Assembly: GCA_021324115.1 (NCBI GenBank)
Contig: JAJPJS010000025.1
Span: 326,343 to 390,342 of the forward strand
Source of the DNA: Nitrososphaerota archaeon
GTDB taxonomy: Archaea; Thermoproteota; Nitrososphaeria; Conexivisphaerales; DTJL01
DNA: 64,000 nucleotides
Direction of reading: 5' to 3'
How positions within the stretch are numbered: the first letter of the stretch is position 1; each line of letters starts with the position of its first letter. Shown here one piece after another: positions 1-64,000 of this stretch. The position numbers and the translations under genes are program-made. The notes under the pieces were generated by a model. The model did not search any database. It was not told the origin of the DNA and saw nothing but the letters and a program-made list of their open reading frames with translations.

Positions 1-15
1 TCAGACCCCGATTCC

Positions 16-561
16 ATGCTCGTCCGTAAGATTTACTCTCTTGTTTTCGGGAAACCAAGCAATTTTTCCTGGTTACGCCCAGGGAAGCTGGCGGGGTCTG
101 GGATGCCTTATGGACAAAGGGCATTCCGCTGGCTGAGAGACCATGGTGTCTCAGCCATAATTACCCTCACCGCGGAGGGTCTGGATGAACGCACATTGCA
201 ACAGCTCGGGTATACTTACAATCAGCAACCACTTGTCAACAGGGCCCCTGCAGACCCACCCAAGCTTGACGAGGCCGTGAATTTTATAACTAGTCAACTT
301 GCAGAAGGCCGAAGAGTTCTCGTGCATTGCCAGGCCGGACAGGGAAGAACGGGCATGGTGCTGGCGGCCTATCTGGTAAAGTCTGAAGGTATGTCAGCCG
401 AAGACGCCATTACAGAGGTCAGGCGGCTTCGCCCCGGGTCGCTGAAACGAGCTCCTCAGAGAGAGGCGGTAAAAAGGTATGAGGAGTATCTTCGGTTGGG
501 GGAAAGAGAGAGGTTGCAGACTAAAAGTGAAAAAACGCCTGCGTCTAAATCGGCTCCGTAG
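16..561 (+). CDS. Dual-specificity / protein-tyrosine phosphatase family protein
   Basis: P-loop HCQAGQGRTGMVLAAYL (HCxxGxxR) in a 181-aa ORF. Confidence 0.9.
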   Translation: MLVRKIYSLVFGKPSNFSWLRPGKLAGSGMPYGQRAFRWLRDHGVSAIITLTAEGLDERTLQQLGYTYNQQPLVNRAPADPPKLDEAVNFITSQLAEGRRVLVHCQAGQGRTGMVLAAYLVKSEGMSAEDAITEVRRLRPGSLKRAPQREAVKRYEEYLRLGERERLQTKSEKTPASKSAP

Positions 562-880
562 CCTTCGCGAATGAAATGCTGCCTTCCTTCATCGTTAGCT
601 CATACATGTCATTCACTTCAAAGCGAACCCCAAGCATGTCATACTCATTCTCGGACATTATCATTGTCATTTTGGGGATAACCATATCCCGGATTCCTTG
701 AATGGGAAGGCCGAACCCCTGAAGCTGGGAAAGTATTCCCTGCACCATCTGGGCTTCTTCACCATACCCGCGCTGGGGAGGCTGTCTCCTTCTCACTTCA
801 ACCAATTCTATCTGTTTGCCCAGCTTGCCAGTTTCAGGGTCGGTATAGCTGCTGACTCTGTTCACTTTGATGAGTACCAT
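545..880 (-). CDS. Small conserved archaeal protein, possibly arcadin-1-like
   Basis: 111-aa ORF MVLIKVNRVSSYTDPETGKLGKQIELVEVR...MTMIMSENEYDMLGVRFEVNDMYEL; overall pattern recalls arcadin-1-type proteins (from memory, not verified). Confidence 0.6.
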   Translation of the reverse strand: MVLIKVNRVSSYTDPETGKLGKQIELVEVRRRQPPQRGYGEEAQMVQGILSQLQGFGLPIQGIRDMVIPKMTMIMSENEYDMLGVRFEVNDMYELTMKEGSISFAKATEPI

Positions 881-1670
881 GGAGAGCAGAGAACATTATT
901 ACATTCTTATCCTTTTTGGATGGAGGGTATTTACACCTGCGTAGGTAACCCTGAGAGAGGGATTTTTGATAAACTTCGAAAGCGACGCTTTCAGATAGTG
1001 GACAAATATAAAAGAAGGGGGCTTGCTTAATGGAAACAGGAATGTGTCAAACCTTACTTATGTGAATGATGACAAGCTCATGTTCAAGTTGAACTTAAAT
1101 GTGAAAAGATAGTCTGATTCAGTCCAAATCGACTAAAACACTGCTTAAGTTGCGGAAGATGTTTGAGAAACAACGGAAGCCGGGCAAACATCCAGTTGTC
1201 TTATTTTAGGCATGCCTCCGTCTGCTACAAGAGCAAGAAATGCTGTGAAGAGGGCAGGAACTATTATTTTTCACGCACTGAAAGCTTCGGAATCCTTCTT
1301 TGACTTGAGCTCTGTCCACATTGTGATCATCGAATTCAATGCAAGGAGCACGCCTACAGATGTGACAAATTGTTTAACGCTCGTTCCCTTCCCGCGCCTC
1401 CGCCTATTTATTTTTTATAGGATTACTTTAAGGAATGTTAGCTGCTTTGGCGATGATTGAGGTATCTATTCTTGGCCCGACACTGCTGGTCTACGTCTAT
1501 GTGAGGGGCGCGAGGAATCGCGAAATCAACCCAAAAAGCCTGGATAAGCGAGAAGAAGGAAGAGCTAAACCTCGAGAAACCGTACAGATCAGTAATGTCT
1601 TGACGATAATGGTCTATAGTTTCTGATATTATGTATTTTAGGCAGTAACAAGTCAAGTATTGCTCGGGGT

Positions 1671-1859
1671 ATGAAGGTACTCAAGATACTCTCTATCCTG
1701 CAGATAATCTGCAGTGCTGTAGTCATGCTACTGATTCTCGCAGTCGCGGTCTCGTTCAAGGTGCCGCCTGCCCTGTACCTGTTATTCAGTATCGGCGTCT
1801 TTATATTCTCGATAGCAGGCTACATGGTAAGGGACAGCGAGAAAAAGAATCAGACATAA
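1671..1859 (+). CDS. Small two-TM membrane protein
   Basis: 62-aa ORF with two hydrophobic segments. Confidence 0.5.
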   Translation: MKVLKILSILQIICSAVVMLLILAVAVSFKVPPALYLLFSIGVFIFSIAGYMVRDSEKKNQT

Positions 1860-2201
1860 GGTCCCAGAAGGACATCAATTGAGGTCTCGTTTCTTATACC
1901 TTCATTATCTGTAACGGCAACACAGTAAGTACTCCGCGCCTCCTGCCGGCATGTTGGATCGCTTCCACGCTGGATATGCATATCAACCTACATCAAACTT
2001 CCTGCATTAACGTTCTCTTGGCGGACATGCACGATTGTGTGGGTTTACCTGCCAGTGCCACTCGACTGCGACGATATACAAACGTACTCCATAATGAATA
2101 AATCTAATATGCCTGTCTGATTTTTTCTTCGGGAATAATTTGAGGACGACAACAGGGACAATTACTTTTGGACCCATAGCGAAACCTAGAATCACGCTCC
2201 A

Positions 2202-2408
2202 TCAGTCTTTCTCGGTTATGATTCTCGGCTCCCTGAGTTCATCTACCCGTACATAGTGGTAAATGTTCCTGGCCTTTGTCCTCCTGTCCCTAGGATGCTT
2301 GAACTCCCAGTACCAGTATTCATTCTCCGGATTCTTGCCGGTTCTCTTTACTTTTCTGGGCTTCCAGGCCAGCTTCCCGCACTTCTCACATACATATCTG
2401 GCAGGCAT
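2202..2408 (-). CDS. Small basic protein with one CxxC zinc knuckle
   Basis: 68-aa ORF, MPARYVCEKCGKLAWKPRKVKRTGKN... Confidence 0.5.
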   Translation of the reverse strand: MPARYVCEKCGKLAWKPRKVKRTGKNPENEYWYWEFKHPRDRRTKARNIYHYVRVDELREPRIITEKD

Positions 2409-2410
2409 TC

Positions 2411-2594
2411 GGTGGCAACACTGTCACTTTGTGCCTATTTCTGTTTTTTGCCACCACTTTGGTCTGTCCGCCGAGCGTCATCGTGTTTGGCGGTTTTTTG
2501 CGGTTATCGCCAAAACCGGTGGCAACACCTAAGCCATCCCCATGCTTTGACAAAGATAATATCGGACGTCGTTGCCGGCTGTGGTGGCAACACT
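2411..2594. repeat. Three direct copies of GGTGGCAACAC in intergenic DNA, with an intervening hairpin
   Basis: GGTGGCAACAC near 2412, 2518 and 2583; hairpin CGGTTTT(2491-2497)/AAAACCG(2512-2518). Confidence 0.5.
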
Positions 2595-2812
2595 TTCTAG
2601 TCTTTGTGGAGGCACTTCGGCTGAGGGCGGATTCGAAACGTCTAATGAAGTGCAGACTCATCTTCGGGATATCTGTCAGCTCTGTATGATTTCTCGAACC
2701 TCTCAACCTTTCTTCTATTCCAGTACCAGTAGAGTACGAGGAGAATCAATGCCAGAATGCCGAAGAGGTACGCCGTGATATCCGTCAATTCAAACCATCT
2801 CTTTGTCTTGTG

Positions 2813-3775
2813 TCACAACCTTCTTAGCTTTTCCTGAACGGAATCGATACCGACTGATTCGACAACTTCGGATATCACAGCATTCTGAGAGCAACCCGCA
2901 ACCGCCATCGCCCTTGTGGTTGCGTATGCACCGCAGTTTCCCCTTGAATCGAGGACGATGGCACCTGCACTGCCCCGGCCGAACAATCTCTTCATCTCCT
3001 GTAACTCTCGAATGAGTACCATGTAAGGATCAACCCTGCCATCAAGGTCCCAGACAACTCTTGATGAAAGAGAATACCTCATTATATCTTCTCCCTCTCC
3101 GGTGGCCGAGACCGCTCCTTTGCCATTCATCGCATAGAAACCCGCTCCACATACCGGGCTATCGCCGATCCTTCCTGGCAGTTTGAATGCAGTTCCCCCG
3201 GTGCTTGTTGCGGCCGCAAGATTTCCATTTTCATCGATCGCGACAGCTCCGATTGTGTCCCTGACTGGTGGAAGCCGGTACTTAACAGGTAAAGTACGGA
3301 TCCATTTCTCCTTTGAGATGTATTGTTTCATTCTTCTATTGATGATATCTTTCCTAGCTTTGTCAACTTTCAGCTTGGAATACAAGCCGTACCCCTTTGC
3401 CAGGATTTCAGCTCCCCTTCCCGATATGAGCACATGGCGGGTATCGGTCATGATTTTGCGGGCCAGCTCTACTGGATTCGGCACGTTTCTTACCGAAGCA
3501 ACAGCACCAGCGCCTAATGTACGACCATCCATAAGTCCTGCATCAAGCTCGATATCGTACTCGATGTTAGGATATGCACCACTACCTGCATTGAATTTAC
3601 CCGAATCCTCCATCAAGGTAATCGCGGCAACCACTGCGTCCACCGAGGAGCCTTTCTTCATAATTCTTAATCCTTCGATCACTGCAGCTTTCATTTCCCC
3701 TCTAGCCTGTTCAACAGTTTTCGGTTCGACGTTCCACTCTCCTGCACCACCATGCACGAGTATCTTGGGTTTCAT
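2813..3775 (-). CDS. Isoaspartyl peptidase / L-asparaginase (Ntn-hydrolase, plant-type)
   Basis: MKPKILVHGGAGEW start, nucleophile context RDTIGAVAIDENGNLAAATSTGG; 320 aa. Confidence 0.93.
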   Translation of the reverse strand: MKPKILVHGGAGEWNVEPKTVEQARGEMKAAVIEGLRIMKKGSSVDAVVAAITLMEDSGKFNAGSGAYPNIEYDIELDAGLMDGRTLGAGAVASVRNVPNPVELARKIMTDTRHVLISGRGAEILAKGYGLYSKLKVDKARKDIINRRMKQYISKEKWIRTLPVKYRLPPVRDTIGAVAIDENGNLAAATSTGGTAFKLPGRIGDSPVCGAGFYAMNGKGAVSATGEGEDIMRYSLSSRVVWDLDGRVDPYMVLIRELQEMKRLFGRGSAGAIVLDSRGNCGAYATTRAMAVAGCSQNAVISEVVESVGIDSVQEKLRRL

Positions 3776-4968
3776 TTCAGTTCGTCTTCTCCTCTCTTTC
3801 TACCAATCCGTTGATTCTTCTCATTTCTGGGAATCCTGACCTTATAGAGACAGTTGTGTACGAGTGCGTTTGAAACAAGGTAACATCCGTCACTCGTTTC
3901 AAGATTATAAACAGGACCGGAAAAATGAAATCTCCTTACATGGGTCACAGGGACCCAGAATCCACTTCTGCCTTTCAGTGTGCCCTCTTTCGAAAAATCA
4001 ATTGAATAAAGATCGGGGTCCGTATTTAGCGATGTGTCCGCAGGTGCTTCGTCTTCATCAGGTTTAACCCGATGCAGTGCCGCAAACCTGCCCAGCCCTG
4101 CATACATCAATTGAATCTGAGTTGCCAGTACTGCGGATGAAACAATACGACGATGAGAATTCGACCGACTAACGGGACAATTCGAAAGAAGGCCCTCAAG
4201 AAATGCCCTTCTTACAGATATGTCCGGATGAAGTAAAATGTCTTGAGGTATGAAGAGCTCCTGGTTCGTATCAACCGCGCCTTCTTTGCTCAGGCTGTGT
4301 GACATCAGCAGAAGGCTAGCGGAAAACTCGGATATATTGAGCGAGGACCTATCGTCCTTTGTCACAAGCCGGCGAGTCTGCGAATCAGGTGAAAAAGAAG
4401 ATGATATACCAGAATAATTAGCCCATTGCGTCGTCATCTGCTGTGCAAGTGCCCTACCCTCAGATTTTGCGTCTTCAATGGATATACCTGACCTCAAATC
4501 TTCATTTGACCAATTGGTCGTCTTCTCCGATATTACGTCCGCTTCTGTTCCCTTGTGAGGCAGATGATGTGTATGATTGTGGAGAGAAGGCACCAGTAGA
4601 TAGTCGACCCTTTCGGCGCCGGATCCCGCGGGCATCAGTTTATACGCCGGTAACCAGTGAGCCTTTTGCAGCCTTCCGTCTGTACGGTGTGAGACGAACA
4701 AAGGATGTTCAGGCGTCACCCTGAAATCAAGGAGCCCAAGTGCTCCTATTACCAGTATGTCACCGTCGTATCGGTGCCTATTTACCCTTAGAACTCGCCC
4801 GGCTCCAGTTCTATCATATATTATATCATACGTCTTCATCATTGATATCGGTACCCGGCTTCCACCCACAACTGTGTCTCCTGGAAAGCACTTTGGACAG
4901 GTAGCATAATATTCGCTTTTACCCCGATAATTCCAGTTATATCCACAGTGGGCACAGCTCAGTTGCAC
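3772..4968 (-). CDS. Mini zinc-ribbon protein (52-aa extein) interrupted by an intein
   Basis: N-extein MQLSCAHCGYNWNYRGKSEYYATCPK, C-extein CLYKVRIPRNEKNQRIGRKRGEDELK; overlaps the asparaginase start by 4 nt. Confidence 0.88.
   Translation of the reverse strand: MQLSCAHCGYNWNYRGKSEYYATCPKCFPGDTVVGGSRVPISMMKTYDIIYDRTGAGRVLRVNRHRYDGDILVIGALGLLDFRVTPEHPLFVSHRTDGRLQKAHWLPAYKLMPAGSGAERVDYLLVPSLHNHTHHLPHKGTEADVISEKTTNWSNEDLRSGISIEDAKSEGRALAQQMTTQWANYSGISSSFSPDSQTRRLVTKDDRSSLNISEFSASLLLMSHSLSKEGAVDTNQELFIPQDILLHPDISVRRAFLEGLLSNCPVSRSNSHRRIVSSAVLATQIQLMYAGLGRFAALHRVKPDEDEAPADTSLNTDPDLYSIDFSKEGTLKGRSGFWVPVTHVRRFHFSGPVYNLETSDGCYLVSNALVHNCLYKVRIPRNEKNQRIGRKRGEDELK
3853..4890 (-). mobile_element. Intein (346 aa) with a degenerate LAGLIDADG-type endonuclease region
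   Basis: Block A CFPGDTVVGG, block B VTPEHPLFVS, block F/G VYNLETSDGCYLVSNALVHN|C; decayed DOD-like segment RRAFLEGLLSNCPVSRSNSHRRIVSSAVLATQIQLMYAGLGRFAAL. Confidence 0.9.
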
Positions 4969-5255
4969 AGGTCTGATGCACTACCTACCTACTTACCTAC
5001 CAGCTATTTATCGATTTAGTCACAGGGACATCATGGTGTATACCCTGTCAAAACCCATGATAACATAGCTCTGCGTACTTGCAACATTTGTTTTCCAACC
5101 CTTTTGCTATTCCGTTTGCAGGGAGGGTTCTCCGGTCGATCCAGTCTTATGATTGCTGCACAAAAGTAGCGAGGGTAAGGATTGTCCTTCTAGGGCCGAG
5201 GTCCTCAGATTAGTTTATCTGATTCCTTGGAATAATATCGGCTAGGGCGGTTCCA

Positions 5256-5801
5256 GTGCCCGATAGCTGGCTCGAAGAGATTGACGAATTCAGGTCGGCG
5301 AGAGAAGAAATCGTCCGGTCGTTAGTCTCTTCGCTTCGTTCAAAGGCGCAAGGAAAACTTTACAGGGGTTTGATCTATTATCCTCCTGACCCCCGTTTCA
5401 AGGTTAAGGGAAGCTTCGATCATTATGCCACTCCAATCAGGACTGAACTGGAAACCAGTAAGGGAGGGTCGGAACAGTGGTTGCTCATAGGAAGGATTAA
5501 TTTTAGTTTGAATGGCAAAGATATCACGCTCAACGCCTACAGATCAGAGAGTACAACAGGTAAGAGCGTCTTCGTACCATTCAAAGACTCGACTTCAGGG
5601 GTCAAAACCAGCGAAACCGGGAGGTATCTAAAGATAGAAACTGGCGAAGGCGGAAGGGTCATACTGGATTTCAACTATTCATGCAACCCGGACTGTGTTT
5701 ACAATCCAACACTATCCTCGCCGATTCCACCGCCCGAGAACTCCATTCCCGTGGCTATTGAAGCAGGTGAAATTGGTCCCGACTTTGCACCAGATGAGTA
5801 G
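5256..5801 (+). CDS. DUF1684-type protein
   Basis: C-terminal hallmark RYLKIETGEGGRVILDFNYSCNPDCVYNPTLSSPIPPPENSIPVAIEAGE; GTG start. Confidence 0.8.
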   Translation: MPDSWLEEIDEFRSAREEIVRSLVSSLRSKAQGKLYRGLIYYPPDPRFKVKGSFDHYATPIRTELETSKGGSEQWLLIGRINFSLNGKDITLNAYRSESTTGKSVFVPFKDSTSGVKTSETGRYLKIETGEGGRVILDFNYSCNPDCVYNPTLSSPIPPPENSIPVAIEAGEIGPDFAPDE

Positions 5802-5822
5802 GCGTGCGAGCTGTTATTCTGC

Positions 5823-6266
5823 TCAATCCGTAAGTGCTTTGTCCGTCGCCCGCAATCTGCGCGCTAGAGTCTTTAGAAGTTCGATCGCAACTTTTGGTTC
5901 TGAAAGAACAAGCGCCTCCCATTGCCATGCGGTCATGATGAGGCAAGTCGTGGGCTTTGTGGCGACGACATCCGCCGATCGTGGATACTTGTCCAGAAGG
6001 GACATTTCTCCAAAGAATTGCCCTCTTCCTAGCTTGGTGAGGACCTTGCTCTTTCTCCTTACTTCCACTTCGCCATCCAGTATCAGGTAGAACGCGACGC
6101 TGACTTCCCCTTCCTTCTCAATGAGGTCACCTGCGTTGTACTTCTTTTCTTTGAGTTCCTTCGCAAGGTTCTTCAGCTGTTTATCATTGAATGAGGAAAA
6201 TAGGGTGGAAGACTTCAGGAGTTCGATCGCTGAGTTTGCCTGCTCTCCCTTTTGTGGGTTGGGCAC
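5823..6266 (-). CDS. Cyclic nucleotide-binding (Crp-like) domain protein
   Basis: GDLIEKEGEVSVAFYLILDGEVEVRR...GRGQFFGEMSLLDKYPRSADVVATKPT. Confidence 0.9.
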   Translation of the reverse strand: MPNPQKGEQANSAIELLKSSTLFSSFNDKQLKNLAKELKEKKYNAGDLIEKEGEVSVAFYLILDGEVEVRRKSKVLTKLGRGQFFGEMSLLDKYPRSADVVATKPTTCLIMTAWQWEALVLSEPKVAIELLKTLARRLRATDKALTD

Positions 6267-6361
6267 GTTTTCATTCTTTCGGTGGGGGTTTATTTAAACG
6301 CTTATGTTACCTGAATCCTTGGTTTGTATCGTCCTTATTAACTTCAGCGGGCTTGGTGCCC

Positions 6362-6691
6362 ATGGCTCAAAATCTTGAACTAAGGGTTCGAGTAACTGGT
6401 GTAGCACAGTTCGACCTGACTAAACCGATTCTCCCGCCCGGTCTGGACACCGGTCGGGTATTCATCACATTGGTGCCCGTAGTTGAAACCGAAAGGTTGT
6501 CGGAAGGTTCAGGTGAAGAAGAAACTCACCACACGCAACGCCTTCGCCACATACTGACGCCTGGCATATTTGAACCGCCAAATCCTATGGTAATCTACAT
6601 GAGTGACAGAGAATACTCCCTTCTGGGTAGTCCGTCTGTTGGCGAAGAGTTGCTCCTCAAGGTTGGCTTGTTTGAGAAGAAGACACGTTAG
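6362..6691 (+). CDS. Small protein resembling the 545..880 product (possible paralogue)
   Basis: 109 aa from ATG 6362; C-terminal PNPMVIYMSDREYSLLGSPSVGEELLLKVG compares with PKMTMIMSENEYDMLGVRFEVNDMYELTMKEG. Confidence 0.6.
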   Translation: MAQNLELRVRVTGVAQFDLTKPILPPGLDTGRVFITLVPVVETERLSEGSGEEETHHTQRLRHILTPGIFEPPNPMVIYMSDREYSLLGSPSVGEELLLKVGLFEKKTR

Positions 6692-6793
6692 GCCAATAGG
6701 CTCGCTTGTGGTACCATATTGCGTCATCGCTGATGTAAATTTAGGTGAACCGACGCTTGCATGTCAAATCATCCGACTTGGCATCGGTCTCCC

Positions 6794-7552
6794 CTATTTC
6801 ATATCCTCAAACTGAGGCTTTTCACGAACGATTGTAAGTAGAAGGTCGAAGAAGCGAGCGAGCTCTGCCATGAAATCGCGTTTGATCAGATTGGGGTTGA
6901 AGTTCTCGAAGAATGAGATCAATTCATTCTGCCTGCTTCTCAGACCCCTGCTTACACCTGCGAGGAATTCTTCGTTCGACCTGGCCATATGGCCTTGCGG
7001 GTCAAGCATGTTCCTTCTTTTGAGCGAAGATATTGCAAACGCATTCCGAACAAGGGAGGAAGCATCGTATATCGGATCGCCCGTTGGTCTGTTGGTTATC
7101 CATGACTCGAAGAATTTTTGCACCAACTTCTTTTCCCTATCGTTCATAACATCAAACACGATATCGTCCACGATAATGTTCTGCAGGTGGCTGAAGCTCT
7201 CCAGAAGGTAAGCTGTTTCCCTTTCACTCAAGCCTTCAACTTCCTTGTATCTTGCCAGGTAAGACTCCACCATCCCTAGATCGTGTGAAGGGAGTGCTCT
7301 CTCCGTAGAATAGATGTGTGAAAGCTCATGAAATAGGAATCCGCCAAGCATCTCGGAATCCAGTGCCCATTCTGAGGCTACGATGTAGTGCACGCCTCTC
7401 TTTTCTTCGGCATATCCCATGAACTCCAGTGAAGAGTCAACAACTAACTTTACCTTACCATCTATCCTGTAACCGGCTTTGTTCATTCTTTCAATGGCCC
7501 ATGTGAGGGCTGATTGCAGCGCATTATCGCTCTTTGCCAATTTAATCTTCAT
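6794..7552 (-). CDS. Predicted zincin-like metalloprotease
   Basis: HExxH motif GGFLFHELSHIYSTERA in a 252-aa ORF. Confidence 0.75.
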   Translation of the reverse strand: MKIKLAKSDNALQSALTWAIERMNKAGYRIDGKVKLVVDSSLEFMGYAEEKRGVHYIVASEWALDSEMLGGFLFHELSHIYSTERALPSHDLGMVESYLARYKEVEGLSERETAYLLESFSHLQNIIVDDIVFDVMNDREKKLVQKFFESWITNRPTGDPIYDASSLVRNAFAISSLKRRNMLDPQGHMARSNEEFLAGVSRGLRSRQNELISFFENFNPNLIKRDFMAELARFFDLLLTIVREKPQFEDMK

Positions 7553-7614
7553 GCCTCTTCTTTTGGGTTTCAGATGGAAAGGGATTTGAAGTGTACACTG
7601 AAAGTACTTTCTCT

Positions 7615-8142
7615 TCAGTCAGGATATTCGAGCTCCTGGAGCGCCTTCGCGCTGAGTAAGCTTTCACCCACTATCGCCCTCTGACTAATTATTCCCAATG
7701 GTTTCCCATTCTCCGTCACAAGGAGGCGTCTTATCCCTTTTTCGCCCATCAGTTTCATGGCATCTTTGACAGGTGTATCCGAAGATACGGTGAGCACGGG
7801 TGAAGACATTATCTTTCTCAAGGTTATAGTGGAGGGTACCAGATTTTCCGCAGCGACCTTGTAGAGTATGTCCCTCTCGGTAACAATCCCCACAGGCTTC
7901 CCCCGGTTCATAACGATAGTGCTCCCCAGGTTCAGCTCTCTCATCTTCTCCGCTGCGGTTAGGACCGTCTCTCCGGCTTCCAGTTGCAAGAAGTCTCTGC
8001 GCGTGAATTCCTTGACAACGGGTACTTTCTTCTCTTGGTGCCTCAGCCAAATGCCCATCGAATAATGGCAGGACGGGCACTCGTCTGGAGGATCCTTGCT
8101 CTGGACTACTCGTCCACATTTGTAACATTCCCACTTAGGCAA
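7615..8142 (-). CDS. Rubredoxin/zinc-ribbon plus tandem CBS domain protein
   Basis: N-terminal CYKCGRVVQSKDPPDECPSC followed by two CBS repeats (GIVTERDIL, GIISQRAIV). Confidence 0.88.
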   Translation of the reverse strand: MPKWECYKCGRVVQSKDPPDECPSCHYSMGIWLRHQEKKVPVVKEFTRRDFLQLEAGETVLTAAEKMRELNLGSTIVMNRGKPVGIVTERDILYKVAAENLVPSTITLRKIMSSPVLTVSSDTPVKDAMKLMGEKGIRRLLVTENGKPLGIISQRAIVGESLLSAKALQELEYPD

Positions 8143-8373
8143 TGCTTACTCATGTACAAATCGGCGGCTACTTATACATTGATTAGGATGCTTGCGTAGG
8201 TGAGCTGAAACCCATCTGAGCTGACGCTCTATCCGACGTGTGATATGACTTCTGTGAAACATATAATTCCTATTCTGTTTCACTGGTGGATAAAACAGGT
8301 TCACCTGCAAATCAACTGTTCTTTTCATGCATCGTAAATATCCCACGAACAGACTGTTCATCAGTGTGTCATT

Positions 8374-8634
8374 ATGGAGACAATAACGGAATTCGTCGGA
8401 AGAAAGTCCGCATATCAGGAAACCATAAGGTCTCTTGAAACTCAAAAACAGGTGCTGGCGAACCAGGTTGCTGAACTTCGCGAAAGGGTCGAAGCGCTCG
8501 AACTGCAGAGACAGATTGCAATCCTGAGAAACGAAGTAGATTCCTTACAGGCAGAAAAGGAATCGTTATCCAAGCGCGCATCTATCTACACCAGCACTTC
8601 GCCTAACGAACCCACCGAAGACCCACAGCTTTAG
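8374..8634 (+). CDS. Small coiled-coil protein
   Basis: 86-aa ORF with heptad-like EALELQRQIAILRNEVDSLQAEKESL. Confidence 0.55.
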   Translation: METITEFVGRKSAYQETIRSLETQKQVLANQVAELRERVEALELQRQIAILRNEVDSLQAEKESLSKRASIYTSTSPNEPTEDPQL

Positions 8635-8696
8635 AAATAGACATCTGAACGATCTCACATCCTTTTTGTTTTTCTTCATCGACGTCTTAGTATCCT

Positions 8697-9218
8697 CTAG
8701 GGTCTCGGAGCACGATCCTGCACCTGCTGATATTCCGGGTTGTTTCTGAGAAATTCGAGGTTAAACAGGGAAGTTGCAGCAGAATTTTTGACTATCTCGT
8801 CCGGGTCGCCAAGAGCCTGTTCCAGAAAGGTCCTCGAGCTCTGGCTTCCGATGGAGCCAAGGGCGGCTGCGGACTCGTGTCTTACGATTGCATCTGGATC
8901 ATGTAGCATTGCTTGTATGAGTGCTTTATTGGCTGACGATAGCCCGATCTGTCCCATGGAAAACGCAGCTTCATGTCTTACGAGAGGATCCGGATCGTTC
9001 AAGAGAACGTCGGACAGGGCTTCGACCGAACGTTCACGCCCAAGTTCGGCAAGTATAGTGACTGCATGCACCCTTAACACAAGACTGGATTCTTCCTTGA
9101 GCACCTTTATGAAGTAATCCTCAGACCCGGTTTTGTATTCCTCTTCCATTTTCTTCATTATGCCCAAGCATCTCTCTTTGTCATCTATCAGCGTAGAGGT
9201 GTACACGCCAAACGGCAC
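8697..9218 (-). CDS. HEAT-repeat protein
   Basis: Repeats of LxDPDPLVRHEAAFSMGQIG type; GTG start. Confidence 0.88.
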   Translation of the reverse strand: MPFGVYTSTLIDDKERCLGIMKKMEEEYKTGSEDYFIKVLKEESSLVLRVHAVTILAELGRERSVEALSDVLLNDPDPLVRHEAAFSMGQIGLSSANKALIQAMLHDPDAIVRHESAAALGSIGSQSSRTFLEQALGDPDEIVKNSAATSLFNLEFLRNNPEYQQVQDRAPRP

Positions 9219-9255
9219 GTCTGAGGGCGATTTAAATTAACAACCGCATAAATGC

Positions 9256-9277
9256 AAATATAGGACATCCTATATTT
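9256..9277. promoter_or_regulatory. 22-bp perfect palindrome, probable PadR operator
   Basis: AAATATAGGA-CA-TCCTATATTT, 10-bp perfect arms ending 1 nt before the first possible start of the padR-like ORF. Confidence 0.8.
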
Positions 9278-9664
9278 TTGTTGAGGACGTTGAGCAAGCG
9301 AACCCAGCTTGGAGGTCTTCTATCATTCACGATTCTCTGGGTTTTAAAGGAAAATAGACTGAGCGGGCAGGAACTTGCAGATGAATTGTACAGGCGGAGG
9401 GGCCAAAGGCCGACTCCCGGGACTCTTTATCCCGCCCTCAAAGAACTGCGTGAGAAAGGACTTGCGACAATGGAAAAGAGGGGGCGCTGCACATACTATT
9501 CTCTCACACCTGAAGGTTTAGCCACTGCTTCTGATTTTGCAAATTACCTTTGCCTGGCTTTCCAGGATGTATTCTCACAATCCGGATTCAATCAACAAAT
9601 CTCTTCACATGGTGGCAATGTATTTAGATTAAAGCACACTGACAGATTGGCCTCAGAGCCGTAA
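9278..9664 (+). CDS. PadR-family transcriptional regulator
   Basis: FTILWVLKENRLSGQELADELYRRRGQRPTPGTLYPALKELREKGLATMEKRGRCTYYSLTPEG; start may be TTG 9278, 9281 or 9290. Confidence 0.92.
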   Translation: MLRTLSKRTQLGGLLSFTILWVLKENRLSGQELADELYRRRGQRPTPGTLYPALKELREKGLATMEKRGRCTYYSLTPEGLATASDFANYLCLAFQDVFSQSGFNQQISSHGGNVFRLKHTDRLASEP

Positions 9665-9675
9665 ATCAGAAGAAC

Positions 9676-10230
9676 CTACTGTAACGGTTCTTCCGCCTGT
9701 TCAAGGAGTTCGTCCAAGAGGTCGAGTGTAGCCTGCTCGCCTGCTAGGTCCCTCAGGCTTCCAACATCCACTTCGGCGTTCCTGAGAATCGACAGAACGT
9801 CCATTCTATCCGTGAATCTTCTTTCCTCATCCTGAGTGACTTTGATTAACTTCAGTTTTTGCAGCACCAGAGGACCAGGCTCTTGAAGATAAGAAGGCAG
9901 CCCAAGTATTGTCACCTTTCGTCTCGGGACCGTCTCTTGAGTAAGTATGGCATCAAGCCTGAGTCCCTTTTTGCCTTCGAGTGTTGCGATTCTGTATTTT
10001 GACTCCCAAGCATTATTCAGCCTTTCAACCGTGCAGGAAAGGCCTACCTTTCTGAAAGCTTCCGCGAGTTTCTCAAAATCCTTCGGCTCTGCCTTTATTA
10101 TAACATCTACGTCCACCGTGGTCCGCGGCCTTCCGTAATATGAAACCGCCAGTGCTCCAGTTAATGCATATTCTATTCCCAGTGAATTCAGTTGGGCTAT
10201 CACCCTGCGTACGAAACTTGCATAATTCAA
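9676..10230 (-). CDS. Nucleotidyltransferase (MNT/AbiEii-like)
   Basis: IEYALTGALAVSYYGRPRTTVDVDVIIKAEP, the NTase G...D-x-D signature. Confidence 0.82.
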   Translation of the reverse strand: MNYASFVRRVIAQLNSLGIEYALTGALAVSYYGRPRTTVDVDVIIKAEPKDFEKLAEAFRKVGLSCTVERLNNAWESKYRIATLEGKKGLRLDAILTQETVPRRKVTILGLPSYLQEPGPLVLQKLKLIKVTQDEERRFTDRMDVLSILRNAEVDVGSLRDLAGEQATLDLLDELLEQAEEPLQ

Positions 10231-10436
10231 TTACATTCATCGACTGAACCAGGTGAACGTCGATTCCATACACGCCTTGCGAACATGATCTGATACTCCT
10301 TTTCTGTCAGCCCCGGCTTCGTCTGAACCAATGAATCCCAGCAGATATCCAAGGTGACCGAAGTCATCTCTATTGCCATATGTAGTCTCTCCAAGGGAGA
10401 ATAATCAGCAAACTGGCTCTTGCTCAAACACCGCAT
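10227..10436 (-). CDS. Small partner of the nucleotidyltransferase, candidate antitoxin
   Basis: 69-aa ORF, first gene of a two-gene unit, 4-nt overlap with the NTase. Confidence 0.6.
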   Translation of the reverse strand: MRCLSKSQFADYSPLERLHMAIEMTSVTLDICWDSLVQTKPGLTEKEYQIMFARRVWNRRSPGSVDECN

Positions 10437-10513
10437 CTTTAAACTGTCCAGATTATAAGTTTAATGCAAACCGGGGAAGGGGAAAATTGCCAGCACGATT
10501 CCATGTTTCATGG

Positions 10514-10551
10514 TTGTATTACAAATTCTTATATACAAAGATGTAATACAA
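10514..10551. promoter_or_regulatory. Inverted repeat flanking the TATA box of the vapBC-like operon
   Basis: TTGTATTACA (10514-10523) and TGTAATACAA (10542-10551), perfect 10-bp arms around CTTATATA. Confidence 0.8.
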
Positions 10552-10566
10552 TGAAGCGCGCAAACA

Positions 10567-10749
10567 TTGTCGGTAATCGTAACTGCAAGGATAGACAAAG
10601 AAATGCATAAGGCGGTTAAGCGATACAGGATAAATGTAAGCAAGGTCATGCGGGCTGCTCTTCGAACCGAAATAAAGCGAAGGGAAAAGGCGGCGTTGAA
10701 GGAAAAGCTGTCGGGTGCAAGAAGTATTCTGGCCAAGGCAAAGCAGTGA
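10567..10749 (+). CDS. Ribbon-helix-helix antitoxin (VapB/CcdA-like)
   Basis: VTARIDKEMHKAVKRYRINVSKVMRAALRTEIKRRE; TTG start. Confidence 0.75.
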   Translation: MSVIVTARIDKEMHKAVKRYRINVSKVMRAALRTEIKRREKAALKEKLSGARSILAKAKQ

Positions 10750-10757
10750 TCTAAGAC

Positions 10758-11276
10758 TTGTCAAACCAGACACGCGGAAGGAAATATCTTTTTGACGCTT
10801 CTGCTTTTACTCGTTTCTTGCTATATGGACCGGAACAGAAGGTTAGCTCGCTCATTCACACGATTGCTGTTCTCGATTCGGACCTCATAGATATTGGGCA
10901 GGAAGCTCTCAACAGCATTCAGAATACGAAGCTCAAAAGAATAGAACGATCTAGATTTCTAGACGCATTCGCCCAGTCTCTTCTTCTCGCAGCTAATGTA
11001 AAGATCCTTCCCTTGTATTTGAAAGAAGTGTGCAATCTCGCCATCAAAGAATCCATACCGTTGAAAAACGCATGTTTGATTTATGCAGCTCGCCGCTACA
11101 GACTCAGACTTGTAACAGAATCAGAGGAACTGGAGAGAGTTGCTTCAACTTACTGCAGAGTCGCTAGACTCGACGCTCTGCTCATCGTAAGGCCAAATAC
11201 CGACCAGAATCCTGCAACCGAAGATAAGGAAATGCAAAAGAAGAGTGTGCTAAAGGACGGCGTCCAAGGCCATTAA
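10758..11276 (+). CDS. PIN-domain protein, VapC-like toxin
   Basis: YLFDASAFTRFLLYG N-terminal acidic motif; PIN-like C-terminal acidic positions; directly downstream of the RHH gene. Confidence 0.78.
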   Translation: MSNQTRGRKYLFDASAFTRFLLYGPEQKVSSLIHTIAVLDSDLIDIGQEALNSIQNTKLKRIERSRFLDAFAQSLLLAANVKILPLYLKEVCNLAIKESIPLKNACLIYAARRYRLRLVTESEELERVASTYCRVARLDALLIVRPNTDQNPATEDKEMQKKSVLKDGVQGH

Positions 11277-12104
11277 GACAAAAAGAATTGCCAGATAAGG
11301 AGCCGTGTACTTGAAAAGTCTCCACGCATTGGTCTCATCCGGTCTCCTGATCAACCAAGCGCTCATCACCAAAAGTGGAACGGCCAGCACAGCTGAAGAT
11401 ATCAGGGTAAGCGTATGGAATGGAGAACTCGGCAGAAACGGAAGTGCGATTGTAAACAGGGCTAGGAGGATGCTTGTGCTGGCAACACATCTGATTGCGG
11501 CTTTCACACCCACCACAACGGGTAGCATGGGTATGTTTGCCCTACCGTAGTCTTCTCTGGAATGTATTGCGAGGCTCCAGATGTGTATTGGTGTCCAAAG
11601 AACCACGATTGCCGCAAGGAAGAATGCTGTTATGTCAATCCTTCCGGCCAGAGCTGCGTACCCGACGAATGCAGGCACGCCCCCACTTGGGGCGCCGAGA
11701 ACTATATTCCAGGGGGTCTTTCTCTTCGTGAGTACGTTATACACCACGATGTTGTCGACCAGCCCCAAAAGCAGGATACCAGAATAAATAACTCCCGCCG
11801 GAACTGAAATTATCAATCCAGCTGAGACGAGGCCCATACCATACATCAGTGCATTGTTCGGGAGTATGATGCCAGACGGCAGAGGCCTGTTTCTTGTCCT
11901 GTGCATGAGGATGTCAATGTCTCTGTCTACGTAATTCGTAAGGGAACGAGCGCCCATGCTGCAAAGTGCAACCGAGGCGGTCACATCAGCAAGACGAACG
12001 GGATCGCCAAGGCCGCCAGCCATAATCCCTGCAGCGAAAGCTGTGAATACCAGGAGTGAGACGATGTTTGGGTTGGTAAGTTCCCAGTAACTACGGATAC
12101 TCAT
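11250..12104 (-). CDS. ctaB: Protoheme IX farnesyltransferase (heme O synthase)
   Basis: UbiA fold with NYVDRDIDILMHRTRNRPLPSG and WTPIHIWSLAIHSREDYGRANIPMLPVV. Confidence 0.93.
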   Translation of the reverse strand: MSIRSYWELTNPNIVSLLVFTAFAAGIMAGGLGDPVRLADVTASVALCSMGARSLTNYVDRDIDILMHRTRNRPLPSGIILPNNALMYGMGLVSAGLIISVPAGVIYSGILLLGLVDNIVVYNVLTKRKTPWNIVLGAPSGGVPAFVGYAALAGRIDITAFFLAAIVVLWTPIHIWSLAIHSREDYGRANIPMLPVVVGVKAAIRCVASTSILLALFTIALPFLPSSPFHTLTLISSAVLAVPLLVMSAWLIRRPDETNAWRLFKYTAPYLAILFVLMALDAVL

Positions 12105-12430
12105 GCGACCACCTCTACGGTTGGTTTCGAGGTATTTTTCTCTTCTGCAGAGTTATTCCGGAGATAGCGCATGCTGATAGATGTAATGCGTATTGAAGTA
12201 CTTCTCTGTGTTTGTGAGTTAGCCATCTTCACCTTTTGCCAACATGGAATGAAGTTAGACAGTGAGAAAAACTGAATACGGGAACCCATTTGTGTCTGTG
12301 GACTTTATTTCTAAAGCAATTCGCTAAATGAATAAATGAGTATATGATCTGGAATAATCGGCGATGAAGCTAGCTGGTATTTCTGAACTGTGATGAATGA
12401 CATCAGAGCTGAGCCAAATTTCCATTAAAA

Positions 12431-15400
12431 TCAATGAGGGTTTGTATTTTCGTCTGTGGTAAGCTGGCGCCTATTCCTTCTCGGATTGCCCGGCCACCAA
12501 TTCCACTTCTTCGCCAAGACCATTATGGCTGGCACGAACATCAGCCACACGATGAATGTATCCATGAGAACTCCAAGGGTCAGTGTAAGTCCTATCTGTT
12601 GCAGAAGCTTCACCTGTGAGAGTACAAGTCCGAAGAAAACCGAACCAAGAATTATGCCAAGCACTGTTATCACACCGGCAGTCGTCTCCGCAGTTCTGAT
12701 AAGAGCATCCTCGTCCGAATATCCCTTTGCGACTTCCTCACGAACCCTTGTTATCAGGAATATGTCGTAGTCCATTCCTACCCCCAGCATGGTAGTCACC
12801 AGGAACAACGGGGCGAATATGTAGATACTCAGTCCGGAGAGACCGTAGAATATTATCCACACTATGCCCAGTGTCCAGGTTACACTACTCAGGATCGTTG
12901 CAATAAGTCTCAAGGGAGTGAATACAGACCGGAGCTGAAGAAGAAGGACGACAAATATTGCTGCAACAAGGACTACTATGATCTTGGGAAGAATGCTGAA
13001 GACGTACTGTAGAACGCCGGCGGAGTCGGTCGATATCCCTCCCATGAGGATGGTGTAACCAGGAGCATTCATGGCAGACAGTGTATTTCCCAGAGTCGTA
13101 GCTTCCGAAAGGACCCTGTTACTGAAAGGATCTCCACCGAAGACCACCTTGAAGTAGGTTGTCTCATTATTCTTTGTCAGGTACCCAGATATTGCCTGAG
13201 CGTAAACCGCGCGCTGATCTTCGGGGAGGGAATTGATTGTCGAGACTGGTATGGATGCATTATAGGGTGATACTGGACCATAAACTGCATTAACCCCGGT
13301 CTGATTTCTTATGGTCGACTCGACCCGGGATAGGAGTTGGAGTTCTGCCTGATTGTAAGTGTTGTTGCCGGCGCTGAGGGGTGAGGGGAGACTCACCACC
13401 ACGTACTCCGGGAGCAGGGCGCTGCCGCCGAAGTTATTCGTGAGCTGGTCCAGACCAATCTTGCCTGGGGTGTTGGGCGCCAGTGAAAGAAAATTAACAT
13501 TGACAGGAAGCGTAACCGAAAGAACCACCGCACCAAGAGTGATAAGTACCAGAACCCCAACAACCAGTTTTGGTCGTTTCATACTTCTGCGAGTAATGCC
13601 AGTAAGCCTTGACGGTCTTACCCTAAGGGAATGGCCAGGCCAAAACAGCTTTCCTGAGGCAGATGTCATTGCCGCCGGGAGAAGTGACAGTGAGCAAGCA
13701 AGAATCACCGAGACGACGATAACATTCGCAGAGCCAACGTCACTGAATAGAGGTATGCCCGACAGGGAGAGTGCCAGGTAAGACATCACCACCGTGAGTC
13801 CGCTGGTGAATACTGCTTCACCTGCCCACCTGACGGTCGTAGCGCCAGCGGCTGGAGGGTCACCCTTGAGTTCCTGCCTGAACCTGTTCAGCATCAGTAC
13901 AGCATAATCCGAAGCTAAACCAAGCCCCAGGACGGCTATGATGATGGGACTGATGTAGCTCAAAGTCTGCCCCTGCAACTTCCCCAGAATTATGTCTATG
14001 AGACCGAAACCGACCTCGAGGGCGACTCCGAACATCAGCATCGGTATTAGTGCTGCAACAGGCGAAAGGAAGAAGAGGCCCGTCACGATGACAGCAACCA
14101 GTATCCCGAACGGTAGCGCGATACTTTCGCTGTCTGAAATCACAGCCTGGACGTCATTGTCAAGTATAGAGGTGGAAGTGTAATGAGTTTGAAACCCAGG
14201 GGAATTGGCCGACGTGACCAGTGATTCGAAGAGGGATTGAGCGGACTTTGAAGGAGGATTTTCAAACTGAAGAATCGCCACGGTTGTATTTCCAGAAGGC
14301 GATACGAACTGATTCAGCAAACCCTTTCCCGGGTATACAGGAAGCTGCTCTAAAGACCCGGACCATCCTGATTCACCCGAAAGAATATGATCCGCCGAGG
14401 ATGAAACAGTGAGAGAGCCATTCTGTACCCCATCGACCAGGTTCATTATCGCCGCAGGATTATACTCAAGGTAGAACACCTTGGCAATCCCAACTTCAAT
14501 AGATTGGGCCGTCAGATTTGTCGTGTAAGTCGACAATGCCGGATTCCCGGCTTGCGAGGCGTCGAACACATCGTCCACAAAATCTTGTACGGTGATATTG
14601 TAACCCTTCATTATTGCGTTCGAGAGAGTGTAGTTAGACGAAAAGACCTGACCCAGTATGCTTTTCTGGTATGAGTGTAACAATGTGCTATTTTCAGGCA
14701 CGCCGATGCTGTAAGCGTATGTAGCGAATTCCTGCAGGGTGAGATTGAGGCTCGAAGAAAGCGTACTTGTAAGTGAGGGGTCGTTGGCGATCAGGTTCCT
14801 GACGAAATAATTGATGGAATAAGAAGCCAGCGAGTCGTTAAGGCTGGAATAGTAAGCTCCGAGGGTAAAATCGAGCTGAGGCGAGGGAATCTGTTGGGAA
14901 AGTATGTATGTGGCAAGATTCACAAGTGATGTTGCCGAGGGATCCCTGCCCAGGGAAAAGGCTTGAGATGCCATCGTCGCCTGGGTTTGTGGTAGCCCGG
15001 ACGTGAAGATTCCAAGTGTGACAGAATCCAGCGCGGACTTTGATGCGAAGTCAGTGAGGTTAAATGAGCCTGCCACGGTCTGGATGAAGGTGGACTCGGT
15101 TTGGTTGAGATTTTCTGAAGCGATATACTGGGGTACAGTCTTGTTCACTGCTCCGCTTCCCATTTGTATAAGATTCATTTCGACCGAAGAAGGAGTCATA
15201 CCCTGTGTTTCCGAATACCAGTTCGAATAGAATCCGGAATAGTAAGCAAGTGCAGGCTGGCTGCCGCCGAAACCACCCGTTGACATGATATAGCTTGCGT
15301 TCGCTGCTGAGCTTATTTCGGGAGTAGACATCGAAGATCCAGAAGGTGATGTGAATATCGATGACCATACGGAGAGGTACCCGGACGGAATACCATAGAT

Positions 15401-16000
15401 CAGTCTTGCGGTGGAGTTGACCCGGTCAAGAAGGGAATACTCGGCATGATTAGTGTAGTTGATCTGATTTAACAGCGAAGTGAATGCTGCGGAGGAGTTT
15501 TGTGCTTCAAGGTAGATCTGATGCAGCGACAAGTCCGCGGCAGAAAGGTTCTGACCCAATTCAGTCAACGCCTGTGCGGTGTGGTTGACGAGTACAGATG
15601 TGTTCGAAAAAGCGGTAGGTATGTTGGCTGAGAGTTGGCTGATCAGCGAATATTCAAGGGAATAAACCGAGGTCACATTCTTCAATCCTGCAGACGCAAG
15701 AGAATTGAAGAGTGTCTGGTTCAGCTGTTGATACTTCTGGTAGAATCCGGGTGTCAGAACATTCTGTCCCTGCATTATGACATAGTAGGTGTTGTCAGGC
15801 TGCTGGTAGCTTGAAAACTGAGTTGAAACTATGTTTTCTGCAATCTGCGATTGATTGTTCGAAGTCGGGATGTTTATGGAATAGGAGACGATGTTCGCGG
15901 AGTCCAGCGCAAAAGGCACCATCAAAACCACAATGACGGCCCAGATTGCAAGTATGGGTCTTCTGTGTTTTACCACTAGCCTAGAGTAGCTCTCAAACAA
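12431..16000 (-). CDS. MMPL/RND-family transporter with a large exported domain
   Basis: SPIIIAVLGLGLASDYAVLMLNRFRQEL and LGVGMDYDIFLITRVREE; likely TTG start at 16000 (MFESYSRLVVKHRRP) because the longer ORF overlaps the opposite-strand LysE gene. Confidence 0.9.
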   Translation of the reverse strand: MFESYSRLVVKHRRPILAIWAVIVVLMVPFALDSANIVSYSINIPTSNNQSQIAENIVSTQFSSYQQPDNTYYVIMQGQNVLTPGFYQKYQQLNQTLFNSLASAGLKNVTSVYSLEYSLISQLSANIPTAFSNTSVLVNHTAQALTELGQNLSAADLSLHQIYLEAQNSSAAFTSLLNQINYTNHAEYSLLDRVNSTARLIYGIPSGYLSVWSSIFTSPSGSSMSTPEISSAANASYIMSTGGFGGSQPALAYYSGFYSNWYSETQGMTPSSVEMNLIQMGSGAVNKTVPQYIASENLNQTESTFIQTVAGSFNLTDFASKSALDSVTLGIFTSGLPQTQATMASQAFSLGRDPSATSLVNLATYILSQQIPSPQLDFTLGAYYSSLNDSLASYSINYFVRNLIANDPSLTSTLSSSLNLTLQEFATYAYSIGVPENSTLLHSYQKSILGQVFSSNYTLSNAIMKGYNITVQDFVDDVFDASQAGNPALSTYTTNLTAQSIEVGIAKVFYLEYNPAAIMNLVDGVQNGSLTVSSSADHILSGESGWSGSLEQLPVYPGKGLLNQFVSPSGNTTVAILQFENPPSKSAQSLFESLVTSANSPGFQTHYTSTSILDNDVQAVISDSESIALPFGILVAVIVTGLFFLSPVAALIPMLMFGVALEVGFGLIDIILGKLQGQTLSYISPIIIAVLGLGLASDYAVLMLNRFRQELKGDPPAAGATTVRWAGEAVFTSGLTVVMSYLALSLSGIPLFSDVGSANVIVVSVILACSLSLLPAAMTSASGKLFWPGHSLRVRPSRLTGITRRSMKRPKLVVGVLVLITLGAVVLSVTLPVNVNFLSLAPNTPGKIGLDQLTNNFGGSALLPEYVVVSLPSPLSAGNNTYNQAELQLLSRVESTIRNQTGVNAVYGPVSPYNASIPVSTINSLPEDQRAVYAQAISGYLTKNNETTYFKVVFGGDPFSNRVLSEATTLGNTLSAMNAPGYTILMGGISTDSAGVLQYVFSILPKIIVVLVAAIFVVLLLQLRSVFTPLRLIATILSSVTWTLGIVWIIFYGLSGLSIYIFAPLFLVTTMLGVGMDYDIFLITRVREEVAKGYSDEDALIRTAETTAGVITVLGIILGSVFFGLVLSQVKLLQQIGLTLTLGVLMDTFIVWLMFVPAIMVLAKKWNWWPGNPRRNRRQLTTDENTNPH

Positions 16001-16137
16001 GCCATCAAGAGAAGGCAATTGGTGTCTTTGCTCCGCCTTTCCGCCTTTTTCACAGTATTCTTTATCCCTTATCCATAAATAGAAACGGGTGGCATGCAGG
16101 GTAAGTGGCGGTTCAAACGAACAGGGCGTCGAGATAG

Positions 16138-16716
16138 ATGAATCTATTCGCATCCGCAGCTTTTGGTGCTGGTCTCGCATTTTCCCTTGCAGTGCCTCCC
16201 GGCCCAGTCAACGCAATGATCGCTTCAGCATCTGTGTCTTCTAGTGGAATGTTCAAGGGAACAGCCATAGGGCTGGGCGCCATGACGGCTGACGCAACAT
16301 ATCTTGCCCTGATTCTTCTGGTCCACCAAATCATACCTACCGCTTTAGAACGTCCGTTGGCACTAGTTGGCGGATCATTCCTGATCTTCCTCGGATACTC
16401 CATACTGAGGAAGGAAGGGTCAGGCTTTGCATCCATGACGGGCAGAGGATACGTATCTGGTGTGCTGGTGGGGCTGTCAAATCCATACCAGCTGGGGTGG
16501 TGGCTGACCGCAGGATTGTCGATGGTGGATGCGCTCGGAGTCGCGTCCGCTGCCGGATTCTTCGGTGCCCTTCTCGTTTGGGTGATATTGTTCCCTTTCT
16601 CCCTCAACAGGATAACTCGAAGGTACGGGAGCTATTTTCCGAGGGCAATACGACTGGTTTCCGGTATTGCAGTCATTGCATTCGGTCTATACTTTATCGG
16701 ACTTGCTCTGGTATGA
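16138..16716 (+). CDS. LysE-family translocator
   Basis: FSLAVPPGPVNAMIASAS and related hydrophobic pattern, 192 aa. Confidence 0.9.
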   Translation: MNLFASAAFGAGLAFSLAVPPGPVNAMIASASVSSSGMFKGTAIGLGAMTADATYLALILLVHQIIPTALERPLALVGGSFLIFLGYSILRKEGSGFASMTGRGYVSGVLVGLSNPYQLGWWLTAGLSMVDALGVASAAGFFGALLVWVILFPFSLNRITRRYGSYFPRAIRLVSGIAVIAFGLYFIGLALV

Positions 16717-16722
16717 AAAATA

Positions 16723-17607
16723 TCAGAGCCAGAATCTCACGATCCCGACCCAAAGCTTTCTGTGCCGTATCTTCAAGGATGAATCTGTTCTGTATCCCCT
16801 TTCTTCGAGAAAATTATTCAGCTCACTTGATTCGGTGGTAGCCACGACACCCTCTCCCGGATGGGAGAGAAGCTTGTCTATATGTCCCGCCAATCGCCTA
16901 TACAGTAAAATTATTCGTGCCTTCTTGGCCCCCCTGACTCCATAAGGTGGATTGGTAACGATTCTATTGAACTCATGATCCGGCTCGTACCTCGTGCTGT
17001 CCGCAAGCAGGAGGTCCAATTCTCCATCAACACCTGCAAATTTCGCATTCTTCCGAGCACCACTGAGGTGGTGGCTGTTTATGTCGATGCCAGCAGTCCT
17101 ATGTATACCGAATTTAATCTTAGAATGCAGACCGGCTTCCTTCAGGTAAAGTCTGTCTTCGATGACAATCGTCCCTCCGCCAACGAACGGGTCCAGAAGG
17201 TCACCATCCATCCTCGTCAACAGAAGGAGAGAAGCCGCGGTGGAAGGCATAATGGCAGAAGGATGATTGAATCGCCTGTAATCCCTCTTCCAAAGCTGAG
17301 TGGTGGAATTTACTTTTGCCAGGTCGGACGCCCTGGTGAACACACTCGCCAGTCCGCCTTCCCGTCCCCGGATTTCGGCCGATGCCATTGGCGTGTTTGG
17401 TTCATCCTGTCCTGGAGAAAGCGCAGAGGCGAGTGAAAGCCACTCGGCCGTCCTAATGTGTTTAGCATCCAGATCGGAAAGCCTCTCTTCAGTTCTGAAC
17501 ACAACCAAGCCATCCATCGTCCTGACGACGCTGTACCCCAGGGATTCAAGTTCGAGCTCGGAGCTTCTCTCAAGACCCTTGCAGCAACCCAGCACATACT
17601 CTTCCAT
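16723..17607 (-). CDS. tRNA/rRNA guanine-N2 methyltransferase family (Trm11/Trm14-like)
   Basis: LLDPFVGGGTIVIE, IVTNPPYGVRG catalytic NPPY. Confidence 0.83.
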   Translation of the reverse strand: MEEYVLGCCKGLERSSELELESLGYSVVRTMDGLVVFRTEERLSDLDAKHIRTAEWLSLASALSPGQDEPNTPMASAEIRGREGGLASVFTRASDLAKVNSTTQLWKRDYRRFNHPSAIMPSTAASLLLLTRMDGDLLDPFVGGGTIVIEDRLYLKEAGLHSKIKFGIHRTAGIDINSHHLSGARKNAKFAGVDGELDLLLADSTRYEPDHEFNRIVTNPPYGVRGAKKARIILLYRRLAGHIDKLLSHPGEGVVATTESSELNNFLEERGYRTDSSLKIRHRKLWVGIVRFWL

Positions 17608-17722
17608 TCTGATGAGCCAGTGTGAACAGCCCTTGTAAAGGATTACGCTTTGCGTCGGATTCCAATTCCTTCTCCCATGTTTTTACGATAAAATTAAATG
17701 TAAGCAAAAAAACAGATGTTAT

Positions 17723-18163
17723 GTGATTGAGGAGAGGTCTGCGGGGGCGGTGGTATTTCTTCACAAACCGGACGGGCAGCAGTATCTTCTTCTTGACAAC
17801 GGCGGCAGGCTCGATTTTCCCAAAGGGCAACTTGAAAACGGAGAAACAGAGCTGGATGCTGCAAAGCGAGAAACCAAGGAGGAAACCGGCCTGGATACGG
17901 TATTTATTGATGGATTTCTGGAAAATGTAAGTTACTTCTACTCTAAACCAGGCGGGATTCGAGTGCACAAGATGGTTACATTCTTTATAGCGGAGAGCAA
18001 GTCCGCCGAAGTGAAGATTTCGAAGGAACATCAGGGGTTCGTCTGGTTACCATTCAAGGAGGCACTTCGCCGAGCCTCCTACACGACGACCCGCGCCCTT
18101 CTTGTTAGGGCAGACGACTTCCTGCGCCAGAAGATGCTTCAGAAGAGTCTGGACGCATATTGA
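17723..18163 (+). CDS. NUDIX hydrolase
   Basis: Nudix box GQLENGETELDAAKRETKEETGLD; GTG/TTG start. Confidence 0.92.
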   Translation: MIEERSAGAVVFLHKPDGQQYLLLDNGGRLDFPKGQLENGETELDAAKRETKEETGLDTVFIDGFLENVSYFYSKPGGIRVHKMVTFFIAESKSAEVKISKEHQGFVWLPFKEALRRASYTTTRALLVRADDFLRQKMLQKSLDAY

Positions 18164-18198
18164 AGATTGGCCACCGTTTGTTTACTCTAGATTTAGTT

Positions 18199-20163
18199 TC
18201 AGTGCTGGGCCTTTTCGGCCCTCTGCGACGTCTGCTGGGTTTGTTGCTGAGGCTGAGTCTGCACCTGTGTCGGCAACAGCACTTTGAAGGTAGTGCCCTT
18301 ACCTGGAACGCTTTCTGCTTCCACCTTTCCTCCATGGTCTTCTACAAACCTCTTGACCACGGTAAGACCTAGGCCCAGACCATGCTCCTTGGTGGTAAAG
18401 AATGGTGAGAACAGTTTCTTAAGAGTATCAGGGTCCATCCCCTTACCCGTGTCGGTCACACAGATGCACGTGTACCCCTCTCTCTGTTCGGTCCAGAACT
18501 TCAGCACCCCACCGGTACCTCCATCCTTCATGGCTTCGATCGCGTTTTTTGCAAGGTTCTGGAACACTCGGGTTAGCTCGGCCCTGTCTCCGTGCACCAC
18601 AAGTGATGGTTCGACCATATCGTCTTCGACCCTTATATTCTCTGGAATCGTGAGCATCTTCAAACTTTCCTTTATCAGGTCTCTGACTTTGATCGCAACC
18701 TTCCGAGCAGGCTTTGGTCTGACATACTGACTCAGATCAGATATGACGTCGTTGGCCTGCTTGACAGCCGTCCTCATGGTGGAAATAATCTTCGAAATTT
18801 CTTCCTTGTCTTTATCAGGTGACATGTTTTCGAGGGCGTAAAGGCCAAGGTCGATGGCTGTCAGAGGGTTTCTTACGTCGTGTGCAGCCTGGGCAACCGC
18901 CATCCCAGCGCTCATAAGCCTCTCCGCCTCGGGTAGGGATGAGTGAAGTTCATCGAGTTCCCTCATCCTGGCTTCAAGCTCGGACTGCAGTCTCGTGATC
19001 TCGGCTCTGAGATCTTCTTCAAGATTTTTCGCCTGGGATATATCGGCGAACTGCACGAAAATATATGGTATCCTTCCATTTGGGTCACGAACCGGTGCGT
19101 ATGCGACCCTGAGCGTTCTAATTTCCCCGGCCTTTGTTTTGAACCTTCTGTCGACCAAAGACTGAATATCATTATGTAAGACTGACTTCACGTCCTCAGC
19201 TACGTCGGGAGCGCCATCAGGTTCCGCCAGTTCGGTTATATCCTTTCCTAGAAGAGTGGTGCTATCGTAGCCGAGGATGGCCGCGGCCGAGTCGGAAATG
19301 TGTTGTATTTTTCCATCCTGTGTGACGATCGCAATTGGGGTCGGCATCTTCTGAAAGGCGAGTTTCAGCAGATCAGCATCCTCAACCATTTTTACTGATC
19401 CTGTATTATCTGCCCTGGCTTCGATCAGAATGGCAAAAAGGGTGGGGCCATCTTCAGTCCTGGCAGCTGCATAATGGGCCTCCATCAAGACCTCTGTGCC
19501 ACCCCTGGTAAGCACTTTGACCCTGGCGGCTCCCTTGCCATTCTCCCCCAGTATTGCCTGATCGAAAATTTCAGCAATCTTTGCAAGCACCTTCTGCGCA
19601 TGTCTTTCCGGTATGAGCATTCTGACGTTCTTCCCGAGTACCTCAAACAGGCTATAGCCAGTAGCGGCCTCGGCTGCCAGATTCCAGGACAGGATTCTTC
19701 CTTCCGAATCAAGTGAAATGGATGGCAATGGAATGTGGTCCCCCATGATTCTTGTTCTTGAATAAGCCGAATCGAGCTGGGCACGCAGCCTCTTCACCTC
19801 AGTCAGGTCCTCTAAAAAGCCTATGTAGCCCTGAACTTCTGAGTCAATTGAAAGGGGGATACCGATCTCGGCTATCACCCTGTAACCTCCGTCGGCATGC
19901 CTGATCCTGCTTTCGACGCGGTAACCCTTGCCTGCTCTGACTGCTTCCCTGTATATATTCACATGATTCTCTCTATCTTCTTGATAAATATCTTCCAGCC
20001 AGCCATCTCCACTGTCCTGCTCGGCTCGTCTTCCCGTGAATTTCGTCCAGGCCGGGTTGAAAAAATCTCTGAATGCATCACTGTCGGCATGCCATGCTGG
20101 AAAGGGGGTGTGACTGAGAAGGAGTTTCCATGCGTCCTTTGGAAATTCAACCACAGCTAGCAC
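18199..20163 (-). CDS. Multi-PAS sensor histidine kinase
   Basis: Multiple PAS domains, H-box AAHDVRNPLTAID, N/G boxes NLAKNAIEAM, DTGKGMDPDTL, GLGLTVVKRFVEDHGG. Confidence 0.95.
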   Translation of the reverse strand: MLAVVEFPKDAWKLLLSHTPFPAWHADSDAFRDFFNPAWTKFTGRRAEQDSGDGWLEDIYQEDRENHVNIYREAVRAGKGYRVESRIRHADGGYRVIAEIGIPLSIDSEVQGYIGFLEDLTEVKRLRAQLDSAYSRTRIMGDHIPLPSISLDSEGRILSWNLAAEAATGYSLFEVLGKNVRMLIPERHAQKVLAKIAEIFDQAILGENGKGAARVKVLTRGGTEVLMEAHYAAARTEDGPTLFAILIEARADNTGSVKMVEDADLLKLAFQKMPTPIAIVTQDGKIQHISDSAAAILGYDSTTLLGKDITELAEPDGAPDVAEDVKSVLHNDIQSLVDRRFKTKAGEIRTLRVAYAPVRDPNGRIPYIFVQFADISQAKNLEEDLRAEITRLQSELEARMRELDELHSSLPEAERLMSAGMAVAQAAHDVRNPLTAIDLGLYALENMSPDKDKEEISKIISTMRTAVKQANDVISDLSQYVRPKPARKVAIKVRDLIKESLKMLTIPENIRVEDDMVEPSLVVHGDRAELTRVFQNLAKNAIEAMKDGGTGGVLKFWTEQREGYTCICVTDTGKGMDPDTLKKLFSPFFTTKEHGLGLGLTVVKRFVEDHGGKVEAESVPGKGTTFKVLLPTQVQTQPQQQTQQTSQRAEKAQH

Positions 20164-20503
20164 GCCCCCTCCACAAAATCTACTCTTTCCTGCTCAGGTA
20201 TAGGCTTGTGTTCGATGAATTGTTATGGAACGAAGAAACCGCATCCATTGCAAAAATTTTATATTACCTGCTATATATCCATTGCGTATCACAATATTCA
20301 TATCAAAAAAGGATGAAAATTAGTGTTATACAAATAATTTCCTGATTAATTGGTTATAATGGAGGCATGTGGGTGTAAAAATAAACCAACGATTATTTTC
20401 TCTCCCATATTTTCGGTAAAAAGGAAATTCAAATTCAGGAGAAAGAAAATGGACAGAGCGCGGCTCAATTAAGGATATATGGAAGGCATAATTCGTAGGT
20501 GGC

Positions 20504-22150
20504 ATGAAAAGAAGGAGGGATCCGGTGGAAGAAACCCGGTCACGGTGGTTAAAGGCTCTTTCTTCTTCGCCATCGAGGAAAAGTGAATTTTCGAGCGAAG
20601 ATGGCATAGAATTCAGACCAATGTATGAACCGAAGGACTCCAATGAGGATTATCTGCAGAATCTCGGGTATCCAGGTTTTCCACCGTTTACGCGGGGGGT
20701 GTACCCCACGATGTACAGGGGTCGGGCCTGGACGATGAGGCAGTACTCAGGATATGCAAACGCCGAGCTTACAAACAGAAGATACAGGTTGCTCCTCCAG
20801 GCGGGAGAGACCGGCCTCAGCATGGCATTTGACCTGCCGACTCAGCTTGGACTCGACCCGGATGACCCACTTGCATACTACGAAGTCGGCCGGGTGGGGG
20901 TTCCGGTGCCTTCGTGGAAGGAAATGGACATCGTATTCAGGGGGATAAACGTGGAGAAGGTTTCGACCTCGATGACGATAAACGCTACCGCAATGGAAGA
21001 ACTTGCAATGTATGTCACTGTTGCAAAATCCCGGGGCGTTGACCTCAGGGTGCTTGCCGGAACCACTCAAAACGACATACTGAAGGAGTTTATCGCACGC
21101 AACAACTACATCTATCCGCCGTCCCCTTCAATGAGGTACTGTGCTGACCTCATATCATACTGTGCGAAGAACATGCCAAAGTGGAACGGCATAAGCATAA
21201 GCGGTTATCATTTCGAGGAGGCAGGTGCTACACCTTCGCAGGAAATAGCCTTTACATTGGCTGACGGTATCGCCTATGTTGAAGAGGTGCTCAGGCGCGG
21301 CATGAGTGTGGACGAATTCGCCCCAAGGCTCTCCTTCTTCTTCTCATCGAGAACCAATCTTATCGAGCAGGTGGCCAAATTTCGTGCTGCACGACGCCTC
21401 TGGTGCAGGGTGATGGAGGAACGTTTTGGGGCGAAAGACCCCAAGTCCAAGATGTTGAGGTTCCATGTTCAGACGGCCGGAGTGCAGATGACTTCGCAAC
21501 AGCTCGACCTTAACATCGTCAGAACCACTTTGCAGGCGCTAGCGGCTGTTCTCGGTGGTGCCCAGTCCCTTCATGTGAATTCCTACGACGAAGCGCTCGG
21601 CCTGCCGACAGAACATGCGGCCAGGCTATCTGTGAGAGTGCAACAGGCTCTCCTTCTTGAGACTGACGTAGCAGATTCGATAGATCCGCTGGGCGGTTCC
21701 TATATGGTGGAGAGCCTGACGGACGAACTGGAGGAGCGTGCGGTAAAAATTATGAAGGACATCGACAGGATTGGAGGGATGGTTCGAGCAGTTGAGACAG
21801 GGTTTCCCCAGAAGGCGATCGAAGAATCAAGCTACAGGTATCAAAAGATGGTCGAAAGTGGGCAAAAGCCAGTTATAGGAATAAACATTTTCAAGGAAGA
21901 TGAACCTGAGAACTTCGAGCCGCTCAAGATCGACCCCGCAGCAAGAAAGAAGGTGATATCGAGGCTTGAATCCCTCAAGCGGGACAGGGATGGATCAAGG
22001 GTTTCTCACTCGCTTTCTGCACTGACAAGGGCAGCAGAAGGGGATGACAACCTGTTTGAGTACATTCTGAAAGCGGTGGAAGCCGGTGCGACTGTTGGCG
22101 AAATCAGTGGTGCTCTGAGGGATGTGTGGGGCGTCTGGGACAGAAGATGA
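20504..22150 (+). CDS. Methylmalonyl-CoA mutase large (catalytic) subunit
   Basis: YPTMYRGRAWTMRQYSGYANAELTNRRYRLLLQAGETGLSMAFDLPTQLGLD. Confidence 0.97.
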   Translation: MKRRRDPVEETRSRWLKALSSSPSRKSEFSSEDGIEFRPMYEPKDSNEDYLQNLGYPGFPPFTRGVYPTMYRGRAWTMRQYSGYANAELTNRRYRLLLQAGETGLSMAFDLPTQLGLDPDDPLAYYEVGRVGVPVPSWKEMDIVFRGINVEKVSTSMTINATAMEELAMYVTVAKSRGVDLRVLAGTTQNDILKEFIARNNYIYPPSPSMRYCADLISYCAKNMPKWNGISISGYHFEEAGATPSQEIAFTLADGIAYVEEVLRRGMSVDEFAPRLSFFFSSRTNLIEQVAKFRAARRLWCRVMEERFGAKDPKSKMLRFHVQTAGVQMTSQQLDLNIVRTTLQALAAVLGGAQSLHVNSYDEALGLPTEHAARLSVRVQQALLLETDVADSIDPLGGSYMVESLTDELEERAVKIMKDIDRIGGMVRAVETGFPQKAIEESSYRYQKMVESGQKPVIGINIFKEDEPENFEPLKIDPAARKKVISRLESLKRDRDGSRVSHSLSALTRAAEGDDNLFEYILKAVEAGATVGEISGALRDVWGVWDRR

Positions 22151-22177
22151 GCAAGGACGGCTCTGAAATGGAATATT

Positions 22178-23467
22178 CTAGCTGATATCAGGTGCAGGAC
22201 CCCGAACCAAACCATACCGCTCACCAAATCGTCTCACCGCACTCTCGAACATGCCCATGGGGAATACCACAAGTCCGGCTCCGATCTGACCGACTCCAGC
22301 CATTTTGTGGGCTACACCGGTGTTTATTTCGGGTGTTATTCCGGTTTTCACCACCTTCCGTATGTCAACGCCCGTTGGTGTGCCGCTGAAATCCATTGCC
22401 GGGATCAGGAAGTGCCTGTTCTTGGTGAATGTTATCCTGTACATTTTTTCTGTCACTTCGATGGCCTTCGACGACGTACCTCCCACCCATGAAATAATAG
22501 CAGGGGCGGCTGCCATTGCGAAGCCACCGAAGCCGGCTGTTTCCGTTATTGCGCTGTCCCCGATGTCGGGGTTCGCATCCGATGCTGTGTAGCCAGGAAA
22601 CCAAAGGCCGTTGACGTTGGGGGCGGGGGACGTAAACCATTCATCTCCGAGACCGCTGATCCTTATTCCGGTTTCAGTTCCGTTTCTCGCCATCGTGGTA
22701 ACTATTGTGCTGTACCTGATGTTGCTTGCCGCCATCGTCATCGCCTTCGCGGTGGCCATCCCCAAATTCAGAGTGGTGAAGTTGTTCCCGTTTATGAAAT
22801 CATACACCTCAAGCATTTCCTTTCTGTCCACGCCAGACCTGATAAGATATGGAACGAATTCTCTCATGAAGAGGGATGTTGCAGCGTTGTACCTGTTATG
22901 ACAGTCGTCTCCCATCGTAAGTGCCTGCGCGATTATCTTCTTGAACTGCAATCCGGGTTTTTCCTTTTTGAGCTCTTGAAGTGAGGCCCTGATTACGTCA
23001 TAGAAGGTAGTGCTGAGCCACCTGAGTTTTGAAATAACATCCTCACTGTAAGCACCATATCGGAGAACCTTCCCTATTCCTTCATTTAGATTAGAGAATG
23101 CCTTTACGCCCGAACCATCCTGCACCTGGTAAACTGGCATGGACGGCGAAATGACTCCAGCCATGGGACCCACAGCTCCATGATGGTGGCAGGGGTCCAG
23201 GTGCACCTTGCCTCTGACCAGCAATTTTTCAGCTTCTTCGGGGGAGGATGCCCATCCCTCGAATAAACATGCCCCAATCAGAGCCCCTCTCAGAGGACCA
23301 GAAGCCTTCTTCCATTCGATCGGCGGACCTGCATGCAGCAGCATCATATCCCCGAAGCCCGGAACGAGATCTTTCGCAAGGCCAATGTCGTTCCAGACCG
23401 GTTCAGAATCCATCATTCTTTCGACTGCTGTAGCATTAGCAACCTCCACTTCTTCTCTGATGCTCAT
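22178..23467 (-). CDS. DUF1116 family protein (YlbE/AllG-like)
   Basis: LHAGPPIEWKKASGPLRGALIGACLFEGWA, HHHGAVGPMAGVISPSMPV. Confidence 0.9.
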   Translation of the reverse strand: MSIREEVEVANATAVERMMDSEPVWNDIGLAKDLVPGFGDMMLLHAGPPIEWKKASGPLRGALIGACLFEGWASSPEEAEKLLVRGKVHLDPCHHHGAVGPMAGVISPSMPVYQVQDGSGVKAFSNLNEGIGKVLRYGAYSEDVISKLRWLSTTFYDVIRASLQELKKEKPGLQFKKIIAQALTMGDDCHNRYNAATSLFMREFVPYLIRSGVDRKEMLEVYDFINGNNFTTLNLGMATAKAMTMAASNIRYSTIVTTMARNGTETGIRISGLGDEWFTSPAPNVNGLWFPGYTASDANPDIGDSAITETAGFGGFAMAAAPAIISWVGGTSSKAIEVTEKMYRITFTKNRHFLIPAMDFSGTPTGVDIRKVVKTGITPEINTGVAHKMAGVGQIGAGLVVFPMGMFESAVRRFGERYGLVRGPAPDIS

Positions 23468-23533
23468 GAGAAGGGTCCGTCAGAGCATGCTAATTAATTT
23501 AGAGTTGATGGGGCCGAAAGAATATCTACCCCC

Positions 23534-25216
23534 ATGGGGTCGGCACCACTAGGAGAGACAGAATTGGCGTCGGTAAGGACCGTCAACATAGTCAAGCGAA
23601 ACTTCTTCAGGGATTCACTCCAGCTGATGAGGTTAACGGACAAAGCAAAACAGACTTTGAAAGGAATATCAGACGTCGCGGTGGTGATGGGAACAACAAC
23701 CAACAAGGACCTTCTGAGGGATATCGGTTTACTGACTCCCGAGGGGGAGCAGGCGACACCATCCGACACTTTGATCGCGGTTAAATTAGAAACTGATACT
23801 TCTCTTGAAGGTGTGATTCAGTCTATAGAAAGACTCCTTGAAGAACCGACGCAAACCTCCGGAACACAAGAGTCAGGAGTAAGCTTTTCTTCGGTTGAAG
23901 AAGCTTTTGAGGCGCTACCAGACGCGAACCTGGCCCTGGTGTCGGTGCCTGGGAGGTATGCAACAGATGTGGCTTTCAAGATACTTGAAAGGGGGGTAAG
24001 CGTGCATCTGTTCAGCGACCACGTGTCTCTTGAGGAGGAAACCAGGTTGAAAAGGTATGCTGCAGACAAAGGTTTACTGGTTTTGGGCCCGGGTGCCGGA
24101 ACATCGATCATCTCCGGCAAGGGTATAGCATTCGCCAACAACGTAAAGCGAGGCCAGCTTGGGGTGGTCGCCGCAGCGGGTACCGGGCTTCAGGAAATCA
24201 GCGTTCTTGTGGACAGGGCGGGATTCGGTATCTCTCAGGGTTTAGGTGTTGGCGGCGGTGATGTCAAGTCCGAGGTGGGTGGCATTATGTCAAAGGTATG
24301 CATCGAAAGGCTGGAGAGGGATGAGGAAACAAGCGTGATCTGTTTTGTGAGCAAGCCCCCCAGCCCGGAGGTTTCCGAAGAGCTGGTGAATTTTATGGGT
24401 ACCAAAGGCAAGCCGTTTGTGGCATGTTTGATCGGTGGCTCCGCCGTGAAAAATGTTCCGAACAACGTTTACATGGTGGAAACGCTGCACAAAGCGGCCG
24501 CCAAATGCTTGAATCTTATGGGTGACAGTCTGACAATAGCGACAACACGTAAAAAGCTGGAATCGATCTGGACTTCTGCCTCTTTCCGGCTGGGCGAAGG
24601 TCAGAAGTATGTGAGGGGGCTGTTTACAGGGGGGACGCTTACCTACGAGTCCCTCGTCATAACATCGGAAATGCTGGGCGAAGTGTGGTCAAACGCACCA
24701 ATAGATGCGACTCACAAATTAGATGACCACAGGGTGAGTAAGCACAATACGCTCATAGACATGGGGGAGGAGGAGTTCACAGAAGGAAGAGCGCACCCGA
24801 TGATGGATCCCACTCTCAGGAAATTGAGGCTGCTGGAAGAGGCAAAAGACCCAGAAGTTGGTGTCATAATGCTGGATTTTGTGCTGGGGTATGGAAGCCA
24901 CCCGGATCCCGCGGGCGCCATGTCTGACGCAATAATTCGTGCAAATCAGCAGGCGACCAAGGAGGGTCGGCAGATCGTCATACTTGGGCATGTATGCGGC
25001 ACGGAAAAGGACCCTCAGGTTCTTTCCTCCCAGGAAGCCAAACTTAGGGAGCTGGGAGTGATACTCTTCCCTACCAATGCGGAGATGGCCCTTAGTGCGG
25101 CGGTTATAGCAAGAAGGGATTTTCTAATCACTGACACGGCCCGAGGTGCAGATACACATGAAAAATGGAAGAGCCTTGAGACGCCGATGAAGAAATTTCT
25201 GGGAGGAACCCTTTGA
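23534..25216 (+). CDS. fdrA: FdrA-family (acyl-CoA synthetase-like) protein
   Basis: VVMGTTTNKDLLRDIGLLTPEG, VVAAAGTGLQEISVLVDRAGFGISQGLGVGGGDV; TTG 23564 is an alternative start. Confidence 0.92.
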   Translation: MGSAPLGETELASVRTVNIVKRNFFRDSLQLMRLTDKAKQTLKGISDVAVVMGTTTNKDLLRDIGLLTPEGEQATPSDTLIAVKLETDTSLEGVIQSIERLLEEPTQTSGTQESGVSFSSVEEAFEALPDANLALVSVPGRYATDVAFKILERGVSVHLFSDHVSLEEETRLKRYAADKGLLVLGPGAGTSIISGKGIAFANNVKRGQLGVVAAAGTGLQEISVLVDRAGFGISQGLGVGGGDVKSEVGGIMSKVCIERLERDEETSVICFVSKPPSPEVSEELVNFMGTKGKPFVACLIGGSAVKNVPNNVYMVETLHKAAAKCLNLMGDSLTIATTRKKLESIWTSASFRLGEGQKYVRGLFTGGTLTYESLVITSEMLGEVWSNAPIDATHKLDDHRVSKHNTLIDMGEEEFTEGRAHPMMDPTLRKLRLLEEAKDPEVGVIMLDFVLGYGSHPDPAGAMSDAIIRANQQATKEGRQIVILGHVCGTEKDPQVLSSQEAKLRELGVILFPTNAEMALSAAVIARRDFLITDTARGADTHEKWKSLETPMKKFLGGTL

Positions 25217-25392
25217 TGGATTCCACTAATAATGATACGTCGGCACCGAAGGAACTGAAGGTGATCAACGTGGGTGTGGAACTTTTCGCAGAGGAGCTCA
25301 GAAAGCAGGGGGTGAAAGTCATCCATGTCGATTTCAAACCACCCAGAAAACTGGACGAAGATATCGAGGAGATACTTTCAAAGATCATCTGA
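25216..25392 (+). CDS. 58-aa FdrA-associated small protein
   Basis: Translated by hand from ATG 25216 (ATGA overlap with fdrA): MDSTNNDTSAPKELKVINVGVELFAEELRKQGVKVIHVDFKPPRKLDEDIEEILSKII. Confidence 0.8.
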   Translation: MDSTNNDTSAPKELKVINVGVELFAEELRKQGVKVIHVDFKPPRKLDEDIEEILSKII

Positions 25393-25863
25393 AGCGTGCT
25401 TCCGATAATGCTTCGCCGCTTCCTTTATCGCAGGAAGCATCTGATTGTAAGTCCCGCACCTGCAGATCAGGCCGCTCATGTATTCCTTTATCTCAGAATC
25501 GGTTGCTGTTGGATTCGTTGTGAGAAGACTGTGCGCGGTCAACACAAATGCTGGCGTGCAGAAACCACACTGCATGGCTCCATGCTCGACGAATGATTTC
25601 TGAAGGGGCGAAAGTGACTCTCCGCGTGACAATCCTTCGACTGTCGTTATTTTTGCCCCATCCGCCTCCACAGCCAGGATCAGGCAGCTCTTCACCGCCT
25701 TGCCATACATAAGCACTGAACACAGTCCACATTCCCCTCTCCAGCATGCAGCCTTTACGCTCTTCACGCCGAGTGTATCCCTCAGGACATCAAGCAGTAT
25801 CTCATTGTCTTCCACGTTTGCAGTTCTCCTTCGGCCATTCACGTTCAGGGTTATCTTCTTCAT
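25378..25863 (-). CDS. Molybdenum hydroxylase 2Fe-2S small subunit (CoxS/XdhC-like)
   Basis: CWRGECGLCSVLMYGKAVKSCL, MQCGFCTPAFVLTAHSLL, GLICRCGTY. Confidence 0.95.
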   Translation of the reverse strand: MKKITLNVNGRRRTANVEDNEILLDVLRDTLGVKSVKAACWRGECGLCSVLMYGKAVKSCLILAVEADGAKITTVEGLSRGESLSPLQKSFVEHGAMQCGFCTPAFVLTAHSLLTTNPTATDSEIKEYMSGLICRCGTYNQMLPAIKEAAKHYRKHASDDL

Positions 25864-26762
25864 CGTACTCCAAGCACCTCCCTCAGAGCCTGCAACGTTA
25901 CCACCTCCATCAGATGTTTCCTGTATTCCGCACTGGCCAGGTTATCTTCAAGCGGCTGGGCAGAGTTCCTGACCCACAAAAGGGATTCCTTGATGATTTC
26001 GCTTGCATGTGCTACGCTATCACCCGTGACACCCCTCCTGAAGGCCTCCGTGATTCCCGTCGCCACGACTGGCGTATCGGCTATACCCCCATACACGAAT
26101 CGGGTATTTCTGGGGATGCCGTGCTCATAACCAGATGCAACAACGGCCAGATTCACGAGTCCGAATTCAGTGCCCTTGGCGAATTTGTAGTACCTCCCCC
26201 GCGAGTCTTTGCCAGGTTTGGGAATAGACACCGCGGTAACGAGCTCATCATTTTTCAAATCCAGCTGTGCCATTCCCCTTACGAAGGACTCCACAGGAAG
26301 CGTGCGTGTGCCAGAAGGACCAGTTATGATAACGCTTGATTGATAGGCAATCAGAGAAGGTGGCGAATCAACCCAGGGTGTAGCCTCGCACAGGTCACCC
26401 ACCAATGTGGACCTGTTCCTCAGGTTGTTGTCGCTCAGAACGGAAATGGACTCCCAGAGGGCAGGGTAGATCTTCTTCAACTGTCTGTTAGCAAGAATCT
26501 CGTTCAACGTGACCGTGGCACCGACCAGCAGACCCTTTGATTCTGAATATTCGATTTTGTGAAGTTCCGGGATTCCCTTAAGGTCTATGAGGGCCTTTGG
26601 ATCCATCAGTCTCTCCTTGAGCATGTTGATCAGGCCCACCCCACCTGCCATCAGCCGGGCATCGTCGCCATACTTCTGAAGCAGGTTCACTGCTTCGCCA
26701 ACAGATTTCGGCCTGAAGTATGTGAATTTGGGGAGGGTAAAATACGGTGAGCTGAAGCTCAC
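25860..26762 (-). CDS. Molybdenum hydroxylase FAD-binding subunit (CoxM-like)
   Basis: LPKFTYFRPKSVGEAVNLLQKYGDDARLMAGG; 4-nt overlap with the small subunit. Confidence 0.94.
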   Translation of the reverse strand: MSFSSPYFTLPKFTYFRPKSVGEAVNLLQKYGDDARLMAGGVGLINMLKERLMDPKALIDLKGIPELHKIEYSESKGLLVGATVTLNEILANRQLKKIYPALWESISVLSDNNLRNRSTLVGDLCEATPWVDSPPSLIAYQSSVIITGPSGTRTLPVESFVRGMAQLDLKNDELVTAVSIPKPGKDSRGRYYKFAKGTEFGLVNLAVVASGYEHGIPRNTRFVYGGIADTPVVATGITEAFRRGVTGDSVAHASEIIKESLLWVRNSAQPLEDNLASAEYRKHLMEVVTLQALREVLGVR

Positions 26763-26779
26763 TTTTCAACACCCTTAAT

Positions 26780-29230
26780 TCAACTGGTCTCGTTCTGGCC
26801 CGATTTCACGCGAACAAGGGGCCGCTGCAGGTGGGTGGTGTCCGATGTACCGCCTAGCGCCTTCATGGCCTTCTCTAGCAGGTCCGGGCGCTGCTCCCTT
26901 ATTGCCAGCCATACGGTTTCGGGCGTCATTGGTTCATCCCTCAGAATCACACCCGTTGCCCGGAACACGGCGTTTGCGATGGCTGGTGCAACTGATATCA
27001 TGGTCATCTCTCCAACTCCTCTTGCACCCCATGGACCGTCCTCCTGTGGTGTTTCAATTGCAACCTTCCTGATCTCCCCGGGCATGTCCTTCATCCTTGC
27101 GATGTAATAGTTGCTGAAGTTGGGGTTGGTAACCCATCCCTGGCCGTCAACCTGCATCTTTTCCCACAGAGATATGCTCATGCCCATTATCATTCCGCCA
27201 TCCATCTGCTGCTCGACGCCCAGCCTGTTGATAACCCGTCCTATGTCCTCGACCTGGACACCTTTCTCGACGCATATCTCACCTGTAAGAAGGTTCAGGG
27301 TTATTTCCACACCCGTTCCTCCGAATGTGTGAAATATGGATGGAATCCCCTGGCCAGTTTCAGGGTTCAGGTATGAATTGAGTACGGACGTCCAGGTGCC
27401 GGTTCCAATCAGTGGCCCACCGATCGCATTTCCATTCGGGTACGTGTATGCCATGGCGATGTCGGAAAGCGGTATCTTCAACCAGGGTCTGCCCCGCACC
27501 GATGCGGCCCCATCCCTGACTACTACATCCTCCTTCGGGACCCTGAAGACCTGGGATGAAATTTCCACGATCTTTGCCTTGGCTTCCCTTATGGCTCCAA
27601 GCGTAGCATTACCGTCGACAAAGAGACCCCTACTTCCAACCGTCTGCCAGGTGTATGCCGTGCTGTCCGTTCCCCGCTCGAATGGAACTCTTACCTTCTC
27701 CAGCGGCAAGCCGAATTCCTCAGCCACAATCATGCACAGAGCGGTCGTCGTACCCTGACCGAATAGGCCGGTTCCGACAAGCAGGTCTATGCTACCATCT
27801 TCGTTGAACTTGAGTATGGAGGAGCCGGACGCGTTTGGTGGTTGTGAGGGACCCTTTACATTAAGGGCGAACCCCCTGGCCCTGATCACCCAGGGTTCCT
27901 TTGATTCTGGTATCCTACCGTTAGGTTTCAGCTCCTTCACTATTGTGGAAAGAACCCTTCTCGGATCACCAGCATCTTCTCTCAGATGTTCGCCCGTTCC
28001 CGTGGTGGACTCGCCAGGTTTCACCAGGTTGACGAGTCTTATCTTAACCGGGTCCAGATGTAGCCTTGCAGCCGCCCTGTCCAGCAGCTGCTCCAGGGGC
28101 CAGTGCCCCTCCGGGTATCCGAACCCTCTCATGGCGGTGGTGGGAACCTGGTTGGTGTAGACTGCCCTGCATGTAACATCCAGGTTTTCTATGTCATAGC
28201 TGCCATCTGCGGCATAACCGGTTGTCCTGCTTACATTGACTGTGTAGTCACCGTAACCGCCGCAATCCATTATGAAATCGGCCTGATAGGCTACAAACTT
28301 TCCATCCTTCTCAAATCCAGCCTTAACATGGGCGATGAAGGCTTCTCTGACCGCAGCAGAGACGAATTGTTCCTTGCGGGACAGGATCAGTTTCACAGGT
28401 TTGTTGTCCGCCATCTTGCTCAGAAGGGCCACCAGCGGTTCCCACCCGAGTCCTGCCTTGCCACCGAATCCACCCCCGCAAAACGGATGATGAATTATGA
28501 CATTGTTAACGGGCATGTTAAGCGACTGGGCCATAAGATACCTGGCGGCAAAGGGCGATTGAAGACTCGACCATACTTCTACGACCCCATCTCTCCTGTA
28601 AAGTGCAACCACCGTCTGTGTTTCCATGAAAGCATGGCTCACACGGGGCATCCTGAACTCTTCTTCGATAACGAGGTGTGCCTTGTCAAGTGCGGCCTTG
28701 GCATCACCTCTTTTCAATACAAATTTGTTTGCTATGTTCGTTCCAGGGACGGGGCTGAATGCAGGAAACACCCTGTATTCAGACATGTGTTCATGTATTA
28801 TCGGGGCCCCCGGTTTCAATGCGTCCCTCACGTTGAACACGGCCGGCAGGTCCTCGTACTGCACCTGCACCTTCTCTGCCGCCTCTTCCGCTGCTTGAAG
28901 GGTTTCTGCAATTACCGCGGCCACGGGGTGCCCTACCCATCTTACCTTGTCTGTCGCAAGCAGATCCCTGTCCCCTACGTAGATTCCTATTCTGAATGGA
29001 AAGTCAGAGCCCGTGGCTATCGCCACCACACCGGGTACCGATTTAGCTTCCTTTGTGTCTATGGACAGAATCTTGGCATGGGCCCTGTCGCTCGTGACGA
29101 GTTTGGCAAACAGCATTCCAGGTAGTTCGATGTCAGAGGCGTAAGTTGCTGTTCCCGTAACCTTCAGAGGAGAATCATTCTGAGGTATGGAACGGCCGAT
29201 GTATCTCGTCCTCGTTTTTTCGTTTCCCAC
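26780..29230 (-). CDS. Xanthine dehydrogenase-family molybdopterin-binding subunit
   Basis: CGGGFGGKAGLG, TTAMRGFGYPEG, GARGVGEMTMISVAPAIANA. Confidence 0.95.
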   Translation of the reverse strand: MGNEKTRTRYIGRSIPQNDSPLKVTGTATYASDIELPGMLFAKLVTSDRAHAKILSIDTKEAKSVPGVVAIATGSDFPFRIGIYVGDRDLLATDKVRWVGHPVAAVIAETLQAAEEAAEKVQVQYEDLPAVFNVRDALKPGAPIIHEHMSEYRVFPAFSPVPGTNIANKFVLKRGDAKAALDKAHLVIEEEFRMPRVSHAFMETQTVVALYRRDGVVEVWSSLQSPFAARYLMAQSLNMPVNNVIIHHPFCGGGFGGKAGLGWEPLVALLSKMADNKPVKLILSRKEQFVSAAVREAFIAHVKAGFEKDGKFVAYQADFIMDCGGYGDYTVNVSRTTGYAADGSYDIENLDVTCRAVYTNQVPTTAMRGFGYPEGHWPLEQLLDRAAARLHLDPVKIRLVNLVKPGESTTGTGEHLREDAGDPRRVLSTIVKELKPNGRIPESKEPWVIRARGFALNVKGPSQPPNASGSSILKFNEDGSIDLLVGTGLFGQGTTTALCMIVAEEFGLPLEKVRVPFERGTDSTAYTWQTVGSRGLFVDGNATLGAIREAKAKIVEISSQVFRVPKEDVVVRDGAASVRGRPWLKIPLSDIAMAYTYPNGNAIGGPLIGTGTWTSVLNSYLNPETGQGIPSIFHTFGGTGVEITLNLLTGEICVEKGVQVEDIGRVINRLGVEQQMDGGMIMGMSISLWEKMQVDGQGWVTNPNFSNYYIARMKDMPGEIRKVAIETPQEDGPWGARGVGEMTMISVAPAIANAVFRATGVILRDEPMTPETVWLAIREQRPDLLEKAMKALGGTSDTTHLQRPLVRVKSGQNETS

Positions 29231-29484
29231 ATTTAGATGACTTTGCCATTCTCATAAAAGTGTTTCTATAGCAATCTTATGCTGTCAGAATCGGCTCCAT
29301 TCTGGAATGGTCGTTACCTCGTCGTCTTTTCAAAGGATCAAGGTTCAGGATGAAAAGGTATTGTAAAATGACCATGGTTACCAAGGAATATATGTATCAG
29401 GTAACGGTGCGCATAGGAACTGTCTTTGATTTGATGCTGGGATATTCTTATCTGTCGGTTGAAATTTATCCCTGGTTGGCCATC

Positions 29485-30291
29485 TTACTCGTCTACGAAC
29501 GCCACAACCCTTGCGAACGCAGCCTCGCCCCCCTTGAAAAGCCAGGGAAAGCAACCAATAGTAACTCTTCTGTTCAGCAGCTGGTCTATTTGTCCTCCCA
29601 GATTCTCAATATGTATACAATCGTAGGGGAAAAGAGCGTTATGCGTAAGCTGATAATCTTCAGGTGGAAACATGCTATCCACTTTTTCTCTTCCGCCGAA
29701 CTTCTTTTCAGACAAAGAACGGACCTTGTCGCATACGCGGGGCAGGAATCTGCCGATCGGCAGGTTCATCGGATGGTCGGTTGAGACGGCATCGACGCCC
29801 CATAGCTTGATCTTCTTCTTCAAAAGCCACTCGACCATGTCTCTTCCGCCACCGGGGTGAAGATGAATGTAACGCTCCTCGTCCGCGGTGCCCTCCGGCT
29901 TTGGCTTCTGATACCAGGCATACTTGCTGAAGCCGGTGTAAAGTATCAGTATATCCCCATCCTTGACTTCGACCTTCGATTCTATGAGTTCTGGGGTGTA
30001 TAAGCCAAGGTCACCAACTTCGCTTACGTCTACGATAACACCCGGTCCGTAGAGCTGGGTGAGTGGTATCTGGTCGATCGACTTCCCTCCTGTTACGAAA
30101 TGAAGCGGTGCATCCAGGTGAGTTCCTATGTGATTCGCCGTCATGATGTACTGTGCATTTACCCCATGCTCCGCTTTTCGTTTTATGAACTTCACCTCAA
30201 ACGGCGGATAATAGGGCCAGAACGGGGTTTCCTGGTTCAGCGGCTGTGACAGGTCGTACAACTTCACCAAACAAAATTCACCGGCATGCAT
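29485..30291 (-). CDS. Cyclase-family (kynurenine formamidase-like) metal hydrolase
   Basis: HIGTHLDAPLHFVTGGKSIDQIPL; start placed at ATG 30291, GTG 30267 also possible. Confidence 0.88.
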   Translation of the reverse strand: MHAGEFCLVKLYDLSQPLNQETPFWPYYPPFEVKFIKRKAEHGVNAQYIMTANHIGTHLDAPLHFVTGGKSIDQIPLTQLYGPGVIVDVSEVGDLGLYTPELIESKVEVKDGDILILYTGFSKYAWYQKPKPEGTADEERYIHLHPGGGRDMVEWLLKKKIKLWGVDAVSTDHPMNLPIGRFLPRVCDKVRSLSEKKFGGREKVDSMFPPEDYQLTHNALFPYDCIHIENLGGQIDQLLNRRVTIGCFPWLFKGGEAAFARVVAFVDE

Positions 30292-30324
30292 TCTGCCTAG
30301 GATAAGTATAAGTTTTCTCTGCAC

Positions 30325-30374
30325 GGAGTTGGAAAATGTGATGGCAAGGAGTTGGAAAATGTGATGGCAAGGAG
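30325..30374. repeat. 23-bp tandem duplication upstream of the cyclase gene
   Basis: GGAGTTGGAAAATGTGATGGCAA repeated twice exactly, followed by GGAG. Confidence 0.9.
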
Positions 30375-30463
30375 CAGAATATCGGGAATTCGGTAAAACA
30401 TACCGTGGCACAGGAATAAGAAACCCCGCTGACGTTGCTTCAAACGAAATAGTTTATTTAAAA

Positions 30464-31276
30464 GTGAATTATCACCCCCAAAATGTCATGAAGACAGCAC
30501 ATGGTGTGGTTATGTGCGGAGGCCTCGGAAGCCGTCTGAGACCCCTCACATATTATTTTCAGAAGACGATGCTTCCCGTGGGCGGTGCACAGAAACCGAT
30601 TCTCGAGTACATCCTGAACTCACTTCTACACTGTGGCATCGACAGAGTGTCTCTTCTTGCCAATTACAAGGTGGAGCAGATAATGAATTACTTTGGTGAT
30701 GGATCGAAGATGGGGATGAAACTGTCCTACGTTGTCGATGATCCTGAGCTCTCAGGAAGCGGAGGGGCTTTGCTGAATGCAAAGAGGAAAGGGGACCTTC
30801 AGGATGGAACTCTCTTGATATATTATGGCGACATCATAACCAGACTCAGGCTGGACAGGATGCTCAAGGAGCATATAAGGGCGGGCGCGGCTGCAACATT
30901 GGCTGTTTCAGCAAAATACAGGATCCCCGTAGGGGTGGCGGATATGTCGGGCAACCAGATCACAGGTTTCAGGGAAAAACCGGTTTTGGACCTTAACGTG
31001 GGGATAGGTATAATGGCGCTTGAAGCAAAGACACTTGACCTCCTCGAACCACTGAGCAAGAATAAGAAATCGGTGGACCTTATGGGAGACCTTCTCCCGG
31101 ACCTGCTGAGAAGGGGTGAGAAGGTCATGGGATACAGGTTCGATGACTTCTGGCTGGATGTTGGCTCGATAGAGGCATACGAGAAGGTGGACCACACCCT
31201 TATTGACACCATGTTTGCGGATATACTTCCGGAAGCCAGGAACAGGCGAAGACCGAGGCAGGCTGTAAGCCGATGA
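30464..31276 (+). CDS. NDP-sugar pyrophosphorylase / nucleotidyltransferase
   Basis: GVVMCGGLGSRLRPLTYYFQKTMLPVGGAQKPILEYIL. Confidence 0.93.
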   Translation: MNYHPQNVMKTAHGVVMCGGLGSRLRPLTYYFQKTMLPVGGAQKPILEYILNSLLHCGIDRVSLLANYKVEQIMNYFGDGSKMGMKLSYVVDDPELSGSGGALLNAKRKGDLQDGTLLIYYGDIITRLRLDRMLKEHIRAGAAATLAVSAKYRIPVGVADMSGNQITGFREKPVLDLNVGIGIMALEAKTLDLLEPLSKNKKSVDLMGDLLPDLLRRGEKVMGYRFDDFWLDVGSIEAYEKVDHTLIDTMFADILPEARNRRRPRQAVSR

Positions 31277-32041
31277 TTATCCCCGATATTTATTGAGAGA
31301 CGAGTTTTCCTGCACCTTTTTGCCCACCGCCTTTCCGAGAACAAGCAGGAATCCAAGCCCTCTCTGCATATCTTCATCCCTAAGTGTGGCTATCAACGCC
31401 CTGTAGCCTACCTTCGGTGGGTTGTTAAGGGCCTCAGCCACTTCTTCAGAAGCAGTTGCCTGGAGCATGGCCGAAACAGCTCCCGTAGTCAGGGGCTTTG
31501 CAAGGTCAGGAAGCAGTGGAACTATCTCCAGCAGTGAAGCCAGCTTTGCCGACAGGTTTGCTACAGAATCGTCAGTAAGCATGTCTCTGAGGGTCTTCAC
31601 AAGATACGCCATATCGAATAGTGCATCGAGTGTCCCGGCCCTTCTGAGTTCATCCAGACGGGATGCGGCGTAGACCAGGCTTTCCAGTTTCTCCTTGTCA
31701 AGGAGCTCAACCATCCTGTCCTTCACCTCAGGACGGGATACCGCCTTGCCAATTTCTATCAAAGAGCCTGCGGTCAAGGCCAGGTTGCCCACCGTGTCCT
31801 CATGAAGGGCATCCAAGAGAGTCTTTAGCGCATAGGTAAGGGAGGTCAGCGAATCCAGAGCGCCGCTCTGCTGCATGGCATCGGCCCTTTCGAGCAGCTG
31901 GTTGAGGACATCGGCTCTATCAAGCAGTTTCTCCAAGCTGGCTATCTTGTCGGGTTGAAGCTTGGATAGCATATCATCGAAGCTTGGATTGTGTGGAGGG
32001 GCAGCTGCTGTTTCAGAGTCTGAATTGGTTTCCCCCATCAT
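31277..32041 (-). CDS. DUF1641-type protein
   Basis: Alanine/leucine-rich helical 254-aa ORF directly downstream of SQR/DsrE, matching the usual DUF1641 context. Confidence 0.7.
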   Translation of the reverse strand: MMGETNSDSETAAAPPHNPSFDDMLSKLQPDKIASLEKLLDRADVLNQLLERADAMQQSGALDSLTSLTYALKTLLDALHEDTVGNLALTAGSLIEIGKAVSRPEVKDRMVELLDKEKLESLVYAASRLDELRRAGTLDALFDMAYLVKTLRDMLTDDSVANLSAKLASLLEIVPLLPDLAKPLTTGAVSAMLQATASEEVAEALNNPPKVGYRALIATLRDEDMQRGLGFLLVLGKAVGKKVQENSSLNKYRG

Positions 32042-32075
32042 CTGCTCACCCTTTTTGCATCATACATCGTTTGAT

Positions 32076-32459
32076 TCACCATATCGAACTGACCTGACCG
32101 TTGACCTCCAGCACGAAGGATGTTATGCCCACGATATCATCCACAACTTCGGTGTAGCTATCTCTTGTAAAATTGAAGAGCTTGCTGGCGTAGGAACAGG
32201 CGTAAAGCTTCGCCTTACCGTTTTTCTTGGCCATCTGGAAGAGGTCCATATATGTCCTGTTGTCCTGTTTCGCTGCCTTTGAAGATTCCTGCTCGTCGGA
32301 GACTTTGGGTTCTTTCGTGAAGCCCTGTACGGCGTCCATCGTGAGAAACACGGACACCTCGTCACCCAGAGCCGTCCTCGTGACAGCTTCCATCGCAGCG
32401 AACACCAGCTTGCTGAGTTCGTTCGACCCCAAGACGATGCCATGCCTCAATTTCTTCAC
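32076..32459 (-). CDS. DsrE/DsrF-like protein
   Basis: GTG start in GTGA overlap with SQR stop; VKKLRHGIVLGSNELSKLVFAAMEAVTRTALGDEVSVFLTMDAVQ. Confidence 0.82.
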   Translation of the reverse strand: MKKLRHGIVLGSNELSKLVFAAMEAVTRTALGDEVSVFLTMDAVQGFTKEPKVSDEQESSKAAKQDNRTYMDLFQMAKKNGKAKLYACSYASKLFNFTRDSYTEVVDDIVGITSFVLEVNGQVSSIW

Positions 32460-33619
32460 ACAACCGCCTTGGCGGTCAGACTCCAGTAAAGCTTGTTGTA
32501 TGCTAGTTTTGCCCACCAGTGTATCGTTGAGGGTGGAGGCGGGACCGGCGGGTTCGCATAATTGAATCTGATGTAGGTGGCTGTATCGAAACCCGTAGCG
32601 ATGAAACAGAATACAGAACCATCATACATTTTTCTTGATTCATTCCCCCTGATCTCGGATGTGATGTTCTCCGCAACGGTGTAAGACTCGAAGTCTGCGG
32701 TTGAGCCAGCCTTTGATATGGGTATGTCGGTGGTGTCTCCCATGACGTATACATTCGAATGGTCCTTCATCTGCAGAGAATTCTTATCCGTCGGAATCCA
32801 GTTTCTCCTGTCACCGATCGCGGAATCCCCCACAACCTTTGTACCCATGTGTGGAGGTACTCCGAGCAGCAGGTCATACTTGATTTTCTCCCCTTCATTC
32901 GATTCTATCGTTTTAGCTTGCGGGTCCACCGCCTTGACAGTGAAAGGAGAAATTACCCTGATCCCTCTTTGCTCGAAGATCTTCGTCATTACTTTGTTCA
33001 CGTTGGGAATGCCAAAGACCCCCGCCACAGGGTAGGTGTAGACCAATTCGGTTTTTTCTTTCAGTCCCTTCCTCTTTAGGTAATCTTCGAGCATCAGAGT
33101 TTCCTCGAGAGGACCCACGGGACACTTATGTGGTAGCCTCGCAACATTGAACACCACTGTGCCGCCTGTGAAGTTTCTTATCAGGTTCCTGGTCTGCACG
33201 GCTCCGTCCATATCCCAGACTGTATGCATTTCCTCCTTTAATCCAGGAACCATTTCCCAGTCCAATGTCGAGCCTGTTGAAATGACGGCATAATCGTACT
33301 CATGGCTCTTTCCGTCAGATGTTACAAATGAATGATTCTGCACATCTATTTTGGTGATCTCGCCTGCTTTGCCATTAAGGAGCCTGACTTTCGGATTCAG
33401 AAGTTCTCTTTCATTTTTCACTATATCCGCAGGATTTTCAAGGCCCATTCCCACAAGAAGCTGGCTGGGTTGAAAAACATGATTTTCACTTTTGTCAAAT
33501 ACCGTTATGCTGACATCCTCCTTATCGACTTCTGGCTTCAACCTTTCGGCTAGCCTGTTAGCTGCTATTGTCCCTCCGATTCCCCCGCCCGCAACAAACA
33601 CCTTCTTCAATTGTGCCAA
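32456..33619 (-). CDS. Sulfide:quinone oxidoreductase-like NAD(P)/FAD-dependent oxidoreductase
   Basis: VFVAGGGIGGTIAANRLAERL; VARLPHKCPVGPLEETLMLEDYL; YVMGDTTDIPISKAG. Confidence 0.88.
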   Translation of the reverse strand: MAQLKKVFVAGGGIGGTIAANRLAERLKPEVDKEDVSITVFDKSENHVFQPSQLLVGMGLENPADIVKNERELLNPKVRLLNGKAGEITKIDVQNHSFVTSDGKSHEYDYAVISTGSTLDWEMVPGLKEEMHTVWDMDGAVQTRNLIRNFTGGTVVFNVARLPHKCPVGPLEETLMLEDYLKRKGLKEKTELVYTYPVAGVFGIPNVNKVMTKIFEQRGIRVISPFTVKAVDPQAKTIESNEGEKIKYDLLLGVPPHMGTKVVGDSAIGDRRNWIPTDKNSLQMKDHSNVYVMGDTTDIPISKAGSTADFESYTVAENITSEIRGNESRKMYDGSVFCFIATGFDTATYIRFNYANPPVPPPPSTIHWWAKLAYNKLYWSLTAKAVV

Positions 33620-33636
33620 TTCACCCCGAGATACAT

Positions 33637-33882
33637 TTACTTCGGCCTGGCCACCTCAAGCCTGAAGCCTTTGTCCACTTTCTCGTCCTTCATAATCTTC
33701 GCACCCACGCGAGAAGCCCATGCGTAAAGATCTTTTTTGTCCGAATCAGCACCGATCAGCACTTCCACATACTCTCCCTGTCGCAGTTCCTCATAGACCC
33801 CTGATAATTCGCCAATGACACCAGCACATGAGCTGCCCGTTAGGTCAATCGATTTGTACAGAGTAAAGGACACTTCGGTCAT
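33637..33882 (-). CDS. TusA/SirA-like sulfurtransferase-family protein
   Basis: IDLTGSSCAGVIGELSGVYEELRQGEYVEVLIGADSDKKDLYAWASRVG. Confidence 0.72.
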   Translation of the reverse strand: MTEVSFTLYKSIDLTGSSCAGVIGELSGVYEELRQGEYVEVLIGADSDKKDLYAWASRVGAKIMKDEKVDKGFRLEVARPK

Positions 33883-34169
33883 AGATCACGCATTCACCCG
33901 CCAAAACATCCTCGTTTTCATTGCTTCTGTCTGTTTGTTGACCTCTAATTTTAATCTTTTTATAAGCCATTTATATCTTGCGTCGATAATCGATTAAGAC
34001 TTTGAAACAATCAAATCAATTCCTGTAATTTTTATAATAAAAGCACATAGGGGGATACCTTCATGCACGTTCAGATATGCTATGGATCGACCGAGTAAAT
34101 TTCTGAATAACAAGGCTGTAAAATATCCTTATATTCTCAATAGACAATGTACATTCAGCGGAGTCTCAA

Positions 34170-35144
34170 ATGGTCTCGTTGTTGGATAGATTGGACATCT
34201 TCAAATCACTGGTCGACTATCAGCACAAATTTGGAAATCCACTCGGTTTATCGCCGAAGGAGCTCACTTCATGGTCTAAAGGGCTTCATTTCGACGGTGG
34301 GAACGGTACTTTCATCTTCACCGGCTCCCTCTACCAGATGGCCCCTTGGATGTCAGCTTATTCTTCTCAGATAGCCAGACTGGAGTCAGGCCCACTTCCC
34401 TCCGGTGCTCTGCTCAAGGCTGCCAGAAGAATGGGTTCTGTGGGTGCGGGAATGATATCTACCATAGCGGGGGTAGACAGACAGTTTTCTTCCAGATGCT
34501 CCTCGATCATAAAAAGAGCTTCAGAACTGCTGATCCAGGCTTCTATACCCCACGGGTACATGGGTGAAGCCGAACCATACAGCGGCGTGATCTTTATGGA
34601 GTTGGGTATGGAGGAAATGTTTTCCAGCGTCGCAAATAATGCATATTCGGTGTTCAGGGATAGGGGTGTAAAGAGGCTGATAACGCTGGACCCACATTCT
34701 ACAGTGGCATTAAGGGAGTGGTACCCAGAATTCGTTCCGGGTTTCGATATCCAAGTGGACCACTACCTGGAGGTGGTGAAACCAGGCAGACCTGATTCTT
34801 CGGGCACAATAAAGGGAGCTACAACAGAAAGAAGTTATGCGATTCATGACCCCTGCTTGCTTTCAAGGAGGTTGGGCCTTGACGAGAAACTGAGAGAAGG
34901 TCTGCAGCGTGCCGGAATAGAATATCGTGAGCCGGTCAGGTGCAGGCGTGGAACCTTCTGTTGCGGGGGTCCGATCGAAAGCGTAGCCCCCAGGGTCGCA
35001 GGTGCAATCGCAGAGAAAAGAAAAAAGCAGCTTCATGATGTCGGCGATAGGGCGCTCGTTGCCTGCCCTGTATGCCTTGCCAACCTCGGAAGGGATTCGG
35101 TTGGTGAAGACTTGCCGGTTTCTGACGTCCTGGAGGTGTTATGA
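34170..35144 (+). CDS. CCG-domain (HdrB/LutA-like) Fe-S protein
   Basis: YAIHDPCLLSRRLG ... RRGTFCCGGPIE ... VACPVCLANLG. Confidence 0.85.
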   Translation: MVSLLDRLDIFKSLVDYQHKFGNPLGLSPKELTSWSKGLHFDGGNGTFIFTGSLYQMAPWMSAYSSQIARLESGPLPSGALLKAARRMGSVGAGMISTIAGVDRQFSSRCSSIIKRASELLIQASIPHGYMGEAEPYSGVIFMELGMEEMFSSVANNAYSVFRDRGVKRLITLDPHSTVALREWYPEFVPGFDIQVDHYLEVVKPGRPDSSGTIKGATTERSYAIHDPCLLSRRLGLDEKLREGLQRAGIEYREPVRCRRGTFCCGGPIESVAPRVAGAIAEKRKKQLHDVGDRALVACPVCLANLGRDSVGEDLPVSDVLEVL

Positions 35145-36352
35145 CTCTGGAGAGCTCCTTCAAGAAGGTAAAGGAACGAGTCTACGGTGCGCTTGAGAAT
35201 ACAGAGATGCAAACAGGAATCAATCGGGGCATGGATTCGTTTCAGTCCAAGATCCCCAGAATCCGTTCGAAAAATGATGTGCAGCAGCTGAGAAGCCGAG
35301 TGAGGGAGATCAAGTCATATTCATCCCGAAATCTCAATGAGCTGCTGAATCAGGTTCGCGAAGCGTTTCAGAATAATGGGGTAGCGGTTTACCTCGAGAA
35401 AACGAAGTCTGATGCATTGTCCAGATTTGAAAAGCTTACGGAGGGGGACAGGCTGATTGTCAAGTCCAAGAGCCTTGTATCCGAAGAAATAGGTCTGAGG
35501 GGTTTTCTTACCAGCAAGGGTAAAGAGGTCTGGGAGACCGACCTCGGAGAATTCATCATACAGCTGAGGGGGGAAAGACCCTCTCAGATGGTGGCACCTT
35601 CTCTCCATGTTCCTCGGGAAGCCGTCGCGAGACTTTTCGAAAGGAAGTTCGGGAGGCGTTTTCAGAGCGACGACCTTCAATCGATGGTGAATGCCGCAAG
35701 AGAATTCCTGAGAGAAAAGCTGGAAAGAGCAGATGTGGGGATCACGGGAGCGAATGCGATATCTGCCAACGAAGGGACTGTGGTAACTGTCGAAAACGAA
35801 GGCAATGTCAGGCTGACTATGACCCTTCCGAAAAAGCACATAGTCTGCACGAGCGTGGAAAAGGTGGTACCCACAACCATCGATGCTGTGAGTGTAGCCT
35901 TGACTCAGTCGTACTTTGCAGGCTATGATAAACCCACCTACATCAGTCTGACTTCGACACCGAGCGGTACCGGCGATATCGAAAAGGTGATTGTGAGGCC
36001 AGCCCAGGGGTCCAAAGAGATGAGCGTGGTGCTTGTGGACAACGGAAGGCTGGAAGCGTCCGGCGGAGAGCTATCAGACGCTCTCCGATGCATAAAATGC
36101 GGGGCCTGCCAGATGGTGTGTCCTACCTACTCCGTGGCTGGACCAGCATGGGGCGGACCTACCTACACCTCAGCAATAGGCCTTGTCTGGACCGCCATTA
36201 CAGGCGAGCCGGAAGAATCGGAATATCTTTCGTACTTCTGCCTAGGCTGCGACGCCTGCAACGAGATATGCCCTGTGGAGATAGATATAAGTCGTCTGAT
36301 ATCCAGGCTGAGAGCGAAAGGAACGGGAAATATAGTAAGTGATCTGAAATGA
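35141..36352 (+). CDS. LUD-domain plus 4Fe-4S dicluster protein (LutB/HdrC-like)
   Basis: CIKCGACQMVCPTY and CLGCDACNEICPVEID; 4-nt overlap with the CCG gene. Confidence 0.85.
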   Translation: MTLESSFKKVKERVYGALENTEMQTGINRGMDSFQSKIPRIRSKNDVQQLRSRVREIKSYSSRNLNELLNQVREAFQNNGVAVYLEKTKSDALSRFEKLTEGDRLIVKSKSLVSEEIGLRGFLTSKGKEVWETDLGEFIIQLRGERPSQMVAPSLHVPREAVARLFERKFGRRFQSDDLQSMVNAAREFLREKLERADVGITGANAISANEGTVVTVENEGNVRLTMTLPKKHIVCTSVEKVVPTTIDAVSVALTQSYFAGYDKPTYISLTSTPSGTGDIEKVIVRPAQGSKEMSVVLVDNGRLEASGGELSDALRCIKCGACQMVCPTYSVAGPAWGGPTYTSAIGLVWTAITGEPEESEYLSYFCLGCDACNEICPVEIDISRLISRLRAKGTGNIVSDLK

Positions 36353-36390
36353 ACCGATGCGGCTTTTCATGCTCTTATGTGAGGCGGTAG

Positions 36391-37338
36391 ATGGTATTGG
36401 ATGTAATAACCACAGGGGCGGTAAACTGGGACGTCAACCTCTTCATTGAAAGTATAGAATTGCAGGGGATGGAAGCGCCAGTGAAGAGGATCACGCGGGT
36501 GCCGGGCGGAAAGGCAGCAAACGTTGCCGTTGCGGCGGCCAGGCTGCTGGGTCCTGGACGGGTCGGAATTCTGGGTGCAGTTGGAAATGATGAGATTGGT
36601 AGATCCCACATGGAGATCTTCGCCAAGGAAGGCGTTTCGACCGACCACCTTCTGGTGGTGAACGGTTCAGAATCCGGGCAGGCATACATACTGGTTGATT
36701 CGCGCGGCAGGAACCAGATATTCACACATTTTGGGGCAAATGCTTCACTTACCGCAGATATGGCAAAATCGTTGAAAATTGCATCTGTCCTCCACAACTC
36801 CAAGGTTCTGGTGGCGATGGACCCGCCGCTGGATTACACCGCTGAACTGTTCGCAGAGGCGGGCAAAGATTGCACTATCATTTGGGGTCCAGGGGTGAGA
36901 ACCATCAACAATCAGGAGAAGGTCTTATCGATGTTGGGATACGTGGACTACCTTCTCCTGAATCAGCAGGAACTCTTCGTGCTCACGGGAAAGGCGACCG
37001 CGGAAATGGGCTACGAAATGCTCAGCTCGTATTCGGATTCGTTAAAGTTGTTAGTCACGCTGGGAGAAGAAGGAGCGGCCATCCACAGCAGGGCCGGAGT
37101 GATCAAGGCGGGTGGGGTAGACCTGAGCAAAGGGGGCTATACCGTCGTCAACACCGTGGGCTGCGGGGATGCCTTCGTTGGCTGTTTTGCTGCGTCGCTT
37201 GCGTCCGGGCTTGAGGAATCGCAGGCTCTAACGAGAGCCAACTATGCTGGCGCCTTCAAATCAACGAAATATGAGACCAGAGGAAGCCCCACCTCTGATG
37301 AGCTGGACGAATTTGCGCGGAAGCTCAACTCGTCATAA
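36391..37338 (+). CDS. PfkB-family carbohydrate kinase
   Basis: GGKAANVAVAAARLLG ... NTVGCGDAFVGCFAASL. Confidence 0.93.
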   Translation: MVLDVITTGAVNWDVNLFIESIELQGMEAPVKRITRVPGGKAANVAVAAARLLGPGRVGILGAVGNDEIGRSHMEIFAKEGVSTDHLLVVNGSESGQAYILVDSRGRNQIFTHFGANASLTADMAKSLKIASVLHNSKVLVAMDPPLDYTAELFAEAGKDCTIIWGPGVRTINNQEKVLSMLGYVDYLLLNQQELFVLTGKATAEMGYEMLSSYSDSLKLLVTLGEEGAAIHSRAGVIKAGGVDLSKGGYTVVNTVGCGDAFVGCFAASLASGLEESQALTRANYAGAFKSTKYETRGSPTSDELDEFARKLNSS

Positions 37339-37497
37339 GGCTGGCTTCAGAACAGGCCGACCTTGTTCCAGTGAGCGTCAGGTTCGAAACAATTTTCGTG
37401 ATTAAATTTTCTGGTCACCCGTTTCCCTGCATGCCCCGTTATTTCCTTCAAAGAAGTTACAACATCTTATATAAGTCAGAAAGTACGCGTAGCGACT

Positions 37498-39393
37498 GTG
37501 TCAGAGTCCGAACGAAAACCATTCATCAAAGAGGTCATACTGGAGAATTTCATGAGTTATGACTATGGAAGGATACCCCTGAGGTCCGGACTCAATGTTG
37601 TGCTGGGTCCCAATGGTGCCGGCAAATCAAGCATCCTTCTGGGAATTTCTGTCGCACTGGGACAGGCGTACACAGAGAGGTCTAGAAGGCTCAGCGATTT
37701 GGTCAAAAGGGGGAAGGATATTGCCAGGGTGACGCTGCTCCTCGACAATTCTCCAAGGGGCGGTAAGAGGCCACTCCCATTCAGGTCGGACCTCATACAC
37801 CTGTCCAGATACATAAGAAAGGATGGAACCTACTGGTTTGAAGTTGATTTCAAGGAAGCGAGCAAGATAGAAGTGACAGAAACGCTCCGCGGATTGGGTT
37901 TGAATCCTGATAATATGCTTGTTATAATGCATCAGGGCTTGGGGGATGCATTCAGTGTGGTAACCCCACAGGAGAAGCTCGCGATGGTCGAGGATGCGGT
38001 GGGGCTGGGAGACTACAGAAAGAGTCTCCTCGAGGCAAAGGAAAGGCTCGAGAAGATCAGGGCCGAGGAGGAAGAGCGCGAAAAGGACCTGCAGGCCGCC
38101 AGTGCTGGCCTGAGCAGATGGAAGGAGCAGTTTGAAAAGTACCTGCAGGTGAAGGAGCTCCATGATAAGAGCAGAAGTCTAAGGGTGGAGGAAGCGTGGT
38201 CTAAGGTGGATAAACTCACGAACTCTGTTCATCAATCCGAGGACAGGGTTTCGAGACTCCAGGAGGAGCTTTCGGCACTACGGGCTAGATTAAAAGAAAG
38301 GGAAACCGAGGCAGAAGCGGCTTCGAAGGACTTCGAAACTGTTCTTTCCACCTATTCGTCCGCTGAAAGGCAGAGGGAAAGGCTTAGGTTTGAGCAGCAG
38401 CTGGAAAGGGTCCTGCGCTCTTCCCAACAAGACGCCGGGGGACTTCGCCAACTTCAAACAGCTGGTTTGATATCCGATGAAACTTCTGAACTCCAAAAAA
38501 AGGTCGATGCTTCAGAGTCAAATGTGGCCGACATGCTTTCTGAACTCAAAGGTACGCTCGGTGAGCTCATACAGGCACGAGAGAAGGCCGCAGTTGACGG
38601 ATACAGAGTCTCAGAAATGGAAAAGGAACTTCGAAAACAGCAGAAGCAACTGGCAGACCTGAGGGAGGAAGAGGCTTCGCTGAAGGGCGATGCATCCATA
38701 CTCGGTGGGAGGCCTAACGAGGTCAGACAACTACTCGATGTCCAGGCCGAGCTCAGAGTCACGGAACTGAGGATCAAGGAGCTGGGGGACGTGCCTGCGG
38801 ACGCAGAGGCCATCTATCGTGATTATAAGGCAAGGATTGAGTCGTTGTCGGCCAGAATCACCGAGCTGCGCTCAAACAAGAATGCTACGCTGAGGGAAGT
38901 CAGCGAACGCTTCAGTGTCTGGAAAAGGGAGCTGGAGGCGCTGGTAATCGACCTCTCCAAACGTTACATGGATGTCCTTTCGATGGTGGGAGCGACTGGG
39001 AGGGTTTCCCTTTCCAACCCCGACGACCCAACCACAGCCGGCTTGGAAATACTGGTTTCGTTCAGAGGAGACCAGCTCGTTCCCCTTGATGCCTACGTTC
39101 AGAGCGGTGGCGAAAGGAGCAGCGCGGTGACCGCACTTCTTCTTGCGTTACAGGGAAGGGTGATCTCTCCATTCAGGGCAGTGGACGAATTTGACGTCCA
39201 TATGGACAAGCTTAACAGACAACTCTTCATGAAGAGCGTATATCAGCTATTTAACTCTGACAGTTCGGCTCAGTACGTCATCATTACGCCGGTGGAACCT
39301 GATGTATATGATCCAAATGCCAACTACATAATGGTGCACAAGGTCGCATCTTCATCAAAGGCGGGTGTAGCGGAGAAAGTTGCCCAAAGATAG
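37498..39393 (+). CDS. Compact SMC-like ATPase with Smc5/6-type head motifs
   Basis: VVLGPNGAGKSSILLGISVALGQ (Walker A), YVQSGGERSSAVTALLLALQ (signature), SPFRAVDEFDVHMDKLNRQLF (Walker B); coiled-coil middle, no obvious hinge or CxxC hook. Confidence 0.9.
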   Translation: MSESERKPFIKEVILENFMSYDYGRIPLRSGLNVVLGPNGAGKSSILLGISVALGQAYTERSRRLSDLVKRGKDIARVTLLLDNSPRGGKRPLPFRSDLIHLSRYIRKDGTYWFEVDFKEASKIEVTETLRGLGLNPDNMLVIMHQGLGDAFSVVTPQEKLAMVEDAVGLGDYRKSLLEAKERLEKIRAEEEEREKDLQAASAGLSRWKEQFEKYLQVKELHDKSRSLRVEEAWSKVDKLTNSVHQSEDRVSRLQEELSALRARLKERETEAEAASKDFETVLSTYSSAERQRERLRFEQQLERVLRSSQQDAGGLRQLQTAGLISDETSELQKKVDASESNVADMLSELKGTLGELIQAREKAAVDGYRVSEMEKELRKQQKQLADLREEEASLKGDASILGGRPNEVRQLLDVQAELRVTELRIKELGDVPADAEAIYRDYKARIESLSARITELRSNKNATLREVSERFSVWKRELEALVIDLSKRYMDVLSMVGATGRVSLSNPDDPTTAGLEILVSFRGDQLVPLDAYVQSGGERSSAVTALLLALQGRVISPFRAVDEFDVHMDKLNRQLFMKSVYQLFNSDSSAQYVIITPVEPDVYDPNANYIMVHKVASSSKAGVAEKVAQR

Positions 39394-40108
39394 AAAATCA
39401 AAAAATGCCGGAATCGAATACCGGGAAAGAATAGCGGCCCTCTCTGAAGAATTGAAGGAGACGGGAGCAGACCCGTTTGCAGTCGATGTCGACCATATCC
39501 TCGAAGAGCTGAGAAAGGACTATGCCGTATCAGACCCGAGGATACTCACGGCGGACGCGAAGGCGCTTGGGTCCGTGAGCGAGGTGGTCCAGATGCAGGA
39601 TACCTGGATAGGTAAGCAGCTTTCCGGGCTACAGGTGGATCCTGCCCTTCTCCTGGACAGGGTCAAGCGCCTTGGCCTCAGAAGTCTTGCAGCATCTCTC
39701 TACAGCAGTCAGCATCTGCCGGTGGGGGTCAAACAGGTGGCCACCAAGAGGCTACTCGAAGCGGCTGAATACTGGATTCAGCTTTCCGGCTGGGGCGGAC
39801 GGCTGAGCCTTCCGTCGAATCAGATGGGCGAGCTTCTTACAGAGACACTGGAGCTGACGCCAGAAGACCTGGAGCAGGAGGTGAAGGATATGTCAGAATC
39901 GGTGCTGCAGAGTGTTGCGGAGGGACCCGTTGCTTATGATGCACTTCTCGGTCAATCCACCGGAGCAGAACGTTTGAAAAGAGCGTTTGTTCTTTCACTT
40001 ATCTGCGCGAGGGGAGCAGTAACGCTGAGGTATGACCCCTTGCTGGGCAAATATGTTGTCCAGAGGGCCGAAGGGACGCCGGACAGTTCGGTGGCGATAA
40101 AAGTATGA
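39380..40108 (+). CDS. SMC-operon protein 2, possible kleisin-like subunit
   Basis: 242 aa, TTG start overlapping the SMC gene by 14 nt; C-terminal winged-helix-like ERLKRAFVLSLICARGAVTLRYDPLLGKYVV. Confidence 0.7.
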   Translation: MPKDRKSKNAGIEYRERIAALSEELKETGADPFAVDVDHILEELRKDYAVSDPRILTADAKALGSVSEVVQMQDTWIGKQLSGLQVDPALLLDRVKRLGLRSLAASLYSSQHLPVGVKQVATKRLLEAAEYWIQLSGWGGRLSLPSNQMGELLTETLELTPEDLEQEVKDMSESVLQSVAEGPVAYDALLGQSTGAERLKRAFVLSLICARGAVTLRYDPLLGKYVVQRAEGTPDSSVAIKV

Positions 40109-40701
40109 GTGAACCTGAGACTGAGAAAGAGAAGGAGGAGAAACTCGAGGCACAACTGAGAGAAAGCGCACGGGCAGGACTAAGGTTCCTGCTCATTCAG
40201 AGACGCAGCCAACCCGGGTGCAAGGGATGGGAGCTGAAAAGAGAGCTGGGAAGGAACTATCTTCAGATTCTCAGGCTTGTGAACGGCATGGCCTCGGACA
40301 TTGGCCTGAAGCTGGTTTCGGTGCCAGATGAGGACTTCCCTGATGACCCGGACAGGTCCAGGTATCTGCTGGTTTCAAAGGAGCCGCTCTCAGAAAAGGA
40401 CACGGGAAGCTGGCTCCGAATGGAGGAGGCGGCCAGTCTGGCGATCATACTTTCACACCTGTTCGTCAAGGGAGAGGTGGATTCAAAGGCCGTGGTGATG
40501 ACGATGGTGAGGGAGAAGCTTCCTTCCTGGAGGGCACAGCAGGTGGTGTCGAAGCTGACAAGGCTGGGGTACCTCGAGGATGATGCGGGTTACATAAGGG
40601 TCGGTTGGAGGACAAAAGTCGAAATAGACAGGGATGAGCTCTTGACCTCGATACTATCGAGGAGGCCTGAAGGTGGCGACCCGGCAAACCCGTCTACCTG
40701 A
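40105..40701 (+). CDS. SMC-operon protein 3, winged-helix protein, possible kite/Nse3(MAGE)-like subunit
   Basis: 198 aa, 4-nt overlap; IILSHLFVKGEVDSKAVVMTMVREKLPSWRAQQVVSKLTRLGYLEDDAGYIRVGWRTKVEID. Confidence 0.7.
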   Translation: MSEPETEKEKEEKLEAQLRESARAGLRFLLIQRRSQPGCKGWELKRELGRNYLQILRLVNGMASDIGLKLVSVPDEDFPDDPDRSRYLLVSKEPLSEKDTGSWLRMEEAASLAIILSHLFVKGEVDSKAVVMTMVREKLPSWRAQQVVSKLTRLGYLEDDAGYIRVGWRTKVEIDRDELLTSILSRRPEGGDPANPST

Positions 40702-43537
40702 TGAACCTTCTCAGGTTTCTTCTCCTCTCATATTCAACCAGGTCCGAAAAGAAGTCATCATCAGCCAGCACATGCTTCGAAAGAATCGACTCGGCTTCAT
40801 CTCCTTTGAGGCGATACGCAAGAACCATGACGGCGAGTGTCCCGTATTTCTCCACAAGTCTTCCGCTTGAAATTAGCTCGTCTCTCAACTTTTTCCCTTG
40901 AGCAGAAGGTTCCATGCCGACACTCAGTCTTCTTGCAAGCCTTTCGACCTTTTCTTCGTCTTCGGGAGGTACGGCGATGCGCTGCGAGCCGCAAACAGGG
41001 CACCTTGGCGCAATCCTGAGTTCCGAGACGTATACTCTGGATGTGTACTTCCAGCAGTTTGTGCACACCAGAAGGACCGAGGAACCGAGCACCCTCACTT
41101 TGGCCCCCTCGACTGCAAGCCTTTTCAGACGGTTCGGGTCCATGACCTCCCCCTTGCGGGACATCTCCTCAAGGGCAATCGAGGCAAGAGGGGTGGGCGT
41201 TTCGGTTTCCCCGATCACGGCCACCGATATTTCGCCCGTTGCAACCTTTGAAAGAAACCTGGAAAGACCCCTGACGTCAACATCCTCATGCAGAAATGTG
41301 CGCCAGGCTTCTTCAAAGGGAAGGCCATCCTTGTATGCGGCCATGACCCTGTCGAGCATGCCGCTGGTAAGGTCCGCGTCCCTTCCAAGAACACCAATCT
41401 TCCTCGCAACATGCATGAACCTGATCCTGAAAAATCCTGACTCTTCGCATGCGCTCTTCAGGATCGACTCTAGGTCGGCAGAAGCCAGATAGAGAAGGTT
41501 CCTGTGGACATCATCGCACGTCAATCCCCTGCCTTCGAGCATCACCCTGTAGGCATCTTCGCCTGTCACGATGCGCCTGTTTTCAGATAGCACCCTTGCA
41601 AGCAACCTGGACAGGGTTCTGTTGACCCTCAGCCCCCAGTGTGTGTGAATTATGACCATGCCGTTCCAGGATTCCAGTGTGACCGTTCTATCTGAAGGGA
41701 CGGGCTGGCCATTGGACAGTTGTTGCAATATTTCAACAAGAGCCCTCTTCCCTGAGGGAAGTTCCAGGCCGCTTTCGCCTGAAAGGGTCTGAAGCCACGA
41801 GTCGAATTCCGATCTTTTCCTGGCTAGGTCGGTGCAGATCCTCCTGTAGCTGCCCACCTTCAGAGCCACCTCGGATGGCACCGGTATCTCCTCGCCCACC
41901 CAGCTGGGTACCGCGCCCATCGGGTCCTCGGACCTTGTCACGTAAACTGTGCCGTTATGTACCTGCTCGATTCTCCAGGCGGCACCGCCGAGTATGAACT
42001 TCTTTCCTATTTCGCCCTCCTTAGCCACGAATTCTTCATCCAACATGCCCACATTCGTGGAATCCCTCGATACAACCGGGTACTGCCTCGTCTCAGGTAT
42101 CATTGATAAATTCTCAAAATAGTAGCGGAAGAGGGGTTTCGAGTCGAACGCCCTGGACACTGTATCCCCTCTCAGGCTGGCAAGTCGCGGCCTCATCGAT
42201 TCCATGAATTCCACACCCCTTCTGAGCTCGGCATCTGAAAGGTTCCTGAACACGTAGGACCTCCTGAATATTGTGAGCAGGTCGGGAAGATTCCAGCTTC
42301 TCCTTTCGATAAGAAGGCCAGCAAGCTGCTGCACCAGAACATCGTACGGCTTTTCATGAACTGACGTTTCCTCATAAGAACCCTTCATAGCCAGTTCGGA
42401 TATCGCGGCTGCCTCAAGGGTATCGTCAGAATCCTGTGTAATGACAAAGCATCGACTCACCTTCGAAAGGGTATGGCCACTCCTGCCCGCCCTCTGGACA
42501 AGTCTGGTGACCTGTCTTGGTGAGCCATACTGTACTATCAGCTTGACTGATCCTACGTCTATTCCCATTTCCAGACTGCTGGTGGAAACTATTGCTCTGA
42601 GGTCGCCTAGCTTCAGGCTTGTTTCCGCCAACGACCTTGCACCCCTTGAAAGACTTCCATGGTGCACGGCGAGCCTGATCTTTTCGTCCCACATTCTTAG
42701 CCTGCTCGAGAGAATCTCGGCCTCAGATCTGGTGTTGGTGAATACGATCGCGGGTCCTCTTTCTATAAGCGAAGCGAGTAACTTGACCCTGGCCACCACT
42801 TCGGGAAATGTCTGTATCCTTGAAGCATCGGCTTCGTCTTCCGGCCCTGCCGCCGGATACAGTATCTTGAATTCAAACTTCTTTTCCGTGCTGACCTTGA
42901 TCACTTCACAGGTTCTGGTCGGTCCCACGAGAAACGAAGCGACTACTTCGGGGGAACCGACGGTCGCCGACAGCCCCACCCTCTGAAAGTCTGAATCTGT
43001 CAGCTCTCTAAGCCTTTCCAGGCATACGCTCAGTTGGCTACCCCTCTTGTCGGTGGCGAGTTCATGTATCTCATCTATGACGGCCCATCTCAACGGTGAA
43101 AGGTACTGAGCCAGCCTTCTTGATACCAGGAGCACCTGCAGGGTTTCAGGAGTCGTTATGATGATGTCCGGCGGGGCAAGACTCTGTGCCCTTCTCTCCT
43201 CGAGCGCCGTATCCCCATGTCTCACTGACAACCTGATGTCGAGCTGCTTGCACCATGTTTCCAGTCTTCCGAGAAGGTCTCTGTTCAGCGCCCGGAGTGG
43301 GGTGACGTAAAGGGCCTTCACCCCCCGTTTTGAAGTTAGATTCTCGCGAATGATGGTGTCGAGGATTGGGATCATTGCAGCTTCAGTCTTCCCAGAACCG
43401 GTTGGGCTCACCAGCAGGATATTCTTGCGCTGAAGGACGACAGGAATACATTCAACTTGTGGCGGTGTGGGAGTCGTCATGCCTGACTCCCTAAGTAACT
43501 CATTCATCCTGGGTGTAAGGAACTCGAATACGCTCAA
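40694..43537 (-). CDS. Lhr-type large ATP-dependent helicase
   Basis: LLVSPTGSGKTEAAMIP, WAVIDEIHELATDKRG, QVTRLVQRAGRSGH; C-terminal zinc-binding CTNCWKY...CPVCGS. Confidence 0.92.
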   Translation of the reverse strand: MSVFEFLTPRMNELLRESGMTTPTPPQVECIPVVLQRKNILLVSPTGSGKTEAAMIPILDTIIRENLTSKRGVKALYVTPLRALNRDLLGRLETWCKQLDIRLSVRHGDTALEERRAQSLAPPDIIITTPETLQVLLVSRRLAQYLSPLRWAVIDEIHELATDKRGSQLSVCLERLRELTDSDFQRVGLSATVGSPEVVASFLVGPTRTCEVIKVSTEKKFEFKILYPAAGPEDEADASRIQTFPEVVARVKLLASLIERGPAIVFTNTRSEAEILSSRLRMWDEKIRLAVHHGSLSRGARSLAETSLKLGDLRAIVSTSSLEMGIDVGSVKLIVQYGSPRQVTRLVQRAGRSGHTLSKVSRCFVITQDSDDTLEAAAISELAMKGSYEETSVHEKPYDVLVQQLAGLLIERRSWNLPDLLTIFRRSYVFRNLSDAELRRGVEFMESMRPRLASLRGDTVSRAFDSKPLFRYYFENLSMIPETRQYPVVSRDSTNVGMLDEEFVAKEGEIGKKFILGGAAWRIEQVHNGTVYVTRSEDPMGAVPSWVGEEIPVPSEVALKVGSYRRICTDLARKRSEFDSWLQTLSGESGLELPSGKRALVEILQQLSNGQPVPSDRTVTLESWNGMVIIHTHWGLRVNRTLSRLLARVLSENRRIVTGEDAYRVMLEGRGLTCDDVHRNLLYLASADLESILKSACEESGFFRIRFMHVARKIGVLGRDADLTSGMLDRVMAAYKDGLPFEEAWRTFLHEDVDVRGLSRFLSKVATGEISVAVIGETETPTPLASIALEEMSRKGEVMDPNRLKRLAVEGAKVRVLGSSVLLVCTNCWKYTSRVYVSELRIAPRCPVCGSQRIAVPPEDEEKVERLARRLSVGMEPSAQGKKLRDELISSGRLVEKYGTLAVMVLAYRLKGDEAESILSKHVLADDDFFSDLVEYERRRNLRRFIR

Positions 43538-43737
43538 TCCCGCTCCGCGTCCTTCAACTCCCTAACCCCACTCCGAGCGATATATCAGTTTCATACGTTT
43601 TCATTTCGATGTATTATGAATTCGCCTCAAAGCATTTCCACAAGTCGTCCCAAGTACCGAGGAATCTGAATAAAAAGGAGTTAGCATACGACGGATGGAG
43701 AGGGGCGGGTAAGGGATTGTCGTCGAGGGTAAGAAGA

Positions 43738-44649
43738 ATGTTCCTGGACATGGACCCCGGAATAGATGATGCGGTGGCGATGCTGCTTGCTTCACAGCTA
43801 AAGGATGTCGAAGTCCTGGGTGTGAGCACGGTTGCAGGAAACGTAGATGTGGTGAAGACTACGCGCAATGCGCTGAAGATTGTTGAATTCCTTGGATTGA
43901 GGGCTGGTGTATATCGTGGGTCCAGCCGACCCCTGATAAGGCCTCATGAAAACTCTGCAGACATTCATGGGAACGACGGACTCGGAGGCGTTGCACTGCC
44001 TGAGCCGAGGATTCGTGCCGACCCACTGCCGGGCCCCATGGCTATGGCAGAATTCGCCAGGGCAGAGCCTGGAAAGGTTACGCTTGTCGCCACCGGTCCT
44101 CTTACCAATGTTGCGATCGCCTGCATGCTGGACATGGATTTCCCCGGACATGTGAAGCAGCTTGTAATCATGGGTGGGGCTTTCTCGCTTGCCCCATACG
44201 GAAAGGGCAACGTGAGTCAGTTCGCGGAATACAACATATATGCAGACCCCGAGGCGGCAAACCTAGTGTTCACAAGCTTTCAAGATATTTTATGCGTGGG
44301 ACTGGACGTTACGATGCACCCGGACCTACTGGTAAAACAGGAGGACCTGAATCGCCTGAGAAAAAGCGGTTCAAGGATGGGCTCTCTCGCTGCGGATATC
44401 ATGGGATTCTCCGTAAGAAGAATGGGTTATTTCGCTCCACATGATCCTCTGGCTGTGTACTGTGTTCACGACCAGGCCATCGTGTCTACAAAGAGGGGAC
44501 GAGTGAAGGTTGTCACAGACCTTCAGGGGGAAAGGGGGAGGACCATCCTGGAGACAGATTCGGAGAAGTCGAATGTTTCTGTGGCTTCTGCAGTGGACGG
44601 AACCAGGTTCAAGGAAGAGTTGCTTGGTGCACTGGAACGAGCTCGATAA
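43738..44649 (+). CDS. Nucleoside hydrolase (IU-NH family)
   Basis: MFLDMDPGIDDAVAMLLASQ, VTLVATGPLTNVAIA, ATG 43738. Confidence 0.93.
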   Translation: MFLDMDPGIDDAVAMLLASQLKDVEVLGVSTVAGNVDVVKTTRNALKIVEFLGLRAGVYRGSSRPLIRPHENSADIHGNDGLGGVALPEPRIRADPLPGPMAMAEFARAEPGKVTLVATGPLTNVAIACMLDMDFPGHVKQLVIMGGAFSLAPYGKGNVSQFAEYNIYADPEAANLVFTSFQDILCVGLDVTMHPDLLVKQEDLNRLRKSGSRMGSLAADIMGFSVRRMGYFAPHDPLAVYCVHDQAIVSTKRGRVKVVTDLQGERGRTILETDSEKSNVSVASAVDGTRFKEELLGALERAR

Positions 44650-44698
44650 CAAGACAAGACTGAATCCTTATAAGACAAGGGAGCGCCCATATATCGAA

Positions 44699-45007
44699 AT
44701 GATACCGGATGCTATTTTTGCGACGGTCCCGGCCTATGGATCAATCATAAACATGGTGCTGCTCTTCGCGGACGGTGCACTGTTCGGGTTAGCAGTAAAG
44801 AAGGGTCTGATTTCTATCGTTCTTCTCGCCGTTGCACTTGTTCTGGCTGGATACCTGGGTCTTAGCATACCTTTTCTCACACCTTCACTCATAGCGACTC
44901 ACCTCGTTAACATACTGGCAAGCGTGTACAAATCTGTCGGGCCCGCATTCTTCGCGTTTCCGATACTTTTCATTCTGGGATTTGCGCTTGCGCTGTGGAA
45001 AGGTTAA
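44699..45007 (+). CDS. Small membrane protein
   Basis: 102-aa C-terminal part of the 44510 ORF from ATG 44699; hydrophobic segments. Confidence 0.55.
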   Translation: MIPDAIFATVPAYGSIINMVLLFADGALFGLAVKKGLISIVLLAVALVLAGYLGLSIPFLTPSLIATHLVNILASVYKSVGPAFFAFPILFILGFALALWKG

Positions 45008-45025
45008 AGCGGTCGTCTGGAAAAG

Positions 45026-45436
45026 CTACTCCAGCCTCTTTACTATCTCCAGCAGCACTCCGCCCGTGGATTCCGGATGTACGAAGTTAACCTCCCTTAA
45101 GCCTGGTATCACTTCTACATCGGAATAAACCAGCTTCATTCCCTTTTCCCGGAGTCGGTCAGAAGCAGACCTTGCATCGGCATAGGTAAACGCGATATGA
45201 TGAATACCCGGCCCTCTCTTTGACAGAAACCTGGCAACTGCGCCATCCGCGGTAAGGGGTTCAAGCAGCTCTATCCTTGAATCGCCGATCCGGAACATCG
45301 CTATCCGTACATTCTCTTCCTTGACTTCCTCGACCGACAAGAGTTCAAGGCCGATTTTGTCCCTGTACATGGAAATTGCTTCAGAAAGATTTCTCACGGC
45401 TATTCCTATATGATCCAGCTTCAGTGGAAGGCTCAT
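45026..45436 (-). CDS. mce: Methylmalonyl-CoA epimerase (VOC superfamily)
   Basis: KLDHIGIAVRNLSEAISMYRDKIGLEL, GPGIHHIAFTYAD. Confidence 0.94.
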   Translation of the reverse strand: MSLPLKLDHIGIAVRNLSEAISMYRDKIGLELLSVEEVKEENVRIAMFRIGDSRIELLEPLTADGAVARFLSKRGPGIHHIAFTYADARSASDRLREKGMKLVYSDVEVIPGLREVNFVHPESTGGVLLEIVKRLE

Positions 45437-45889
45437 TCAGTCGCCTCCATCCGCTGCAGAACGAACGATGGAAACCGCTTCCTGAAGCGAAGTGCCGGGT
45501 CCGAGTACCGCAAATATTCCCATCTTCCTGAGCCTCGGGATATCGTCAGGCGGCACTATCCCACCGAATATCACCCTGCATCTGGCTCCGTTCTTGTTCA
45601 ATTCAGAAAGAAGGTCCTTCGCCAGCTCGAGGTGGGCCCCTGACAAAATGCTCACTGCAAGCACGCTGGCATCCTCCTCGATGACAGCCTTAACAACCTG
45701 CTGCACAGACTGATGCACCCCAAGGTAGACGACTTCAAAACCCGCTTCAGCCAGGCTCCTCGCAATTACCTTGGCGCCTCTATCATGACCATCCAGCCCG
45801 AGCTTCGAAACCAGGACTTTGGGCACTGCCCCTCGTCTGGCTGACCCTCTTCCTTCATCCTTGGCATGTCTGTTACGGGAAGACTGCAT
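45437..45889 (-). CDS. Methylmalonyl-CoA mutase small, cobalamin-binding subunit
   Basis: KVLVSKLGLDGHDRGAKVIARSLAEAGFEVVYLG (DxHxxG B12 motif). Confidence 0.95.
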   Translation of the reverse strand: MQSSRNRHAKDEGRGSARRGAVPKVLVSKLGLDGHDRGAKVIARSLAEAGFEVVYLGVHQSVQQVVKAVIEEDASVLAVSILSGAHLELAKDLLSELNKNGARCRVIFGGIVPPDDIPRLRKMGIFAVLGPGTSLQEAVSIVRSAADGGD

Positions 45890-45952
45890 GTCTGCAGCTT
45901 GGCAGCTCAGGTGTGATAAAGCTTAGGCCAACCATGTAATGTTTATCTTCTG

Positions 45953-46915
45953 ATGACGACCATATTTCAGGATATGGTCGAAAATTCTATCGGCGTGGAT
46001 ATCGGGGCTTCGAAAATGAGGGTCTGCCTGGTTTCAGAGGAATCAGACATTTTATGGTCGAAAAGCGCTCCGCTCGGCCCGTCACCATCGCCGCAGACGA
46101 TAGCTAGACTACTTGAGAGGTTGATAAGAGACATACGTGATGATTTTTCATATGCGGGTGTCGGCGTAGCTGGATTCGTTTCTACGCCGAAAGGAGAAGT
46201 AATCAAGATGCCCAATGCACGGATCAATCACTTCCCTGCTGCCAGCATATTCGCTCGAATCCTGAAAAAGAGGCCCATCGTTGTAAATGATGCCGTGGCT
46301 GCGGTGTATGGGGAAGCGGTTGCTGCGAAATCCGACCTGGACTTGGTTTACCTGACTGTGAGCACAGGTATTGGGGGTGCTGCAATGCTGAACGGAAGAG
46401 TTGTTGCTGGAAGAGATGGAAATTCCCACGAGGTAGGCCACATCATCGTGGACCCCAGAGGAAGACTGCGGTGCGGATGCGGTGGGAGCGGACACTGGGA
46501 AGCATACTGTTCTGGAAGCGGGATCCCTAATTTTGCCAAATGGTATGTCCTGGATTCCGAAGCCAAGAAATCCAAGGAGTTCAAAAAACTGGTTGAATCG
46601 CCATCATTGAAGTCTGCTCAAATATTTCAATTTGCCCGGACGGGTGACCCGACCTGCTTGGATTTTATGGATGAGCTGGTTAACATAAATGCTGCGGGTT
46701 TAGCCAGTGTAATCAATGTATACAGCCCCTCATTGATCATAATTGGCGGTGGTGTTGCGTTTGGAAGATGGAAGGATTACATTCTGCGTTCCTTCGATGC
46801 GGCTGGGCGTCTGCTCGCTGGCAGGCCCCCCAAATTGCTCAGGGCGGCGCTTGGCGACCTTTCCTCCGCCTATGGAGCCGCCCTGTTGGCGAAGAACCCG
46901 GCATCGCTTGGATAA
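45953..46915 (+). CDS. ROK-family sugar kinase/regulator-like protein
   Basis: IGVDIGASKMRVCLV, GIGGAAMLNGRVVAGRDGNSHEVGHIIVDPRGRLRCGCGGSGHWEAYCSG. Confidence 0.92.
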   Translation: MTTIFQDMVENSIGVDIGASKMRVCLVSEESDILWSKSAPLGPSPSPQTIARLLERLIRDIRDDFSYAGVGVAGFVSTPKGEVIKMPNARINHFPAASIFARILKKRPIVVNDAVAAVYGEAVAAKSDLDLVYLTVSTGIGGAAMLNGRVVAGRDGNSHEVGHIIVDPRGRLRCGCGGSGHWEAYCSGSGIPNFAKWYVLDSEAKKSKEFKKLVESPSLKSAQIFQFARTGDPTCLDFMDELVNINAAGLASVINVYSPSLIIIGGGVAFGRWKDYILRSFDAAGRLLAGRPPKLLRAALGDLSSAYGAALLAKNPASLG

Positions 46916-47052
46916 TGCCGTTCCGTTTCAATCGGGTATGGAGAATCGCTTTATGGTATATGCAGGCAATTATGAAGATGTTTGCTAAAGACTGGCAAAA
47001 ATGGATACCCAATACCCCTGACACCTTTTGACAGAGGCAAAATTCTAAGAAT

Positions 47053-47997
47053 ATGTTTCCTAGAAGATTGACGGGGCATATGAACAGCTCAAGGGGGATC
47101 AGGTTCGGCGTCTGCCTTCCCAACTACGGCAGTACGTTCGACGGCGACGGCTTCCTGACATTCGCGAAGAAGGCGGAAGAGCTGGGATTCGACTCGGTCT
47201 GGTCTACAGACCATATTCTGATGTCGGCGAAATCGGGCACTCCATATGAAAGGATACTCGATTCGATCACAGCTCTGGCAGGTGTTGCAACCGTGACAAG
47301 AAGGGTTAGGCTTGGCGTATCGTCGCTTGTTATGGCCATGAGGAATCCGGTTGTAGTAGCAAAGCAACTCTGTACACTCGACGTTCTTAGCGGCGGAAGA
47401 ACAATGCTCGCAACCGGGGCTGGATGGAATGAAAGAGAATTCAAGAATCTTGGGGGGGACTTTCGCCATAGGGGTGTAAGGTTGGACGAATCCATATCGC
47501 TGATCCGGCTCCTCTGGGGTTCCAACGGAGACCCTGTCGACTTCGAGGGGAAAAGGCTTTCAAACCAAATCGAGAATGGGGTTTTTTCTCCGCCACCGGT
47601 ACAAAAGAAGCTGGAAATATGGGTAGCTGGTGCGAGTGAGAAGGCCATGGAGAGGGCGGCCAAGCTGGGTGATGCCTGGCACCCGAACTTGCAACCACTC
47701 GAAAAATTTAGCAGGTCGGTTTCCCTATTCCGCAGCATTCCAGGAGGCAGTTCAAAACCCATCTGTGTGAGAGTCGCGTACAACCCTGACTATACTGAGA
47801 ATGAGTATGTCAGCCCTCAGGGAGAGCGGAGGGTGGTCCTCTCGGGTAACGTCAAAGACAATGAATCCATACTCGAGCAGATACAAAATTTAGGGGTTTC
47901 TTACGTGTTACTCGCACCCGATCCTCTTGGAAACTTGAGTGTGCCGAGACAGATTGATGGACTCCAAAAGTTTGCATCGAGTTTCATTGAAAGATGA
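47053..47997 (+). CDS. LLM-class (possibly F420-dependent) oxidoreductase
   Basis: GFDSVWSTDHILM, VRLGVSSLVMAMRNPVVVAKQLCTLDVLSGGRTMLATGAGW. Confidence 0.92.
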   Translation: MFPRRLTGHMNSSRGIRFGVCLPNYGSTFDGDGFLTFAKKAEELGFDSVWSTDHILMSAKSGTPYERILDSITALAGVATVTRRVRLGVSSLVMAMRNPVVVAKQLCTLDVLSGGRTMLATGAGWNEREFKNLGGDFRHRGVRLDESISLIRLLWGSNGDPVDFEGKRLSNQIENGVFSPPPVQKKLEIWVAGASEKAMERAAKLGDAWHPNLQPLEKFSRSVSLFRSIPGGSSKPICVRVAYNPDYTENEYVSPQGERRVVLSGNVKDNESILEQIQNLGVSYVLLAPDPLGNLSVPRQIDGLQKFASSFIER

Positions 47998-48061
47998 AAA
48001 TATCTTTGATTTGGAATTAAAATGCTTAAATAAGTCATCGGCGGATATTTAATCCACACAG

Positions 48062-49783
48062 TTGTCATCATCAACTGATCCGAAGGATAATACCACGCAT
48101 TCTGTATCGACTCAACCATCGCAGAGTTCCCTTGAACAGAAGGCGGACCTGAAGTCGCTGGCACAAACGATTGACAGAGCCGGCGTAACTCACTATGACA
48201 AGGCAAGAGGACAGATAGAACTCACCAAAGAGATTCCGGAGGAGAGTTACCTCTGGAATCCTGACTTCCATCCTACACCGATCAGACTGAGAACGTGGGG
48301 CTCGGGTACATTCTTCGCAATCTGGCTCGGTATGGTTGTAATTGTACCTACCTGGACATTGTTCGCGGCGGGAATGTCGTTCGGGCTCAACTGGTCGACC
48401 ACGCTGGCACTGATGTTTCTGGGAAACCTCATCGTTCTGATACCCACTCTCGTCCAGTCCCATGGTGGTGCGCGCTACGGCATGGCGGAACCCCAGCTCA
48501 CGAGGTCCAGGTGGGGAATATACGGAGCGCAGATTCCCTCTTGGATTAGAGCCATAATATCAATGGGCTGGTGGGGGGTGGAATCATTCATCATCGCGGA
48601 AGCTGCAGGATACATCTACCTTCTTGCTGTCGCCCCGTCCGACCTCACTCAACTGATGTCGAAGCTGGGAGCAGGCGCGCTTCCCCTTGCCTTCCCCCAG
48701 GTATTCTGGACAACATTCGCCCTCGTGATCATAGCACAGCTTCTTCTTTTCTGGAAGTCCCCACCCATTGAGGCGCAGCCCGCGTTGAAGTGGCTCGCAA
48801 GAATAGCCGCACCGATAATGATAGTCGGGTTCGCCGTGATGTTCTACTCATTTCTTTCTGCTGCAAACTTCAACTTCTCCCCGATCATTTCAACACCTAC
48901 TTCGGTTTCGGGTACAGCCTACTGGCTGACGGTCCTTGCTTTTCTGAATTCGAATGTGGCCTACTGGGCCACGATGGCGGTGAGTATGCCAGACTACACA
49001 AGATTCGCAAAGTCACAGTTTTCACAAACCGTAGGCCAGATTCCCATGCCCCTTATGATGACCATAGTGGGAGCGATGGGAATACTGAGTTGTGGAGCCG
49101 CAATGTCAGCCGGCTGGATAAACATTACAAACCCGATTCAGTTCTTCAGCTATGACCCCGTTCAGATGATCGCGCTGCACCTTCCTACAGCCCTTGCATA
49201 TGCCCTCCTTCTGGTGGTCATAATCGCCACATTCTCTGTCAACGTGTTCGCAAACTCTGTGGCTCCTGGATATGATATTGCAAACACATATGCCAAGAAG
49301 CTCACCTGGTTCAGAGGAATCGTTATCGGGGTAGTTCTCAGCCTCCTCGTCGGAGCTTATACGGCGTACAGCAGCAGCGCACACAACTATGTATTCAACT
49401 GGCTGCTTACCTACGGGGCCTTGCTGGGAGCGGTTGAAGGGGTGATATTCTTCGACTATGCCCTGATAAGGAGATTCAAATTCGAAACGGTTGACACCTA
49501 CCTCAGTTATGGAAGGTTCAGGTATGCCGGAGGATTCAATCCCGCTGCGATAATCGCCTTCCTCGTAGGTGTGTTTCTAACGTATCTTTCGTACTGGGGA
49601 ATCCTCAACAACACAATCACACAGGCGATTTACAACAACTCCTGGATCTCGGCATTCCTGTTTTCGGGGATCATATACACGGTGCTGATGGTCGCATGGG
49701 TGATACCTCGCTACCAGAAATTCCTCAAGGGTAACCTGGCTAAGGGATACATAAGCGATGATGTGAGAAAGATATTCGAATAA
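48062..49783 (+). CDS. NCS1-family nucleobase/ureide permease
   Basis: 12-TM-like ORF with WWGVESFIIAEAAGYIYLL, NSVAPGYDIANTYAKKLTW. Confidence 0.88.
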   Translation: MSSSTDPKDNTTHSVSTQPSQSSLEQKADLKSLAQTIDRAGVTHYDKARGQIELTKEIPEESYLWNPDFHPTPIRLRTWGSGTFFAIWLGMVVIVPTWTLFAAGMSFGLNWSTTLALMFLGNLIVLIPTLVQSHGGARYGMAEPQLTRSRWGIYGAQIPSWIRAIISMGWWGVESFIIAEAAGYIYLLAVAPSDLTQLMSKLGAGALPLAFPQVFWTTFALVIIAQLLLFWKSPPIEAQPALKWLARIAAPIMIVGFAVMFYSFLSAANFNFSPIISTPTSVSGTAYWLTVLAFLNSNVAYWATMAVSMPDYTRFAKSQFSQTVGQIPMPLMMTIVGAMGILSCGAAMSAGWINITNPIQFFSYDPVQMIALHLPTALAYALLLVVIIATFSVNVFANSVAPGYDIANTYAKKLTWFRGIVIGVVLSLLVGAYTAYSSSAHNYVFNWLLTYGALLGAVEGVIFFDYALIRRFKFETVDTYLSYGRFRYAGGFNPAAIIAFLVGVFLTYLSYWGILNNTITQAIYNNSWISAFLFSGIIYTVLMVAWVIPRYQKFLKGNLAKGYISDDVRKIFE

Positions 49784-49851
49784 GCTAGCAAAGATTTTTT
49801 AAATTTTCTTCCCTTCCGGCTATCTGCGATAATCGCAAAGTCTAATGATAT

Positions 49852-51249
49852 GTGATTGCTAAGGTGGAGGACGTGAATGCCCATGCTCTGTCGGCGCATG
49901 AGCTTGGCACCTTATTTGCGAAGAGGGAGCTTTCGCCCCTCGAATACGCTAAGGAAATGTTGTCTCGTATCAGAGAGTCAAAGCTGAACGCATTCATCAC
50001 GGTTCCCATGGACCTTACATTGGTCGAGGCTTACAAATCAGAAAAGCGGACAAGAAGCGGCTCGAGACTGAGTCTTCTTGATGGAGTACCTATTGCGATA
50101 AAGGATAATATATCAATTACGGGAATTAGATGTACAGCTGGCTCCAAGATACTTTCCAAAAATATACCCTATAACGATTCTGACATCGTGAAAAGCCTGC
50201 GTAGGTCGGGGCTGGTCACGGCGGGCACAACAAACATGCATGAATTCGCTTCAGGAGTAACTTCCGTTAACCCACACTGGGGGGCCGTAAGAAACCCCTA
50301 TGGTAAATTCAGAATAGCGGGTGGATCGAGTGGAGGCTCGGCCGTGGCGGTAGCTGCGGGGCTTGTGCCATTGGCTATAGGTACAGATACGAGCGGTTCG
50401 GTAAGGATTCCAGCTTCGCTCTGTGGGGTTTATGGCTTGAAGCCAACATACGGAACCATAAGCCTGAAGGGCACATTTCCACTGAGCCCTTCCCTCGACC
50501 ATGCCGGCCTGTTTGCGCGGAACAGTATCGACGCACGCCTGCTTCTTAAAGTGCTGACTGGAAGAACTGCAGAACTGGGGAATCACGGAAATGAGATTGG
50601 AAGAGGGACTGAAACTCACCGGTTCAAGAAGGCGCTGGTGCCCGGCTATTTCACTGGGATTGCGACGGAGGAGGTCAAGGAAGCGCTTGCGAAATTTCTC
50701 GACAGGTTGACCGGACTTGGCCTCTCTGTTATCCGTTCAAATGACGATGACAACGTCTTCTCTTCGGCAAGAGAAGCGTGGACACCTGTAAGACTCGCAG
50801 AGGCTTCAGCCATACATCGTCCATGGATAGAGTCGTATTCGATGTACTATGGAGAAGATGTACTTGAAATGCTGTCAAGGGGACTCTCCGTAACAGCGGT
50901 CGAATATATTCGGGCAAAGAACCTGGCGAAGGAGGTGTATCGACGCCTCATGAAGATGGTAGGCAGGGAGACTGTACTTGTGACCCCGACGTGCCCTATG
51001 ACAGCGCCGATGTTAGGGCAGGTCGAAGAGGAGATAAACGGCGAAGTCCAAGACATTTACTCAATACTTTCAAGAAACACAGTCGCATTTAACGTAACAG
51101 GGTTCCCTGCAGTCTCTTTCCCTGCTTTTCTATCGGGCGAGGGTTTGCCGATTGGTATCCAGCTTGTGGTGAGGCCAGGTGAAGAATTCCAGCTTCTTGA
51201 ATTGACGGAAATAATAGAAAAGAAGTATGGGATCAACACTTCCTTATAA
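49852..51249 (+). CDS. Amidase signature family enzyme
   Basis: RIAGGSSGGSAVAVAAGLVPLAIGTDTSGSVRIPASLCGVYGLKPTYG. Confidence 0.95.
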   Translation: MIAKVEDVNAHALSAHELGTLFAKRELSPLEYAKEMLSRIRESKLNAFITVPMDLTLVEAYKSEKRTRSGSRLSLLDGVPIAIKDNISITGIRCTAGSKILSKNIPYNDSDIVKSLRRSGLVTAGTTNMHEFASGVTSVNPHWGAVRNPYGKFRIAGGSSGGSAVAVAAGLVPLAIGTDTSGSVRIPASLCGVYGLKPTYGTISLKGTFPLSPSLDHAGLFARNSIDARLLLKVLTGRTAELGNHGNEIGRGTETHRFKKALVPGYFTGIATEEVKEALAKFLDRLTGLGLSVIRSNDDDNVFSSAREAWTPVRLAEASAIHRPWIESYSMYYGEDVLEMLSRGLSVTAVEYIRAKNLAKEVYRRLMKMVGRETVLVTPTCPMTAPMLGQVEEEINGEVQDIYSILSRNTVAFNVTGFPAVSFPAFLSGEGLPIGIQLVVRPGEEFQLLELTEIIEKKYGINTSL

Positions 51250-51414
51250 CATGAGGAAGGACGTAGAAAAATACATAGGACCTATCAACCGGACCTGCTG
51301 CATTCTGGTCTATGGAGCCGGCAGGCTCTAATCCATGAAGCACCGAAGTGGTTTCGGTGTCACCATGATTGAAGTTGCGAAATACGCATATAGGGGAAGG
51401 GTGCAGTAAAGAAT

Positions 51415-51930
51415 ATGGCAACAGAGCGAAAATTTGCCGATTTTTACGTGGGTGCACTTCCCTTTCAGATGGACAAAATTCCAGAAGGAGGCATGTGCCT
51501 TTCGGCCTTCCTGGTCCTCTGGAAGGGAAACCAGCACAATGTTTTACTTGGCAAGGTGAATCCGGCCAGCGACTGGGTTCAATTGGGCGCGCTGAGCAAG
51601 GAAAGGGCGGAAAAGATTAGCGACAGATGGATCCTGCCATCCAGCCACCTGCTGCTGTACGAATCCCCCCATGAAGCTGTGAGAAGAATCTCGAGGGAAC
51701 AGCTCGGTTTAAACTGGTCGGATGTGAAGTCGCCGGAACTCCTTGTCTTTTCTGAAGCTTACAGCGTGCCGACCCACTGGGATATCGAGTTTGTATTCAA
51801 GGGTGAACTGGAATCGCTCCCACGGAGCGCCGTCTGGAAAGAGCTGACGTTCGTCGACGTTTCCAAAGCGCATGACAAGGATTTCGCGAGGAGCCACCAG
51901 GACATATTAACCGAGGTCGGGCTCAGGTAA
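51415..51930 (+). CDS. NUDIX-like protein
   Basis: 171-aa ORF with Nudix-like fold order; Nudix box degenerate (LLLYESPHEAVRRISREQLGLNWSD). Confidence 0.55.
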   Translation: MATERKFADFYVGALPFQMDKIPEGGMCLSAFLVLWKGNQHNVLLGKVNPASDWVQLGALSKERAEKISDRWILPSSHLLLYESPHEAVRRISREQLGLNWSDVKSPELLVFSEAYSVPTHWDIEFVFKGELESLPRSAVWKELTFVDVSKAHDKDFARSHQDILTEVGLR

Positions 51931-52251
51931 GATGGTTAAAGGAGGTCTTCACTTTCGATCATTCATCACTTGTCCAATCCACATCCGATTCCTCAATTCT
52001 TGAGAAGCGCGAAATCATAGGTAAACCGGGTATCCCAGAAAAGGCGTCCGAAAATGTAGAAAGGCTGCTCGCGAAATTGGCTGATACAGGGGAGACAGGT
52101 TGAGAGAGACTCCAGCTCACAAAGCACAGAATAGGAATGGAGAACCCCATTATGCACTCATGGCCCAAGAGACATCTGGCCGAGAAATTGAATTCGTAAA
52201 ACCGAATCTACTCAATTTGTCACCTACAGTCGTATGATTCTATTCATGAGT

Positions 52252-53373
52252 CTAGGTCAGGGCGAGAGATTCAAGAATTAGCTTCGCTGCAATCTGCGCT
52301 CCCTGGAACTTTTTAGGTGGAGTCCTTCTTCCAACATGCTGCTGTATAAGTACGTCCAGCCTGTCAATATCCTCAAAGGTGAACCCCAAGGCTTCTGCGT
52401 TTCTGACCTGTTCGACGTGATTCTTGAAAGGGATCGCGATAATAGGCGTCCCCTCGCTGAGCGCTTCGTCAATGGTGCTCTTCCCGGCTGATGTAATAAC
52501 CAGATCTGAATACGCAACGAGTTCATGATTGTCCCTGACAAACCCCAGAGGATGAATGTTATGTGCCTTCGTGGACACTGAATCTATTCCTGAAAGTACC
52601 AGCCTTGCATCGACGAGGCCTGCCTTTAGGAAAGCTCGGGCAGTACGCTCCGCGAAGTAGTAACCCAAACCGCTTCCACTCATGCTGAAGGTAATCAGAG
52701 TTCCTGCAGGGGATATTCCCAGAGATGAAAGAAGCTGCTCCTTTGTCTTTGTGACACGCCTCACGATCGGAGGCGTGTGCCTGATGTTCATCTGGTCTTC
52801 TCCTTCCTCCGGGACGATGATCATGGCGGTCTTGGATTGCAGATTCTTGTACCATTTCTCCACCCTCTCTTCGATCGCGCGGGAAAACCAGGACTGTGCA
52901 AAGCCAAGTTCAAGTTCATCCGAGACCATTGCATGGCGCAGCCCCAGCTCCTGAGCTAATGAAATGCTCGCGAATTCCTCATCGCCCACAACCAGGTCGT
53001 ACCTGCGTTCAGGGATTAACCTGCTCAGTACCTGTTTGTTGCGCCGGTATGCCCTCCAGTATTTTATGTACCAAAGACCTGGATACATCATTCTGCCGTC
53101 CTTTTCGGTTGGGTTCGGACCCGTTATGATATTCTGTGAATTGAATCCATAAGAAGAAATGAGCGAATTTGCCTGGCCACCAGTCATGAATTCGACATTT
53201 GCACCCTGTCGAACAAGTTCGGAGCCCACCGCTACCGCACGGGTGGCATGGCCAAGTCCGATGGGGCTCACACAGAACACTATATTCAAGTTTGATCCGG
53301 CTTGGCGATGGCATCTAAAAAACGAATTCAACAAATTAAACCAATGAGCGTGAATACATGTCGCAAAATTCAT
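52252..53373 (-). CDS. GT-B/MurG-like glycosyltransferase
   Basis: CVSPIGLGHATRAVAVGSELVRQGANVEFMTGG, VITSAGKSTIDEALSEGTPIIAIPFKNHVEQVRNAEAL; true start probably ~53290. Confidence 0.88.
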   Translation of the reverse strand: MNFATCIHAHWFNLLNSFFRCHRQAGSNLNIVFCVSPIGLGHATRAVAVGSELVRQGANVEFMTGGQANSLISSYGFNSQNIITGPNPTEKDGRMMYPGLWYIKYWRAYRRNKQVLSRLIPERRYDLVVGDEEFASISLAQELGLRHAMVSDELELGFAQSWFSRAIEERVEKWYKNLQSKTAMIIVPEEGEDQMNIRHTPPIVRRVTKTKEQLLSSLGISPAGTLITFSMSGSGLGYYFAERTARAFLKAGLVDARLVLSGIDSVSTKAHNIHPLGFVRDNHELVAYSDLVITSAGKSTIDEALSEGTPIIAIPFKNHVEQVRNAEALGFTFEDIDRLDVLIQQHVGRRTPPKKFQGAQIAAKLILESLALT

Positions 53374-53384
53374 TGGGCAATATT

Positions 53385-53406
53385 AAATATAGGACACCCA
53401 ATATAT
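53385..53406. promoter_or_regulatory. Second copy of the padR palindrome, upstream of htrA
   Basis: AAATATAGGACACCCAATATAT, 19/22 identical to 9256-9277. Confidence 0.7.
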
Positions 53407-53412
53407 CGAACC

Positions 53413-54354
53413 GTGGGTACAGAAGAAGAAGAGGTAATAGCCGCGGTAGAAAAGGCAAGAAAATCCGTTGTAAGCATAACGACGTTCGGGCAGACAAGGG
53501 AGTTATTCTCAATGAGGCCCGTACAGGGAATGGGTTCGGGTGTGATCGTCCACCCTGAAGGTTACATTACGACAAACTACCATGTCGTCGAAGTGGGTGG
53601 CAGGGTGAACGTAATTCTCAGTACTGGTAAGGAGCTTACCGGAAGGATAGCCGGAGTAGACCCATCGAGCGACCTGGCCGTGGTCAAGGTTGAAGAGAAG
53701 GGTCTTCCAGCGGCCGAGCTGGCCGATTCGGACAGCCTGAGAGTTGGCCAGACGGTGATGGCCATAGGAAGTCCGTACGGGTTTTTCCTCGGGGGTCTCA
53801 CAGTAACAAAGGGAGTGGTCAGCGCTGTCCACAGAGACATCCAACTTGAAGACAACATCATAGAGGACCTGATTCAGACAGATGCTGCAATAAATCCAGG
53901 GAACAGCGGAGGCCCGCTGATCGACCTGCAGGGCCAGGTGGTTGGACTCAATTCAGCCATGATACCCTTTGCGCAGGGAATCGGTTTTTCGATACCGTCA
54001 AACACGGTGAAAAAGGTGGTGGAAGGGCTGATACTTTATGGAAGGGTATCAAGAAGCTGGTTGGGTATAGCAGGATTGACAATCGATGAAAACATAGCCA
54101 GACAGTACCGGCTAAGCGTGTCTAGTGGCGTCGGAGTAGCTAGTGTCGCAAGGAACGGTCCAGCGGACAGGGCAGGTTTGAGGAGCGGTGACGTCATAAC
54201 GGAAGTCGACGGCTCACCCGTTGGTTCGATCAAAGAGCTTAGAAGGCTAGTGAGGGAGAAGAAACCCGGCGAAAGGTCTGTGCTTCAGGTGATCAGGAAT
54301 GGAGAACGCTATTCTGCGACCGTGGTTCTTTCGGAAGAAAATCAGCTGGCATAG
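53413..54354 (+). CDS. HtrA/DegP-type serine protease with PDZ domain
   Basis: GSGVIVHPEGYITTNYHVVE (H), SSDLAVVKVE (D), DAAINPGNSGGPLIDLQGQVVGLNSA (S), C-terminal PDZ; GTG 53413 preferred over the longer ORF start. Confidence 0.95.
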   Translation: MGTEEEEVIAAVEKARKSVVSITTFGQTRELFSMRPVQGMGSGVIVHPEGYITTNYHVVEVGGRVNVILSTGKELTGRIAGVDPSSDLAVVKVEEKGLPAAELADSDSLRVGQTVMAIGSPYGFFLGGLTVTKGVVSAVHRDIQLEDNIIEDLIQTDAAINPGNSGGPLIDLQGQVVGLNSAMIPFAQGIGFSIPSNTVKKVVEGLILYGRVSRSWLGIAGLTIDENIARQYRLSVSSGVGVASVARNGPADRAGLRSGDVITEVDGSPVGSIKELRRLVREKKPGERSVLQVIRNGERYSATVVLSEENQLA

Positions 54355-54377
54355 TGAACTGTCTTCCTGCTGGATTC

Positions 54378-55364
54378 TCAATATTCTGACTTGTTGATAA
54401 CATTCGCCGGGGTGCCGCCCTGAATGAAGCGGATTACGTTTTGAACAGCTTGGTATGAAGGCTTTCCGGTGGGCTGAGAGCTTACTCCGGCCACGTGAGG
54501 CGTTACGAGGTAATTATCCAGACCTCTGAACTCGTTATCCGGGTCCGCCATTTCCTTACCTTTTTCATGCCACCCCACGTCAGTCGCATACCAGAAATTC
54601 GGATGTGTTTTCAGATGTCGGAGCATGGCAGTTCTTTCGACAATGTCTCCTCTTGCAACGTTGACCAGTATCGCCTGTTCCTTCATCATGGAAAGCTCGG
54701 CGGACCCAATTATTCCTCTCGTGTTTTTCGTCAAAGGGAGTGAAAGCAGCATTACGTCAGATATTCTTAACAGCCTGTTCAACCCCTCCTTTCCCTGTAG
54801 AATCTCGACCCCTTTGTCCTGAGGATCGCTCCTCCTAGAAAAGGCGACAACCTTCATACCGAAGGCCTTGGCCATGGAGGCAAATGAAGAGCCGATTCCA
54901 CCATATCCTATGACGCCTGCCGTCCTTCCCTCCAGACTGACCATCCTCGCCGCGATCCCAAACATCCTGTCCATGAAGAATGGTTTATCCCTGGGAAGCG
55001 TGAGGAACAGGGGGATGCACTTTGAAGCAGCTAGAGTGAGCGCCCACGCATGCTCCGCGACCTCCTGGGAATATGCTCCTGCATTGCTGCATAGAAGGAC
55101 GTGAGATGGTATAATTGAAACGGGCAAAGAATCCACGCCCGCGAACAGGCACTGCACCATTCTCAGGTTTTCCATTTTCGCTATCTTTTGCTCGGTCAGG
55201 GACGAAGGCCAGGACGCCGTGAGCAATATGTCGATCGTGGGCAGCGCCGAATCGAGATTCTGTTTATCTTCGAGGTCATGAAGATGTATCACGTTTGCAA
55301 CTTCAGACAGCCTGTCAAGGTCCTCCTTACGGAACCAGCCTCCGGAAACCAGAACATTCTTCAA
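54378..55364 (-). CDS. D-2-hydroxyacid dehydrogenase family
   Basis: AGVIGYGGIGSSFASMAKAFGMKVVAFSRR, LVNVARGDIVER. Confidence 0.92.
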   Translation of the reverse strand: MKNVLVSGGWFRKEDLDRLSEVANVIHLHDLEDKQNLDSALPTIDILLTASWPSSLTEQKIAKMENLRMVQCLFAGVDSLPVSIIPSHVLLCSNAGAYSQEVAEHAWALTLAASKCIPLFLTLPRDKPFFMDRMFGIAARMVSLEGRTAGVIGYGGIGSSFASMAKAFGMKVVAFSRRSDPQDKGVEILQGKEGLNRLLRISDVMLLSLPLTKNTRGIIGSAELSMMKEQAILVNVARGDIVERTAMLRHLKTHPNFWYATDVGWHEKGKEMADPDNEFRGLDNYLVTPHVAGVSSQPTGKPSYQAVQNVIRFIQGGTPANVINKSEY

Positions 55365-55593
55365 GCAACAGGGCCTCCTTCCACCATGTTTGGATTGGAG
55401 GATACATTAACTGTTTGCTGTGAGCGCGTAACTTGGGTGTATATGGAAATTACGGAACGCTTTCAAGGAATGGAACATGCAAAGAACGGAATCATAAGGT
55501 AAAGGATTTTGGCTCACGTTACAACACAAAGGCCTATCGAAGTCAGAGGAAAATCTTACAAGGCACGGTTACTGTGTTCTGACATCGTAGAAA

Positions 55594-57021
55594 TTGCCTT
55601 CCGTTGAACTCGTGGTGGCGGCGTTCCTGGGAATAATGACCATTGCATCAATTCTTTCACAGAAGGTCAGAATCCCCTATACAATGGTGCTTGTGCTTCT
55701 TGGAGTAGGACTTGCCGCCGCCTCCCTTTCGATAATCCTCGGCGTCGACCTCATCTACGACCAACTGATTGGAGGCGGCCTTTTTGTTGGGCTGGTAGTC
55801 CCGCCGCTGATCTTCTCCGCGCTCCAGGAAGTTCCAAGAAGTGAGTTCAGGGCAATCGCGAGGCCCGCCTTTGTTCTTGCTACGGTCGGTGTGGTGATAT
55901 CTACCTTTGTTGTCGGGATTCTCCTGTGGCAGCTTGCAAGATTGCCCCTTTATGCATCCTTCCTTTTTGCTGCTGTCATTTCGCCCACAGATGTAGCAAC
56001 CGTTATTGAGATATTCAAGCGAGCAAAGGTTCCGACAAGGCTGGCTACACTCATGGAAACCGAGGCTGCATTCAACGATGCTACGGCCATAGTTGTCTTC
56101 ACCATACTGCTGACAGGTGAGGGGCTGACGAGACACCTGTTCTTATCCGCACTTGCCGAATTCTCATACGTCTTTGTAGGGGGGGTCGCCGTTGGGTTCG
56201 CCATCGCATTCGCTGCGAGATTTCTTTCTAAACTTACGAAGGACCCTCTATCCGAGATAGCCCTCACGATGGCCTCCGTCTATGGTTCGTATACGCTTGC
56301 CAGCTCCATTTCGGTGTCTGGGCTAGTCGCGGTGGCAGTTGTGGGCCTCTACTACGGAGGCTCCAGGCCCCGTGCGGGGTCGCCTGTCAGGATATTCTGG
56401 GAGATAGCGGCTTTCGTGGCAAACTCGGTCGCATTTCTCTTCATAGGTCTGAGCACGGATGTGGTCAAACTCGCGTCAAGTATATTGCCCATAGCAGTGG
56501 CATTCCTGGCCGTTGTATTAGCCAGAGTCGCATCCGTATACCCGATCCTGGGAGTATCTGACAAGACAGGATTAAGGACACCTCTGAAATGGAAAAACGT
56601 GGCAATGCTGGGCGGAATGAGGGGAGCACTTTCTATAGCTCTCGCAGCCTCCATCCCAGCAACGGTTGCTTCAAGGGATTTGATAGCCACCATGGTCCTG
56701 GGTGTGGCCTTTATTTCAATAATGGGACAGGGGCCAGTACTTTCCAGGTATATCACCTCAAGGTTCAAGGAGGAAAGCAAGCAGGGTAGGGAGTCGCTTG
56801 ATGTGAGGCTCGAGGCGGCTCTGTTGCGTCTGCAGGACCTGCACCAGCTAAGGCTTGAAGGTTTGGTTACTGACGAAGATTACCTTGAAAGGTCGGAATC
56901 CGCCAAAGCTGAGATTGATGATGTGCTCAGGGACATAAGAAATATCTCCAACGACGAAAAGAATGGCGAAACCAAATCAGAAGCCGTAAAGGAACCAGTT
57001 GACGAAAAAGGGCAGACCTGA
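55594..57021 (+). CDS. Na+/H+ antiporter (CPA1 family)
   Basis: VISPTDVATVIEIFKRAKVPTRLATLMETEAAFNDATAIVVF. Confidence 0.94.
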   Translation: MPSVELVVAAFLGIMTIASILSQKVRIPYTMVLVLLGVGLAAASLSIILGVDLIYDQLIGGGLFVGLVVPPLIFSALQEVPRSEFRAIARPAFVLATVGVVISTFVVGILLWQLARLPLYASFLFAAVISPTDVATVIEIFKRAKVPTRLATLMETEAAFNDATAIVVFTILLTGEGLTRHLFLSALAEFSYVFVGGVAVGFAIAFAARFLSKLTKDPLSEIALTMASVYGSYTLASSISVSGLVAVAVVGLYYGGSRPRAGSPVRIFWEIAAFVANSVAFLFIGLSTDVVKLASSILPIAVAFLAVVLARVASVYPILGVSDKTGLRTPLKWKNVAMLGGMRGALSIALAASIPATVASRDLIATMVLGVAFISIMGQGPVLSRYITSRFKEESKQGRESLDVRLEAALLRLQDLHQLRLEGLVTDEDYLERSESAKAEIDDVLRDIRNISNDEKNGETKSEAVKEPVDEKGQT

Positions 57022-57116
57022 TACCCCTTTTGAGGGGTAATGTGAGGGCAAGCTTATGCGTGAAATGTTTTATCAAATGTCTTGTTTCCGCAATATAAGT
57101 AAACTCCACACAGCTT

Positions 57117-58262
57117 ATGTCTATGGCATTGCACTTCCCTGACATGGGAGAATCTGATTCTAGGTCGGCACTACTGAACGGTGTAAGAGAGTTTGCTGAG
57201 CGAAGGATAGCCCCCATAGCTTCAAAGGTGGATGAAGAAGATAGGATACCTCCCGAATTTTACACAGAAATGAAGGAACAGGGTTTGATGTCCATGCTCG
57301 TTCCGGAAGAGCAGGGCGGGCTCGGCCTTTCCACTTCTCTTTTCGCAGAGGTGCTGGAGATGATAAGCGGTTACTCCGGGGGGATCGGGCTTAGTCTGGA
57401 GGCCCACAACAGCCTGGGATTGGGTCATTTTTCGAAGTATGGGAGCAAAGAACTCATCAAGAGTACCATGCCAGGAATATTGGAAAGCGGGAAACCGGTT
57501 GCATGGGCACTCACCGAGCCGCGGGGGGGCTCGGACGCAAGGGGAATGGAGACCAGAGCTACGCGCTCCGGGAATGGTTTTATGATCAGGGGTACCAAGA
57601 CCTTTATCACACATGGATACACCGCAGACTACATTGTCCTGATGGCAAAAACAGAGAAGGGCATCACAGCTTTTCTTGTCGACGGCGGCTCGGATGGATT
57701 GAAACGGGAACAGATCAAGGGAAAGCTCGGCACAAGGGGGCCGGATACTGCGACGCTGTCCTTTGATGACGTGTTTGTTCCCGAAACAAATGTTCTGGGC
57801 GAGGAAGGACATGGCTTTGAACAGGCGATGGAACTGCTTGACGGTGGGAGGATCGCCGTGGGGGCGATGGGCGTGGGCATAGCCAGAAGAGCGTTGTCCC
57901 TTTCAGTCGACTACGCAAAACAGAGGGAAGCATTCGGTTCCAAAATCGCCGGATTCGAAGGTATCAGGTTCGGGCTCGCTGAACTTGGGACGAGTACCGA
58001 GGCATCGGCACTTCTTGTTAAAAGGGCGGCCGAGCTAAGGGATGCCGGACAGCCTCACAGAAAGATGGCTGCGATGGCCAAGTACCTGTCCAGTCAGGTA
58101 GCGATGGAAGCAACAAGGTATGCGATACAGGTGCACGGGGGCTACGGGTATTTTAAAGGAAACGTGGTGGAAAGAATGTACAGAGACGCAAAATTGCTCG
58201 AGATTGGGGAAGGCACCAACGAAGTACTAAAACTGGTGATATCGAGTGAAATGTTCAGGTAA
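57117..58262 (+). CDS. Acyl-CoA dehydrogenase
   Basis: AWALTEPRGGSDARGMETRATRSGNGFMIRGTKTFITHG, QVHGGYGYFKGNVVERMYRDAKLLEIGEGTNEV. Confidence 0.96.
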   Translation: MSMALHFPDMGESDSRSALLNGVREFAERRIAPIASKVDEEDRIPPEFYTEMKEQGLMSMLVPEEQGGLGLSTSLFAEVLEMISGYSGGIGLSLEAHNSLGLGHFSKYGSKELIKSTMPGILESGKPVAWALTEPRGGSDARGMETRATRSGNGFMIRGTKTFITHGYTADYIVLMAKTEKGITAFLVDGGSDGLKREQIKGKLGTRGPDTATLSFDDVFVPETNVLGEEGHGFEQAMELLDGGRIAVGAMGVGIARRALSLSVDYAKQREAFGSKIAGFEGIRFGLAELGTSTEASALLVKRAAELRDAGQPHRKMAAMAKYLSSQVAMEATRYAIQVHGGYGYFKGNVVERMYRDAKLLEIGEGTNEVLKLVISSEMFR

Positions 58263-58291
58263 AATCCCAGATATTGCCTTCACTAATGAAA

Positions 58292-60694
58292 CTAGAGTAC
58301 TTCGGCTTGCCTGCGCCTTATGATTATCAGCACAAGCAAGGCGGCGACCACTATTATTGCCACTATGATGAGAACGTATGGGAAGGAGAACAGCGTCTGA
58401 ATGAATGAAGGCTTTTTCACCGGCTGGATGAAGTTGACGTTAATGCTCTGAGTGAGGTGACCTAGCTGAGATGATGTTATCGTCGCTGTCACCGTTGCAG
58501 TGCCTGGCGTACCCGAGTTAAGCTCCGTAGTTGCCACGCCCGACTGCCCAATCACTGATTCAGTTGGGTTCAGAACACCAAGATTGGAGCTCCAAACTAC
58601 GGTGGCGCCCTGGACACCCGTCCCCATAACATCGAGCGACAGTGTGATTTGTACAGGGGTACCAGTTTGTACACCGTTCCCCGACGGTTGTAGTGACAAT
58701 GTGAGCGGGTATGAGGAAACAGTAACAGGCTGCTGCGCAGACTTGAAGCCCGTGGATGACGCGGTGAGCACAGCTGAAGCAGACGTCTTGGGTCCCACCA
58801 GCTGGGGACCGCCGAAGGTGACATATGAGACAGCCTCAGTGCTGCCCGGAAGAATCGTAAATACGAGTGCTTGGCTTAATACTGTGGAGTTGGAAGAAGT
58901 CACGGTAACCTGAATGGGTGAAGTGGCCCTGGCGGGGTTGCCCTGCGAATCCAGCAGTTGAACCACAACAAATGCATCATTACCGAACGGCATATGATAC
59001 GAGTTCGATGGGGCCACGGACAGTCCCAGAGAAACAGCGCCGGGCTGAACCGTAGTCACTGTCGCCGAATCACCAGCATACCCCTGCGATGTGACTGAGA
59101 TGGTGGAGCTACCGGGTGAAAGGGTTGTCGTCACGGTCGTAAGTGCAGCCGTGTATCCAGCGGGTATTGTAACCACTGTAGGAACGGTCGCAACACTCGG
59201 GTTGCTCGATGAAAGCTGTATGGTCTTGTTGACTGGAGCGATTGCGGGATTACCATTCTGGTCAACCAGCCCAACAGCAAGAACCGTGTAGGTACCACCG
59301 TCGGCAGGCAAAGTTATCGAACTTTGCTGTATCTTTATCTTTGATGGTATGAAACCGAATGTATTCACTGGAGCCTGCGCCGACGCCAATCCAGCCGCCT
59401 GCGCAGTGATGGTTGTTACTCCAACAGTATATGTTGATGTGAAATTGGCGGTCGCATAGTTCCGTCCGACCGGTATGGTTATGCTTTGCGTGACAGAACC
59501 TATGTTCAATGATGATGAGGTCAGATTCACCCTTATGTTGGTGGTCGCCACCGCGGGGGCCCCGTTGTTTACGAGTGAAACAAAGACGGCCCTGTAGTTG
59601 TGGCTGTCAGCCAAAACTGGATTGGGAGCGATCGTAACCAACAGACCATTCGCTACCGCGGGGCTCAGTATCTGCAGCGTGGCAGTGCCGGTTTGCAGAT
59701 TCTGCGAGCCCGCCGTTATCGTCACGGAACCGGGCGCAAAGGTTGTGTAATTTGCCATGACACTTATGTTGCCGGCCGGAATGCTTATGGTGGAAGGCAC
59801 ACTCGCCAGCGAACTATTACTGGAAGTGAGGGTTATCGGAATATCCTGTGGAGCGCGCGCTGGATTTCCGGAAAGGTCGGTAAGCGCTACAACAAGTCCA
59901 GAAGTTGAATGGGCTACCGCAACTGGAGGGGTCAGCTCTACCTTGAGGGCAAGGGGTGCAACACCAACGACATTTATCGTTGTCAGGCCAGAGAGGAATC
60001 CTGTCGCGGACGCAGTTACGGTGGATTGGCCGGTTACAAGAGATGTATTATACGCTGCAAGGGCCATCATCGTACCCTTCGAAATGGTAACCGTGTTATG
60101 GGGGAATCCGAGGATAAGCGCATTCGAGGATGAAAGTGTAACTGTGGTGTCACTAACCGCCTTCGCGGGGATGTGATTGCTATCCTCCATCTCCACAATA
60201 AGGGCGCCACTGCTGAGCGGCTCGGCAAGCTGAGATACTGGAACTGGAAAGACCGCAAGCTGAGTCGGGAATCCACTTGGCGGAACTGTCTGGATCACCG
60301 GTTGCTGGGATGGAGGGGTTATACCTACCGAAGACGCTGTGATTGTGGTCGTTCCGGGAATCGTGGTGGTTGTGAAGTTGACCACAACGTACGGCTGACC
60401 CGCGGGGATGGTGATTGATGAGGGTACGGTTCCCACATTTGGCTGCGAGGAAGCAAGGTAAACAGTAGTGCTGTTCTGGAGAATGGCTGGGGAACCTGAA
60501 CCCGTAATAAGCTCAACAACCAACGCCGGATAGGTTCCACCATCAGAAGGCAGCTTGGTCGGTATTGGGGTGACGGAAAGCTGAACCCCACCTGCAGCTG
60601 CATGCCCAACCTCACCGTACGGAACAAAGGAGGCTACAAATCCGAACGTCAGCAGGAAGGCAAATAGAACAAATAGTTTTATGCTACGCAACAA
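58292..60694 (-). CDS. Secreted/anchored surface protein of repeated Ig-like (BIG-type) domains
   Basis: N-terminal signal-like segment, ~7 modules with VPSSITIPAG...VNFTTTTxPGTTTITA pattern, C-terminal TM plus IIRRRQ. Confidence 0.88.
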   Translation of the reverse strand: MLRSIKLFVLFAFLLTFGFVASFVPYGEVGHAAAGGVQLSVTPIPTKLPSDGGTYPALVVELITGSGSPAILQNSTTVYLASSQPNVGTVPSSITIPAGQPYVVVNFTTTTIPGTTTITASSVGITPPSQQPVIQTVPPSGFPTQLAVFPVPVSQLAEPLSSGALIVEMEDSNHIPAKAVSDTTVTLSSSNALILGFPHNTVTISKGTMMALAAYNTSLVTGQSTVTASATGFLSGLTTINVVGVAPLALKVELTPPVAVAHSTSGLVVALTDLSGNPARAPQDIPITLTSSNSSLASVPSTISIPAGNISVMANYTTFAPGSVTITAGSQNLQTGTATLQILSPAVANGLLVTIAPNPVLADSHNYRAVFVSLVNNGAPAVATTNIRVNLTSSSLNIGSVTQSITIPVGRNYATANFTSTYTVGVTTITAQAAGLASAQAPVNTFGFIPSKIKIQQSSITLPADGGTYTVLAVGLVDQNGNPAIAPVNKTIQLSSSNPSVATVPTVVTIPAGYTAALTTVTTTLSPGSSTISVTSQGYAGDSATVTTVQPGAVSLGLSVAPSNSYHMPFGNDAFVVVQLLDSQGNPARATSPIQVTVTSSNSTVLSQALVFTILPGSTEAVSYVTFGGPQLVGPKTSASAVLTASSTGFKSAQQPVTVSSYPLTLSLQPSGNGVQTGTPVQITLSLDVMGTGVQGATVVWSSNLGVLNPTESVIGQSGVATTELNSGTPGTATVTATITSSQLGHLTQSINVNFIQPVKKPSFIQTLFSFPYVLIIVAIIVVAALLVLIIIRRRQAEVL

Positions 60695-60891
60695 ACGAAG
60701 CTTATGGCCTAATTATTTAAGGGCTTTGACATGGCGCCGTCTCGTGGTTTAGGTTAAACCTTTCACCAACAATCGTTGACAAGCTTTGTAAAAGGCTTCG
60801 ATCAGCTCAGGCTGACATGAGCTTGAGTGTTCGCATCAGTTCTCCACTATAGCCGCCTTCGGACGGTGCGCCGAGGTTGAATCTGATACAT

Positions 60892-61320
60892 TCACTTTGG
60901 AACAAATCCCATCAGGTCGGCGATAGTTCCCTTTCTCTCCTTCGGAGGGGCGAAGGCGGGAATTACGTTTGAACCGATGTTCGCTTCTTTGAGCAGCCTG
61001 TGGACAAGCCCTCCCTTGATGCGAGGGAAGGTCACATAGCAATAGGTTTGTTTCCCACTGTGGGTCAATCCCGCGATCTTTCCTTCCTTTGGTACCTCCA
61101 CGTATTTCTCTATCCTGTGGAAGCACTTTGTGCAGTATGCCTTTGGCGGCAGGAACCTCGTAGAGCAGTTCGTGCACTCGGAAGCATAAATCAGACCCTT
61201 TTTCAGACCTTCCACAAACTTCTGTCCAGATTTGCCAAGAGTGTAGGCATAGGTCAAAGGCAGCTCTTGGTCCCAGTGTCGCGCTCTTGAAACGTCGGTA
61301 AGTCTTTCTCTCAGAGGCAT
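60892..61320 (-). CDS. Zn-ribbon OB-fold (DUF35-type) protein
   Basis: CTNCSTRFLPPKAYCTKCF. Confidence 0.85.
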   Translation of the reverse strand: MPLRERLTDVSRARHWDQELPLTYAYTLGKSGQKFVEGLKKGLIYASECTNCSTRFLPPKAYCTKCFHRIEKYVEVPKEGKIAGLTHSGKQTYCYVTFPRIKGGLVHRLLKEANIGSNVIPAFAPPKERKGTIADLMGFVPK

Positions 61321-61329
61321 GTCGCTCTG

Positions 61330-61842
61330 TCACTCCTTCAGGGGTCGGAAATATTTTATATCCAGTATGCTTCCTGTTCTTTCCTCCGGCGGCTTCCATA
61401 CGGCCTTGACGCGCATGCCAATCTTGACCTTTTTGGGGGCAATCTCATCAACGTAATGCAGGATACCCATCAAGGGAGATGCGCCATCAAGATCGACCAC
61501 GGCTATAGTTATCGGTGTGTTCCTCCTGCTTGCGTCGGCATTGACCCAGCAGATAGAATATGTGTTTATCCTCCCCGTGTCCTTGACTCTCACCCATTCA
61601 TCATTGGGTCTGAAGCAAAATTCACAGTACATGCGGGGAGGCACCACAACCCTCCCGCACTTCACACACCTTCTTCCCCAAATTTCTCCCTGCTTTAGTC
61701 CTTCTAGGAATCTGGTAATCGCAACACCCGATGTATACGAGTATTTCAGTTTCGCCTGATATTCGTAGAATGAATATCTGTTCGATTTTAGATCTTCATG
61801 GGTGATCTCCGTGCCCGGAAGGGAACGAACCTTGGACGACAT
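61330..61842 (-). CDS. Zn-ribbon OB-fold (DUF35-type) protein
   Basis: CVKCGRVVVPPRMYCEFCF; tandem with the preceding paralogue. Confidence 0.87.
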   Translation of the reverse strand: MSSKVRSLPGTEITHEDLKSNRYSFYEYQAKLKYSYTSGVAITRFLEGLKQGEIWGRRCVKCGRVVVPPRMYCEFCFRPNDEWVRVKDTGRINTYSICWVNADASRRNTPITIAVVDLDGASPLMGILHYVDEIAPKKVKIGMRVKAVWKPPEERTGSILDIKYFRPLKE

Positions 61843-61984
61843 ATCTAGCTGCCCCTTCTTCTGCAGTGTGTAACCAGACTATTTAAGCAGAAGGTGAGGT
61901 ACCGAAAATTTCCCAAGGACGACCCTATCCAAAAATACAATTTATAAGCGGCTTAAGTAAAGCTCATGGGCATTACCGAGGCGA

Positions 61985-62728
61985 ATGGTGCTGACTGAAG
62001 AAGACAAGAAGGATGTTCAGAAAGAAAATAACGAAGGGCAGGATGAATCTCGCCGTAATTTTCTGAAGACCCTATTCGCGGCGGGCGCCATCGCGACTAT
62101 AGGAGGACTAGGGAGTGTGGGTAGGTACCTGACACCCCAGGTTACATGGGCAAAGGCCTGGCCGGTGTTGAAACTGGTGCCGCTGAGCAGCATCAACCAG
62201 GTGAACATTGATAAGCCTACCACGTTCAACTACCCTCTCATCAACCAGCCCAATTACCTTCTGAAGCTTGGAATCAAGGCCAAGCTCGGAATCGGACCGG
62301 ACGGAGATATCGTTGCGTTCAGCCAGATCTGCCAGCATCTGGGCTGCTATTGGAAGCCGTATCAGGGTGGCAGCCATCCCATATGCACGGCTGCCGGGAA
62401 CTACACATATCCCACTCCATTTGGTTTTTGCTGCTGCCATGGTAGTCACTATGACCTCACGAATGGAGGCGCGCTGCTAGAGAATGATTTTCAGACTCCT
62501 GCGCCTCTCCCGCTCCCACAGGTGATTTTGGATGTGGATTCCAGCGGCAACATAATTGTGAAGGGTATGACTCCTCCAAACATATACGGGTTCGGACCCA
62601 CGCCAAGGCTGCCTGCGAGTGCCAACCCGAAGGATATACCGAACGTGACCCAGGCGGAGCTTCTCGAATACGACACATTCAACGGCACGCTGGTTGACGA
62701 AAACACAATAAACGTTCAGCCGGGGTAG
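61985..62728 (+). CDS. Rieske 2Fe-2S protein
   Basis: Tat-like ESRRNFLKTLFAAGAIATIGG; Rieske CQHLGC ... CCCHGSHYD. Confidence 0.94.
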   Translation: MVLTEEDKKDVQKENNEGQDESRRNFLKTLFAAGAIATIGGLGSVGRYLTPQVTWAKAWPVLKLVPLSSINQVNIDKPTTFNYPLINQPNYLLKLGIKAKLGIGPDGDIVAFSQICQHLGCYWKPYQGGSHPICTAAGNYTYPTPFGFCCCHGSHYDLTNGGALLENDFQTPAPLPLPQVILDVDSSGNIIVKGMTPPNIYGFGPTPRLPASANPKDIPNVTQAELLEYDTFNGTLVDENTINVQPG

Positions 62729-62734
62729 AGACAA

Positions 62735-64000
62735 GTGGGCGAGAAGAAGAAGGATCCGATTTCCAAGCTTATAGGGTTCATAGATAGCCGTGTCGGTTTT
62801 ACAAACACCTTTCTCAAACCGCTTCCTGTCACGGGCCTGAACCCGTTCGCCTGGCTTGGTGCTCTGGCTGTCCTTGCATTCTTTGCGCAGGGTGCAACCG
62901 GAGTTCTGATGATGCTTTACTATGTGCCAAACCCCGACAGTGCGTATCAGTCCACTACTCAGGTGATGACAAAGATACCCATGGGTTCTGTAATAGAAAC
63001 CTTCCACCTTTACATGGCGTACGCCATGATTCTGATCGTTTTTCTGCATCTCATGAGAAACTACTTCACAAGTGTGGGAAAGAAGCCAAGGGAGCTGATG
63101 TGGGTGGTCGGCTTCGTTATGGGCGTGCTGACCCTTGCACAGGGTTTAACCGGTTACCTCCTACCCTGGTCCGTTCTTTCAAAAGCTGCCACCGACGTCT
63201 TCATAGGAACACTTCAATCCCTGCCCCCCCAGCTTTTCCTTCCAGTCAAGTACCTTCTTGAAGGAACCGGGTCAGATGCCCAGGAGTTGATGCACTTCTA
63301 TGTGTTCCACACCGTGGTCATCCCATTTACGCTTCTGCTGCTTATTGTGCTGAAGCTTTACATGTATGAAATCCACGGCCATGCGGAAACCGGAAGTGTT
63401 GATACAGAAGGCAAGGTGAAGAAGGTGCCTTTCTTCTGGGATGAGACCTGGTATGTGCTGATGATCGGCTCTGCATTCGTCGCAGTGGTTCTTGTCCTGG
63501 CTTCGATATTCCCTCTGAAGCTACCACCTCAGTATTCTGCAGCTGCGGCAGCAAATGTAATCGTTCAGCCGGACTGGTACTTCCTCTGGATCTACCAGGT
63601 GCTGAAGTTCTCTATGTTCGTGGGGGCAAACGAACCGGTCGCACTTGCGGTGGTCACGCTAATCTTCATACTCCTTCTCCTGGTACCATTCATCGACAGA
63701 AACAAGGAAAGAGTGGCGACGCGGAGGCCGATATACACCACGATTGGTGCCATATTCATAGCAGAAGTGATCGTCCTTACGATCTGGGGCTATGCAACGC
63801 CGGGTGTGAATGCACCCACCAGCCAAGTCGTGGAAATAGTGGGGGGCACCGCGCTACTCGTTGGAGCAATATTCCTTCTCTACTTCAAAGCAAGACAGGC
63901 CCTTACGAGGGAGGTTGTCCAGATGCCAACGGTATCCAGTTCAGTCAGATTTTTGAAGATCCCATTCAAACACAGCCGCTACACATTGCTTTTCCTGGTG
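62735..64000 (+). CDS. Cytochrome b subunit (bc1/b6f-type), truncated by the window end
   Basis: Hand translation from GTG 62735: MGEKKKDPISKLIGFIDSRVGFTNTFLKPLPVTGLNPFAWLG...IETFHLYMAYAMILIVFLHLMRNYF...QGLTGYLLPWS; open to base 64000. Confidence 0.93.
   Translation, partial: MGEKKKDPISKLIGFIDSRVGFTNTFLKPLPVTGLNPFAWLGALAVLAFFAQGATGVLMMLYYVPNPDSAYQSTTQVMTKIPMGSVIETFHLYMAYAMILIVFLHLMRNYFTSVGKKPRELMWVVGFVMGVLTLAQGLTGYLLPWSVLSKAATDVFIGTLQSLPPQLFLPVKYLLEGTGSDAQELMHFYVFHTVVIPFTLLLLIVLKLYMYEIHGHAETGSVDTEGKVKKVPFFWDETWYVLMIGSAFVAVVLVLASIFPLKLPPQYSAAAAANVIVQPDWYFLWIYQVLKFSMFVGANEPVALAVVTLIFILLLLVPFIDRNKERVATRRPIYTTIGAIFIAEVIVLTIWGYATPGVNAPTSQVVEIVGGTALLVGAIFLLYFKARQALTREVVQMPTVSSSVRFLKIPFKHSRYTLLFLV

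Follow-up and report, generated by a model that had tools for sequence, protein, structure and literature searches.

The interrupted zinc-ribbon gene

The window (the whole 64,000-nucleotide stretch of DNA analysed) carries on its minus strand an open reading frame that the first-pass annotation had located and read correctly (Table 1), and that divides a 52-aa host ribbon as MQLSCAHC...ATCPK/CLYKVRI by a predicted intein of 346 aa (C27 to N372, with Cys373 at +1). The zinc-ribbon gene ends in a TGA that shares bases with the ATG of the following gene (ATGA, 4 bp), which is presumably isoaspartyl peptidase/L-asparaginase-like, as named by reading its sequence alone; in both G006 and G008, an asparaginase-like gene likewise adjoins the uninterrupted zinc-ribbon gene. 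Two further small CxxC ORFs are present in the window, one of which starts with CxxC...CxxC, followed by CBS-like sequence.

Table 1. Coordinates, sequences and junctions of the features discussed (a slash marks an intein junction)
Feature	Coordinates	Strand	Sequence or junction	Remarks
Precursor ORF	4968-3772	minus		GTG start, 398 codons (398 aa), no internal stop
N-extein	4891..4968	minus	MQLSCAHCGYNWNYRGKSEYYATCPK	26 codons from GTG; first knuckle CAHC plus Cys24 of the second; aligns with intein-free orthologues
Predicted class-1 intein	3853..4890	minus	CFPGDTVV...NALVHN	Cys1 to Asn346, 346 codons; degenerate LAGLIDADG region inside
Block A	4867..4890	minus	CFPGDTVV	Predicted Cys1 nucleophile, at the position of the fourth Zn ligand
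Block B	4696..4719	minus	VTPEHPLF	TxxH motif; T59, P60, H62 and P63 invariant in the relatives' alignment A3
Decayed endonuclease	4177..4254	minus	FIPQDILLHPDISVRRAFLEGLLSNC	Compared with FLxGYLxGDG of mobile relatives
Block F	3871..3912	minus	VYNLETSDGCYLVS	From sequence and alignment with relatives
Block G	3853..3870	minus	NALVHN	Penultimate His, terminal Asn; alignment with relatives
C-extein	3772..3852	minus	CLYKVRIPRNEKNQRIGRKRGEDELK	26 codons plus stop; Cys+1 (predicted true fourth Zn ligand), then LYKVRI...
Adjacent gene, presumably iaaA-like	2813..3775	minus		Overlaps zinc-ribbon stop by 4 bp
Small CxxC ORF	2202-2408	minus
Small CxxC ORF	7615-8142	minus
Intein-free orthologue, G008			MLLHCKHCHYDWEYKGKSSYYATCPKCLYKVRV	Contiguous at junction
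Intein-free orthologue, G006			MRLKCTHCAYSWDYGGASKYYATCPKCLYKVNV	Contiguous at junction
Intein-free orthologue, G007			MRLHCKHCHYDWDYKGKSQYYATCPKCLYKVSI	Contiguous at junction
Methyltransferase-like ORF, L075 (Bathyarchaeota bin)	1429-2439			Same zinc ribbon as N-terminal part
NuoB			ETAC/CSVEVGA; MGA/CSITGG	Pfam PF01058, 1e-27
2-oxoacid:ferredoxin oxidoreductase beta (KorB)			WCPG/CGDF
NuoI-like ferredoxin			CGF/CVDACP; R/CVFCGFC	Pfam Fer4
ABCE1			CGI/CVKKCP	Pfam Fer4
IscU			GNPV/CGDLM	Pfam PF01592, 2e-50
Cas4-like nuclease			E/CRYC	Pfam match just below cut-off
SufB			IEG/CSAP; VR/CDALL
Radical-SAM proteins, two kinds			CNY/CQN; CDF/CWRP	Pfam radical SAM
Double zinc ribbon (L132, G333:C44)			KCPS/CGAP	Pfam support; Cys at -3
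C2H2 finger (L052/L146, G353:C58)			ECPH/CGRW	Pfam match just below cut-off; Cys at -3
Cys-rich protein			RCFV/CGKEACPGC
Host of unassigned kind, G006			CDY/CDKHF
Terminase-like ATPase, viral contig L176 (IMGVR_UViG_3300033141_005199)	2878-5358		RCLV/CGRKWGKTT	Exception; Cys at -3

When the two exteins are joined, they form a CxxC-15-CxxC pattern, in which C5, C8, C24 and C27 are invariant across nine extein homologues. In three genomes belonging to the same archaeal family, orthologues that lack the intein read ATCPKCLYKV unbroken across the junction, and each extein half alone matches the extein family (E 9.5e-17 and 7.7e-13). The uninterrupted homologues for which the first-pass annotation had proposed a search thus exist and are continuous across CPK/CLYK, and its view that the intein splits the last zinc knuckle, with splicing restoring CxxC...CxxC, agrees with these contiguous sequences and with the invariance of the four Cys residues. 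The intein-free orthologues are 36-40 aa in length, the C-extein of the window having an additional tail.

A member of the extein family is present in 36 of the 401 genomes of the class, the copy in the window being the only interrupted one among the copies read out. A genome scan with a five-row extein alignment (A1; the broader alignment A2 was too diverse) gave named records of these orthologues and further relatives, among them the MAGs Nitrososphaeria archaeon DRTY1_bin.15 and archaeon YF1.bin89 as well as a Bathyarchaeota bin. Since no named zinc-ribbon family scores above cut-off for the host in Pfam, NCBIfam or PDB, where only sub-threshold matches were obtained, the designation as a zinc ribbon with predicted zinc binding follows the CxxC motif pattern; naming the extein by PDB profile search was abandoned, as it returned only weak matches, to HypA and RNA polymerase ribbons. 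The methyltransferase-like fusion in the Bathyarchaeota bin, in which the enzyme is a putative DNA methyltransferase, gives a hint that the zinc ribbon may act together with nucleic-acid enzymes.

Identification of the insert as an intein

Direct searches with the precursor were indecisive: Pfam gave no intein match at E<1, phmmer against PDB found nothing, and the best intein-related match in NCBIfam, to an intein-containing model, had an E-value of 0.013. The identity of the insert was therefore fixed through its relatives and a fold model. The window intein aligns end to end (Cys1 to Asn-Cys+1) with an intein of a different host in the sister genome G006, with 27% identity over 384 columns and 1e-31 for the pair. 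Matches of this relative are to Pfam Intein_splicing (6e-5, below the curated cut-off), to the PI-PkoII structure (2.8e-4) and, weakly, to LAGLIDADG_3. A profile built from six members of the family matches PI-PkoII (8e-13), a VMA intein (5e-6) and KlbA (3e-4). The match to Hint or intein profiles anticipated in the first-pass annotation is consequently weak when sought directly and is obtained through the relatives and the fold model.

An AlphaFold model was computed from a 12-row alignment in which the window protein is joined by eleven relatives found on viral contigs. Confidence is high in the splicing region, where block means reach about 80-94 across most of residues 31-120 and 341-370, and the best matches of the model in the PDB are inteins, among them TliVMA, PhoVMA and PI-SceI. 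The central part of the model is unreliable and disordered, for which reason whole-model TM-scores are low (0.35); as modelled, the splicing region adopts the Hint fold. Cys1, TPEH, HN and Cys+1 are invariant across the intein family (alignment A3), and blocks F/G of the window intein end with HN before Cys+1 (VYNLETSDGCYLVSNALVHN, then C). Residue F:4, which is usually Asp in inteins, is Asn in the window intein and throughout its group. The hallmarks of a class-1 intein are accordingly present, namely Cys1 in block A, the block B TxxH, the HN/Cys end, a Hint fold model and continuous intein-free homologues, although the window intein itself scores below the curated family threshold. Base composition gives no sign of foreign origin (G+C 0.48 in the intein, 0.46 in the flanks).

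Mobile relatives carry the endonuclease motifs WLLGxYVAEG ... FLxGYLxGDG. In the window intein, the first LAGLIDADG motif (the counterpart of WLLGxYVAEG) is lost and the second reads LEGLLSNC, so that it lacks the pair of LAGLIDADG motifs with their acidic residues, and homing endonuclease activity has most likely been lost.

The locus is best explained, with a probability of roughly 0.93, by a class-1 Cys1/Cys+1 intein that is predicted to splice and that interrupts the second knuckle of a small zinc ribbon, from an archaeon of Nitrososphaeria or a near relative, in-frame between CPK and C. The weak direct family match and the Asn in place of Asp at F:4 would also suit a permanent fusion, or a Hedgehog- or BIL-like Hint domain that cleaves instead of splicing. 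This is, however, very improbable given the full set of blocks A, B, F and G with HN/C, the need for the C-extein to complete a zinc ribbon whose orthologues are continuous, and the closest structural matches, which are inteins with an endonuclease.

Insertion sites of related inteins

Relatives of the window intein were gathered by homology within the class and the phylum (Thermoproteota), which does not make an unbiased sample, and their junctions were read (Table 1). Among 24 distinct Cys+1 sites, 16 were assigned by us to metal or cluster chemistry, several of them presumed to be metal ligands from motif and family knowledge. Among the exceptions are family B DNA polymerase, a dehydrogenase E1 alpha-like protein, topoisomerase, SAM synthase and MCM, to which are added endonuclease IV, where the junction adjoins a ligand without coinciding with it, and a terminase-like ATPase on a viral contig. 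By contrast, the inteins that the general Pfam model retrieves from the class are mostly placed before Thr or Ser, in P-loop proteins and replication proteins. Since related inteins sit at metal-holding Cys residues in many other archaeal proteins, the arrangement in the window is recurrent rather than a one-off, and this recurrent use of metal-ligand Cys by the intein group is a more interesting result than the single case. The very small host, described in the first-pass annotation as unusual for an intein, also stands out among the hosts of this survey, which is not a complete list of intein host sizes.

Some hosts are interrupted more than once. An 893-aa NuoB ORF (L046, G214:C6) contains two inteins in one gene, at both of the listed NuoB junctions and thus at predicted cluster-ligand Cys residues, and SufB in L045 (G390:C4) also carries two, at EGC-SAP and VR/CDALL, both probable cluster-assembly Cys. 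The WCPG/CGDFG intein of the 2-oxoacid:ferredoxin oxidoreductase beta subunit occurs in many genomes of one family, f7, and some of f9, f10 and f11 (loci L061, L064, L066-L069, L071, L072, L148-L150, L156 and L158). The genome of the window (G000) and G007 are intein-rich: the general intein model matches 13 times in the former and 17 times in the latter, and several genes contain more than one intein (e.g., L107 and L113). The metal-site inteins are not claimed to form one clade, the tree being poorly resolved and the window intein lying on a long branch. Nor is it claimed that ectopic homing among CPxC sites used a common DNA target: some of these sites share TGCGG after the junction, where the window reads TGTCTC.

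A Cys at position -3 is found at 11 of the 24 distinct Cys+1 sites, compared with 8.2% of Cys residues in the ORFs of the window and 6.5% in the fetched loci (binomial tail 1e-6 against all Cys), an enrichment much of which must arise because CxxC is the usual ligand spacing. Many sites of relatives have no Cys(-3), including those in NuoB, SufB, IscU, PolB and topoisomerase. Inteins precede the later rather than the first Cys of a CxxC in about 9 versus 2 cases (one-sided sign test, 0.03), or 10 versus 2 (0.02) when the uncertain CDY/C host is counted; as the sites belong to related inteins and are not independent, this preference is only suggestive.

Proposed mechanism and competing explanations

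Whereas the exact junctions, splicing blocks, Hint fold model, contiguous orthologues and decayed endonuclease are read from the sequence, the splicing steps proposed here are those of established class-1 chemistry. Cys1 would attack the Lys26-Cys27 bond (an acyl shift), the N-extein would then be passed to Cys+1, and cyclisation of Asn346 would release the 52-aa CxxC...CxxC ribbon, which could then bind zinc. Before splicing, the fourth ligand is parted from the other three by the intein, whose Cys1 occupies its place; with Cys as the first residue of the intein and also as the +1 residue of the extein, the precursor necessarily has Cys(-3)-Pro-Lys-Cys1 instead of the mature knuckle. The junction C24-P-K/C27, together with CPKCLYK in the orthologues, bears out the earlier observation that intein Cys27 stands where the fourth zinc-binding Cys belongs. 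Presenting such ligand mimicry as a special feature is not warranted, since it follows automatically from the insertion of a Cys1 intein before Cys+1, and relatives occupy many metal-ligand Cys residues. Intein mobility accounts for the insertion site itself: homing needs a conserved target with Cys, Ser or Thr at +1, and the most conserved such residue in small metalloproteins is a metal-ligand Cys. A tendency of inteins to insert at conserved ligand and active sites is known (PMC7765530).

The persistence of the intein is probably that of a neutral, dying mobile element, which would have homed to a conserved Cys codon and lost its endonuclease and would now remain because exact deletion is rare, with constitutive and fast splicing and a Cys arrangement of no effect. 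The decay of the endonuclease, the confinement of the intein to a single genome among the 36 with the extein family, and the many relatives' sites lacking Cys(-3) are all consistent with such a history. It would, however, reduce the recurrent Cys(-3) and the later-Cys bias to coincidence or motif statistics, and the frame has stayed open with all splicing blocks kept despite the loss of the endonuclease, as would be expected anyway if the host protein is needed.

Alternatively, Cys5, Cys8, Cys24 (-3) and intein Cys1 might hold zinc, or Cys(-3) and Cys1 might form a disulfide, either of which could slow the first step, so that splicing would wait on metal or redox conditions and this control would retain the intein despite its dead endonuclease. 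Such a gate, an idea raised in the first-pass annotation, is plausible, and a reasonable hypothesis, in light of its precedents, which also make a metal/redox switch in inteins an idea with forerunners rather than a new principle: Cys(-3)/Cys1 has the geometry of the disulfide control designed into the Ssp DnaE intein and natural in the Pyrococcus abyssi MoaA intein (Callahan et al. 2011, as reviewed in PMC3922620 and PMC10663303), and the mycobacterial DnaB intein is blocked by zinc held on a catalytic Cys (PMC7360933). The frequency of Cys(-3) and the later-Cys preference among relatives point the same way, and with the endonuclease dead, homing no longer maintains the window intein. Nevertheless, control as the reason for retention is judged unlikely. 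Conserved Cys residues in CxxC-rich proteins mostly have a neighbour three positions away, which would produce the enrichment without regulation; Pro two residues past the fourth Cys in the precursor should weaken a standard zinc knuckle; and a single interrupted copy gives no measure of selection. A broader proposal, which we regard as doubtful, is that an archaeal Cys1/Cys+1 intein group has specialised on metal-ligand Cys, preferably the later Cys of CxxC, and creates a decoy Cys(-3)...Cys1 metal or redox site in its precursors. If so, metal supply or oxygen would control when zinc-ribbon, Fe-S and radical-SAM proteins are spliced, the zinc ribbon of the window being the smallest example.

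A mature zinc site that cannot form before splicing in a very small host offers a clean, small system for the question of metal or redox control. As inteins of this kind recur at such positions in Thermoproteota, whether the site serves zinc, Fe-S or radical-SAM chemistry, the single curiosity becomes part of a pattern testable across hosts.

Comparison with known systems

A literature search, which covered few subscription papers and is therefore weak evidence of novelty, found no paper on a zinc-ribbon intein or on this archaeal pattern. Among known systems, two, the MoaA intein of P. abyssi and the Ssp DnaE trap, have in common with the window intein the pairing of Cys1 and a host Cys at -3, as in C24-P-K/C27; in these known systems the two Cys can form a disulfide that prevents step 1. 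The MoaA host is a radical-SAM enzyme, whereas the host here is a zinc-ribbon miniprotein, and the likeness concerns Cys positions, not a comparison of intein sequences. For mycobacterial DnaB intein 1, inhibition of splicing by zinc on the catalytic Cys is proven; this intein differs in belonging to class 3 and in that its zinc is bound inside the intein (Cys118) rather than by Cys residues of a host zinc finger. The SufB inteins of M. tuberculosis and archaea have Cys+1 and, like the window intein, precede a functional Cys, in their case one of an iron-sulfur protein, but the archaeal SufB sites read in this survey lack Cys at -3, and SufB is a large scaffold protein of the Suf system. Archaeal inteins in NuoB, KorB, ABCE1, IscU, the double zinc ribbon and the C2H2 finger are relatives of the window intein at the same type of site, the closest of them sharing the CxPxDTLILGDN... 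start and the HN/C end. Unlike the window intein, most of these relatives keep intact endonuclease motifs, and they reside in larger hosts with other cofactors.

Follow-up and report, generated by a model that had tools for sequence, protein, structure and literature searches.

Reviews name Smc5/6 as the eukaryotic kite-based SMC complex and Smc-ScpAB, MukBEF and Wadjet as the prokaryotic ones (PMC10512200). KITE-SMC systems that act in defence also exist (PMC10586767). Archaeal Smc has been reported to function without a kite (PMC7055376). An archaeal "SMC5/6-related" SMC has already been recognized as an ATPase lineage, for which the accessible part of the source gives the phylogeny only, with no kleisin or kite partners (PMC9389158). 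The short archaeal SMC-like ATPases of the ASRP group (coalescin ClsN and Sph) form a separate clade with a zinc hook and no conserved gene neighbours (PMC9389158). An oceanic actinobacterial SMC lacks both hinge and zinc hook, branches among actinobacterial SMC sequences and, in the portion of its description available, comes with no reported partner set (PMC12153180).

In the window analysed here, a 64,000-nucleotide stretch of a Nitrososphaerota genome, three adjoining genes encode an SMC-type ATPase, a kleisin and a kite (Table 1). We propose, with a probability of roughly 0.82, that this operon encodes a small, homodimeric, hinge-less DNA clamp of the Smc5/6 type, although its subunit contacts, stoichiometry, clamping and role in repair or replication are inferred. 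The set is like the eukaryotic Smc5/6 core (Smc5-Smc6-Nse4-Nse1-Nse3) in its ATPase clade, its Nse4/ScpA-type kleisin and its Nse3/Nse1-type kite, and signature residues of both Smc5 and Smc6 occur in the one archaeal protein; it differs in having a single SMC gene (hence the inferred homodimer) and a single kite gene, no hinge, short arms and no RING on the kite. It would share with Smc-ScpAB an SMC homodimer, a homodimeric kite, a single kleisin and the organization in an operon, whereas ScpAB partners a full-length SMC with a hinge and the canonical set forms a separate operon in this genome. MukBEF, MksBEF and Wadjet are also kite-based, and MukE and JetC share a related kite fold, but their SMCs are long, hinge-bearing and of a different branch, their kleisins are different, and our operon has no JetD nuclease. 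Unlike the actinobacterial protein, with which it shares the absence of hinge and hook, the archaeal ATPase coexists with a canonical SMC.

Operon layout and conservation

The three reading frames lie exactly where the initial annotation had placed them, with genes 1 and 2 overlapping by 14 nt and genes 2 and 3 by 4 nt. The TATA-like box upstream of gene 1, whose function is inferred, suggests a leaderless operon transcript.

Table 1. Positions within the window of the three genes, their predicted functional elements and the adjoining helicase gene.
Feature	Position	Strand	Remarks
TATA-like box CTTATATAAG	37466..37475	+	centre ~28 nt 5' of gene 1 GTG; read from sequence, function inferred
Gene 1, Smc5/6-related SMC ATPase, hinge-less	37498..39393	+	631 aa, GTG start
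Walker A GPNGAGKS	37606..37629	+	present in 32/32 relatives
Short coiled-coil hairpin, ~residues 176-470, replacing long arms and hinge	38023..38907	+	no CxxC hook; coiled coil inferred from composition and alignment
ABC signature QSGGERSS, Smc5-like	39100..39123	+	
Walker B/D-loop SPFRAVDEFDVHMDKLNR, Smc6-like	39166..39219	+	catalytic Glu present; motif in 32/32
Gene 2, kleisin (ScpA/Nse4-type)	39380..40108	+	242 aa, TTG start
Long helix, residues 53-83, after N-terminal helical domain aligning with archaeal ScpA	39536..39628	+	expected neck-binding element; contact inferred
Winged helix at the C terminus, residues 161-229, of the cap-binding type seen in kleisins	39860..40066	+	from model
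Gene 3, predicted kite (Nse3/Nse1-type tandem winged helix)	40105..40701	+	198 aa, ATG start
Kite winged helix A, residues 7-91	40123..40377	+	invariant G38, W42, E43, G49
Kite winged helix B, residues 106-175	40420..40629	+	invariant Y156, R169, E173
Lhr-type helicase, convergent	40694..43537	-	8-nt overlap with gene 3

Conservation of the gene order, which had been proposed as a check, was borne out: the ATPase-kleisin-kite order was found in 78 of the 83 loci examined, identically in 40/40 loci of the class and in 38/43 additional loci of the phylum. Divergence was also correlated among the three proteins, with r 0.87-0.89 between their distance matrices, a level that none of 2000 permutations reached. 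Given this recurrence across class and phylum together with the correlated matrices, we do not consider the arrangement to be a product of chance. Among 398 genomes sampled from the phylum, the ATPase was present in 158 and the kite in 157 (~40%), and 152 of the ~160 positive genomes had both, a distribution that is broad and single-copy. A scan of genome contigs with the ATPase profile returned mainly canonical SMCs, which served as controls, along with three named relatives from Thaumarchaeota UBA160, Thermofilales and Bathyarchaeota. Related operons with the same three parts occur in Asgard archaea, some of them hinge-bearing. The compact three-gene Smc5/6-like set is found in many archaea.

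Because KITE-SMC defence systems are known, and the ATPase gave generic PADLOC matches (LmuB, 8.6e-17; JetC, 1.1e-7), we considered that the operon could be a mobile anti-plasmid or anti-phage system with a Wadjet- or Lamassu-like build. However, no PADLOC model matched gene 2 or gene 3, no nuclease or effector gene was found to recur in the operon loci, and neither JetD nor a Lamassu effector appeared among their annotated recurrent neighbours. The broad single-copy spread and the correlated divergence of all three proteins are likewise unlike a sporadic defence island, and we regard a defence function as very improbable. Neither Nse2 nor Nse5/6 was seen within the operon. An Lhr-type helicase gene adjoins the operon in about half of the loci; this convergent linkage may come from the 3' overlap rather than from a common function.

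The ATPase and its phylogenetic placement

The motifs of the ATP site (Walker A, signature, and Walker B with the catalytic Glu) are complete in 32/32 family members, so that the SMC head of the gene 1 product looks active; it sits on a short coiled coil inferred from composition and alignment. The signature and Walker B sequences originally reported are present, and the absence of an evident hinge was upheld: among the matches listed at E<=0.01 for the 32 family members, none was to SMC_hinge, whereas this genome's canonical SMC, as a control, matched it at 6.6e-21. The Walker B stretch had also been described as typical of Smc6; DEFDVxMD is indeed Smc6-like, but QSGGERS and QYLVITP are Smc5-like, so the head is better called mixed. 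Only one SMC gene is present per operon and no second was found in the operon loci, although a partner elsewhere in the genome is not excluded.

When the ATPase profile was compared with PDB sequences, all yeast and human Smc6 and Smc5 chains took the top ranks, at 219 to 194 bits (Smc6, 219 for yeast and 205 for human; Smc5, 215 and 194, respectively). Canonical SMC heads reached 190 at best (5xei; Smc2 156, Smc1 132, Smc3 131, Smc4 113), and Rad50 scored 50. In a Rad50-rooted tree of head domains, the ATPase family, an Asgard 832-aa SMC, yeast Smc5 and yeast Smc6 formed a clade with support of 99/96, and canonical SMC, SMC3 and Smc4 grouped at 98/98. The Rad50 outgroup had been added because an unrooted AU test retained the alternative of grouping the family with canonical SMC (p-AU 0.18); with the root, this alternative fell to 0.057 and was still not rejected. 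A large Asgard group of 960-996 aa SMCs with long branches was omitted from the final tree, and yeast Smc5 and Smc6 are themselves long branches, which is a caveat on the placement. Judged by its head sequence, the ATPase falls in the Smc5/6 clade, outside canonical SMC and Rad50, with the rival grouping only marginally disfavoured, and the earlier expectation that it would lie nearer SMC5/6 than RAD50 or RecN was met. As far as the accessible part of PMC9389158 allows, its archaeal SMC5/6-related ATPase is almost certainly the same lineage. RecN identity was dropped after testing, given that the ATPase clusters with Smc5/Smc6.

The ATPase is a short archaeal SMC-like protein with weak matches to the ASRP and Rad50 profiles, and it might instead be a repair ATPase of the coalescin/Sph type encoded beside two unrelated winged-helix DNA-binding proteins. 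We give this possibility the least credence of those considered, since the CxxC zinc hook is absent (0/32 family members), the ASRP score was 41.6 bits against a cut-off of 300, the rooted tree puts the ATPase outside Rad50, a separate Rad50-like/Mre11-like pair is already present elsewhere in the genome, and the partner proteins match kleisin and kite specifically.

The kleisin and kite partners

Scans of the single proteins of genes 2 and 3 against Pfam and NCBIfam gave no useful match, and family profiles and models alone were informative. Archaeal ScpA was the best PDB match of the gene 2 profile (E 0.0015), and the next kleisins in rank were EID3/Nse4 (0.008) and yeast Nse4 (0.04); Pfam Nse4_C was matched by four members of the gene 2 family (best, 9e-6), and the profile found, unprompted, the gene at the ScpA position beside a haloarchaeal SMC (L109, 4e-7). 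The C-terminal winged helix, in which a likeness to kleisins had first been suspected, aligned with ScpA-C at Z 9.4 over 68 aa. The top four Foldseek matches of the model, which is weak mid-protein (pTM 0.38), were Nse4 (twice), ScpA-C and cohesin's kleisin. The gene 2 product is a kleisin with an N-terminal helical domain and a C-terminal winged helix homologous to ScpA/Nse4, albeit at modest E-values. The profile also matched sorting nexin-25 (E 0.005-0.05), which we read as a helical chance match because it was absent from the fold-search matches listed.

For gene 3, the five best PDB sequences found with the profile were Nse3/MAGE and Nse1 (E 0.002-0.23), and the Pfam families MAGE and SMC_Nse1 were matched by single family members (3.6e-4 and 0.007, respectively). 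The model (pLDDT 89.5) aligned with Nse3 at Z 13.6 over 170/198 residues and with Nse1 at 10.4, compared to 8.5-9.1 for ScpB and JetC, and its best five Foldseek matches were Nse3, MAGE-G1 and Nse1 (E 1.8e-6 to 1.5e-4), ahead of MAGE-A and MukE. On the strength of this model, the gene 3 product is a tandem winged-helix kite nearest to Nse3/Nse1, in line with the Nse3/MAGE-type kite suggested by the initial annotation. No cysteine-rich RING is present in its 198 aa, and the operon has this one kite gene only. Given that the E-values to the eukaryotic subunits are modest, the case for both partners rests on the specificity of the matches and on the folds.

The operon might alternatively be a specialized or degenerate copy of canonical archaeal Smc-ScpA-ScpB that has lost its hinge, given that Smc-ScpAB likewise contains a kite and a kleisin, that ScpA leads the PDB matches of gene 2 and that the AU test did not reject the corresponding grouping. 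However, the ATPase head ranks closest to Smc5/6 and falls in that clade, the kite is closer to Nse3 and Nse1 than to ScpB (Z 8.5), and the canonical Smc(hinge)-ScpA-ScpB operon is still intact in this genome (L237:5169-9902). We therefore consider such a copy unlikely, if somewhat less so than a defence system.

Proposed mechanism and implications

We hypothesize that the Smc5/6-type clamp contains two copies of the 631-aa ATPase, a stoichiometry that is inferred. The N-terminal helices of the kleisin would bind the neck of one ATPase and its C-terminal winged helix the head of the other, and the kleisin would carry a homodimer of the kite. ATP would join the two heads, the kite dimer would close over DNA resting on the joined heads, and hydrolysis would reopen the clamp. 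Given the missing hinge and arms that are at most about half as long as usual, a large ring would be missing or shut only by the coil tips, and the complex would thus be expected to grip, bridge or locally compact DNA, such as recombination or replication intermediates, rather than to enclose large loops. A role in DNA repair or replication may be inferred from Smc5/6 biology and the Lhr linkage. Such a hinge-less motor may work unlike any characterised SMC complex.

The complete unit had been put forward as possibly undescribed. We found no description of a partner set or of a hinge-less form of the archaeal SMC5/6-related ATPase in the literature open to search, but the ATPase lineage itself is already known from what is accessible of PMC9389158. 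A broader proposal, to which we give even odds, is that these archaeal operons are prokaryotic Smc5/6, hinge-less in Thermoproteota and hinge-bearing in some Asgards, that Nse4 and Nse1/Nse3 descend from their kleisin and kite, so that the full core is pre-eukaryotic, and that the Thermoproteota machine works hinge-free. A conserved archaeal set, in which an Smc5/6-type ATPase has a kleisin and a kite of its own, would place the Smc5/6 core before eukaryotes and would provide a small homodimeric system, found in thermophilic lineages, for probing Smc5/6 function. Given that the hinge is absent, this form would also be a direct test of which SMC activities, among them DNA clamping, bridging and loop extrusion, require a closed ring.

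Composition of the three-gene operon

The window derives from an archaeal genome of 2.14 Mb in 27 contigs. The initial annotation had described three overlapping genes, and both the gene limits and the overlaps of 14 and 4 nt are as claimed; the ATPase motifs it quoted are found in the sequence. Given that a TATA-like box lies about 28 nt upstream of the GTG start of gene 1, we infer from sequence that the operon transcript is probably leaderless.

Coordinates of the operon and of other features discussed (plain numbers are window positions)
Feature	Position	Strand	Product length
TATA-like box, read from sequence	37466-37475		
Gene 1, SMC-type ATPase	37498-39393	+	631 aa
Gene 2, kleisin	39380-40108	+	242 aa
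Gene 3, kite	40105-40701	+	198 aa
Lhr-type helicase gene	40694-43537	-	
Zinc-ribbon-like split ORF	3772-4968	-	
Canonical Smc, ScpA and ScpB operon, own genome	G000:C26 about 150168-154900 (locus L237:5169-9902)		Smc, 1189 aa
Rad50-like ATPase and Mre11-like phosphoesterase, own genome	locus L238:3845-7135		ATPase, 680 aa
Hinge-bearing SMC, kleisin and kite operon, Asgard	locus L239:3419-8435		SMC, 832-840 aa in operons of this kind

The gene 1 ATPase matched SMC_N in Pfam (5.7e-27), and no hinge was found in it by Pfam scan. The absence of an evident hinge, noted earlier for this protein, extends to its family: at E<=0.01, SMC_hinge was listed for none of 32 relatives (567-775 aa). The genome's own canonical SMC served as the control and matched SMC_hinge at 6.6e-21. 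A CxxC hook was absent from all 32, and Walker A, the signature and DE(F/Y/M)D(V/I)HMD were kept in all of them. Their two conserved neck arginines are separated by 237-358 residues, or about 120-180 per arm. Named relatives include 'Thaumarchaeota archaeon UBA160' (Nitrososphaerota), a Thermofilales MAG and a Bathyarchaeota MAG.

The proposed Smc6-type relationship was supported by both profile ranking and phylogeny. Against PDB sequences, the family profile placed all yeast and human Smc6 and Smc5 chains at the top (219-194 bits), followed by canonical SMC heads (at most 190 bits), Smc2 (156), Smc1 (132), Smc3 (131), Smc4 (113) and Rad50 (50). The genome's canonical SMC as a single-sequence query returned no Smc5 or Smc6 among 46 matches at E<=1e-10. 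In head-domain trees, for which yeast Smc5/Smc6, human SMC3 and Smc4 (chain 6qj2_A) segments were taken from profile-search alignments, the ATPase family, Smc5, Smc6 and an Asgard 832-aa SMC were separated from canonical archaeal and bacterial SMC, SMC3 and Smc4 (100/100, unrooted). With Rad50 as outgroup the same four formed a clade (99/96), and the canonical SMC group was supported at 98/98. The Smc5 and Smc6 branches are long, and the alternative, that the ATPase family groups with canonical SMC, was only marginally disfavored (p-AU 0.057). The Smc5/6 grouping agrees with an 'SMC5/6-related' archaeal clade published with support 100/0.99 (PMC9389158).

The gene 2 product is a kleisin. Its profile best matched the archaeal ScpA N-terminus in the PDB (0.0015), followed among kleisins by EID3/Nse4 (0.008) and yeast Nse4 (0.04), both aligned at the C-terminal part, and four family members matched Pfam Nse4_C (best 9e-6). 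When every ORF at 80 loci was scanned blind, this profile found a ScpA-position gene beside a haloarchaeal SMC (4e-7) and otherwise only three true relatives. The predicted model (pLDDT 79, middle region low-confidence) starts with an N-terminal helical domain, followed by a long helix, and includes the C-terminal winged helix suspected earlier; its best fold matches were, in order, Nse4, Nse4, ScpA-C (Z 9.4 over 68 residues) and cohesin's kleisin.

Gene 3 alone had no match in Pfam or NCBIfam. Its product is a kite closest to Nse3/Nse1, in line with the Nse3-type assignment first proposed: among 177,635 PDB sequences, the top five matches to the family profile were Nse3/MAGE or Nse1 (E 0.002-0.23). 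The predicted model (pLDDT 89.5) has two winged helices, and its best five Foldseek matches were MAGE-G1/Nse3 and Nse1 (1.8e-6 to 1.5e-4), followed by MAGE-A proteins, MukE and others. On finer alignment, Nse3 from the Nse1-Nse3-Nse4 complex scored Z 13.6 (170 residues aligned at 3.2 A), above Nse1 (10.4), JetC (9.1) and ScpB (8.5). We place the probability that the complex has the proposed SMC-kleisin-kite composition at about 85%.

Conservation and genomic context

A gene-neighborhood survey, as the initial annotation had called for, found the ATPase-kleisin-kite order kept at 40/40 loci within the class and 38 of 43 further loci of the phylum; the exceptions lie at contig ends, show a local rearrangement (one case) or have genes not found within the stretch examined. 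The divergence of the three proteins was strongly correlated (r 0.87-0.89). Of 398 genomes sampled in the phylum, 158 carry the ATPase, 157 the kite and 152 both, with nearly always one kite gene per genome. Two families (f7 and f10), inferred to be ammonia oxidizers, had no such match among the genomes listed.

Kite profile matches occurred in 29 of 148 Asgard-phylum genomes. In four (G558, G566, G585 and G542) they were part of a three-gene set laid out in the same way, and its SMC, where complete, is 832-840 aa long; that of locus L239 has a clear hinge (2.8e-13). Thus, the clade holds both hinge-bearing Asgard and hinge-less Thermoproteota forms, and we infer hinge loss in Thermoproteota as the simpler reading. 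Among the four Asgard operons with hinge-bearing Smc5/6-related SMCs (L239, L240, L241 and L255), three are immediately preceded by an overlapping gene for an AAA+ ATPase (~463 aa). About 15 other Asgard neighborhoods (L256-L268, L270-L272) carry a 960-996-aa SMC, a ~260-aa candidate kleisin gene, a kite match and a ~150-aa gene without family match, possibly a second kite or a new subunit.

The commonest neighbor outside the operon was an Lhr-type helicase gene (DEAD, WH_Lhr, DEAD_assoc; 43/82 loci), in most cases convergent, with 3' ends touching, overlapping or near gene 3. Lhr proteins are DNA-repair helicases, so this neighbor fits a repair or replication role without proving it, and a functional link is plausible. 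At ten loci (L064, L065, L066, L069-L073, L041 and L063), the ATPase gene is immediately preceded by a co-oriented gene for a metallo-beta-lactamase-fold protein (~295 aa), and the two often overlap. About 22 loci (within L194-L226 and L106) carry a divergent upstream gene for an uncharacterized ~228-aa protein with no Pfam or NCBIfam match. Elsewhere in the window, an intein-like insert (CFPGDTVV ... ALVHN then C) apparently interrupts a small zinc-ribbon-like ORF, which had no Pfam match and shows weak similarity to the FmdB zinc ribbon at one of its ends.

Novelty and proposed function

The Smc5/6-related ATPase lineage of archaea is already known, as a phylogeny (PMC9389158), and the available part of that source describes the protein only in this way. 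Archaeal Smc has been described as kite-less (PMC7055376), kite complexes have been listed without an archaeal Smc5/6 (PMC10512200), and a hinge-less SMC has been reported from oceanic Actinobacteria (PMC12153180). We found no description of an archaeal Smc5/6-like kleisin and kite partner set in the literature searched, some of it accessible only in part, and an earlier description is not excluded.

The window's own genome also carries a canonical Smc-ScpA-ScpB operon and a Rad50/Mre11-like pair, and the Smc5/6-like operon is thus a third, separate machine. The canonical Smc has a hinge, and its three genes overlap in one operon, whereas smc and scpA were apart in all 14 Thaumarchaeota species examined previously (PMC7055376). 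The Rad50-like ATPase, which adjoins the Mre11-like gene, is short, with an ASRP score nearly equal to its Rad50 score.

In complexes with kites, DNA rests on SMC heads that ATP has brought together, and kleisin and kite close the clamp (PMC10512200). The operon encodes all parts of such a clamp and lacks the hinge-closed large ring, and therefore DNA gripping or bridging is expected. By analogy, a clamp mechanism would be reasonably likely; loop extrusion by the complex would be possible, though less likely than gripping or bridging. Whether the role is in DNA repair or replication is evenly balanced in our assessment; in such a role, the complex would grip or bridge DNA at repair or replication structures.
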